A stretch of 37,292 nt of DNA from a virus. Under the pieces are notes generated by a model. That model made no database searches, was not told the DNA's origin, and saw only the letters and a list, made by a program, of their open reading frames with translations. Both the position numbers and the translations under genes were made by a program. The stretch covers positions 1-37,292 of the IMG/VR virus record IMGVR_UViG_3300036828_000671. One strand, given 5' to 3'. Shown here piece by piece: positions 1-37,292 of the stretch; positions within the stretch are counted from its first letter, which is position 1, and each line of letters begins with the position of its first letter.

Positions 1-179
1 TGCGTAAATAAATGGTTTTACTTTGGTAAATAGCATATAGAAGGCATCCCTGTCCACTTCCCTGTCTTGTTTGTTTTCCTTGTTTCATTCTGTTTTATGT
101 TTAGACGGGCGCACCCCAGGGGGGATCGAGCGCAGTTCTCCTATTTAATTTGCTACCATTGCAATTTAATCTTCAGGGC
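1..179. other. left-edge non-coding stretch
   Basis: AT-rich sequence beyond the stop codon of the leftmost minus-strand gene. I see no convincing gene. A short C-run/G-run pair (CCCC AGG GGGG near 114-125) could form a small hairpin but has no T-tract on either side, so I do not call it a terminator. Confidence 0.4.
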
Positions 180-1262
180 TCAGAGAACACGCGCCGGCCG
201 CAGTGAATGCCGGTAACGATCGAGGGGGCCACCTGCAAACAGTTTCAGACCCGCAAGCCAGTTGCGCGGAGGATCTGAGGCTACAACTTCCGACCGAGCT
301 CGATTCATCAGCAATCCTCTAAACGTCTCTAACGTCATTTCTGGCGATGCTCGAAGCAGCCCCGAAAGCGCCGCCTGGTCCTTCACCGTCCAGGGGCAAT
401 TTCCCGCTTTCTCATCCCCCATATTCTGCTGATCCCAATACCTGAAAATCTCGATTCGGAATGGCTCCCAACGGCTGTCAGCCGGAAAATCCGCTTTTGG
501 CCGGCTCGACTGTTTTTTTAAATGCCCAACGCCGAAGCCCAGACCCCCCGCGCCGCTCTTGTTAGCACCGGCCGTGCCCGTTTCATCGTTCCCGCCTTTT
601 GCGATGCGTCTACGGGCCGATTTTGCCGGTTTGCCTAGTTTCGCCTTTGTTTTGCTTTGCTTGGCGCTGGGCGGCGGTTTGCTCGGCGTAGGTTTGCCAG
701 GCGAAGGCGGGTTTGAGGATCCGCCTCTCGGCGCGGCAGCGCCGGAGTTTGGTTTTGGGAAAGGCGGATTTACCGAAACACTTGATGAAGTTGATAAACC
801 CTTACTTACCTCTTCAACTACAACTACCATGCCGAAATTTTCGGCAGATTTTTGAAATGTGTGTATATTCAACGACTTGCCGCGCTTCCATGAAATGTAC
901 CCTTTTTGGAAATTTGCCCAGTTTTCGAGCGTCGGACCTGGACTTTGTTGGTCTTTTCGCGTTTTATACCGCGGCAGATACTTCTCACGGGTTGCAAATT
1001 GCGCCCACCAAACGCCGTTAACTTCATAAAGAATAACGAGATAGTTCCTCTCATATTCCTCGAAGATTTTCTCTAGTTGTGAATGTTCAGGAGGTTTAGC
1101 AAAGTTTCCGAAAATTTTCGAAATGATTGTGTTTTCAGATAGTTCCAGCCTTCCGTATCCATTTGCCGCCGTATAGAACCAGGGCCAGTAAAGCTGAGCT
1201 AAATCACTGCAGGCGGCGAGACGTTCTCCAGAGAAAAGACCGTCCCTGTCGATGAATGGCAT
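180..1262 (-). CDS. replication-initiation-like phage protein (winged-helix type N-terminus, C-terminal basic domain)
   Basis: A 360-residue protein in three parts. Residues 1-150 are a compact domain starting with FIDRDGLFSGERLAACSDLA and containing WWAQFATREKYLPRY. Residues 150-230 are a Pro/Ser/Lys-rich linker. Residues 255-360 are helical and rich in Trp and Arg (WTVKDQAALSGLL, NWLAGLK). This build is like phage replisome-organiser proteins that bind the origin and hand over to a helicase loader, and a DnaC-like loader is encoded at 34095-34820. From memory, the N-terminal domain resembles proteins annotated in Acidobacteriota genomes; I cannot check this. The start ATG is preceded on the minus strand by AGGAAAGGGAG. 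It lies downstream of the RHH gene on the same strand, so both may share the promoter near 1600-1626. The replication role is inference. Confidence 0.55.
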   Translation of the reverse strand: MPFIDRDGLFSGERLAACSDLAQLYWPWFYTAANGYGRLELSENTIISKIFGNFAKPPEHSQLEKIFEEYERNYLVILYEVNGVWWAQFATREKYLPRYKTRKDQQSPGPTLENWANFQKGYISWKRGKSLNIHTFQKSAENFGMVVVVEEVSKGLSTSSSVSVNPPFPKPNSGAAAPRGGSSNPPSPGKPTPSKPPPSAKQSKTKAKLGKPAKSARRRIAKGGNDETGTAGANKSGAGGLGFGVGHLKKQSSRPKADFPADSRWEPFRIEIFRYWDQQNMGDEKAGNCPWTVKDQAALSGLLRASPEMTLETFRGLLMNRARSEVVASDPPRNWLAGLKLFAGGPLDRYRHSLRPARVL

Positions 1263-1366
1263 TTACTCCCTTTCCTGCAGGCGCACAAAAGCCTTCGCGC
1301 CCGCAACTAAAGCACGTTCGACAAAAGACCGTAGGGGATTATTCCGCCGCCTAAAACCGTGAACAA

Positions 1367-1591
1367 TTAGGCCGCGTTTTCAGTGGAAATAAATTCCTCC
1401 GGTAATGGGGACGGAGCTGGATCTGCTTCAAGCACCTTCCGAGCAGTTCCAGTTGCGGCGAGGTTGATGAAGGCGTTAAGGCTTATTCCTCGTCTCACCG
1501 CAGCCTCCTTAATCAAACGCGCATCTCCAGGGGCGATTTTTAGCAGGTAAGTGTACCGCTTAACAGGTTTGACTTTCTTTTTCGCCTTCAT
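1367..1591 (-). CDS. small ribbon-helix-helix (Arc/CopG-like) DNA-binding protein
   Basis: A 74-residue protein. A Lys-rich N-terminus leads into a beta strand (RYTYLLKIA, about residues 12-20), then a helix (ARLIKEAAVRRG) and a second helix (SLNAFINLAATGTARKVL). This strand-helix-helix order with GISLNAFIN is typical of ribbon-helix-helix dimers that bind operators through the beta strand. The tail (residues 55-74) is acidic and Pro-rich. Its start codon is only 9 bp from a 27-bp palindrome at 1600-1626, which makes autoregulation likely. No clear Shine-Dalgarno precedes the ATG. It could be a repressor or an orphan antitoxin; no toxin gene is adjacent. Confidence 0.7.
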   Translation of the reverse strand: MKAKKKVKPVKRYTYLLKIAPGDARLIKEAAVRRGISLNAFINLAATGTARKVLEADPAPSPLPEEFISTENAA

Positions 1592-1599
1592 GTCGGTGG

Positions 1600-1626
1600 A
1601 CAGTATATATCTATGATATATATTGT
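1600..1626. promoter_or_regulatory. 27-bp near-perfect palindrome, likely operator between divergent genes
   Basis: Two 12-bp arms (ACAGTATATATC and GATATATATTGT) flank a 3-bp centre; 11 of 12 arm positions are complementary. It lies between the minus-strand RHH gene (start 1591) and the plus-strand gene starting at 1630. The AT-rich core also resembles -10 elements on both strands (TATATC, TATGAT), so a bound dimer would block both promoters. The RHH protein is the natural candidate ligand, by inference. Confidence 0.6.
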
Positions 1627-1629
1627 CAA

Positions 1630-1896
1630 ATGCCTAGCAAGAAACAAGCAATGGTTGACACACGAATAGCCAAGAGATACCGCCTAAACGCTGGCCAATA
1701 CGGCACGCTCTTAAGGTTGTCAGCAGAGGAACTTTTACATGGCCCTTTGCCGAATGATCTAGAGTTTTTATGTCTCAAGACCCACGGGGGAATTGGTGTG
1801 GTTTCCGAGGTGCTGGCGCAATTCTTTACCTTAGGCCAAGACAACCTTTGGCGTTCAAAACTGGTAGTAATGCGTTGGAGGAAGCGCGGCGAATGA
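1630..1896 (+). CDS. hypothetical protein, first gene of the early plus-strand operon
   Basis: An 88-residue basic protein that I do not recognise. It has a possible helical core (AGQYGTLLRLSAEELLHG) and a basic end (KLVVMRWRKRGE). The first ATG (1630) lies 4 bp after the palindrome and has no Shine-Dalgarno. The in-frame ATG at 1651 is an alternative start, also without a strong site. Its stop overlaps the start of the RusA gene as ATGA (1893-1896), which supports it being a real, translationally coupled gene. It is probably an early phage protein controlled by the 1600-1626 operator. Confidence 0.5.
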   Translation: MPSKKQAMVDTRIAKRYRLNAGQYGTLLRLSAEELLHGPLPNDLEFLCLKTHGGIGVVSEVLAQFFTLGQDNLWRSKLVVMRWRKRGE

Positions 1897-2423
1897 CACG
1901 CATGAGCCGCACCGCAGAGCGCAGAGCTTGGACAGAATTTGTCGAAGCCGCGGAAAACGCAACTGGCAAAACTGCTAGGCGCGTGACTGAAATTTCCTTC
2001 TCCGTCGAATGCGAACCGATACCCCAAGGAAGCATGGGCGGGATCTGCACCACAAAGCCGAATGGTTCCCCGATGACCGTGCTTAAAGCAGACAACCCGC
2101 GTACTCATGCATATCGGCGCCAGATAGGCTTCGCGGCCCTCGAAGCGCGCGCCGCGGCCGGCATACATGAAGTATTCGCCGCGGCCGCCGTGCCCGTGCG
2201 CGTAGCTCTCACTTTCGTATTCGAACGGCCGAAATCGGCGCCTGCTTCAAGAACGCGGCCCACCGTCAAACCCGACTACGACAAACTTGCTCGAAGTACA
2301 ACTGATGCCATGACAGGCATTCTCTGGGTAGACGATGCGCAGGTTGTCGACGCCGAGTTGCACAAGATTTATGGGGCGCCGGCGCACGTTCAGATCACTG
2401 TTGAACTACTGGAGGAAAAATAG
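1893..2423 (+). CDS. rusA: RusA-family Holliday junction resolvase
   Basis: A 176-residue protein. RusA is a dimeric Mg-dependent endonuclease that cuts four-way DNA junctions, used by phages to resolve recombination and branched replication intermediates before packaging. The family core is clear: an N-terminal strand followed by EPIPQGS (residues 41-47), then KPDYDKL with D128 and D130, and 15-20 residues later TGILWVDDAQV with D147 and D148. These match the catalytic aspartates of RusA. The reading frame is open further upstream, but the ATG at 1893 overlaps the preceding stop (ATGA) and fits the family length once an extra N-terminus of about 30 residues is allowed. It sits among early genes, in keeping with a replication/recombination role. 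Confidence 0.88.
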   Translation: MTRMSRTAERRAWTEFVEAAENATGKTARRVTEISFSVECEPIPQGSMGGICTTKPNGSPMTVLKADNPRTHAYRRQIGFAALEARAAAGIHEVFAAAAVPVRVALTFVFERPKSAPASRTRPTVKPDYDKLARSTTDAMTGILWVDDAQVVDAELHKIYGAPAHVQITVELLEEK

Positions 2424-2425
2424 GA

Positions 2426-2740
2426 ATGCTTTTCATCCCGTTTCACGAACACGAAAAGAGACGTACCGTGCTGGCTGTTGTCATCGAAACCGACAATTTA
2501 GAGCGCATGAAGGCAGCAGATCCCATCACGATTGAATCAGACAGCCGCGGTGGGCTTATGCCCCACCTGCCTTATCCCGATAACACTTCGTTGCTGATTG
2601 CGTTTGAATCAGACACCGCACCCATTCTTGAACTGGCGCGAAAGCAAAACGTCATTGGATTATTCCAGTACCTTGAACGTGGCTTTCAGTTCAAGCAAGA
2701 CATCGATGGTCGCCATCGAAGCATACACATTCGGGAGTAG
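2426..2740 (+). CDS. hypothetical early protein
   Basis: A 104-residue protein that begins 2 bp after the RusA stop and follows GGAGGAAAA, a good ribosome binding site. It has no membrane segment or cysteine motif. The sequence alternates strands and helices (TVLAVVIETDNLERM, SLLIAFESDTAPILELARKQNVIGL), suggesting a small alpha/beta fold. I do not recognise the family. The tight spacing with rusA suggests co-expression early in infection. Confidence 0.65.
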   Translation: MLFIPFHEHEKRRTVLAVVIETDNLERMKAADPITIESDSRGGLMPHLPYPDNTSLLIAFESDTAPILELARKQNVIGLFQYLERGFQFKQDIDGRHRSIHIRE

Positions 2741-2748
2741 GAACGAAA

Positions 2749-3039
2749 ATGCCAAACGTGAAAGCCGTTGACCGGCGCTCGCCGGTTGAATATTTCCATT
2801 GCCTCATTTGTGGCGACCAGATTCCCCCCGATCGCGTGGTGCGCAAATCTGTCACCTGTACACCCGAGCACGCCAAGATCCTCAACCTTGAACGGCGCCG
2901 GCTGCGCGATCAAACCCGCTGTCGATTCTGCAATCGTCCCAACACGCCCGAGGAACGCCGGCAGTTCGCCGCCTGGCGCAAGAGTCTGCCCAAAGCAGGC
3001 AAGAAACGCGGACCTAAACTAAAGTTGGCGGGTGGATAG
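2749..3039 (+). CDS. small zinc-ribbon-like protein
   Basis: A 96-residue basic protein. It contains CLIC near residue 18, a further Cys in SVTCTPEHAK, and CRFCNRP near residue 57, giving enough Cys/His for one or two zinc sites. The C-terminus is Lys/Arg-rich (KAGKKRGPKLKL), consistent with nucleic-acid binding. The first part (CLICGDQIPPDRVVRKSVTC) resembles short zinc ribbons found in many phages and bacteria. It overlaps the next gene as TAGTG. The function is unknown. Confidence 0.65.
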   Translation: MPNVKAVDRRSPVEYFHCLICGDQIPPDRVVRKSVTCTPEHAKILNLERRRLRDQTRCRFCNRPNTPEERRQFAAWRKSLPKAGKKRGPKLKLAGG

Positions 3040-3245
3040 TGACCGAAAAAAATGAACGTCTGGACCGCATCGAAGCAATTCTCGAAAGTTTAGCTCAGCG
3101 CGATGAAGTTTTCGACAAGCGCATCGCGGCATTGGTCGCCCGTCACGAAGCGTTGACGGCGCGCCATGAGGCTCTAAGCGAGTCAGTTGAAATGATGGCT
3201 CAAAGCTGGTTCCGTAATCGGGGGAAAGATGATTCTGCAAAATGA
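3039..3245 (+). CDS. small coiled-coil protein
   Basis: A 68-residue protein with a GTG start overlapping the previous stop (TAGTG). It is almost wholly helical with heptad-like spacing (RLDRIEAILESLAQRDEVFDKRIAALVARHEAL). A duplicated segment, ALVARHEALTARHEAL, shows an RHEAL repeat. It probably oligomerises as a coiled coil; the role is unknown. Confidence 0.6.
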   Translation: MTEKNERLDRIEAILESLAQRDEVFDKRIAALVARHEALTARHEALSESVEMMAQSWFRNRGKDDSAK

Positions 3246-3483
3246 CAACGAACTAATGGGGTGGATATATGGCATCCTGCACCACGAACCTAACCGATCT
3301 GGCGATTTTCTCAGGCACCTGGCAGAAGCTGCGGTGCGTGCCGATGTCGAATCCTATTCAGCCCTGCGGCCGGCTTTGCTTATCATCTCCAATCGATTCC
3401 CGGAGTATGAATGTAAATGCTATGCATTTCGCCTATCGTCTGACGACGGGGCCAAAGACCTCCCAACCAAGTATTCCGACTAG
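3229..3483 (+). CDS. hypothetical small phage protein
   Basis: An 84-residue protein, last gene of the early plus-strand run. The recognisable part is MGWIYGILHHEPNRSGDFLR (from residue 10) followed by a helix-rich body. The ATG at 3229 overlaps the previous gene by 17 bp; the in-frame ATG at 3256 is an alternative start. The pattern looks like a conserved small phage protein of unknown function. Its last 51 bp overlap the 3' end of the convergent membrane-protein gene at 3433-3609. Confidence 0.6.
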   Translation: MILQNDNELMGWIYGILHHEPNRSGDFLRHLAEAAVRADVESYSALRPALLIISNRFPEYECKCYAFRLSSDDGAKDLPTKYSD

Positions 3484-3609
3484 GATCCAGAGAACTAAAT
3501 AGGCGCCTGCGCGGCGAACCCAAAGCGGCTGTGCGGGCTCATAGCTGACCCAGACGCCGAAGATCACGGCGATCACGTAAATGGTCCAAAACAGGATTCC
3601 CAACGGCAT
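3433..3609 (-). CDS. 58-residue membrane protein with two transmembrane helices
   Basis: A short gene read from an ATG at 3609 down to a TAG at 3435-3433. The product begins MPLGILFWTIYVIAVIFGV and ends FGPVVRR. Two hydrophobic helices (about residues 3-22 and 37-53) flank a short loop with WVRRAG. A very good ribosome binding site (AAGGAGAAG) lies 7-8 bp before the ATG, which strongly supports translation. It is the only minus-strand gene between the early and late blocks. It is probably a small inner-membrane protein; a holin-like or superinfection role would be a guess. It overlaps the convergent gene ending at 3483. Confidence 0.75.
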   Translation of the reverse strand: MPLGILFWTIYVIAVIFGVWVSYEPAQPLWVRRAGAYLVLWILVGILGWEVFGPVVRR

Positions 3610-3630
3610 AAAACTTCTCCTTTACCTCTA

Positions 3631-3686
3631 CTTGAAGCAGGGTGCTTGAAGCAGGGTGCTTGAAGCAGGGTGCTTGAAGCAAGGTT
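3631..3686. repeat. four tandem 14-bp direct repeats
   Basis: The unit CTTGAAGCAGGGTG occurs exactly at 3631, 3645 and 3659 and in a diverged copy at 3673 (CTTGAAGCAAGGTT). The array sits upstream of the minus-strand membrane gene and of the whole late operon. It is not in a coding frame that I would accept. It may be a multi-site operator, a small iteron set or a slippage-prone element. Confidence 0.9.
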
Positions 3687-3772
3687 AAAGCAACTTTCGC
3701 TTTTCATTCTCTCCCGCAAGTAAACCTCTTGCACGAATGCAGGAAAGGGCAGAATCTTGTTCTCTATGCACT

Positions 3773-3802
3773 GTCGCCCCTTCTGGGGACGTGGATTGAA
3801 AC
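3773..3802 (+). other. solitary type I-C-like CRISPR repeat (no array, no cas genes)
   Basis: A single 30-nt element that starts GTCGCCCC and ends CGTGGATTGAAAC, as in type I-C CRISPR repeats (usually 32 nt). The arms pair as CG+CCCC with GGGG+CG around a TTCT loop, with a bulged A in the 3' arm (GGGGACG). The 3' end keeps the ATTGAAAC that forms the crRNA 5' handle. I found no second copy in the window, so there is no array. It lies in the non-coding gap before the late operon, 50 bp upstream of the next start codon. Lone repeats in phages are known as RNA anti-CRISPR candidates (Racrs). Transcription and activity are not shown by the sequence. Confidence 0.7.
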
Positions 3803-3851
3803 AAACGCTACCGGACATTTGCGGACCCGCCGCCAAAGGAGAACGAAGATT

Positions 3852-4448
3852 ATGCCCGCTCTTTGGGATCGACCGAATGGGCCTGTGAGCCCCGCGGCCA
3901 GCTCAGTAACTATGGCGCCTTTAAGTACACAGCTTGCGACACCCGCCGCGTTGCCGGCCACGCAATCCGTAACCGTGGCCACGGAAGTTATCATCCTCAA
4001 CCCATCGAACCCCGCCACCGCGCTCAATACGCCCCTCGGCCCCTTTACGGCGCTGGAGCAGACCATCTTCGACCTCGTTGCATCCGGCTTCATCACCACC
4101 CGAGCCGCAGGCACCATCGCGCTGGGGCTCTATGCGGGAGCGAGCGCAACCGTGGTAGCCGGCAACCTGCTGCATAAAACCGCCGCCCCAGTCACCCAGA
4201 ACACCACCACGGCGCCCTGGTGGATCCACGCCATGCTGATTTACGACTCAGTAAGCGGCAAGCTGCAGGGCAAATGCGGAGGCACGATCAACAACGTGAT
4301 CGACCCCGAGATTGCCAATACCAACGTGCCCACCGGTATAAGCAACGCGGCCAATCCCGTGGCCACCTTCTCGCTCAGCATCACTTCGAGCGGCGCCGCA
4401 CCTGGCACACCCACCACCATCAACGTTCAAAAATTTAACGCCGGCTGA
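3852..4448 (+). CDS. hypothetical protein at the head of the late operon
   Basis: A 198-residue protein. The frame is open from 3729, but the ATG at 3852 is preceded by AAAGGAGAAC at good spacing, so I use it; the upstream part would run through the CRISPR-like repeat. The product is Ala/Thr-rich with beta-type stretches (SVTVATEVIILNPSNPAT, ATFSLSITSSGAAPGTPT) and a central helical part (FTALEQTIFDLVASGFITTRAAGTIALG). This composition is usual for virion surface or decoration proteins. I do not recognise the family. It lies directly upstream of the terminase region. Confidence 0.65.
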   Translation: MPALWDRPNGPVSPAASSVTMAPLSTQLATPAALPATQSVTVATEVIILNPSNPATALNTPLGPFTALEQTIFDLVASGFITTRAAGTIALGLYAGASATVVAGNLLHKTAAPVTQNTTTAPWWIHAMLIYDSVSGKLQGKCGGTINNVIDPEIANTNVPTGISNAANPVATFSLSITSSGAAPGTPTTINVQKFNAG

Positions 4449-4462
4449 TCGGAGCGAACCCC

Positions 4463-4795
4463 ATGGCCAAGGAAAAAGAGGAAACAAAAAAGCCGGAGGG
4501 TAAGCGCAAAGAAGGCGGCAAAAAGAAGAGGCTGCACCTTCACGAGATACGCAGCACCCAGGCGCGAGATGGGTCCATCGTCCACCACGCGACTTACAAG
4601 GATCACAAAGATGCAGCCTTCACGCATCCTGAACGCGGACCAACAGCCACTAGCGCCAATCCCGAAGAGGCCGGCCAACATGTAGCTGAACAGTTTGGGA
4701 TGAATCAGATGGGCGGCGGCGGGGAAGAAGCGGGGGGCCAGGAACCAGAGCCCGCCGCCGCGGGCGCCGGAGCACCACCGCAGGCAGGAGTCTAA
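4463..4795 (+). CDS. hypothetical basic/Gly-rich protein before terminase
   Basis: A 110-residue protein preceded by CGGAGCG. The N-terminus is very Lys/Glu-rich (residues 1-28). The middle has a His-rich strand pattern (LHLHEIRSTQARDGSIVHHATY) and the tail is Gly/Ala/Pro-rich. Its position just before terminase might suggest a small-terminase role, but I see no helix-turn-helix, and the middle domain resembles short phage proteins of unknown function. I would not call it TerS. Confidence 0.6.
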   Translation: MAKEKEETKKPEGKRKEGGKKKRLHLHEIRSTQARDGSIVHHATYKDHKDAAFTHPERGPTATSANPEEAGQHVAEQFGMNQMGGGGEEAGGQEPEPAAAGAGAPPQAGV

Positions 4796-4802
4796 ATCTC
4801 CC

Positions 4803-6494
4803 ATGCTTGACGTCGCTAGGCTGGCCGATGATGATGAATATCGTGCAGACGCACGTCATCGATTTATAACAGATCATTTTTTCGCGGCTCAAATCATCGG
4901 GTTTCACGATTTCAAAGAGCGCGCTCATCGTCCTGCGGTGAATCTATATTTCCCCAAGAATCCAAATCTATCGATCAGCCAGCAGCATAAAAAAAAGAAA
5001 CGAATCCATCTCGATCCGCGCCACAGCCTGAAAACTTCACTCAAACGTGTTGACCGGCTGCAATGGATCTGCGCTTTCCCCGAGGAAATTACTATCCTGA
5101 ACAATTCCGCAACTCAGCCCCTGGCCGAAGAAGTGGCGTTCAAAACCGCGCTGCAATTCTGGCGGCCGAAGGGCTCAGGGCTCCGCCCCATCCAGGTCAT
5201 GTATCCCGAATTGGTCATCGACAAAAGACCAACAGGATGCTGGAACACTCCCAACCGCAAACTCTGGGGCGCTGGTGATCTGGATTACACGCTCGATTTC
5301 ACTTCCCCGCAGAGCTCGCAGTCCGGCTGGCATCCGCTCATTATGGATTGCGACGACGTGGAGGATGCAAACAACAGCGGCATCACCGCCAGTCATGAAG
5401 TGCGCCAGAATGTGATCGATGTGTGCGACCAAAATGAAAATACGGTTCGCGAAGGCGGCTATATCTATATTGGAGGAACTAGATATTCACCCCTTGATTA
5501 CTATGGGAAATGCCTGCGATTGGCGGAAGAAAATCCCGACAATTGGGAAGTGCTTGTACGCAGCTCTGTGATCGTCAAGAGCGGCGCCCAATTGGTGCCG
5601 GGTGAATTCCCGCGCGAAGACGAACTGGAATTGCAGTTTCCTGAACTCGGAAATCTAAGCTATATCAGCTTGCGGGAAAAGTTCTATCAAAATTTTCTCA
5701 GCTTTATGGCCCAGCAACAGAACGACCCGCGAGGCGGCGCCGTGGCCCGCTTTGACGAGAAGCTGTATAAGAGCTGCCTGATTGCGCCCGAGCGGATCCC
5801 GCTGGGCGGCGACGTCTACATGTGCTGGCGCCCGCGGTACGGCGGCAAACCATCCATGGCCAAATATAGTGAAGGCGCCGTGGCCCGATTGTTCGACGGC
5901 AAAATCTATGTGCTCGACGCCTGGCAGGGAACCTACAGCCCCAGCGGGGAAGCGGAAAAGATTGTTCACCAGGCCAAAGTGCATCAGATCGATGCGCTGA
6001 TGATCGTATGCGTACCGGGGTCTGATTACGTGATGACGCATGTGCGCAACGAAGCCGCGCGGCGCAATCGCAGTTTCAGAATGCAGTGGACCGAATACGA
6101 GGAAGACGACGCGCGCCGCGCGGGATCCATCGAACAACTGGAACCATTGATGAAAGTGGGGCGCGTGTGGCTCTCCACCGCTATGTCGAAAGCCTCCGAA
6201 TGCCAGAACCAGTTTGTTCATTTCGGGCTCATGGAAGAGAATGGCATCATTGAAGCTATCTCCAAATTTGCGGATCTAGTTCCGCTCTCCCTGCTGCGCG
6301 CCAACATGAGCGAAGAAGAGATTGAATGGCAGCGCCGGCGCCGCGAAGACGCCTTAGTCACGGCGTTTCTCGATCAGCAGGGAATGCCGGCCGTCGACGA
6401 GCAGGCGCGACAGAAGGCAGAAGCACACTTGCAAGCTATGAGCGCAACGAGTTATTACGGGATCCCACCGCTGCCAGGAGGGTTAGACGGATGA
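4803..6494 (+). CDS. terL: terminase large subunit (TerL)
   Basis: A 563-residue protein. TerL pumps phage DNA into the prohead with an N-terminal ATPase and cuts it with a C-terminal RNase H-like nuclease. Walker A is a divergent PRHSLKTS at residues 72-79, as in the PRGHLKST class. Walker B is PLIMDCDDVED (178-188), and a coupling motif IGGTRYSPLDYYG follows (223-235). The nuclease domain starts near residue 335 with the usual YGGK and GKIYVLDAWQG strands, but the first catalytic Asp position seems to hold Trp (MCWRPRYGGK). The end runs into the next gene as ATGA. It is followed by the portal gene, the usual order. Confidence 0.88.
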   Translation: MLDVARLADDDEYRADARHRFITDHFFAAQIIGFHDFKERAHRPAVNLYFPKNPNLSISQQHKKKKRIHLDPRHSLKTSLKRVDRLQWICAFPEEITILNNSATQPLAEEVAFKTALQFWRPKGSGLRPIQVMYPELVIDKRPTGCWNTPNRKLWGAGDLDYTLDFTSPQSSQSGWHPLIMDCDDVEDANNSGITASHEVRQNVIDVCDQNENTVREGGYIYIGGTRYSPLDYYGKCLRLAEENPDNWEVLVRSSVIVKSGAQLVPGEFPREDELELQFPELGNLSYISLREKFYQNFLSFMAQQQNDPRGGAVARFDEKLYKSCLIAPERIPLGGDVYMCWRPRYGGKPSMAKYSEGAVARLFDGKIYVLDAWQGTYSPSGEAEKIVHQAKVHQIDALMIVCVPGSDYVMTHVRNEAARRNRSFRMQWTEYEEDDARRAGSIEQLEPLMKVGRVWLSTAMSKASECQNQFVHFGLMEENGIIEAISKFADLVPLSLLRANMSEEEIEWQRRRREDALVTAFLDQQGMPAVDEQARQKAEAHLQAMSATSYYGIPPLPGGLDG

Positions 6495-6817
6495 CGACAA
6501 ATGAAACATCGATGCCGGTTGAGTTGCAAGACAGGATCCCGCTCTATCAATCACACAAAGTGGTGCGGGCGCTGAAAATAAAAGATGTGATTGAGGAAGT
6601 TTCCACACCGAATTGGGTTGCTCTCCAATTTGATAATTTCCCCGAGCTTAACGGAACACTCGCCATCCGCGTTGCTAACAAACCACGGCCAAAATCGGGG
6701 TGGTACTACGTGCTTTATGAGGATGGCTATGAGAGTTTCAGCCCACCGGAAGCGTTTAAGCAAGGATATTCACCGCATGTGCCAGAAGGACTCGACGAAC
6801 CGGCTAAAAAACTCTAA
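6491..6817 (+). CDS. conserved hypothetical phage protein between terminase and portal
   Basis: A 108-residue protein. The frame is open into terL, but the ATG at 6491 (ATGA overlap with the terL stop) is the natural start. The core YQSHKVVRALKIKDV, followed by a beta-rich part and SGWYYVLYEDGYESFSPPEAF, is a pattern I know from many small phage proteins; the aromatic WYYVLYEDGYESFSP end is typical. No enzymatic residues are evident. It is likely a small structural or assembly accessory. The stop overlaps the portal start (TAATG). Confidence 0.7.
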   Translation: MTTNETSMPVELQDRIPLYQSHKVVRALKIKDVIEEVSTPNWVALQFDNFPELNGTLAIRVANKPRPKSGWYYVLYEDGYESFSPPEAFKQGYSPHVPEGLDEPAKKL

Positions 6818-9003
6818 TGGCAACTAGCCTCGAAATCGCGGAAAAGCCCGGCGGCGATGGGATGCCCATCGGCAATGACCTCAGTTTGCCTATTCGCAAA
6901 GAACAGGTTGAGCTGAGCAGGGACGGCAGCACTTCGCCCGAGATGGACGATGATGCCGCGGGCACCGTGGCTTGGATGGACTATCAGACCGCAATGCAGT
7001 GGGTCGATACAAACTCATGGCTGGCTGAATGGCAGTACGTCGACTATCTATATCAATCGCCCAACTATGACCGCGACTGGCGCGTCTCGAACCGGCCGGC
7101 GCGCATCTCGCGCTTTCTGGTGGCGAAGAACCGCAACACGATGTCGAACCAGGTGCGCCGCGGCCTGTTTGGCGACTCCAACCCCTTCGTGCTTGAACCA
7201 CGCGGCAAGCTGGCCGGCAATCCCGACGCGGAAACGATCCTCAACGCATGGACGGAAATATTTAACGTTCTGAATGACCGCGCGGACTTCGAATATCAGA
7301 TGTCCCTGGCGATCGAGTGCCAAGTGTTGCAAGGCACGATGATCTGTATTCCTGGCTGGGAAGAAAAAAAGGTGATCCGCAAAACCCGCCACCGCCAGAA
7401 ACCGCCCGTAAATATCGATATGCCCGTGGGACCGCCCAAGAAAGTGGATACCTGGGAGAGCGACAACTTTAAGGTGCGGGAGGAAACGGTAAAAGAATCC
7501 TGGCCATCATTTGAATATCGGCGCCTGGGCACGACTCTTTACCTCGACACCTGGCGCACTCCCAACCGTCCCGATCTGACCGGCGGCGCGCGCATCGATA
7601 TTGATTTTGTGACCCTGCAGGATCTGCAACAGTTGCGCGAGCTGGACTGCTATAAATCGATCCCTGGCAATCAGGATCTGAAAACATTCTTCTACGAAAC
7701 CAGCCCCCGCGGCGATGCGCCCGTGGGCACCCAGACCGCGCAGGCCATGAATTCGCAATCGACTGTTGTGCTCCACGCGGCCGGCGAAAACCGCATGGTG
7801 AGCCAGGATCCGAGCCTCAAACCGCTGATGAAAATCGCGCGCTGGACGAAAGACTATGTGTGCGAAATTCTCTGCTATCAGGGGCGCAGAAAGACCATCC
7901 GCAATGAAAAACATGGCATGGGCGATCAGATGCTGGGGTATTCCGCGACTTGGTGGAACATCGACAACTCAGGGTATGGCATAGGCCAGGGCCGGCTGAA
8001 TGCGGGCGATCAGCGCGTAGAGCAGGCAACGTATAACGAGGCATTACGGATGATAGCCTTCCCGCTCAGTGCCCCGATCATTTATGACCGCGGCGCCGGC
8101 AATGCGCCCACCCAGAACCTGATTACAGGTTTGGGAACATTCTTAGGCGTCGATACCGGCCCCAGCCACGATGTAAACAAAGCGCTCAGCTTCATGAAGA
8201 TGCCTGAAATTCCGCCGGAAGTATGGAAAATCCTTGATTTTGCGCATCGAGGCGGCGAAAACCTGGTGGGCGCCGATTCAATCGCCATGCAGGGCAATGT
8301 GAACACGCCCGGCTCAAGCGCCATGCGCACCGCGACCGGAGTAAACCGCGCCGGCGGCAAGGCCGATGAGAACGTGAGCGATCCCATTGCGCACCTCGAA
8401 GGCGTGATGAAACGCTGGCTTACGTTTCTCTGGGATCGTGTTCTCGAGGACATGCCCATCGCAGAGATTCGCGCGATCCTGTCTGACAAATTCGGTCAGG
8501 CGATTATCGATCAGATCGACGCCGAAGATTTTCTGGATGCGCGATTTGAAATCAAGATCCTGGCCGGCCAGAAGCTAGCCGCCCGCGCGGCCATCCTGCA
8601 GTTGATTCCCTTCTTGCTGCAGATCGTGCAACAGCCCCAGCTCATGCAATGGCTGCACGAAAAGGGCTGGACGATCAATTTCAAATCCATCGAAGATATT
8701 TTCCAGCGCATGAGCGAATTGCAAAGCTGGCAGGATATTTTTGTGCCTCTCAGCCCGCAGGAGATGCAGAGCGTCCAGCAGATGAGCGGGGGCGCGCAGA
8801 AGTTGCAGGGCGCCGTGGCCGTTGAAAAGGTCCGCGGCCAAAACAAGCTGCAGCAGGTTGCCGCGAAAGGCCAGCAGGACCTGCAAAACACGATCGTGGA
8901 AAAGGCTATCGATAAAATCGGACCCACGGAACTGGCGCAGGCTGAGGGCCGGCTATCGCGCAATCAGGATATGCAGGAGCTGCAGACAGGGATAGGGGCA
9001 TGA
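6817..9003 (+). CDS. portal protein (podovirus type)
   Basis: A 728-residue protein in the size range of large podovirus portals. The portal is a dodecameric ring at one head vertex through which DNA enters and leaves. Evidence: position right after terminase, a long mixed alpha/beta body (NSWLAEWQYVDYLYQSPNY near the start), the central part with WWNIDNSGYGIGQGRLNAGDQRVEQ, and a long helical C-terminus rich in Gln (residues 620-728) like portal barrel or crown regions. No alternative virion protein of this size fits between TerL and capsid. The stop overlaps the next start (ATGA). Confidence 0.8.
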   Translation: MATSLEIAEKPGGDGMPIGNDLSLPIRKEQVELSRDGSTSPEMDDDAAGTVAWMDYQTAMQWVDTNSWLAEWQYVDYLYQSPNYDRDWRVSNRPARISRFLVAKNRNTMSNQVRRGLFGDSNPFVLEPRGKLAGNPDAETILNAWTEIFNVLNDRADFEYQMSLAIECQVLQGTMICIPGWEEKKVIRKTRHRQKPPVNIDMPVGPPKKVDTWESDNFKVREETVKESWPSFEYRRLGTTLYLDTWRTPNRPDLTGGARIDIDFVTLQDLQQLRELDCYKSIPGNQDLKTFFYETSPRGDAPVGTQTAQAMNSQSTVVLHAAGENRMVSQDPSLKPLMKIARWTKDYVCEILCYQGRRKTIRNEKHGMGDQMLGYSATWWNIDNSGYGIGQGRLNAGDQRVEQATYNEALRMIAFPLSAPIIYDRGAGNAPTQNLITGLGTFLGVDTGPSHDVNKALSFMKMPEIPPEVWKILDFAHRGGENLVGADSIAMQGNVNTPGSSAMRTATGVNRAGGKADENVSDPIAHLEGVMKRWLTFLWDRVLEDMPIAEIRAILSDKFGQAIIDQIDAEDFLDARFEIKILAGQKLAARAAILQLIPFLLQIVQQPQLMQWLHEKGWTINFKSIEDIFQRMSELQSWQDIFVPLSPQEMQSVQQMSGGAQKLQGAVAVEKVRGQNKLQQVAAKGQQDLQNTIVEKAIDKIGPTELAQAEGRLSRNQDMQELQTGIGA

Positions 9004-9170
9004 GTAGCCAATGGGATGAACCGATGATGATGGTGCGCTGTGAATGTGGAGAACTTTACACCTTGCACATGCACACCGTTTGCCCTCGCTGCTTTAAATG
9101 GCCCACGCCAGAGGAAAAGATACCGGACGAAAAACCGTTGCAGATCCCGCTTGAAGGGACGGTGAACTGA
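9000..9170 (+). CDS. 56-residue zinc-ribbon microprotein
   Basis: A short gene with starts and stops coupled on both sides: ATGA with the portal stop, TGATG with the next gene. The product has C14-x-C16 and C28-x2-C31 (RCECGEL, CPRCFKW), a probable single zinc site, and an acidic tail. It is too short for usual gene-calling limits but fills an otherwise empty 170-bp gap exactly. The function is unknown. Confidence 0.75.
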   Translation: MSSQWDEPMMMVRCECGELYTLHMHTVCPRCFKWPTPEEKIPDEKPLQIPLEGTVN

Positions 9171-9391
9171 TGCCGGTAACGAGAGAAAATTACGCGGATG
9201 TATTTACCTATCATGCCCCGACACCGGAACAACTGCCCAAGTACGAAGAGCTACGCCGCGCGGCCGGTAATTTTGTCTATTCCATTCTTGAATTGACACC
9301 GAACTGCGCAGACCAGCAAGCCGCAATCCGCCTGGTACGTGAAGCGGTCATGACAGCGAATGCTGCAATCGCCCTGGAGGGAAAGATTTGA
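9170..9391 (+). CDS. Acb2/Tad1-hairpin-like protein, candidate cyclic-nucleotide sponge (anti-CBASS)
   Basis: A 73-residue helical protein. It shows the pattern I associate with the Acb2 family: FTYHAP (residues 12-17), Q-x3-Y-E-x-L-R-x-A-A, a central ILELTP, and a C-terminal REAVMTANAAIAL (about residues 56-68). Acb2 proteins form hexamers that soak up the cyclic di/trinucleotides made by CBASS systems, so that effectors are not activated. Y14 and R29 lie at the spacing of the Tyr and basic residue I recall as ligand contacts in the studied protein. It is coupled to both neighbours (TGATG before, TTGA after). Activity is inferred from the family only. Confidence 0.72.
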   Translation: MPVTRENYADVFTYHAPTPEQLPKYEELRRAAGNFVYSILELTPNCADQQAAIRLVREAVMTANAAIALEGKI

Positions 9392-9627
9392 AAATCACGA
9401 TTGAAAGCACGGACAGGTTTATCACGGTCGAAACTCCGCAGAGCCTGTGTGCGATCCCTGGCCGCGTGTGGGAAGGCAAGACCGAGAGCGGCATCTATGT
9501 GCAATGCGTGATTACTCGCATTGCGGCGCCGGCTGAAGCAGATCAAAGCCAGTTCAAGGCAGAATTGAGCGAGCAAGCCCCGCCGGTTGCGGGGCCGGAA
9601 GTATTTCCCCTGCGAATGGTGATTTAA
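9388..9627 (+). CDS. small beta-rich phage protein next to the Acb2-like gene
   Basis: A 79-residue protein with a TTG start overlapping the previous stop (TTGA), preceded by GGAGGG at good distance. The sequence is mostly beta strand (KITIESTDRFITVE, RVWEGKTESGIYVQCVITRIA) followed by SQFKAELSEQAPP. I recall small phage proteins with this RVWEG-T-E-SGI pattern, often near Acb2-like genes, but cannot verify. No known function; a possible partner or second inhibitor encoded with the sponge. Confidence 0.65.
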   Translation: MKITIESTDRFITVETPQSLCAIPGRVWEGKTESGIYVQCVITRIAAPAEADQSQFKAELSEQAPPVAGPEVFPLRMVI

Positions 9628-9629
9628 CC

Positions 9630-10073
9630 ATGGCGACGAATTTTGAAAAGTACTTGGCCGGCGAACCGCTCAACGAAGAATTGGCGGCGCTGAGGGCTGG
9701 GCGGCTGCCGGAATTCGAACTGCGGGAAAATGCGATCCTGGCCCAATCGGTTGGAAGTGAACCGCTCGAAGATGATGAAAAGCCGCTCACCAGAGAGGAA
9801 TGTGTTGCGCTGCGCGAGATGCGGACCTCGGCCGGCTGGCCAGTGATGCAAAAATTGATTCGGAAGACTACAATCGCCCAGAAAAAAGCGGCCATGCTGA
9901 TTTCAGAGCAAGATCCGTTAGGGGCAGGAAGAGAATTAGCAAATGCCTGGCTGGAAGTGAAAGTCTGGAAGCAGCTTACGGCAAAACTCACCTGGTTAAT
10001 CGTTATCGCGATCGAATCGTTGGAGGATGACCATGGCGGAACTCAAACTCAATCCCCCATCCAAAGGACATAA
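9630..10073 (+). CDS. hypothetical helical protein of the head module
   Basis: A 147-residue protein, acidic at first (FEKYLAGEPLNEELAALRAGRLPEFELRE) and then helical (REMRTSAGWPVMQKLIRKTTIAQKKAAM, ELANAWLEVKVWKQL). The second half resembles short head-module proteins in other phages that follow the portal. It has no catalytic motif. Its last 41 bp overlap the next gene. Confidence 0.65.
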   Translation: MATNFEKYLAGEPLNEELAALRAGRLPEFELRENAILAQSVGSEPLEDDEKPLTREECVALREMRTSAGWPVMQKLIRKTTIAQKKAAMLISEQDPLGAGRELANAWLEVKVWKQLTAKLTWLIVIAIESLEDDHGGTQTQSPIQRT

Positions 10074-10317
10074 GCCGGAAGGCGCCCACGGCCGGGCCGC
10101 GGTGCATGCGCTGGGACGCACGAAGACCACGGGCAACTTTGCCAAGATCCAGGCCGCCAAAGGTAAAGGGGCAGCAGTTGCAGCTTTCCAGAATGCATTG
10201 AAAGCCCACAAGGGAGAACACAATGGGCCAAAGGCGCATGTAGGCAAATCGGGGATCCACTTCGGAGCCCATGAAGGCCACGACGCGATTACCGCACAAA
10301 AGGGCTGCGAATTGTAG
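10033..10317 (+). CDS. small basic His/Lys/Gly-rich protein
   Basis: A 94-residue protein. GGAGG at 10022-10026 gives correct spacing to the ATG at 10033, while the in-frame ATG at 10027 is too close, so I start at 10033. The composition is strongly basic with many Gly, Ala and His (AAKGKGAAVAAFQNALKAHKGEHNG). It could bind DNA or be a minor head protein. The family is not recognised. Confidence 0.6.
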   Translation: MAELKLNPPSKGHKPEGAHGRAAVHALGRTKTTGNFAKIQAAKGKGAAVAAFQNALKAHKGEHNGPKAHVGKSGIHFGAHEGHDAITAQKGCEL

Positions 10318-10328
10318 GGAGGCTTAAA

Positions 10329-11144
10329 TTGCGCGGATACTGGAGTGACACGCGCGCGAACGGGCAGCCGCTGCAGGCGGGTACCTTCTGCTGGGTGACA
10401 GACCTTGAAGACGGTACCCACCCGATCTATACCTACGGCAAGAACCAGGAAGAAGTGCTGGAAAAGCTGGCCATGCAGAACGCCAATGCGCAATTGGCCC
10501 TGGCCCGCCGCGCCGCCAATGGGACGCCACCCGCGGCGCCGGCCACCCCTCCCCGCACCGTCTCTGCCGATGAAGTTATGCAGGCCACTGCCGACCTGCA
10601 GAACCCCGCCAAGGCCGGCGCGGCCGTGGCGACACTGTACGAGGCCGCAACGGGTATCGATCCCGTGGAGCAGGCCCGCCGGGCCTACGCTGCGCTGGCG
10701 ATGGAGTGGGAGAGTCAGACCCCGGAATTCTACCCCCACCCCGGCAACCGTCAGCTCGTAGGTGAGAAAGCAATCAGGATGGCCGGCAACAAGCCGGGCC
10801 TGGTGACGCGCGAAATTATGAGTCGCGCGTTCCAACAACTGCAGGCGGAGGGCTTACTGTTCGAGAGAGCAGGAGCGCCTTCCGATGACACTCCACCCGC
10901 CACCCTCGCGAACCTTCCCGGTGAGAGCCAGGTTCAGCCCTTCGAGAGGCCCAGAGGTACGCGGTTTTCGACCGGCGCGCGAAGCTCAACCTTCAGCGCG
11001 CCGCAGACCGCGCAGACAAGGGCTTTGAAATATACGGAGGAACAGATTCGCACCATGCCCGAACGGGAGCGATTGAGAGTCTTCAACGATCCCGATTACA
11101 TCGCGGCATGTGACTTCTATTTCTCCGGCGGGGCGCGAGCCTAA
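10329..11144 (+). CDS. putative scaffolding or head-assembly protein
   Basis: A 271-residue protein with a TTG start after GGGAGG (spacing 6). A short N-terminal domain (YWSDTRANGQPLQAGTFCWV) is followed by a long Ala/Pro-rich and helical body, then a C-terminal segment ending RALKYTEEQIRTMPERERL. Scaffolding proteins are usually encoded just before the major capsid gene, are helical and low in conservation, and are lost from the mature head. The position and make-up fit, but no motif proves it. Confidence 0.5.
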   Translation: MRGYWSDTRANGQPLQAGTFCWVTDLEDGTHPIYTYGKNQEEVLEKLAMQNANAQLALARRAANGTPPAAPATPPRTVSADEVMQATADLQNPAKAGAAVATLYEAATGIDPVEQARRAYAALAMEWESQTPEFYPHPGNRQLVGEKAIRMAGNKPGLVTREIMSRAFQQLQAEGLLFERAGAPSDDTPPATLANLPGESQVQPFERPRGTRFSTGARSSTFSAPQTAQTRALKYTEEQIRTMPERERLRVFNDPDYIAACDFYFSGGARA

Positions 11145-11176
11145 AACGCTCAAAGCGCCCGAGGGAGACGCGGGCG

Positions 11177-12358
11177 ATGAAGCAGGATACGCAGTTAAAG
11201 ATCAGCACGGCTTTGGTGCGCGTGCTCTGGCCACTTGTGCAGCTCATCGGCGCCATTGGTGGGGCGATTGCGGTAACCGCATCGCTGGCCATGCAGGCCG
11301 CCGCCATGGCAGCGCAGAATCCAACCCTTACCGATGGACCGAGCCCGGCGGCGCAGACCAGCGCCAACATGCCCCAGGCGCGGCTGACCATACATTACAA
11401 CCGGGTTTTCTGCCAATGGTTGTATATGTACTTGAATAAATTGCTCTTAGCCACACATATGGATCTGCCGGAGAAGTCTGGCCAGACCTTTCGCAATTTC
11501 ATGTCGATCCCGCTGGGCGCCGATCTGCAGCAGCAGACCGAGGGCACGATTGGACCGCCGGAGCAAATCACTATCAATTTCCGCGATATTGTGGTGGGAC
11601 AGTGGGCCAACTACAACAACATTTCAGACCTGGCCTTCATGACGTCGATCACAAACGACCTCGAAGAGAACCGGCGCATCATGGCTTACCAGCTCGGGCA
11701 GACGGTCGACGACCTGGTGATGTACATGTTCGACTACCTCCGCACCTTCGACACGCGCACGACAAACCAGGATTCCCTGACCGCGCCTTATTCCTTTGGG
11801 AAAAACATCATCGAGCAGATGCCGGCCAGCTTGAGCGGGGCCACCGTGCCACCGATGAAATCGGGGAGTTACAACGGATCCATTCACCCGTTTTTCGTTG
11901 GCGATCTGCAGCTCGACAATTCCAACAACTCAGTCGTCGACATTTGGAAGCATACCGATGCCGGCCAACTGAGACTGGAAGGTTTGACCATGGCCGACGA
12001 GGGCCAGGGAGACACCAGGATCCTCGAACTATTCGGCGCGCGCTGGCGCCAGTCGACCAACCAGACGCAATATGCGGCCTGGCAGGGCGGCAGCACAACC
12101 GGCCTGAGCACCTACCTGGCCGGAGAGCTGGCAATCGTGTTTATCAACTTCCCCAACAAGCGCCACACCAAGATAGATCCGCGCTGGGAAAACATGAACC
12201 TTTGGGCGGGCGAATACGTGGCCAAAACCGCGTTCGATCCGAACGGGCTCATCATCGGCGGGACCGGCTACAACTGCGTTCTGGGCGTAGGACTGCCCCC
12301 GGATCCGGCCGGCACCAGCCGCGCGCGTATCGCGGTTGCCGTACCGCAAACCACTTGA
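11177..12358 (+). CDS. major capsid protein, N4-gp56-like
   Basis: A 393-residue protein. The body from about residue 45 has the build of N4-gp56 family capsid proteins with the HK97 fold: a helix-rich start (YNRVFCQWLYMYLNKLL), then GQTFRNFMSIPLGAD...TEGTIGPPEQITINFRDIVVGQWANYNNISDLAFM, then a long backbone helix (RRIMAYQLGQTVDDLVMYMFDYL). Residues 12-47 form an unusual hydrophobic stretch (VRVLWPLVQLIGAIGGAIAV). GAGGGAGA precedes the ATG at 11177; the internal ATG at 11306 lacks a ribosome site but would give a more typical N-terminus. It sits downstream of portal and the scaffold-like gene, as expected. Confidence 0.78.
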   Translation: MKQDTQLKISTALVRVLWPLVQLIGAIGGAIAVTASLAMQAAAMAAQNPTLTDGPSPAAQTSANMPQARLTIHYNRVFCQWLYMYLNKLLLATHMDLPEKSGQTFRNFMSIPLGADLQQQTEGTIGPPEQITINFRDIVVGQWANYNNISDLAFMTSITNDLEENRRIMAYQLGQTVDDLVMYMFDYLRTFDTRTTNQDSLTAPYSFGKNIIEQMPASLSGATVPPMKSGSYNGSIHPFFVGDLQLDNSNNSVVDIWKHTDAGQLRLEGLTMADEGQGDTRILELFGARWRQSTNQTQYAAWQGGSTTGLSTYLAGELAIVFINFPNKRHTKIDPRWENMNLWAGEYVAKTAFDPNGLIIGGTGYNCVLGVGLPPDPAGTSRARIAVAVPQTT

Positions 12359-12372
12359 AGGGAGTTAAGCCA

Positions 12373-12681
12373 ATGCCAGAGCAGGTTTATTGCCCGCGGT
12401 GCGCCAAGCCCGCGGTCAGAGGCGACAGCGCGACAGAGGAAATCTGGCGCTGCCCAACTCAGCACGGAATTGTCTACCAGGCCCCGCTTCCTGAAACCTC
12501 GCCGCCGGAAGCGCAGACTGCAGCTTCGCCTGAGCTCGATAACGAGCACGAGGAAGATACCGGGCAGCAGGAAGAGGGCGGAGGAAAGGAGGATGCGAAG
12601 CCTGAAGCCAGAGCGAGGGCGCCGGCGGCGCATCATCGGGCGGCGGCAAAAAATGTACACACACTGCCCAAAAAAAAATGA
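12373..12681 (+). CDS. zinc-binding N-terminus with acidic/basic tail
   Basis: A 102-residue protein starting after AAGGGAG. C7-x2-C10 (CPRC) and C27 with H31 (CPTQH) suggest a small zinc ribbon at residues 5-35. The remainder is low complexity: Glu/Gly-rich at 55-75, then Ala/Arg/Lys-rich to the KKK end. The open frame extends upstream inside the capsid gene, but only the ATG at 12373 has a good ribosome site. Function unknown. Confidence 0.65.
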   Translation: MPEQVYCPRCAKPAVRGDSATEEIWRCPTQHGIVYQAPLPETSPPEAQTAASPELDNEHEEDTGQQEEGGGKEDAKPEARARAPAAHHRAAAKNVHTLPKKK

Positions 12682-12917
12682 CCTGGTTCTGTGTTGTGAT
12701 AGTCGCCCTAGTGGCGCTGGCCGGTTGGAGAGCCAGCGCGCGCCGGCGCAAATCTCCGCGGCGGCGACTCATGCATCTCTACCGCATTCGCTTTTTGATT
12801 GAAGGCAAAACAATTACGGGAGTAAACCACCATGGCCGAACAAACACTCGCACAAGTAGAAGCCGAAATCAAGCGCATTCAACTCGAAACGGCGCAGATC
12901 CAACTGGAAAAAGCTAG
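12678..12917 (+). CDS. possible small membrane protein
   Basis: A 79-residue reading frame that starts ATGA on the stop of the preceding gene. One N-terminal transmembrane helix (FCVVIVALVALAGW) is followed by a very basic stretch (RRRKSPRRRL). The last 85 bp overlap the next gene, whose start is well supported, so the C-terminal part (rich in Arg, Thr, Asn) may not be constrained. The coupling favours a real gene, the long overlap argues against it. Confidence 0.42.
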   Translation: MTWFCVVIVALVALAGWRASARRRKSPRRRLMHLYRIRFLIEGKTITGVNHHGRTNTRTSRSRNQAHSTRNGADPTGKS

Positions 12918-13437
12918 GGACGAAAACGAGCAATACAAGGCTCAGAAAGAAGTTCGCAGCCGGCAGAATCGGCAGCGCCAGAAACAGTTGAAAACGGATC
13001 TGATCGAGCGTGCAAACGTCATCAGGGACTGCACCCACCGTCAAGGCGGATCCCCTGGCCGCGAACGCAAAGGCGAAGGCCCCAGCGCGCTGCGCGTGGC
13101 CATCCTGCCCGACAATCGCACCTTGATTATGTGCGCCAACTGCCCGCTGCGCGTGTTCTCTCCCCTGCCCACCAACAAGAACCCGGAGCGCCGGCGGGGA
13201 GAATCCGCGGCCGATGCCAAGGCGCGCGTCGAAAGGTATGAGCGCGAACTGCAGGAATTCGAAAGTCTGGAAGATCGAGCCAGGCAGCAACTCACACCCG
13301 AAGCCGGCGCCCCCATGCACTGCGGGAAGACATTCGCTTTTGCCGGCCGGGATGGGAACCAGATCATCATGCCCGCACCTTGCGACAGCTACGCGCAAGG
13401 GCGCGACAACCGCCAGGTCGAGGGAGCATTATCATGA
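12832..13437 (+). CDS. coiled-coil protein with scattered Cys/His (possible zinc site)
   Basis: A 201-residue protein preceded by ACGGGAG. Residues 3-62 are a long charged coiled coil (QVEAEIKRIQLETAQIQLEK). The rest contains C67-T-H69, C101-x2-C104, H163-C164 and C184, possibly one or two metal sites. Residues 115-155 are again helical. The pattern CANCPLRVFSP followed by a charged helix is seen in other phage head-module proteins, as far as I recall. It overlaps the next start as ATGA. Role unknown, likely virion-associated. Confidence 0.65.
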   Translation: MAEQTLAQVEAEIKRIQLETAQIQLEKARDENEQYKAQKEVRSRQNRQRQKQLKTDLIERANVIRDCTHRQGGSPGRERKGEGPSALRVAILPDNRTLIMCANCPLRVFSPLPTNKNPERRRGESAADAKARVERYERELQEFESLEDRARQQLTPEAGAPMHCGKTFAFAGRDGNQIIMPAPCDSYAQGRDNRQVEGALS

Positions 13438-13895
13438 AAGAGAGATTGATACGGGCCGGCATTCTGCTGGCCCTCTTTTTCGCGCTCAAGCTGGCCACGG
13501 TCGAGGCCGCGCCGACTTATAACCCTAAAAGCGGCGATCCCTGCACGATCAACATGCGCGTGGTTGTGCCCATCAACCTGGCCGCCGGCGGGCAGCTCAT
13601 CACCGGCGTAGCCAACAAAACCACCTACATCTGCAGCCTGCACCTGGTAAGCGCCACGGCGCAGAATATCGCGCTTGTCGAAGGCACGGGAACCGTGTGC
13701 GCCACCAACACCGCGGGCATGGCCGGCGGCGCCACCGCTGCAACCGGCTGGAACTTCGGCACCACCAACCAAAGCCTGGCGCTGGGCACTGGCGCCGGTT
13801 GGATCATGGCCACCGCTACCGCGGGCCGGAATGTGTGTTTGCTTCTGAGCGGGACGGGCCAGACTTCAGGCGCGCTCCAGTTTGTCCAACAGTAG
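13434..13895 (+). CDS. small protein with signal peptide, beta-rich body
   Basis: A 153-residue protein starting ATGA on the previous stop. Residues 1-25 look like a classical signal peptide (basic KER, hydrophobic AGILLALFFALKLA, then VEA|AP cleavage site). The body is Gly/Ala/Thr-rich with many short strands and four Cys (C38, C63, C83 and one near the end), giving possible disulphides if exported. An exported protein inside a head gene cluster is unusual. It could be an envelope protein that meets the virion or a decoration protein with a misleading N-terminus. Confidence 0.65.
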   Translation: MKERLIRAGILLALFFALKLATVEAAPTYNPKSGDPCTINMRVVVPINLAAGGQLITGVANKTTYICSLHLVSATAQNIALVEGTGTVCATNTAGMAGGATAATGWNFGTTNQSLALGTGAGWIMATATAGRNVCLLLSGTGQTSGALQFVQQ

Positions 13896-13900
13896 TAGAG

Positions 13901-13943
13901 CCTATGTAATACATAGGTAATGCATAGGTTTTACCTATACAAT
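13901..13943. promoter_or_regulatory. cluster of CATAGGT/ACCTATG half-sites with a TACAAT -10-like box
   Basis: A 17-bp perfect palindrome (CCTATGTA-A-TACATAGG, 13901-13917) is followed by a second CATAGGT at 13923, 11 bp from the first one at 13912, and an inverted pair ATAGGT-TTT-ACCTAT (13924-13938). TACAAT at 13938-13943 matches the -10 consensus at 5 of 6 positions. The cluster lies directly upstream of the gene starting at 13965. The same half-sites and 11-bp period recur at 31870-31925, so one DNA-binding protein probably recognises both. Confidence 0.6.
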
Positions 13944-13964
13944 GCAAGATTAAGGAGGATGGAC

Positions 13965-14597
13965 GTGGGCGCAGACAGAATCGTATCGGGCGGCATGCCG
14001 AAAAGTCAGTTCGACTCGCCAGGAGCACTCATCGCGGATCAAATCACGGGCCTGCTGGGAGTAGTGACCATCGCGCAGGGCATTGTGACACCAGCCGTGC
14101 GCATAGCGAATATTGCGCCACAAACCGCGTTAAGTAATATCACCACGGCGCAAAACCTCTTTACTCAAGTCATGGCCGCGGGAACCTTGAACCAGGTAGG
14201 GCGGACGGTCCGGGTGAGAGGCACGGTAATCTATTCGACCACCGCCGCCAACGTGGCTACCATCACCATCGCGATCAAGCTGGGCAGCGTGACCCTATGC
14301 AGCATCACCACCGCGGCCACCAACACTGCAGCTTCGAGTAATTTGCCCATTCAATTTGAATTCCTGCTGACTGTAGCGACGGCGGGGAGCGCCGGCATGA
14401 TTAACGCGCATGGATCAGTCACGGCCAATATCGGCACCGCGGCCGCGGCCGTGGCGACTACCTACCTTGACACCAATACCGTGGCGCAGGGGCCTGTGGA
14501 TCTGACCGTGGCCGAAACCCTGGCCATCACCATCGCAGGTTCGGCGGCGATCCCGAGCGCGCAACTGCTTTCAGGCAGCATTGACATTCCTTCTTGA
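13965..14597 (+). CDS. beta-rich virion protein (decoration/fibre-like)
   Basis: A 210-residue protein. AAGGAGG at 13952-13958 abuts the ATG at 13959, so the in-frame GTG at 13965 with 6-bp spacing is the better start; the frame is open from 13920. The product is Ala/Thr/Ile-rich with repeated beta strands (VRVRGTVIYSTTAANVATITIAI, EFLLTVATAGSAGMI), typical of jelly-roll decoration, head-fibre or tail-associated proteins. No catalytic motif. It has its own operator/promoter region directly upstream, unlike its neighbours. Confidence 0.65.
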   Translation: MGADRIVSGGMPKSQFDSPGALIADQITGLLGVVTIAQGIVTPAVRIANIAPQTALSNITTAQNLFTQVMAAGTLNQVGRTVRVRGTVIYSTTAANVATITIAIKLGSVTLCSITTAATNTAASSNLPIQFEFLLTVATAGSAGMINAHGSVTANIGTAAAAVATTYLDTNTVAQGPVDLTVAETLAITIAGSAAIPSAQLLSGSIDIPS

Positions 14598-14609
14598 GGT
14601 ACATCAGTT

Positions 14610-14780
14610 ATGCCAATGAAACCCGGCAAATCACGAAAAACTGTGAGTCAGAACATTTCCGAATTTCACCACGGCGAGACGTTTGCCAAGACTAAAGCGA
14701 AATTCGGTAAGGAGACGGCCGACAAACAGGCAGTTGCCGCGGCCATGAGCCAAAAACGTAAAAGTGCGAGGAAAAAATAG
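14610..14780 (+). CDS. 56-residue basic protein, DUF6496-like
   Basis: A short gene from ATG at 14610 to TAG at 14778-14780, following TTGAGGT. The product reads KSRKTVSQNISEFHHGETF and KETADKQAVAAAMSQKRKS. This is the pattern of small basic proteins (K-S-x-K-T-x-S-x-N-I ... KQAVAIAL) that I know as DUF6496. It fills the gap between two well-supported genes. It is probably DNA-binding or virion-associated; its function is not known. Confidence 0.75.
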   Translation: MPMKPGKSRKTVSQNISEFHHGETFAKTKAKFGKETADKQAVAAAMSQKRKSARKK

Positions 14781-14783
14781 CCA

Positions 14784-14984
14784 ATGGCGCAACACTACCC
14801 GCGAACGACGGTCGAGGCTTCGGCATGGTGCAACGTTTGCCACGCTGAGACGATGCATCGTGTCCACGATCGGCGCCTCCAGGCGTGCCTCAAATGCGGG
14901 GAAAGACAGGAGCGCGAAGCGGCCGCGCGGCGAACTGAGAAAAAGGAACCGCCGAAACAGCAAGAGCTATTTGGAACGGAGTAA
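14784..14984 (+). CDS. 66-residue zinc-ribbon protein
   Basis: C16-x2-C19 and C35-x2-C38 (WCNVCH, ACLKCG) flank a short hairpin with HRVHDRR, a classic zinc ribbon. The C-terminal 25 residues are charged and end QQELFGTE. It begins 3 bp after the previous stop. Similar small zinc ribbons occur in many phages; the role is unknown, perhaps nucleic-acid or protein contact. Confidence 0.7.
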   Translation: MAQHYPRTTVEASAWCNVCHAETMHRVHDRRLQACLKCGERQEREAAARRTEKKEPPKQQELFGTE

Positions 14985-14990
14985 ATACCC

Positions 14991-16004
14991 GTGGGAAATT
15001 CCACCGTCACGTTGGAAGCTGTCTATGATTCCATTGCAGCCAAGGGCGTGCCGGATCCGCGGGCTCTGCCCTCCGGCTATAGCGACACTCTGGCGCTCGA
15101 ATTGGGCAACGAAGTAATGGCCGATCTGCTGGGGGGCGCCGTAAATGTGCGCGGAGATATAACCAGGTTCAACTGGAAATTCAATCGCGCGATCGCGCAA
15201 CCCTTTCAACTCAACTCGTGGCAGCAAGATTATCCGCAGCCGGCGCCGTCCGCGGGCATCATCGGCTGGGGTGAAGATTGCGACATCGTTGACGTGAATA
15301 ACAGCGTCATGCCCAAACCGCTGAATTGGGACGGCGCCGTAACGTGGAAGAAACAACTGGCGCGAACCAGCTTGAGTCGATGGCGGCCAACGCAAATCTG
15401 CTGGATGTACAACCAGACGCTGAGCTATGGCACCTGGCCCGGCGCCGGCGTGAGATTCTATCCGCTCAACGGAACTAACCAAAAAAGTAATCCGATCATG
15501 AGCATGATCGATGCCAACGGCAATCTGCTGATCGTCACCGGCTTTGGAGCGACAGGCAGCGCGCCGCCGAGCTTGCCCGCCAACAGCGCGGAAGGCGCAA
15601 CGGTAACGGACGGATCCGTGATCTGGACGGTTGTGTCGCCAACCAGCCAGGGATTCCGCGTCGACTGGCTGCCAAATGCCACATCACCCAACTACCAGTT
15701 GATTCCCTACTTCCAGATCGAGCCCCCGACATTCGCCAAGCTGGGGCAGACTCTCAATCCAATTCCTGATAGCTTCAGCCGGCATTTTTTCAATGGACTG
15801 GAAGCGGCCATGTTCAAAGCTTCGCCCAACCCTGGCGACGTGAAACGCGGGGAGCGGGCGCGCGTCGACTGGCTGGCTGCATTGCTTGTCATGACCGGCC
15901 AGGGCAACAAGGAGCCCGATGCATTTTCACTCGTGCCCATGAACCAGGCAGTTGAGAGGCGCTGGCAGAACGATGCGCCTTATACCGCGGACCATCCCGT
16001 CTGA
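14991..16004 (+). CDS. virion structural protein, adaptor/tail-tube-like
   Basis: A 337-residue protein with GTG start. It has helical ends and a central beta-rich insert. The first part (VYDSIAAKGVPDPRALPSGY, SDTLALELGNEVMADLL) resembles head-completion or adaptor proteins, and the middle (LIVTGFGATGSAPPSLPANS, VIWTVVSPTSQGF) looks like a small beta domain also used in the nozzle protein at 16811-19702 (GSIVWENLGP). It lies between the head genes and the nozzle gene. The stop codon TGA (16002-16004) is inside the first unit of the 21-bp repeat array. Confidence 0.55.
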   Translation: MGNSTVTLEAVYDSIAAKGVPDPRALPSGYSDTLALELGNEVMADLLGGAVNVRGDITRFNWKFNRAIAQPFQLNSWQQDYPQPAPSAGIIGWGEDCDIVDVNNSVMPKPLNWDGAVTWKKQLARTSLSRWRPTQICWMYNQTLSYGTWPGAGVRFYPLNGTNQKSNPIMSMIDANGNLLIVTGFGATGSAPPSLPANSAEGATVTDGSVIWTVVSPTSQGFRVDWLPNATSPNYQLIPYFQIEPPTFAKLGQTLNPIPDSFSRHFFNGLEAAMFKASPNPGDVKRGERARVDWLAALLVMTGQGNKEPDAFSLVPMNQAVERRWQNDAPYTADHPV

Positions 16005-16095
16005 AGGAAACTTTCCAGAGTCTGAAGGAAACTTTCCAGAGTCTGAAGGAAACTTTCCAGAGTCTGAAGGAAACTTTCCAGAGTCTGAAGGAAAC
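16000..16095 (+). repeat. 21-bp tandem repeat array carrying multiple Shine-Dalgarno sequences
   Basis: Four perfect units (16000-16020, 16021-16041, 16042-16062, 16063-16083) and a 12-bp partial fifth. Each contains GAAGGAAACTTTCC, so each carries an AAGGA ribosome site next to its own complement TTTCC. Only the last copy has the right distance (7 bp) to the ATG at 16100. The array starts at the stop codon of the upstream gene. The 21-bp length keeps frame, and every unit has TGA in the upstream gene's frame. Confidence 0.95.
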
Positions 16096-16099
16096 AAAA

Positions 16100-16810
16100 A
16101 TGGCAAGCACCCAGAATGTGATGGATTCGGTGATTTTTGTACAGACGTTGATAAAGAATCAGCGGCTCAATGTCAACGGGCAACAGCCAGCCTTAACCAT
16201 GTCAAACCTAGTTCTTCAGCGGATCCTGGGACCGCCCTTCATCTGGCGCCAGAATCGCGCTACCCTGCCGGTTCCGATCACCACCGCCGGCGGCACCGAC
16301 TATGTGGTGAATGTACCTAACCTGGGACGGATCGAAACGCAATGGCTCAATGACCCCGCCAGCGGCAAAAACATGGAGCTGAGCGGCGCCGTGGCCCTGG
16401 CAAGAGTGAGCTCTCAGCAGAGGCCCACGCAAGTAGCGCCGCAATACGACGACAACTTGGGAAACATCACGTTCCGATTCAATGCCATTCCCGACAAAGC
16501 GTACACAGCTTTTTTCGACTACCAGCAGAAGGCGCCGCTGATTACGAGCTGGGCTAACCCATGGGGCGTGATCCCAGACGAATGCGGCTATATCTACAAC
16601 AAAGGTTTTCTCTCCCTCGGGGCGCTGCTTGTGAACGATGCGCGCTTCTCGATCTGGGAACGCGACTTTGTCGCTTCTCTCCTGGGCGCGCAGGATGGCC
16701 TGGACGAGCAAGCGAAAGCAATCTTTCTTGGCCAGTGGCTGAGCGATTCGCGCAGCGTGACCCGCAGCCAGGGATCTGTGCAGGGTGGCGTGGCAGGCAG
16801 GGGGCAATAA
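16100..16810 (+). CDS. virion structural protein, head-tail adaptor/connector-like
   Basis: A 236-residue protein. The C-terminal half (KGFLSLGALLVNDARFSIWE, then FVASLLGAQDGLDEQAKAIFLGQW) is helical and of the kind seen in tail-adaptor proteins; the N-terminal half is beta-rich (ATLPVPITTAGGTDYVVNVP). It sits directly before the large nozzle-like gene. Translation uses the last ribosome site of the 21-bp repeat array. An open frame upstream (EGNFPES repeats) is only the repeat read in another frame. Confidence 0.55.
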   Translation: MASTQNVMDSVIFVQTLIKNQRLNVNGQQPALTMSNLVLQRILGPPFIWRQNRATLPVPITTAGGTDYVVNVPNLGRIETQWLNDPASGKNMELSGAVALARVSSQQRPTQVAPQYDDNLGNITFRFNAIPDKAYTAFFDYQQKAPLITSWANPWGVIPDECGYIYNKGFLSLGALLVNDARFSIWERDFVASLLGAQDGLDEQAKAIFLGQWLSDSRSVTRSQGSVQGGVAGRGQ

Positions 16811-19702
16811 ATGGCCGGGCCGATCGCAGCAACGGGCGCCATCTCAAACCCGACCAGGTACGGGGCGCTCACTATGGGCGGCGAGCAATTCACCGGCATG
16901 TGGACGCAGCGCAGCCCCTATCGCGATGCGGCGACCGCTTACCTGATGAAGAAGTTTTATCAAGGCAGCCGCTTTGACTCGATCTGGGATGGAATCAACC
17001 GCGAAATAAGCGCCAAGCTCACCGACAGGCGCCGGCCTGGATCGGCGGTCTATAACAACGTACTCTTACGCGCGGTTCTTTCCTTTTACTCTTGGAAATA
17101 TATCCAGAATGGCGCTGAAGTCGTGCGCGTTTTGGCTGATTGCATAGATGGGCAAATTCTCGACATAACGACATTCGGGCAGGCTTCACTTGTATATAAC
17201 AAATCGGTGCTCACTGCGCCAGCGCGCTTTCTCGGTGTCGGGACCGAGCTATTTATAGGTGATGGCGTTGAACAAGTCAAAGTGATGACGGGCTCTCGCA
17301 CCTGGCAAGCGTCAACCAATTTCCCGCCAGGCACGCTCATTTCAAACCAAGTAACAGGCCACTCGGCCTATATGTACATGGCTCTGGGCGGTATCACGAT
17401 GAACATAGTTGCCACGGCATCAAATGGCAGCTACGTTACTGTGTTCATCGATCCGCAAAATGTTCCGCTGCAATTCGCCAACCTCGAAAATGTCCAGGTC
17501 ACGTTTGGCGGTTTAACGGCCGGCAGTTTTCTGAATGGGAATACCTATGCGGTACACATAGTTTCTTCGACGTTGGGAATTCTCACCGTCCCCGTTGCTC
17601 ACAGCGCGTATGCGCAAATCGCAGATACTGGCAGCGGCACGACTGGAACCGGCACAACGTCCAGCAGTCGGCCGTCTTTCCCGACCAGCGAATATGATTG
17701 GGTCACAGATCCAAGCGGGGGCCAAGTCTGGAAATGTTATGGACTCGCGGCCGAAAATTGGGGCATTGCCGCGCCCACGAAGGCGCCCACCATTACGCCA
17801 GCAAACGGCACCCGATACTGGCAACCAAGCACCACGCTTTCATTTCTCTATGCGATTCTCGATCCTAACCAAAATCTGCAAGTGGTCTGGCCCGGTTCGG
17901 GAGTCTGGAAGACGGGGCGAAGCTATCCGAACTGGACGCCAAGAACGGCGACCAATCCGAATCCGCAGACCATCGACGGCAGCATTGTATGGGAGAACTT
18001 AGGTCCTATCCTGGCTTGGGCATCGAGCACGGTTTTCCAAGATAATCAGGCCATCATTGATTCAAACTTCAATCTTCAATTTGTGAACAGCGGCGGCGGC
18101 GGATCGACAGGAGCCACCGCGCCCACATGGGGAACCACCATTGGCGGCACAACGACCGATGGGGCGCTGACATGGGTTTGTCTCGGGCCAGGAGTCACGT
18201 TGACGACGGCCAGCATTCAATTTGCTTTTTCTTTTCATGCTATCGATGGCAGCGTCTCCACCGCTTCGCCGGCGCTTATCATTCAAGGCCCAATTTTGGG
18301 GATACCCACAACCAACGAGAACGCGCCGACAGCATACCTCACATTTTCAGGAACCTGGCCGGCTGATAGCCAGATCGATCAAATTTGGATTTGGAGGACG
18401 CCACAGGGACAGAGCGGTTTGCTCTTTGAAGATGCAGTTCCCATCGATCCTTACCCGACCGGCGGCCAGTTTTATATTGAACTCGGAATTCCAGACACAT
18501 CGGCCAATGGCTCAGGGGCTTTGAACCCGTTCATACAGGCGCCGGTTGCTAACGCCAATGATGCGCCGCCGGCGGGACTGACCGGGCCGATTCTACATTT
18601 ACAACGAACGTGGGGATTTTCCGGCAATGTAGTTTATTACTCGAACGGGCCGGATGCCATCGTTTCATCGAGCAACGGAAACACCGGCTGGGCTCCGCTG
18701 AACCAAATCAGCTATCAGGGTGCCGTGATTCGCATAGTATCGGTCACGGTCGAAAATGGCGGGATTATAGTTTTTACGACCAGCGGAATTTTCATCATTC
18801 TGGGCCTGGGCACTCCATTGAACCCGTTTTACTCCACGCAATATTTTGCAAAGGTGAATCTGGGCGGATTCAACGCGCTGGACGTGTACGGGACTGAAAT
18901 TGTTTTGATGGAAGCAAATGCAAAAGTAAGCTCGATTGCGATCCAATATCCCTTCAATCCGCAGACTGGTTACACCGAAATTGGTTTTCCGATTGGCGAT
19001 CAATTTCAGACAGTGACGACTGGCGGCTTTAATACCAGCCTGTTTAATCCGAAAACTGCCTACATTTCGTGGAATGTCCAATCGACCGGCGAAACCGCGA
19101 TGTATGCGGCTACCAATAATGGTTTTTGGTTCCGTCTCTCCGCGGTGAGCCCGCCGGAGAGCGGTTATATGTGGGGCACGCTTGCGGAGCTGCTAACAGG
19201 CGCGAGTGCGATTCAATCCGTCGAAACGGCGCCTGGCGTTTTCGATTTGCTTATCGGGCCAGCCTCGAATGGTTCCGTCTTGAAGCGCGACACGACAGGG
19301 ACAGTGTGGGCCGACAACGGTACTGCTTACCCATCGTGGGACGCCAAGGGCGTGAATCTCTTGTGTTCCACGGGGCAGTGGACCGAAGTAGCGCATATAT
19401 CGGCCAAGAGCATGCCCGTGGGCGCCAGGCCCGCGGTCAGTGTGTTGCTGGGGGAAATCAACCCCTCGACAGAGCGGCCATGGAACCTGCTTGAAGTAAC
19501 GAGCCCGGATCCGCCCTCGACGCCGCGGAGCAAAAGTGTTTTCAGCGACCGCTATGCCCTGGCGCAGAACGGAGTGCCCGACGAAGGCGATTGCATTCTG
19601 ACCAAGTTTGATTACGGGGCGCAGGCTTACGGGGATGAACTGCTCGATTGGGGCATCTTCGCCACCACTGAGGATGAACGCAAGGAGGAAGTGCAAAAGT
19701 GA
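16811..19702 (+). CDS. large tail nozzle/tail-tubular-B-like protein
   Basis: A 963-residue protein starting right after the preceding stop. The helix-poor sequence has many short strands with Gly/Trp turns (VYYSNGPDA, GGIIVFTTSGIFIILG, YISWNVQSTGETAMYAATNN), typical of beta-propeller nozzle proteins such as T7 gp12-like tail proteins. Middle segments (WQPSTTLSFLYAILDPNQNL, TGATAPTWGTTIGGTTTDGA) look like repeated small beta domains inserted on the surface (residues about 300-470). The order adaptor-nozzle-ejection proteins is that of short-tailed phages. The name is by architecture, not by a single motif. Confidence 0.62.
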   Translation: MAGPIAATGAISNPTRYGALTMGGEQFTGMWTQRSPYRDAATAYLMKKFYQGSRFDSIWDGINREISAKLTDRRRPGSAVYNNVLLRAVLSFYSWKYIQNGAEVVRVLADCIDGQILDITTFGQASLVYNKSVLTAPARFLGVGTELFIGDGVEQVKVMTGSRTWQASTNFPPGTLISNQVTGHSAYMYMALGGITMNIVATASNGSYVTVFIDPQNVPLQFANLENVQVTFGGLTAGSFLNGNTYAVHIVSSTLGILTVPVAHSAYAQIADTGSGTTGTGTTSSSRPSFPTSEYDWVTDPSGGQVWKCYGLAAENWGIAAPTKAPTITPANGTRYWQPSTTLSFLYAILDPNQNLQVVWPGSGVWKTGRSYPNWTPRTATNPNPQTIDGSIVWENLGPILAWASSTVFQDNQAIIDSNFNLQFVNSGGGGSTGATAPTWGTTIGGTTTDGALTWVCLGPGVTLTTASIQFAFSFHAIDGSVSTASPALIIQGPILGIPTTNENAPTAYLTFSGTWPADSQIDQIWIWRTPQGQSGLLFEDAVPIDPYPTGGQFYIELGIPDTSANGSGALNPFIQAPVANANDAPPAGLTGPILHLQRTWGFSGNVVYYSNGPDAIVSSSNGNTGWAPLNQISYQGAVIRIVSVTVENGGIIVFTTSGIFIILGLGTPLNPFYSTQYFAKVNLGGFNALDVYGTEIVLMEANAKVSSIAIQYPFNPQTGYTEIGFPIGDQFQTVTTGGFNTSLFNPKTAYISWNVQSTGETAMYAATNNGFWFRLSAVSPPESGYMWGTLAELLTGASAIQSVETAPGVFDLLIGPASNGSVLKRDTTGTVWADNGTAYPSWDAKGVNLLCSTGQWTEVAHISAKSMPVGARPAVSVLLGEINPSTERPWNLLEVTSPDPPSTPRSKSVFSDRYALAQNGVPDEGDCILTKFDYGAQAYGDELLDWGIFATTEDERKEEVQK

Positions 19703-20064
19703 AAGGCATCTCAGACATTCGGGTGCGGATCCAGTGCGCCAAGGTTTTGGACCACGCCAAAATTTTGCCCATGCAGAGTTTTATCGACCTGGGGCCCGAG
19801 CTTGGAATGGAGAAGGACCGCGAATTGAAACTCTATTTTGCCCGCCGGATTGGGGAGATTCTCTGCGGCAATTCGACTATGTACGTATACCAGCCGGGTG
19901 ATCGTTCGCCCATCGGGCGCTGCGTTCTGTGCGGGGGCGCGTTGAGCTTCGAAATTCAGGAGCAGACGGCGCCGGCTAAATCTGGCCCGCAGGAACTGGC
20001 CGCATACCACTCGCAGCAATCAGAGCAACCGCGAGGGCGGCGGATGAAGAGAAAAGCATCGTGA
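19699..20064 (+). CDS. hypothetical protein with one CxxC motif
   Basis: A 121-residue protein with GTG start overlapping the stop of the nozzle gene. The first 70 residues are mixed alpha/beta (RVRIQCAKVLDHAKILPM, DRELKLYFARRIGEIL). C75-x2-C78 (CVLCGG) with C23 and C56 could form a metal site. The C-terminus is charged and disordered (EQPRGRRMKRKAS). It may be a minor tail protein. The family is not recognised. Confidence 0.55.
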   Translation: MKGISDIRVRIQCAKVLDHAKILPMQSFIDLGPELGMEKDRELKLYFARRIGEILCGNSTMYVYQPGDRSPIGRCVLCGGALSFEIQEQTAPAKSGPQELAAYHSQQSEQPRGRRMKRKAS

Positions 20065-20528
20065 TGATTACTCACCAATTTTCGCGCTATTTACTGATCC
20101 CGGCCGATCCGAGACATTTAGACCTGGCGCGCGCTTGGACTCTTGCCGATCCCGACCATGCCGGCAGCGTGCGGCCGGAATTCTGGATCGAGCAAGGAGA
20201 AGGATGCGAAGCCTGGTTACTCACCGACGAGGAAGGGCCAGTCTATTTTTTCAAGGCGGTTCACTGTCAACCCGACGTGGAAGTGCATATCCAGTTTCCT
20301 CCTTATCCGGCCGCGGCGCCGATTCTATCGCAGGTACACCACCGCAACCGCCTGGCCCTGGCTCTTGTCGAAGGCATGCGATGGCTTGAATGCAGACTGA
20401 AAGCCGCAAAACGTATGAGAGAAATTCGCTTTGACAGTCGCGACCCGAAATTGATTCGTTTTGCGGAAAAGCATCTGGGATTCACCAACGAGGGCGGGCA
20501 TCTTTCGAAACGTCTGGAGGCGGCCTAA
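20061..20528 (+). CDS. GNAT-like acetyltransferase fold protein
   Basis: A 155-residue protein. The pattern fits a GNAT domain: N-terminal strand and helix (LARAWTLAD), then WIEQGEGCEAWLLTDEEGPVYFF as paired strands, a central helix (HRNRLALALVEGMRWLECRL), and the end REIRFDSRDPKLIRFAEKHLGF, which is how GNATs close. The acetyl-CoA loop (Q/RxxGxG/A) is not clear, so it may not be active. Genes of this type occur next to tail/ejection genes in some short-tailed phages. GTG at 20061 and ATG at 20064 are both possible starts; the ATG is more likely. Confidence 0.6.
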   Translation: MMITHQFSRYLLIPADPRHLDLARAWTLADPDHAGSVRPEFWIEQGEGCEAWLLTDEEGPVYFFKAVHCQPDVEVHIQFPPYPAAAPILSQVHHRNRLALALVEGMRWLECRLKAAKRMREIRFDSRDPKLIRFAEKHLGFTNEGGHLSKRLEAA

Positions 20529-21205
20529 TGTGTGGGAGCACTTCGGCACAAAATAATTTGCAACAGGAACAAATGGACGCCTATAAGCAGGCGCAGCAGC
20601 TCACAGCCGAACAATATGCAAATCAGCAGGCGATCTATGCGCCAATGGCGAAACAATTTCAATCGATTTTCGCGCTGGGACCGTCGCAGGAAGGATTCTC
20701 GACGGCCGAAGAGAATGTGTTAAACGCCGGGGCGGTCGCGGGAACGGCGACCAACTATGGAAACGCAGCCAGGGCAGTGAATGAAAACCTGGCCGCAATG
20801 GGCGGCGGCAATGAACTTATCGGAAGCGGCGGCGCGGCACAGCTCAAAGCGGAGACGGCACAGAGCGCGGCCGGCGAACTGAGCCGGGAGCAGACCCAGA
20901 TTAAGGAAGCCAATTACCAGCAGGGTTATAACCAATGGCTGAACGCGGGGCAGGGACTGGAAAGCATCGCCGCGGGGCAAAACCCGCTGGGATATGAAGG
21001 CGCGGCCACCAGCGCGGGCGGTGCAGCAGGCACCACAGCGAACCAGATCGCGGAACAACAAAATAGCTGGATCAACGCAGCCATCGGCGCCGCCGGCAGC
21101 ATAGGGGGGGGAATCCTAAGCGGAGGATTGTCCTTTGGCGGCGGGGGCGGCGGCGCCGGCGGTCCCGTTGGCAGTGGTGGGGCAATGCCTACAGGATGGG
21201 CATAA
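20528..21205 (+). CDS. small internal virion/ejection-type protein
   Basis: A 225-residue protein starting on the previous stop (TAATG). It is helical and Gln/Ala-rich (QQEQMDAYKQAQQLTAEQYA, GGAAQLKAETAQSAAGELSR) with a Gly-rich tail (GGGILSGGLSFGGGGGGAGG) that has a hydrophobic patch before it. It is the first of three such genes; in short-tailed phages three internal core proteins form the ejection apparatus that carries DNA across the envelope. The role rests on order and composition. Confidence 0.55.
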   Translation: MCGSTSAQNNLQQEQMDAYKQAQQLTAEQYANQQAIYAPMAKQFQSIFALGPSQEGFSTAEENVLNAGAVAGTATNYGNAARAVNENLAAMGGGNELIGSGGAAQLKAETAQSAAGELSREQTQIKEANYQQGYNQWLNAGQGLESIAAGQNPLGYEGAATSAGGAAGTTANQIAEQQNSWINAAIGAAGSIGGGILSGGLSFGGGGGGAGGPVGSGGAMPTGWA

Positions 21206-21217
21206 AGAGGAAACATC

Positions 21218-23203
21218 ATGCCTAACGGACCATACGAAGGCGTTTCGAATCCACCGGACGGCGGCAATGTAAGCACAGTCGCGCCACCACCGGCCGGAAA
21301 TCAAAACGTGGCCGCGCGCGATCAGTGGCTGGCCACGGCCGGCGGCGGATCCCCGAAACCTGCGGCGCCGGCCATTGGAAGCGCCGGTACGCAGCAGCAG
21401 CCGGCTGCTACCCCTGGCTTGCCTCAGCAGCAGCAGCCGGCGCCGAAGCCTGCCACGGCGCCCGTGGTGACGTCGACCAAGCGCGGCGGGTTGCTGGGAG
21501 TGATGGACTCGGTTACTGATGCACTGGTAGGCAAGACGCGGCCGGAGGTTGGCACCGATGCAGACGGCAATGCCTACATAAAACAGCACACCATGACGCG
21601 CGGCCAGCAGTGGATGCGGATAGCAGGCGAAGCCATGCGGGGGGCGGCCGCGGGCCTGGCCGCGGGCAGAGGCGCGGGCAACATGGGCAAAGCTGCCCAG
21701 GCGGGCATCGAGGCCGGAGATAAATCCAGGCAGCAAGAATATAGCGATGTACAGCAAAAGGTTCTCGACCAGGCGAACAATCAGATGCTGCGCATGAAGC
21801 TGGCGGAAGAAACTTGGCGGCAATCGCGGCTTAAAGTTGAAGCCACGCAACAGGATGTTAAATTCTGGGGGGAGCAGCAGGACAGGATCGAAAAGGCTGG
21901 CGGAGTCTTCCTGGGACACGCCGCGCACCCCGGAGATATAAGCGCAATTCAAACTGCCAACCCAGACGTTATGAAGGATCTGGTTAAAAATCCCACATCT
22001 CTGGAATTCATTCCGCAAGTGGACAACAGCGATGTGACTACAGGCTTCGCCGTCTATAAGGTTCCTGAAAAATACGGCCAAGAATGGATGCCGGCCGGAA
22101 CACCATTCCGCACTTACGACAACATCAAGCACGAATATGTGAATAATTTGACCACCAAACCGACGATTCGGAGCGAGATCGATGCATATAACACCGCCGC
22201 GGGCAACGCAGCGGCGAAATTCAGCGCCGACCAAGCCGAGGAACAACTGAAAATCGCGAACAAAGAGAAAGCCGAACAGGAAACAACCGCTAGCAAAGAG
22301 GAACTGCCCGGGAAAAAGGATCTGACGCAGGCGCAAATTGGTGAAGCTAAGGCGAGCGCCGGCGAGAAAGGCGCTCAAGCGAGTCTAGCCGAACAGAAAG
22401 CCAAGCAGGTCAAGGCCGGCATGATTACCGACGATGGGACACCGAACCCGCGATTTGAAGCTATGGCGCAGGCACTGTACAACGGCGACATTCTGCCTGA
22501 AGACCTCAAACGTGAAGCCAAGGGCGCACAGCTCGATCCGAATATGGTACTGGGCAGAGCTATAGAAATTGGCCAGGCCGCCGGTAAGCCGTTCAGTGAA
22601 TCGATCATCAAAGACGAACACAAATTTTCTTCGAGCCCTAAGACGCAAGCGGCGCTCGACGGAATTGATCGCATACTCGGCGCGCCAGGCGCGCCGGGCT
22701 ATATGGATCAGATGTTGAACCTGTCCAAGCAGGCCGGCCTTATCGACTCAAACCTCCCCGGCGCAGGATTGGCTAACGATGTCATGCTCTGGACGCAAAG
22801 AAACATGGGCGACAACGCGGCCAAAAATCTGAACACTTCGATTGCGGAAACCCGGCGCTCAATCGCTGGGCTTATCGGGAATCCGCTGCTGGGCGGCAGT
22901 GACACAGATAAAAAACTGCAGCAGGCCGATGAAATGCTGGGGCAGCGGCCGACAGTCGCGAACTTGCAAGGCGCCGCTAATGTTCTTGAGCAGGCGCTGA
23001 GAACGCAGCGAAATTCACTCGTACAAAACAATCGATTCCTGCTCAGGCGGTACGGAACTACCGGGGTGGGACCGGCGGCCGCGGCGCAGCCGACCGCGGG
23101 ACCAGCAACCGCGCGGCCGGCGCCGCCGAGGCCTCCGAGTGTACCTGCAACCGCGCATTGGGACTGGAACGCGAATAACGGGAAGGGTATGTGGATCCCG
23201 TAA
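21218..23203 (+). CDS. large ejection-type virion protein
   Basis: A 661-residue protein after AGAGGAAAC. The N-terminal 100 residues are Pro/Ala/Gln-rich and disordered (poly-Gln in QQQQPAPKPA). A small hydrophobic/Gly segment follows (MRGAAAGLAAGRGAGNMG), then long helices (about residues 170-560), including a charged coiled coil (ADQAEEQLKIANKEKAEQE). The C-terminus is Pro/Ala-rich. No lysozyme or transglycosylase motif is visible. It fits the second ejection protein of a short-tailed phage by size, helical content and order. It overlaps the next gene by 13 bp. Confidence 0.55.
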   Translation: MPNGPYEGVSNPPDGGNVSTVAPPPAGNQNVAARDQWLATAGGGSPKPAAPAIGSAGTQQQPAATPGLPQQQQPAPKPATAPVVTSTKRGGLLGVMDSVTDALVGKTRPEVGTDADGNAYIKQHTMTRGQQWMRIAGEAMRGAAAGLAAGRGAGNMGKAAQAGIEAGDKSRQQEYSDVQQKVLDQANNQMLRMKLAEETWRQSRLKVEATQQDVKFWGEQQDRIEKAGGVFLGHAAHPGDISAIQTANPDVMKDLVKNPTSLEFIPQVDNSDVTTGFAVYKVPEKYGQEWMPAGTPFRTYDNIKHEYVNNLTTKPTIRSEIDAYNTAAGNAAAKFSADQAEEQLKIANKEKAEQETTASKEELPGKKDLTQAQIGEAKASAGEKGAQASLAEQKAKQVKAGMITDDGTPNPRFEAMAQALYNGDILPEDLKREAKGAQLDPNMVLGRAIEIGQAAGKPFSESIIKDEHKFSSSPKTQAALDGIDRILGAPGAPGYMDQMLNLSKQAGLIDSNLPGAGLANDVMLWTQRNMGDNAAKNLNTSIAETRRSIAGLIGNPLLGGSDTDKKLQQADEMLGQRPTVANLQGAANVLEQALRTQRNSLVQNNRFLLRRYGTTGVGPAAAAQPTAGPATARPAPPRPPSVPATAHWDWNANNGKGMWIP

Positions 23204-25245
23204 CCCCAACCGCCGGATGGGACGCGCAGGGAAACCCTGTTTCCCAGCCCGCAGCGCCCCCGCCCTCGCCCCAAGGATGGGACGCGCAGGGAAACCCTAT
23301 CTCCGCAGCGCCACCGCTGCCAGCGCGCCCGCAGCCCGCGCAGGATGCGATTGCCGGCAGCTATGCGCCGCAGGGCGGAGAGGGCGGATACAAGATGCAC
23401 GATCCGGCCGGCATCGTTCGCAACGTCGGTTATCACCAGATGCACAAGGCGCTGGATGATGGTTTCCGGTTTGTCGATAAGCCGACCCTGCAGCAATACG
23501 CGCGCGACCATGCCGCGGATCCACTGGACGAAAGCCGCGTGGATCAGTGGATAGACCAGCACCCCGTTCTTAGCTGGCCAGTGAAAGGAGTCATCGGCGC
23601 CGGCACTGAAGCTCTCAAGACATTGACCGCTTTTGACGCCACGCCGAAAACGCGCCTAGGAACTGATGTGCAACTGGCAGCGGCGACACCACCCAAAGGC
23701 ATACAGGAAGCAGGGGCCGGAGCCTTTGAAAATGCTATGGAACTTTACAACCCTGAAGGTTTGGGGAACCTGTTGGGCCGGGCAGGGCAAGCAATGACAG
23801 CCGTGGAAAAACTCAAGACGATGACGGGTCTTGGGCAAATCATTGAAAAAGTGCCCATGGTTGGGAAACTGCTGAAAATTGGCGAATCGGCCGCCAAGAT
23901 GGGAACCATGTCGGCCGGCCAGACTTTCGTCAAAACGGGCGGAGATACGCGCGCGGCGGGCATAGCCGGAGTGGTAGGCGCCCTCGCGGCACCTGTGATG
24001 CAAGGCGCAGGAGCCGCATGGAGCGCCGCCCGAACGATGCTCAACGCGCCAGGCGAGGCAGCGGCGGAGCTCGCCGCGGCCGCGGCGGCCAGAGAGACAA
24101 CGGCGGCGGAAAACGTAGCCGCGGCGCAACGGCAGGCGGAAGCCTCGCGCGAAGCGTATGCCGAGACGGCGCGCGGGGCGATCCGTCCGCATCTCGAAGA
24201 AACCAACGTGGCGCGCAACGTGCCCCAGCAGGAAGTGATGATGAACCAGCCAGGCGGTAAGCCCGCAGTACCTACCGGGCGCATGGCAGCCACAGCCACC
24301 GGCAAGCCGGCGCCGGCGCAGGTCGACATTGACCAGGTCCTGAAACAGACCCACGACTTTACCGGCGCCGCCGATCATCTGACCGCCATCAATGACGAAG
24401 CCTACAACCAATTCGACACTGCCACGGGTGGGCGCTTCCGCCAGCTCAATGGCGAAGTGGCCGCGGCTCAGAACGCCATGCGCAAAGGTGAACAGGGCGC
24501 CGCGCAGCTCTACAAGCAGAAGCTGGGTGAAATGGATCAGCTCATCGACTTGACCGGCGGAGAGCTGACGCCGGAGATGAAGGCCGCGGCTAAATCTGGA
24601 TTCCGCCAGAGTTACATGCTGCGCGACTTCGGCAACCTCTGGGACCGCAACCTGAATGGAGTACCAGGTGCCAGCCAGGCCAGCCAGGCGCAGCGCGGCA
24701 TCAACGGCAGAGGATTGCTCACGGATCTGCAGCGCGCGGTGAAGCTCTACGGCCGGCCGCAGGTAGAAGCCTCACTGGGACCGGGGCGACTGGAAAATTT
24801 GGAAGACATCGCGCAGCAAAATGTGACCGAAAAGCAGCGCGCGACATTCAATGTCGGAGTGCAGAACGTTGCGCAAGAACTGGCCAGACTTGAAAAGGAA
24901 GCGGCCAAGGTTGGGACCACGCAGCCGGAAAGACTTTCACCATGGGGCAAGCGCGCCCTGGTTATGACGGCGGGCGCAGGAGTGAGCCACCTCGCCGGAG
25001 GTTCGCCTTATCTGGGAGCGATCACCGCAGAAGGGATGTATGAATCTTCGCGGTTCGTACTCAACGCAATCAAGACCAATCCGAAAATTGCCAAAAATTT
25101 TCTGTTCGCGCTGCAGTCGGGCGCGACCGCGGAGCGATACGGCCCCTTTATCGCCACCATGATTCAAAAGGCCATGACCGACAGCAGCCTGCAGCAGCAA
25201 CAACAGGAGCAGCAACAACAGGAGCAGCAGGAGCAGCAACGATGA
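23191..25245 (+). CDS. large ejection-type virion protein with GWDAQGNP repeats and poly-Gln tail
   Basis: A 684-residue protein, GTG start inside the previous gene. The N-terminus has two copies of GWDAQGNP 20 residues apart; the DNA under them (23214-23237 and 23274-23297) is a near-identical direct repeat 60 bp apart. A globular part includes GYHQMHKALDDGFRFVDKP. The middle is Ala-rich and helical, with hydrophobic Gly/Ala segments (AAGIAGVVGALAAPVMQGAG) that could insert in membranes. The last 15 residues are nearly all Gln/Glu. Size, position and composition match a third, large ejection protein. No enzymatic motif is seen. Confidence 0.55.
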   Translation: MDPVTPTAGWDAQGNPVSQPAAPPPSPQGWDAQGNPISAAPPLPARPQPAQDAIAGSYAPQGGEGGYKMHDPAGIVRNVGYHQMHKALDDGFRFVDKPTLQQYARDHAADPLDESRVDQWIDQHPVLSWPVKGVIGAGTEALKTLTAFDATPKTRLGTDVQLAAATPPKGIQEAGAGAFENAMELYNPEGLGNLLGRAGQAMTAVEKLKTMTGLGQIIEKVPMVGKLLKIGESAAKMGTMSAGQTFVKTGGDTRAAGIAGVVGALAAPVMQGAGAAWSAARTMLNAPGEAAAELAAAAAARETTAAENVAAAQRQAEASREAYAETARGAIRPHLEETNVARNVPQQEVMMNQPGGKPAVPTGRMAATATGKPAPAQVDIDQVLKQTHDFTGAADHLTAINDEAYNQFDTATGGRFRQLNGEVAAAQNAMRKGEQGAAQLYKQKLGEMDQLIDLTGGELTPEMKAAAKSGFRQSYMLRDFGNLWDRNLNGVPGASQASQAQRGINGRGLLTDLQRAVKLYGRPQVEASLGPGRLENLEDIAQQNVTEKQRATFNVGVQNVAQELARLEKEAAKVGTTQPERLSPWGKRALVMTAGAGVSHLAGGSPYLGAITAEGMYESSRFVLNAIKTNPKIAKNFLFALQSGATAERYGPFIATMIQKAMTDSSLQQQQQEQQQQEQQEQQR

Positions 25246-26237
25246 CGGAACACTATGCAGACAAAGCCATCCGCCAGGCGGCGGAGGAAATTGACAAGGG
25301 CTATACCCCACCGCGGCCGGAAGGCGCCGAACAGATGGCCGGGTTGGGCCTGGCGCTCGGGCTCGGTACAAGCGGCGCCGCGGTCGGAGAAAAGCCGGCG
25401 CTTGAAGACTTCCGCTCGACGCATGACGAGATAGAAGACCTGGCCAACCATCCGCGCGTGATCGAAGCCATGGACCGAATGCGCCATGAAGTTGAAGAAA
25501 GCAAGGGCCACGAGCTGATCGAGAAAAACTGCGCGCTGCGCGAGCTGACCGAGGCCGCGGAGCACAAAAACCGCTGGGATGGACAAGGCCGATGGATGGG
25601 GCACGAGAACGAAGAAATGCGGTATGGAAAAATTCTGACCCCGCAGCAGTTCTATGACCAGCTCGGCAAGGTGACTGGCAAAGGCAAGCTGAAATTGAGT
25701 GAGCATGTAATGTTCCCCTACCAGGGCGCGCGCAGCGGGCTGAGCGGCATTTACATGCACAATCCGTTGTGGGATGGCGCCGCGGAGATGCACCGCGAAG
25801 GCGAACGCGAACAGGCGCTGCACATGGCCGATGAAGCGGAAAAGCTATTTAAGGAAGCGCAATCTCTTGACCGATTAGGGCGCAATGAGGAAGCACAGAA
25901 GAAGATGCGCGAGATAGCGGCGATGACGGCTGAAGCCCGCGAGAAGTACGACCGCGCGGCCACGGGCTCATCAGTTGCAGAGCCGGAATTCCTGCGTGTG
26001 GCCACGATCCAGTGGCCGTTGTCGACGGAGTGGATGATTCTTGAGTTCACCGAATGGGGAACGATTTGGAAGCCGAAATTTTACGGCTGGCGCACGGCGC
26101 TTTTAACCATGATCCGCTGCGGGGCGATCACTCCGACCGAGGCACACAAGGCTTTTCCCGTGGGATCTGGCGAAGCATCCGCATGGTATCTGCAGCAGAT
26201 TTTCGACTTCAATCTGCAGGGAGGAGTGATTCATTGA
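25242..26237 (+). CDS. hypothetical virion-module protein
   Basis: A 331-residue protein starting ATGA on the stop of the poly-Gln gene. Helical and charged from residue 1 to 245 (IEDLANHPRVIEAMDRMRHEV; AEKLFKEAQSLDRLGRNEEA), then a C-terminal part with many aromatic residues (STEWMILEFTEWGTIWKPKF, YLQQIFDFNLQGG). I do not recognise the family. It is probably part of the ejection or tail module by position. The end is coupled to groES. Confidence 0.5.
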   Translation: MTEHYADKAIRQAAEEIDKGYTPPRPEGAEQMAGLGLALGLGTSGAAVGEKPALEDFRSTHDEIEDLANHPRVIEAMDRMRHEVEESKGHELIEKNCALRELTEAAEHKNRWDGQGRWMGHENEEMRYGKILTPQQFYDQLGKVTGKGKLKLSEHVMFPYQGARSGLSGIYMHNPLWDGAAEMHREGEREQALHMADEAEKLFKEAQSLDRLGRNEEAQKKMREIAAMTAEAREKYDRAATGSSVAEPEFLRVATIQWPLSTEWMILEFTEWGTIWKPKFYGWRTALLTMIRCGAITPTEAHKAFPVGSGEASAWYLQQIFDFNLQGGVIH

Positions 26238-26635
26238 GCGATGACAAAGTTGTGCTCATTCAGGAACCGGCCGCACGGGTTTTTTATTCGAGTCTTGAAA
26301 GCGCGCTGGCCATCGACAAGCTGAAAAGCGCGCGCCGCGAAGCTCGGGCTTTTCATTGCATTCGCGATCAGATCCTGGTGCTGCCCGTGGATAAGGACGA
26401 GATGACCGATTCGGGAATCCTCTTTGTGCCCTCGACGGCGCAGGAGAGACAGAGCGAAGGCATTGTCATCGCCGCCGGCCGCGGGCGCATGGACGCCAAT
26501 AACATTTTCGTTCCTACCGAAGTGGAAGCCGGCGACCGTGTTCTATTCGGCAAGTACGCAGGAACGGAAATTGTGTTGCGAGGGAAAACCTGCAGGCTGA
26601 TGCGCGAGGAAGAAATTTTGGGAGTGATCCGTTGA
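26234..26635 (+). CDS. groES: phage-encoded GroES (Cpn10) co-chaperonin
   Basis: A 133-residue protein, TTG start (TTGA overlap) after GGGAGGAG with 7-bp spacing. GroES caps the GroEL ring so that a bound protein can fold. Residues 44-133 follow the Cpn10 pattern: RDQILVLPVDKDEMTDSGIL (mobile loop with the GIL contact to GroEL at 61-63), a GIVIAAGRGR turn, GDRVLFGKYAGTEIVL (101-115), and the closing REEEILGVI. Residues 1-40 are an extra N-terminal arm absent from host GroES. T4 gp31 and similar phage proteins do the same for capsid folding. No groEL is in the window, so it would use the host ring. Confidence 0.88.
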   Translation: MSDDKVVLIQEPAARVFYSSLESALAIDKLKSARREARAFHCIRDQILVLPVDKDEMTDSGILFVPSTAQERQSEGIVIAAGRGRMDANNIFVPTEVEAGDRVLFGKYAGTEIVLRGKTCRLMREEEILGVIR

Positions 26636-27114
26636 CGTTGAACGATGTACAACGCGCGTACCTGGCTTTATTCGCCGCCCGAGCTGCGGGCCACGGGGCG
26701 AGCCTCGAACAGATGAAAGCAGTGGCCTACTGCATCCGCAACCGGGTGAAAGCAGGATGGTGGGATGGGCAATGGTTGACGGTGATGGAACACGCCCACG
26801 AAATCGAAGCCAACACACCAGACCAGCCCTGGTATCTCGATCCGAGCAACCGCGCCCTGCAGCGCCTGGTAGCAGACATCGATGAAATCTATTATGGCGG
26901 CCGGCCGGCCGCGGGGGCGCGCGTGGAACAGATGCCGATGGTGGCACAAAGGTACGCGGCCGAGAGCGGCGATCTGGAGGAAGCGATAGGCAAGAGCGTC
27001 TATTGGGCCTGGCTGAATCGGCCGTTTACGGTCTGGTTCCGGCAAAACGTTCTGGAACAGGCACGCGATCATCCCAACCGGGCGCAGATGGGAATGATGG
27101 CGTTTTTCGAGTGA
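26632..27114 (+). CDS. SleB/cell-wall-hydrolase-like protein, probably degenerate
   Basis: A 160-residue protein, TTG start overlapping the groES stop. The segment EQMKAVAYCIRNRVKAGWWD followed by NRALQRLVADIDEIYYG resembles the hydrolase-2/SleB fold (QxAVAxVIxNRV), which cleaves peptidoglycan. The usual GEARGE region with the catalytic Glu is missing: the matching place reads ARAAGHGASLEQ. So it may be inactive, use another acid, or be a structural relative. As the only lysis-like candidate enzyme here, it deserves care. Confidence 0.45.
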   Translation: MTLNDVQRAYLALFAARAAGHGASLEQMKAVAYCIRNRVKAGWWDGQWLTVMEHAHEIEANTPDQPWYLDPSNRALQRLVADIDEIYYGGRPAAGARVEQMPMVAQRYAAESGDLEEAIGKSVYWAWLNRPFTVWFRQNVLEQARDHPNRAQMGMMAFFE

Positions 27115-27127
27115 GAGGGCCAAGCGA

Positions 27128-27715
27128 ATGCCGGCAACTCCGAACATCACGCTCACCGCAACGCTGGATGATCTGACCGGCGCCGCGGCCGGCTCAACCG
27201 CGAATCCGGCCAAGCTGCGCATCACGCTGTGCGGTTTCGGCCCTTCCCTTCCCTTGATTCAAGGCACCGCGATGCTGGCCAGGACAGGGCCATTTTCGGT
27301 TTATTCAAGCGGCGCGGCAATCTCTGTGCTGCTCTGGGGCAACGATCAAATTTCGCCATCGGGCACTTATTATTCGATTGAAATTCTAGACGGCGAAGAC
27401 AATGTGGTGCAATGCGGCGCCTATACGCTCACCGGAACTGGATCCCAAGATTTAAGCAGCATACCGCAGGTTCTTCCTCCCTATGGATTCTCGGCGGCGC
27501 TGCTTGGCTACCTACCCTGTGCGCTGGGCATCAATAATCATTCGTTCACCGCGCCAGGACCAGTGATCGCGCCGGCCTACAATGGCGTGCTGCTGCCACA
27601 AGGCATAGCCACGCCAACGCTCAGTTATACCCTCGATTCGACGGGAACGAAGATCACGCTGAATTTCGACATCGACCCATCGTGGGAGCGGATAGATGCC
27701 TTTTGCCTTGTCTAA
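27128..27715 (+). CDS. tail fibre/collar-like beta protein
   Basis: A 195-residue protein after GAGAGGG. All-beta look with strands of alternating hydrophobics (NITLTATLDDLTG, AKLRITLCGFGPSLP, GTYYSIEILDGEDNVVQCGAYTL). This N-terminal pattern is common at the base of phage tail fibres. The C-terminal 50 residues (YNGVLLPQG-TPTLSYTLD...LNFDI...RIDAFCLV) are repeated in the next gene. It is likely the attachment or adhesin part of the spike complex. Confidence 0.58.
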   Translation: MPATPNITLTATLDDLTGAAAGSTANPAKLRITLCGFGPSLPLIQGTAMLARTGPFSVYSSGAAISVLLWGNDQISPSGTYYSIEILDGEDNVVQCGAYTLTGTGSQDLSSIPQVLPPYGFSAALLGYLPCALGINNHSFTAPGPVIAPAYNGVLLPQGIATPTLSYTLDSTGTKITLNFDIDPSWERIDAFCLV

Positions 27716-27923
27716 ATTGCGTTATGCCCCTTGCACCGGCAATGTGCCAGGTTGGTACTACATCTCACCTGGGGCGGGGGTGCTGGCGGTGGCCTACAAC
27801 GGAATTCTCCTACCTCGCGGACAGGCGCAGCCGACCAACAGCTACACCGCAACCGGCAGCATAATCGCACTCAATTTCCGAACTCAATTGGGGGATCGAA
27901 TCGATGCGTTCACTTTCGGTTAA
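27696..27923 (+). CDS. small protein homologous to the C-terminus of the preceding one
   Basis: A 75-residue protein starting 20 bp inside the previous gene, after GGGAGCGGATAG. Residues 30-75 (YNGILLPRGQAQPTNSYTAT, IALNF, RIDAFTFG) match the end of the 27128 protein at most positions. It is thus a stand-alone copy of that domain, and probably a subunit of the same tail structure. It overlaps the next gene by 20 bp. Confidence 0.62.
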   Translation: MPFALSKLRYAPCTGNVPGWYYISPGAGVLAVAYNGILLPRGQAQPTNSYTATGSIIALNFRTQLGDRIDAFTFG

Positions 27924-30693
27924 AGCTCTGCTCTCTGTCTTCGTGCTGGTACTGGCCCTGCGCATCGAGGCGCAAACAAATCCTCACACGCAGATCCGCT
28001 GGCCGGCGAACTGCAACACCGCAAACATGGTCTACACCGATTCCGCAAATACCTGTATCGCGGCCGTGGTTGGGCCATTGGTTAATCCAAGCACGCAAAT
28101 CAACTGGCCTCCGAGCTGCAATGCGCCCAACATGGTCTACAACTTCGCCGCCAATTCATGCATTTCGACAGTGGTTGGAATCACCGCCGGGACTACCACC
28201 AATTTGCCGCCGGGTTCGCAGGCCACTGTGACCCAGACGGGAACTTATCCGAACTATGTTCTAAACTTCGGGATTCCCGCAGGCACACCAGGCGGTTCGC
28301 TGAGTTATCCGGGGGTCACGAGCGACAACAACAACGGCCTGGCGGCAGTAGGAGGATACAGCGGGAGCGGTGCGGGAACTTTCGGCGCTCTGATACAGGG
28401 CAACCGCGCGACGATTGGGGGGATGCCGCAGGGGGCTAGATTCTTTGGAGACTCGATCACCGCCGGCAACGGATCCACGGCATCGTGGATTGGATTCGCG
28501 CCAACGAGTATGGGCTACGCTTTCCGTTTAGAGAAAGCATTCGGCGGAGTCTTTACTAATGATGCCCAGGGCGGGAGGCAAGTGCTCGATCAGGCGGTTG
28601 TGATGGCCCAGTCCGTTGTGCCGCAACTATATGGCCCCACGGGAGTGCTGATGATTAACACCAACGACGCGGGGATTTATGCGGGTAATGTGGACCTGCA
28701 GACCGTGACCAAGCGCATCGACACTTTCACGCACAACTTTATGGCCATGCCGCAAGGATCGATTACCCCCGCGCAGGGATGCACTAAATCGGGCACGTGG
28801 ACAAATGATGATACTTTCGGCGCTGGAAACGCGGTATCTTCGACCACCAACGGGAACACGCTTTCCTGTTCGACTACTCCGCCGGCGGGGTCGCCCGGGG
28901 TGGTGCTGGCCTGTTACATCATTGCCGACGCGAATACGACTTCCACTTTTACACTCTCAATCGACGGCACCGCACGGGCTGATCCTTTTGAGTCAGGTAC
29001 GGTGTGGCATGGGAACGGCGACAATGGCGCCATCATCCTGGCCAACGGGGGGACTTCGGCGGGTCCGGTCTGTGCGCGATTTTCAGGATTAAGCACCGGC
29101 ACGGCGCACACCTTCCTCTGGACCGTGACCGGCACCACGGGCGCGTCAGCCAAGGTTGAACCGCTCATGCTCATGACTGTACCCGCACCTTCAATCAGCA
29201 ACCCAAACGCTATGATTCTCGGCTTCCCCTTTCCTAACGCCTCGACGACCAATTACACCTACAACGCGGTCTACTATGCGATCACGCAAACCATCGCGCA
29301 GCAGGCTGCCAGCGATGGGTTGAACGTCTATTGGATCGATACCCAGGCGGCCGAAGCGGCAAACACGCCTATCAGCCAGATTCTCGCCTCGCCCACGACT
29401 TCCGTTACGCCGGGCACCAGTGGGGGATGGGTTTCAGACAACACCAACGTATCGACCGGGGTAAGCGCAGTGTCGTACTTCCAGACCGGGATACCCCTGG
29501 TACCGGTGGCCGCCTCTCCCGCCTGCGGCCAGTACGCAGTGAACGGCAGCGGAACCTATACCCTTAATGCCTGCGACTTGAACAAGCCGTTGCGATATGT
29601 ATTCACGGCCAACTGCGGGGCGGGAACCAGCAACGCTGTATATGCGGCGCGATGCCTCACCGACACCCTTCACCCCAACAACATGGGCCACGCGCTGATC
29701 CTGTCCACGGCAGAATCGGCCCTGGCGAATTCAGGCTTACTCCTTCGCGGAGCATCCCCCGACCTAACCAGTTCGCCCAACGTGGCGCAGCCGCAGACGC
29801 CCAAAGATTGGGTGACAGACAACCAGTTAGGGCTAACTCAAGCGGGGTGGAATCCGGGCCGCGCGTGGGTCAAGAGTCTGGGCGGGGTCTGGGGAACTAC
29901 TTTCGTTAGCGGTATAGGGATCGTTCACATTGCCCCTTCGAACAGTGCTCATAGTGGGTGGTGTTACTACCCGAGCACAGTATCTATTCCCAAGACTTCT
30001 ACGGGCCTGACCTGTCCAGTGCAGATTGCTATAAATGGCGGTTTCTATGCGGGATTCTCTTCTGCTGGCAATGCCATGCTGTACGCAAGTCCAGGGGGCA
30101 GTCTGTATCTCGGTTTAGGCGGATTCGGTCTGGTCAATGTGTTTACCACCGCAGCCTGGACCCCCGTGACCAACGCCACTGCGGGAACTAACCAGAGTTC
30201 ACCGGCTCACATTATGCGCGCCTACACCTGGACGGGAACAGCATCCGCAACCGACGACTATATCTGGAAGAACACGACTTCTGCTGGCAACCAGAATACG
30301 GTTCTAGCTCTGACCCATAGCCTCAACGTCTGCGCGCCCGGCCCCTGTTCGTGGAGCGTCGATATTTCCGGTACGACCGGGATCAACAAGCTGGGCACCG
30401 TGGGGCCAGTGTCGATTACAGCGGCACAGACCACCGCTACTTGTTCAGTCTCAGGAACAGCCATCTTTTCTCAGCCCCAAACCGGGGCAACGGATAAAAA
30501 GGTGCTGATAAGCCTGCAAGCGTGCAACGGCACGGCGGGAGCCGGGTACACCTTCCCTGTTGCTTTTGTGCATACGCCGGGAATTTTCGCGTCGAGCACC
30601 GTCACCGCCGCGCTGGTAACGAGCCTGACCAACTCAGCCGTATTCATCACCGGAACCACCAGTACCGGCACTATCGTGCTTGAGGACTACTAA
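27904..30693 (+). CDS. tailspike/fibre with SGNH (GDSL) esterase domain and signal-peptide-like start
   Basis: A 929-residue protein. Residues 1-23 look like a signal peptide (SVKALLSVFVLVLALRIEA). Two 32-residue repeats with paired Cys follow (NPHTQIRWPANCN..., NPSTQINWPPSCN...; residues 26-92). The SGNH hydrolase blocks are visible: F-F-G182-D183-S184-ITAGN (nucleophile Ser), MINTN254-D255 (block III), and D587-TLH590-PNNMGH (catalytic Asp/His). A large beta insert (about residues 270-420) separates blocks III and V. The rest (620-929) is beta-rich. SGNH domains in phage spikes remove acetyl groups from capsule or O-antigen sugars. Catalytic residues are complete; the substrate is unknown. 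Confidence 0.75.
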   Translation: MRSLSVKALLSVFVLVLALRIEAQTNPHTQIRWPANCNTANMVYTDSANTCIAAVVGPLVNPSTQINWPPSCNAPNMVYNFAANSCISTVVGITAGTTTNLPPGSQATVTQTGTYPNYVLNFGIPAGTPGGSLSYPGVTSDNNNGLAAVGGYSGSGAGTFGALIQGNRATIGGMPQGARFFGDSITAGNGSTASWIGFAPTSMGYAFRLEKAFGGVFTNDAQGGRQVLDQAVVMAQSVVPQLYGPTGVLMINTNDAGIYAGNVDLQTVTKRIDTFTHNFMAMPQGSITPAQGCTKSGTWTNDDTFGAGNAVSSTTNGNTLSCSTTPPAGSPGVVLACYIIADANTTSTFTLSIDGTARADPFESGTVWHGNGDNGAIILANGGTSAGPVCARFSGLSTGTAHTFLWTVTGTTGASAKVEPLMLMTVPAPSISNPNAMILGFPFPNASTTNYTYNAVYYAITQTIAQQAASDGLNVYWIDTQAAEAANTPISQILASPTTSVTPGTSGGWVSDNTNVSTGVSAVSYFQTGIPLVPVAASPACGQYAVNGSGTYTLNACDLNKPLRYVFTANCGAGTSNAVYAARCLTDTLHPNNMGHALILSTAESALANSGLLLRGASPDLTSSPNVAQPQTPKDWVTDNQLGLTQAGWNPGRAWVKSLGGVWGTTFVSGIGIVHIAPSNSAHSGWCYYPSTVSIPKTSTGLTCPVQIAINGGFYAGFSSAGNAMLYASPGGSLYLGLGGFGLVNVFTTAAWTPVTNATAGTNQSSPAHIMRAYTWTGTASATDDYIWKNTTSAGNQNTVLALTHSLNVCAPGPCSWSVDISGTTGINKLGTVGPVSITAAQTTATCSVSGTAIFSQPQTGATDKKVLISLQACNGTAGAGYTFPVAFVHTPGIFASSTVTAALVTSLTNSAVFITGTTSTGTIVLEDY

Positions 30694-30714
30694 AAAAAGG
30701 GAGGGAATTTCAAA

Positions 30715-31590
30715 ATGGCGGAGCCAGTCTTCTACATCGAACGCGATTTATTTGCCAACAGTGCCGATTGGATCAGCAACAAGAGCGATAGCATCAACAA
30801 ACCTCCCAGCGATTATTTCGAAGCCTCCATGACGCCGGCCGGCCCGATGCTGATAACCAACGGATCCCTGCAGGCGTGGGGCGGGGCTCTCGTCAGTCGC
30901 AAGCGAGGCGTGCCCTCGAATAATGGGAAGCTGCTCAACTGGCTGGCTTATCGACTGAAATTTCGCTTCCCTGCCTCGACCGCCAAGAACGTGGCCCGGC
31001 ATGAGCTGGACTGGAAGGTTTGCGTTAAGACGAGGCCGAACGCCAACACAAAGATTCGCAACGTCGCCAATTTTTCGACCCAGTGGAATGCGGATACCGG
31101 GCAGTTTCAAATCGACCTGGACCCGCCGGCCTGGGTCGACACCGGCTTTATTGTTTCCGAGATTACGCCCGATGTGTGGCACACCCTGGAGTATCGTTTC
31201 TGGTTCGACGATGTGGCCCTGACCTTCTCTGTGCTCTCGATCCAGTATGACGATCAGCTCTACATGATCCCCGAGGAATTGCAGAATGTGCTGATGCAAA
31301 ACACGAACTGGGAAGAGGTAGCTTCGGCACAGAATCAGAACGAAGTCTATGCGGCCAGGTCAACAACGGCGATCGAGTACTGCGATGGAATCCTGGCGTG
31401 GAGCGATCAGAGAATCACGATGATCCCGCCCGAAAGCCTGCTGCGCAGAGGCGAGGAACGAGAATACTGGTGGCCGCGGCAACTGAAAGGGACACAGGTG
31501 CTGATAGGGGGCACGTTTGATCCATTTGGCAATGATTCAGATTGCGACGGCAGAAGGGAAAGCGCAGCCGACACCAGGCGGGCGGAATGA
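30715..31590 (+). CDS. tail-associated protein with lectin-like (concanavalin-type) beta fold
   Basis: A 291-residue protein after GGGAGG (spacing 8). Strands such as LAYRLKFRFPA, HELDWKVCVKTRP, VWHTLEYRFWF and ALTFSVLSIQYDDQLYMIP follow the order of a jelly-roll or concanavalin-like carbohydrate-binding domain (residues 20-190). A short C-terminal region is charged. It directly follows the esterase spike and likely binds the same surface sugar. The assignment is by fold-like pattern only. Confidence 0.5.
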   Translation: MAEPVFYIERDLFANSADWISNKSDSINKPPSDYFEASMTPAGPMLITNGSLQAWGGALVSRKRGVPSNNGKLLNWLAYRLKFRFPASTAKNVARHELDWKVCVKTRPNANTKIRNVANFSTQWNADTGQFQIDLDPPAWVDTGFIVSEITPDVWHTLEYRFWFDDVALTFSVLSIQYDDQLYMIPEELQNVLMQNTNWEEVASAQNQNEVYAARSTTAIEYCDGILAWSDQRITMIPPESLLRRGEEREYWWPRQLKGTQVLIGGTFDPFGNDSDCDGRRESAADTRRAE

Positions 31591-31868
31591 ATATCAAGGA
31601 ATGGCTGAAATCGGCTGCGGTAGCCATCGGCGGCGGTGCCGCGGCTTCTATCTCGGCCGTGATTATGGATCCTACCAAGTTCAACTTGTCCAACGGGCTC
31701 AAGGATGAAGCCCTCATCGCGCTGCAGGGGGCACTGGTGGGCCTGGCGGCGCTTTTCGTTCGCTCTCCGCTAGGCTCATCATTAGCCAGAGCCCTGGCCG
31801 ATGCCAAGAGGCAGGCAGAGGAAGATAAGGCGACGATTGAAAAGCTCAAGGCCGATTCTAAGAAGTAA
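31587..31868 (+). CDS. holin-like small membrane protein
   Basis: A 93-residue protein starting ATGA on the previous stop; the frame is open from 31542 but only the ATG at 31587 makes sense. Two hydrophobic helices (about residues 8-27, AAVAIGGGAAASISAVI, and 42-58, ALIALQGALVGLAALFV) are followed by a charged coiled-coil tail (AKRQAEEDKATIEKLKADSKK). Two helices with a charged cytoplasmic end is a class II holin layout. Being last in the late operon fits lysis. It could also be another small membrane protein. Confidence 0.55.
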   Translation: MNIKEWLKSAAVAIGGGAAASISAVIMDPTKFNLSNGLKDEALIALQGALVGLAALFVRSPLGSSLARALADAKRQAEEDKATIEKLKADSKK

Positions 31869-31869
31869 T

Positions 31870-31925
31870 ACCTATGTCCCGCATATTCAAAACATAGGTG
31901 ACACCTATGCGTAACCTATGTAATA
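31870..31925. promoter_or_regulatory. second cluster of ACCTATG/CATAGGT half-sites
   Basis: ACCTATG at 31870, 31903 and 31914, and CATAGGT at 31893. The 17-bp segment 31893-31909 is a perfect palindrome (CATAGGTG-A-CACCTATG). Two same-direction sites are 11 bp apart and a third is 33 bp away, all on one helical face. The end CCTATGTAATA is identical to the start of the 13901 cluster. It lies between the late operon and the replication operon, just upstream of the promoter at 31941. Confidence 0.65.
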
Positions 31926-31940
31926 GCCAGAAAAAACCTC

Positions 31941-31976
31941 TAGACATTTCCCCAACTCATGCACTAAATTTAATGC
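31941..31976 (+). promoter_or_regulatory. probable promoter of the replication operon with overlapping 16-bp palindrome
   Basis: TAGACA (31941-31946, 5 of 6 to the -35 consensus) and TAAATT (31965-31970, 4 of 6 to -10), spacing 18. The -10 lies inside GCACTAAATTTAATGC (31961-31976), palindromic at 14 of 16 positions, so a dimer bound there would block it. Transcription would start a few bases before the ATG at 31980, giving almost no leader. Confidence 0.45.
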
Positions 31977-31979
31977 ACC

Positions 31980-33527
31980 ATGGTAGGCAGACCGATACCG
32001 GCGCGGGCCAATCTGCGCGAACGGTTCGGCTTGACGTCTAGGCAGGCTTCGAAGGTGAAAGAATGCGCGGCCGGCCAGATAGCCAACTGCGGCGACGAAG
32101 CCGCCAGGCTGCTGCTGGGAAGAAGCGAGAAAGGGACAATCGAGATGACAAAGAATGACGTTTATGCGGATTTGAAACTTTACGAATTCGTGGCCGAAAA
32201 CTTCAAAAAGCTGCGCCTGTTCAGGGTCACGCCCCACGGGCCTGTTATGCAGATCACGGGACCGAACGGGGCAGGGAAGACGAGCGCGGTCGATGCCATC
32301 TGGTTTTTGCTCAAGGGCATCAAGGGGATGCCCGTGAAGGCGGTTCGCATCGGCGCCGAACAGATGCGCGTGAGCGGGCGCATTGGCAATGAGCATCTGG
32401 AATTCACCGTCACCCGCACCTTGGCGGCCGAAAGCCAGAATCCGAGCCTGGAAATCAAGATGATTAGAGGCAAGCGGGAGACGACACCGCAGGATTTTCT
32501 GGATCAGATTTTCGACATTCTGACGTTTGATCCGCTGGAATTCATTCGCATGGATCCCAAGGCACAGGTCGCCAAGCTGAGAGAAACCGCCCATGTGGAT
32601 TTGGACTTCGACGCCCTGGCCGAAGAACACGACAAGGATTACAAGGCGCGCGCCGCGGTGAATCTTGAGCGCAAGGCTCTGGCTGCGCGCATCGATGGTT
32701 TGCGGACACTGGAGGGCTTGCCTTTCGAAAAGCTGGACGAGGGCGCCATCCTGGTCAAGCTGAATGAAGCCGGCGAAGCCAACCGCAAGGCGCAGGAAGT
32801 CTTCAAGGCCAAGCAGGATCTGGGCACCAAGGTAGCCAGCGCACGCCAGGCCATTGCCGACAATGAACGGCTGATAACCAGCCAGACCGCTAAGGTGGAA
32901 GAACTGGAAGAACAGTTGAAGCAGGCGCGCCAGGTGCTGAAAGCCAGTCAAAACGTGCGCAAATCCCTAGCCACGGCCGCGGGCGAGGCGCAGGCGGCCT
33001 ACGAGGCGGCGCCGGCGGGCGATCCCATCGACGTAGGGGCTCTGACCGCGGAGCTGCAGAGCGCGCAGCGCACCAACCGCGAAATCGATGCTTGGCGGGC
33101 CAAGGAAGCACTGCGCAAGGAACTGGCCGCCAAAGACAAGGAATGGCAGACCTTCGACGACCGCATCAACAAGCGCGAGGAAAAGAAGCGCGCGGCCGTG
33201 GCCAAGGCCAAGATCCCCGTGGAAGGTTTGACCTTCAACGATTCGATGACCGAAGTACGCTTCAATGGTTTGCCGCTTGAAAACCTCGGGGAAGGCGAAC
33301 AGATCCGGCTCTCAGCCCGCATCGCCATGGCCGCCAATCCTAAGCTGCGCGTGCTCTGCATTCGCCACGGCGAAGCACTGGATGAAACCGGCATGAAGAT
33401 CCTCTATGACATGGCGGTAGACAACAACTTCCAGATCTGGATGGCCCGCGTCGACACATCCGGCCGCGTGGGAATCGTGCTCGAGGATGGCGAAGTTGTG
33501 GCCGAAAACGAAATGGTGGAGAAATGA
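31980..33527 (+). CDS. SMC/RecF-like AAA ATPase with N-terminal extra domain
   Basis: A 515-residue protein. Walker A GPNGAGKTS at 94-102, long coiled coil (about 250-340) and a second helical pair around 345-420, signature-like LGEGEQIRLSARIAM (436-450), and a Walker B region LRVLCIRHGEALDE (456-469). This is the RecF/RecN/SbcC class of DNA repair ATPases, often used by phages in recombination. No CxxC zinc hook is seen. Residues 1-55 (LRERFGLTSRQASKVK) look like a separate HTH-like piece. The ATG at 31980 has no ribosome site; the ATG at 32145 (residue 56), after AAAGGGACAATCGAG, would give the bare ATPase. Coupled to the next gene by ATGA. Confidence 0.75.
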   Translation: MVGRPIPARANLRERFGLTSRQASKVKECAAGQIANCGDEAARLLLGRSEKGTIEMTKNDVYADLKLYEFVAENFKKLRLFRVTPHGPVMQITGPNGAGKTSAVDAIWFLLKGIKGMPVKAVRIGAEQMRVSGRIGNEHLEFTVTRTLAAESQNPSLEIKMIRGKRETTPQDFLDQIFDILTFDPLEFIRMDPKAQVAKLRETAHVDLDFDALAEEHDKDYKARAAVNLERKALAARIDGLRTLEGLPFEKLDEGAILVKLNEAGEANRKAQEVFKAKQDLGTKVASARQAIADNERLITSQTAKVEELEEQLKQARQVLKASQNVRKSLATAAGEAQAAYEAAPAGDPIDVGALTAELQSAQRTNREIDAWRAKEALRKELAAKDKEWQTFDDRINKREEKKRAAVAKAKIPVEGLTFNDSMTEVRFNGLPLENLGEGEQIRLSARIAMAANPKLRVLCIRHGEALDETGMKILYDMAVDNNFQIWMARVDTSGRVGIVLEDGEVVAENEMVEK

Positions 33528-33682
33528 ACCCTAACGATGTTCGACCGTGCCAAGTAAGCACATTCAAGCTGAAATGCGTGGAATGCGGAATGGTTGAAAC
33601 CCGGCCGTCGAAAGACTGCCGGGAGCAGCCTTTCTGCAACGGATTGATGATCCTACTCGAAGTGAGGTACAGAAATGAATGA
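33524..33682 (+). CDS. 52-residue Cys-rich microprotein
   Basis: A short gene starting ATGA on the ATPase stop and ending in the overlap with the next gene. Cys at 9, 18, 21, 32 and 38 (CVECG, DCREQPFC) suggest a zinc knuckle or ribbon. It fills the whole gap between its neighbours. Function unknown. Confidence 0.7.
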   Translation: MNPNDVRPCQVSTFKLKCVECGMVETRPSKDCREQPFCNGLMILLEVRYRNE

Positions 33683-33887
33683 ATACACCTTCACGCTCAC
33701 CCGAGAGCAGTACGATGCGCTGTTAATCGCGCTGGGAATGGCGGCTGCTACGGCCCACAGCAACCACTACGAGCAGTTGTTTGTAAGACTTCTCCGCCTG
33801 GCCAACGAAATCAACAAAAACAACCCGAATTGGCAGCCTTACGAACTGCCAGCAGCAAAGGAAAACAATGCCGAAATTCAAAGTTAG
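33675..33887 (+). CDS. small helical phage protein
   Basis: A 70-residue protein after GTGAGG. YTFTLTREQYDALLIALGMA, then helical EQLFVRLLRLANEINKNNPN with WQPY, a pattern I associate with small conserved phage proteins. The first strand plus two helices makes a compact domain. The start overlaps the previous stop region (8 bp). Function unknown; early, with replication genes. Confidence 0.65.
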   Translation: MNEYTFTLTREQYDALLIALGMAAATAHSNHYEQLFVRLLRLANEINKNNPNWQPYELPAAKENNAEIQS

Positions 33888-34026
33888 TTTGCCCTTCACA
33901 GAGCGGATCATCGAAGCCGACGATGCCGATGAAGCTTGCGACCGTTTCAGGGATGACGAGACGATTTTTTACGAGCTGGAAGCGGAACAGGAAGAAACCC
34001 CGTTGCAGGCCCCCCAGACGCCCTAG
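33868..34026 (+). CDS. 52-residue acidic protein
   Basis: A short gene from ATG at 33868 (after AAAGGAAAA) to TAG at 34024-34026. It begins MPKFKVSLPFTERIIEADDA and continues acidic (EACDRFRDDETIFYELEAEQEE). The start resembles a strand plus helix of small DUF-type domains (F-x-V-x-V ... I-E-A-D-x-x-D-E-A) common in phages and bacteria. It overlaps the previous gene by 20 bp. Function unknown. Confidence 0.65.
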   Translation: MPKFKVSLPFTERIIEADDADEACDRFRDDETIFYELEAEQEETPLQAPQTP

Positions 34027-34094
34027 GACGCGCCGGCGGCATTTTCCCCCACCCATTCCCACCACCCAAACCCCGAGAAAGGCAGGGCGGGCCT

Positions 34095-34820
34095 ATGCAG
34101 ACTGCGGAACAGCCATTTAATTGCAATCTATGCCGTGATATTGGGCTCATTCCGACCGAGCACGGATCCCGGCCCTGCGCCTGCCAGATCGAGGAGGAGG
34201 CCAGAATCCGGTTCACGAGGGCAGGAATTCCGCCCAACTTCCAGGGTTGCGCCCTCGAAAACTTCATCGCGGATGCAAACACAACCTGGGCACTGGCGGC
34301 CGCGCGCCGCTATGTGACCGATTTTTTGCCCGGCGCCGGCCGCGGGCTCTTGTTTACCGGCAACGTGGGCGCCGGCAAAACCCACCTGGCGGCCGGCATC
34401 CTTCGCGCTCTGATCGGTGACAAGGGAATCCAAGGGCGCTTTGTCACCGTTCCCCAACTTCTCGAAAAGCTGCGGGCCAGTTTTGGCCCCGAGGCGACGG
34501 AGACGGAAACGCAGATCCTCAAGCCGATTCTTTCGGCCGACCTGGTGGTGATCGATGAGCTGGGAGCCTCGCGGGCGACGGAATGGGTGTTCGATACCGT
34601 GGAGCTGCTTATCGGCAGCCTCTACAACAAATCGGCCGCGGTGATTGTGACCACCAACTTTCCCAACCTGGCGCCCGGCGCCGGCCAGGTGCAAAACGAA
34701 TACGCCCGCGCCATGCGGCCGGAAACGCTGGGCGACCGCATCGGAGCGCGCATGTGGAGCCGGTTGCAACAGATGTGCAAGACGGTGCAGATTCACGGAT
34801 CCGATTGGAGAGCGAAGTAA
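34095..34820 (+). CDS. DnaC/IstB-like helicase loader ATPase
   Basis: A 241-residue protein. An N-terminal zinc-type Cys set (C10, C13, C28, C30) is followed by an AAA+ domain: Walker A GNVGAGKT at 89-96, Walker B LVVIDELG at 150-157, sensor TTN at 186-188, and RIGARMWSRL with Arg residues (215-224) in the arginine-finger/sensor II area. DnaC-type proteins load the replicative DnaB helicase on the phage origin. No DnaB gene is in the window, so host helicase or a gene outside is used. It pairs logically with the winged-helix replication proteins. Confidence 0.85.
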   Translation: MQTAEQPFNCNLCRDIGLIPTEHGSRPCACQIEEEARIRFTRAGIPPNFQGCALENFIADANTTWALAAARRYVTDFLPGAGRGLLFTGNVGAGKTHLAAGILRALIGDKGIQGRFVTVPQLLEKLRASFGPEATETETQILKPILSADLVVIDELGASRATEWVFDTVELLIGSLYNKSAAVIVTTNFPNLAPGAGQVQNEYARAMRPETLGDRIGARMWSRLQQMCKTVQIHGSDWRAK

Positions 34821-35075
34821 ATGACCCCAGAGAAGTTTCAAACCGAACTTGGCGCGGAAATCCGCCGGCTGAGAGAAACGAAGGGATGGACCCAGGAACG
34901 GTTAGGCGCCAAAGTAGGGATCCACCGCAACACCGTGGCCCGCTATGAAACTGGCGATGACATTCCGATCATGGTTTTTCTGCGCATGTGCCTGGCGCTG
35001 GGAAGCCACGGCAAGGATGTGCTGGACCGAGTGTTACCCGATGCTACGGAACGGATTGCGGCGGCGAATAATTGA
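34821..35075 (+). CDS. XRE-family helix-turn-helix regulator
   Basis: An 84-residue protein starting directly after the loader stop. Residues 7-62 are a Cro/CI-type HTH: EIRRLRETKGWTQERLGAKV, then GIHRNTVARYETGDDIP, the usual Q-x3-A/G-x3-G-I-x-x-x-V-x-R-x-E pattern. It is single-domain, so it may act as a Cro-like repressor. Candidate binding sites in the window are the half-site clusters at 13901-13943 and 31870-31925 or the palindrome at 31961. Its last 32 bp overlap the convergent minus-strand gene. Confidence 0.85.
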   Translation: MTPEKFQTELGAEIRRLRETKGWTQERLGAKVGIHRNTVARYETGDDIPIMVFLRMCLALGSHGKDVLDRVLPDATERIAAANN

Positions 35076-35670
35076 TGGGCATACCCACAAACGCCCTTTG
35101 GCGCATCCGCGCTTGTTCTTGAATCTTCGCCCAGGCCCACAGGCGACCGTTTGCCTGATGCTCCCCGCGGCGGATGTAGGCCCGGAAAAATTCAGCCTGT
35201 TTCCTGTTTTGATTCTCCTCCCGCATGGCTTTCGACTTCCAGAACGCCGTTTGCTCCTCTGCGGCGGCCAGTTTGACGGTTAAAACCCGGTTTACGTCGG
35301 GCGCCGGCCTGGTCGCAGCCGCAGGCGGAGACGATGCCTTTGTCTTTGTATTTGTTTTTAAGCTTTTCTCCTGTCCTTTTGCACCAGCCCCCCCATCGCT
35401 AAAACCCGGTATTTCATAGACGTCCGTTAAACATTGCTTGTGCCCGATGCGGCGCCGCGTGACGATAAGATGACCGCTGGCAATGAGGGCTTTTTTGTGC
35501 ATTTGCACGCATCGGACCTTGCGCCCACACATTGACGCAAGCCTTCGCATAGGCGGATCGTCGCAGCCGCGGCGCTGGCATTTAAGGATGGCGTGGATCA
35601 GCAGCAATGAAGTGACGGGGAGATTAGAAAATTGTTTAGGAAGGCCGAGAGTCTGTGCTAAATTTGTCAT
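35044..35670 (-). CDS. winged-helix protein, replication-type
   Basis: A 208-residue protein. Residues 15-85 form a winged helix (LPVTSLLLIHAILKCQRRG, MRRLASMCGRKVRCVQMHKKALIASGHLIVTRRR), the layout of phage replication proteins and some regulators. The region 90-125 is a Lys/Ala/Pro linker. Residues 130-200 are a long charged helix (VKLAAAEEQTAFWKSKAMR). I cannot tell initiator from regulator. It is the last gene of the minus-strand operon, separated by a 136-bp structured gap from the zinc protein. Convergent overlap of 32 bp with the XRE gene. Confidence 0.6.
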   Translation of the reverse strand: MTNLAQTLGLPKQFSNLPVTSLLLIHAILKCQRRGCDDPPMRRLASMCGRKVRCVQMHKKALIASGHLIVTRRRIGHKQCLTDVYEIPGFSDGGAGAKGQEKSLKTNTKTKASSPPAAATRPAPDVNRVLTVKLAAAEEQTAFWKSKAMREENQNRKQAEFFRAYIRRGEHQANGRLWAWAKIQEQARMRQRAFVGMPINYSPPQSVP

Positions 35671-35806
35671 TGCCAGCTCGTGACTGGTGGAATCCCGAAG
35701 GGTCAGAGGCTGCTAACCTCTGGCCCTTCACCTTTTCAGGGCTATCGAAAGATAACCTCCCGCCCCGCTCCCCAGCTGGGAAACCCTCCGCAATGAACCC
35801 GATTAG
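35671..35806. other. non-coding gap with several strong hairpins
   Basis: A 13-bp stem with 7-nt loop (35697-35729: GAAGGGTCAGAGG, loop CTGCTAA, CCTCTGGCCCTTC, one wobble) is followed by TATC-GAAA-GATA, a GNRA-type hairpin (35740-35757), and a CCCAGCTGGG palindrome (35771-35780). A weaker CCAG-CTCGTGA-CTGG hairpin precedes them (35673-35687). The loop CTGCTAA equals the anticodon loop of tRNA-Ser(GCU). No full tRNA folds from it and no strong T-run follows, so it is neither a normal tRNA nor a classical terminator. Confidence 0.55.
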
Positions 35807-36115
35807 TTAACGCGCGTGGATCCGATTCGTAAAAAAGAGTTGGTAAGTGTAGCTGATGTGTGCCCGAAAAGCCTTTGCCGCGGGCGACTCCGTACGGCCG
35901 GCGAAGTGGATCCCGGTTACTCGGTCGACCAGGCCCCCGATGTCCATACTGTCGATCAAGCTGCAGCACTCAGAGCACGCATACCATTCATTGAGGCTCT
36001 GGAGTCCGATCGTCCAGCCTTCTAGGCTTACTCCGATATTTCTGGAATCTGATTCGAAACTCCGGCAGCGGTAGCATTGCAGCGGTCCTCGATTGCTACA
36101 GAAATCACATTGCAT
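35807..36115 (-). CDS. zinc-binding protein with two Cys clusters
   Basis: A 102-residue protein. C3-x2-C6 and C14-x2-C17 (CDFC, CYRC) make one zinc site, and C47-x2-C50-C51 (WYACSECCSLID) a second. The WYAC-x2-C-x-x-L-I-D pattern followed by GLVDRV is common in small phage and actinobacterial-like proteins. It begins 6 bp after the preceding minus-strand gene. Function unknown, possibly RNA or DNA contact. Confidence 0.65.
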   Translation of the reverse strand: MQCDFCSNRGPLQCYRCRSFESDSRNIGVSLEGWTIGLQSLNEWYACSECCSLIDSMDIGGLVDRVTGIHFAGRTESPAAKAFRAHISYTYQLFFTNRIHAR

Positions 36116-36121
36116 TCACTT

Positions 36122-36652
36122 TTACCTGACGTGGAAGATATGGCAGTTTCCGCAAAAGACCTGGCGCACGTCTTCGGGATGCCAAGATGTGAGCCCGCAG
36201 CGTAGGCAGGTTATGGATTTTCCATCGGCCGAGATGCGATAGGTTCGCGCTTCCGGTTTGCGGCCTGGCGGTTCGGTGAGGCGCCGAACCATCCAAGCTA
36301 ATGGTTTTTGTTCCACATGGGGCAGCTTTGCTTTTTGCTTCCGGTAATCGTCGATAGACTCAAAGGCAATATAGCCATTTCCCACGCGCACGATTTTAGC
36401 GGCCCAGGGACAACGACGCGCGGCGATGATGGGAGACTTACACTCAACAAATTGGATTCTCGTAGACATGCAAGCTGGTTTGTGAATATCCAACTGGCGC
36501 GCGCCCATTTGCTCGCCGCACTTAGGACAAGGGCGAAGTTTCTTAGGTCGCCCAGAGTTGGTGATCTTGCCCCTGGCATGCATACGCCGCCAGTATTCAG
36601 CGGCAAGCTCATCATCGGGAATCAGAGAAATATCAAATCGTTTTGATTTCAT
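36122..36652 (-). CDS. protein with two zinc fingers
   Basis: A 176-residue protein. A C42-x2-C45...H57-x3-C61 finger (CPKCGEQM...HKPAC) follows a helical start, and the C-terminus has C149-x2-C152 and C167-x2-C170 (TCLRCGLTS...FCGNCHIFH), a ribbon I recognise from short phage proteins of the form KSITCLxCGxTSxxPxDV. Between them is a beta-type region (VRVGNGYIAFESIDDY). It starts ATGA on the stop of the RHH gene, so it is translated with the partition genes. Its role is unknown. Confidence 0.7.
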   Translation of the reverse strand: MKSKRFDISLIPDDELAAEYWRRMHARGKITNSGRPKKLRPCPKCGEQMGARQLDIHKPACMSTRIQFVECKSPIIAARRCPWAAKIVRVGNGYIAFESIDDYRKQKAKLPHVEQKPLAWMVRRLTEPPGRKPEARTYRISADGKSITCLRCGLTSWHPEDVRQVFCGNCHIFHVR

Positions 36653-36882
36653 GGTTTTTGCTGCAACTGGCGCAGTTTTTCCGCGATCGCGTTAACGATG
36701 AAGGCGGAACGGTTTAGGCCCATGGCTTTGGCCATGTCGTTAACGCGATCCAGCAGCTCCTGATCGACATTGACCCAGACGGGCACCAGCTTGCGCCTGG
36801 CGCCGGCGCCGTCTGTCTTGCGGGCGCCGCGGATGAAGCGGGCAGCGTCGACGTCTTTTTTGGGATTGCGCGCGATGGTCAT
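36649..36882 (-). CDS. ribbon-helix-helix protein, ParA partner candidate
   Basis: A 77-residue protein starting ATGA on the parA stop. The basic, probably flexible N-terminus (residues 1-30) is followed by a strand (KLVPVWVNVDQ) and two helices (ELLDRVNDMAKAMGLN, RSAFIVNAIAEKLRQL), the RHH fold. ParG/Omega-type partners of ParA are RHH proteins of this size with a flexible N-terminal tail, encoded just after parA. So a centromere-binding partition protein is the best guess. Confidence 0.7.
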   Translation of the reverse strand: MTIARNPKKDVDAARFIRGARKTDGAGARRKLVPVWVNVDQELLDRVNDMAKAMGLNRSAFIVNAIAEKLRQLQQKP

Positions 36883-37292
36883 AGAGACAGCTCCTTTTCG
36901 GGAAAGAGGAATTTGAATAGCTGGGCGAATTCCTGGCGCGCTTTGACCGCGCTACTATCGCGGTATTCAAGCACGCTGTACCCTTCCGCGGCCGCATCGG
37001 GGAAGGCTTTGCGCCGGCCGATGCGGCAAGGCGCCACTTCGAGCCCGCCCAGGTCCCCGAGCGCGGCCAGGGCTTCATCGTTGTCGCGACCGGCCGGATC
37101 CGCGCCATTCAAAACCGCGATCGCGCGCAGATTTGCGCTGATTTCGCGCGCCTCTTGAATAAGATTCGCGGTCTGATCCGCGCCCCATAAATCGAATGAC
37201 CGCGGCGCCGCCGGTACCAGGACCAGGTTAGAGATGGTCAGCGCGGCCCGCAGAGAGCCCGAGTCACGGCCGCCGACGTCGACAACGATGTA
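36879..37292 (-). CDS. parA: ParA-family ATPase, partial (cut by window edge)
   Basis: The visible part is 137 residues, running off the right edge. It begins inside the Walker B strand (YIVVDVGGRDSGSLRAALT), continues SNLVLVPAAPRSFDLWGADQ and AREISANLRAIAVLNGADPAGRDNDEAL, and ends FKFLFPEKELSL. These are the typical C-terminal strands of ParA/MinD-type ATPases that use ATP to position plasmids. The Walker A part lies outside. Coupled to the RHH gene by ATGA. In this phage it would support plasmid-like maintenance. Confidence 0.78.
   Translation of the reverse strand, partial: YIVVDVGGRDSGSLRAALTISNLVLVPAAPRSFDLWGADQTANLIQEAREISANLRAIAVLNGADPAGRDNDEALAALGDLGGLEVAPCRIGRRKAFPDAAAEGYSVLEYRDSSAVKARQEFAQLFKFLFPEKELSL

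Follow-up and report, generated by a model that had tools for sequence, protein, structure and literature searches.

A solitary type I-C-like CRISPR repeat recently inserted into a phage late-operon leader is a plausible RNA anti-CRISPR candidate

The window analyzed here, a 37,292-nt viral contig stretch, harbors a 44-nt insertion that was gained recently in this phage lineage and is absent from two close relatives (L002 and L025). The insertion, TGCACT-repeat-AAACGCTA, carries a solitary type I-C-like CRISPR repeat, is flanked by CTA direct repeats at both ends and occupies positions 3767–3810 (equivalently 3764–3807) of the + strand. We regard the element as a plausible new candidate for the RNA anti-CRISPRs (Racr), with a predicted decoy function. 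The more surprising result is the PAM-linked anatomy of the class of viral solitary repeats, which points to CRISPR targets as places where such repeats may arise.

The repeat and its setting

The 30-mer GTCGCCCCTTCTGGGGACGTGGATTGAAAC was located on the + strand at positions 3773–3802, exactly where the earlier note had placed a type I-C-like repeat. It displays the anatomy of type I-C repeats, with a GTCG... start, an CGTGGATTGAAAC end and a central hairpin; the latter folds as CGCCCC-UUCU-GGGG(A)CG, in agreement with the inserted, bulged A (A17) and shortened loop described before. Arrays of nearly the same repeat are found in many bacteria. Allowing up to three mismatches, the element is the sole match in the window, and with none of 100 shuffled controls yielding a match, a chance match was rejected. 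No second copy, full or partial, was found in the window, so that the repeat is solitary by the 100-bp criterion for solitary repeat units (SRUs), and no cas gene was matched among the window ORFs scanned (part of all ORFs of a possibly incomplete contig), in line with the initial reading.

The repeat is intergenic, as SRUs are, and its non-coding nature follows from a conserved downstream gene start and the flanking genes. It lies in the gap between a minus-strand small membrane ORF (3433–3609), already listed as a neighbor, and a plus-strand gene whose start is fixed by conservation at ATG 3852 (MPALWDRP), 50 nt 3′ of the repeat. A ribosome-binding site, AAAGGAG (3835–3841, +), is recognized from sequence and conservation. 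This first late gene (3852–4448, +) belongs to the structural operon and encodes a conserved protein of 198 aa with no assigned function; next come an ORF of 110 aa and the genes for the large terminase (phrog_38) and a major head protein. Because terminase and major head genes lie downstream, the gap is a late-operon leader, as proposed earlier, with the repeat in sense orientation and a promoter-like block directly upstream. The first 8 kb gave no DNA match to the closest annotated phages, and the terminase is only 25% identical to those of ICP2-like vibriophages.

The other neighbor described previously, a set of tandem 14-nt repeats at 3631–3685 (no strand assigned), contains the palindrome TGCTT-G-AAGCA, which occurs once more at 1423–1436. 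Similar motifs are present in L002, L025 and L003, and these tandem repeats are probably operators of a phage regulator.

An empty site in close relatives

The relatives L002 (IMG/VR 3300036779_000092) and L025 (IMG/VR 3300036785_000578) share the leader and the downstream genes with the window, their first late gene products being 87% and 85% identical to that of the window, respectively. L002 is about 87% identical at the DNA level, with collinear flanks on both sides. Both relatives read TTGTTCTCTA|C(C/T)GGACATT, i.e. TTGTTCTCTAC(C/T)GGACATT, at the position where the window has TTGTTCTCTA-TGCACT-repeat-AAACGCTA-CCGGACATT. Given this empty site in two close relatives, we conclude that the window gained 44 nt. 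Across 14 relatives, including more distant ones, none harbors an I-C-like repeat at this leader site.

Comparison of filled and empty sites reveals TTC|TCTATGCACT-repeat-AAAC|GCTACCGG in the window vs TTC|TCTACCGG in the relatives. The TTC triplet (3760–3762, +), identical to the type I-C PAM (PMC7913775), lies 10 nt 5′ of the repeat and precedes the insertion point in the relatives as well. Within the left segment TCTATGCACT (3763–3772, +), the first 4 nt are empty-site bases and the last 6 nt are new, whereas AAAC (3803–3806, +) is a tandem duplication of the last 4 nt of the repeat. The first reading had noticed neither the insertion nor its TTC site nor the doubled AAAC at the repeat end.

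The 14 relatives without the repeat, two of them close and with a clean empty site, contradict the possibility raised at the outset that the element is the last relic of a full array. Viral mini-CRISPR arrays exist (Medvedeva et al. 2019, as cited in PMC11656645) and likewise place a host-type repeat in a virus, and two viral contigs of our own set (L056 and L174) proved to contain such mini-arrays. The window differs from them in having neither a second repeat nor a spacer between repeats. With no partial second repeat, a clean empty site in relatives and both flanks collinear with them, it is extremely unlikely that the element is the final repeat left over from a decayed phage mini-array, or an artifact of assembly.

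Relation to bacterial CRISPR repeats

The exact 30-mer had no match in one-per-species bacterial and archaeal contigs (85k species genomes), and the window repeat itself was accordingly not seen in an array beside I-C cas genes in these contigs. A looser pattern retrieved 21 stretches from the same species contigs, mostly arrays of GTCGCCCCTTCACGGGGGCGTGGATTGAAAC, in Desulfobulbus (Desulfobacterota), Niveispirillum and Ruegeria (Alphaproteobacteria), Verrucomicrobia and others. This type I-C repeat and the window repeat share their 5′ 11 nt and 3′ 13 nt and an equally placed hairpin; they differ by three edits in 31 positions, and the window copy is single and in a phage. The best match in a plasmid collection reached 87.1% and 36 bits. 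Rfam returned no match for the window element, a null result that is uninformative because canonical I-C arrays themselves score only 23–25 bits. Among 674 distinct array spacers, none matched the insertion site, and no meaningful match to the phage was found either.

The GGGAC variant is rare, being detected in 1/398 and 0/388 genomes of the two phyla searched, and the single match, L284, is itself a solitary repeat. It lies on a bacterial chromosome (L284:1500–1532, - strand; G143), where this I-C-like repeat of the GGGGAC variant occupies the leader of a sucC-like gene.

Repeats of this kind may also be dispersed over a chromosome. In the Burkholderiaceae MAG G001 (JAIEMS010000011; L013, L148–L156), about ten intergenic elements of ~90 nt end in an I-C-like repeat (CCAAAGTCGCCCCTTCAGGGGCGTGGATTGAAACAT); this genome also holds two genuine arrays, and one dispersed element sits between proS and a nudix gene. 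The window insertion could be a copy of such a dispersed family, and its short 3-nt duplication would fit this; in the G001 elements, however, the repeat is preceded by a longer stretch that is conserved among them and missing in the window, where the insert comprises only 44 nt, making this origin very unlikely.

Transcription and RNA fold of the leader

A promoter-like block, TTGCAC-N17-GAATCT (3729–3757, +), is a weak sigma-70 match conserved in relatives, with a spacing that is recognizable in L002, L025 and L026 and looser in L003. As a consensus sigma-70 scan of the leader called no site, we infer its promoter role from this conservation. The insertion begins about 7 nt past the last base of the block, at the expected transcript start, and the repeat, which has crRNA orientation, would accordingly lie where the late mRNA begins if the predicted promoter is active.

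The hairpin of the window repeat has a folding energy of -9.1 kcal/mol vs -13.0 kcal/mol for GTCGCCCCTTCACGGGGGCGTGGATTGAAAC. In the context of the leader RNA, only 5–15% of the ensemble contains the lower stem at the base of the hairpin. A competing extended hairpin, CAC-GUC-CCC/GGG-GAC-GUG (-10 to -11 kcal/mol), adds CAC/GUG and GUC/GAC pairs and draws on the inserted TGCACT. The Racr reading of the earlier note, in which the repeat RNA captures Cas proteins, thus stands in part: the candidate matches a published class (PMC10651486, main text), with about 100 comparable viral cases, but its predicted decoy function is less certain than had been stated, because the bulged A, together with TGCACT next to the repeat, favors the alternative fold.

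A new 5′ hairpin could also act as a regulatory leader that stabilizes the late mRNA, or as a Cas5c cleavage site by which Cas proteins of the host tune late expression. The location at the expected mRNA start and the extended hairpin are in line with such a role, and bacterial gene leaders, e.g. that of the sucC-like gene in L284, hold solitary I-C-like repeats too. The leader fold is nevertheless no better than that of shuffled sequences (z about -1) and 14 relatives manage without the element, and we therefore consider a regulatory leader unlikely.

Solitary I-C-like repeats in viral contigs are linked to TTC

A scan of IMG/VR identified at least 119 stretches with I-C-like repeats, most of them single. 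The viral solitary set was made non-redundant by flank; some cases may still share ancestry, and the P values given for the class are therefore only indicative. In 80 non-redundant solitary cases among the matches listed, T occupies position -36 in 41, with TTC or TTT at -37 to -35. An independent set of 28 repeats, obtained with a further pattern and from repeats ending in AAAT, yielded the same preference: TTC is found 34–35 nt upstream in 6 cases vs 0.9 expected (P=4e-4), and TTC/TTT/CTC/CTT combined are enriched at this distance with P=1e-4. After a stricter filter that dropped six not strictly solitary entries, 102 strictly solitary I-C-like repeats remained among the matches listed. When all 64 triplets were ranked at 94 offsets, TTT (27 vs 6.9 expected) and TTC (19 vs 4.1 expected) at 34–35 nt upstream came first. 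The type I-C PAM is TTC and I-C spacers measure 32–37 nt (PMC7913775), so that this distance equals one spacer length.

Flanking duplications follow the same triplet. Duplications with the left copy directly after TTC occur in 10 of the 102 cases vs 0.13 expected upon swapping of right flanks, 500 swaps giving 2 at most, and TTC ranks first among the 64 triplets. The layouts read TTC|GATAGCGGGCAGCGAGGCA|repeat|GATAGCGGGCAGCGAGGCC in L102, TTC|34 nt|repeat|G|same 34 nt in L055 and TTC|GAGATAGGAA|repeat|AAAC|GAGATAGG in L057; L261, L266, L278 and L249 provide further examples. A tandem copy of the last four bases of the repeat (AAAC or AAAT) is present in 14/108 viral solitary repeats, compared with 0.85 expected.

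Other sources of the pattern were considered for the class as a whole. Array remnants were rejected, as the repeat end AAC is rare 34–35 nt upstream (2 cases). A promoter is not favored as the source of TTC/TTT at -37 to -35, the position profile lacking an accompanying -10 box, and a simple transposon was rejected in view of duplication lengths that range from 3 to 34 nt and of the tie between these duplications and TTC. The enrichment of TTC/TTT one spacer length upstream, together with the TTC-linked duplications, suggests that many phage solitary repeats are repeats recombined into a targeted protospacer. We found no description of this anatomy in the openly searchable literature, and the main text of PMC10651486 makes no mention of flanking duplications.

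Several individual contigs illustrate the range of these structures. Perfect direct duplications of 33 and 34 nt surround a solitary I-C repeat in L144 (4825–4923) and L055 (reverse complement, 5690–5790), respectively, the register being shifted by one base from that of the TTT/TTC before the left copy. In L111 (11587–11619), the flanks are synonymous versions of one gene end (NHDEGILSPR); the left copy keeps the gene and the first G of the repeat completes its stop codon TAG. A type I-F solitary repeat in L239 (233–260) is enclosed by a direct duplication of ~22 nt (GCCGGAGCGTATCCGGCACAAG), with CC-rich sequence preceding the left copy. The type I-F PAM is CC; truly solitary type I-F repeats were too few for a PAM test.

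The window fits the PAM-protospacer pattern only modestly, judged by its sequence. Its TTC stands 10 nt before the repeat, followed by four bases common to the empty site, and the duplicated CTA is in the same register if AAAC is left out. As the duplication spans only 3–4 nt (duplication-test score 2), a PAM-linked origin of the window element rests on TTC, CTA and AAAC taken together. The layout of L057, which also carries GGGGACGTGG, is that of the window.

A proposed origin at a CRISPR target

We propose that phage solitary I-C repeats, including that of the window, arise at CRISPR targets and leave the arrangement PAM-X-repeat-X, a proposal to which we give about an even chance. Recombination of the phage with an I-C array of its host, at the targeted protospacer, would have given a phage–array cointegrate joined at spacer X, which repeat–repeat recombination would then resolve into PAM-X-repeat-X; alternatively, aberrant spacer integration may have caught the phage, which left by repeat–repeat recombination. 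The window would retain the anatomy of the class, that is a PAM, a partial protospacer copy, the repeat, the AAAC duplication and the continuing protospacer, and a host spacer would be expected to match TTC-TCTACCGGACATTTGCGG. Speculatively, left copies later shorten or diverge and AAAC shifts the register, because an in-register repeat-X transcript would direct Cas proteins at PAM-X in the phage itself.

Recombination between spacers and phage protospacers at CRISPR loci has been described (Varble et al. 2019, as cited in PMC8616872). Its predicted product, phage DNA linked to an array at a protospacer, matches PAM-X-repeat-X; that system moves large array or host segments, whereas the window phage keeps one repeat.

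An insertion of this kind would separate the protospacer from its PAM, and the repeat end GAAAC would precede the protospacer as in a "self" array. The repeat may then be passive debris of recombination with the array, an escape scar without RNA function in which selection favored only the break in the late-leader protospacer. The TTC directly 5′ of the empty-site sequence in relatives and the PAM link across the viral class agree with this, as do the departure of the window repeat from array repeats and the disfavored lower stem in the RNA context. Point mutations, however, would be a cheaper escape, both repeat ends are intact, and among the 102 viral solitary repeats 26 precede a same-strand gene start vs 8 that follow an opposite-strand one. 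We hold a mere scar to be possible, if somewhat doubtful.

The best overall explanation is a recombined-in solitary I-C repeat that acts as a Racr-type decoy, a reading in which our belief and our doubt are about equal. With the repeat at the predicted late-mRNA start in crRNA orientation, the phage would be expected to make much repeat RNA late in infection. This RNA would bind Cas5c as in Racrs, may be cut by it, and would seed Cas7 on non-guide RNA.

If this is true, a targeted phage gains, through the targeting, a protospacer that passes as "self", with GAAAC rather than TTC before it, as well as a ready-made RNA anti-CRISPR, and the RNA inhibitors of CRISPR immunity in phages would stem from that immunity itself. 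Solitary repeats would then mark past targets, which would make host assignment as well as Racr origin directly testable. Racrs are a recently recognized class, and the before-and-after comparison available here, two empty relatives and one filled site at a TTC, bears on their source.

Comparison with known Racrs

SRUs in phages can act as Racrs, as reported in the main text of PMC10651486, where the mechanism was tested for type I-F, via Cas protein binding, and an I-C example, RacrIC1, was tested too. According to the same source, RacrIC1 resides in an acr operon and is co-transcribed with a gene. For SRUFinder, a known repeat must be matched across at least 90% of its length with no less than 90% identity and a bit score of 41.1 or more (PMC10651486), a score that the window repeat would probably not reach. 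Further criteria given there are a solitary position within 100 bp, an intergenic location without cas genes, expression and a promoter at most 250 bp upstream, a host with CRISPR-Cas of the matching subtype, and interference inhibited through Cas binding.

The window element resembles this class (PMC10651486, main text) in being one intergenic I-C-like repeat with no cas gene found among the ORFs scanned and promoter-like sequence upstream, in an orientation that would allow Cas binding, and it would share a transcript with a gene as RacrIC1 does. It differs in its altered repeat (30 nt, bulge, UUCU loop) and in its predicted place where a structural-gene mRNA begins, without a known acr beside it, and its insertion at TTC and AAAC duplication have no counterpart in that main text. 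Elsewhere in the window, positions 31980–33527 encode a 515-aa phrog_1499 protein (function unassigned) with AAA/SbcC-like ATPase similarity and weak matches to defense ATPases.
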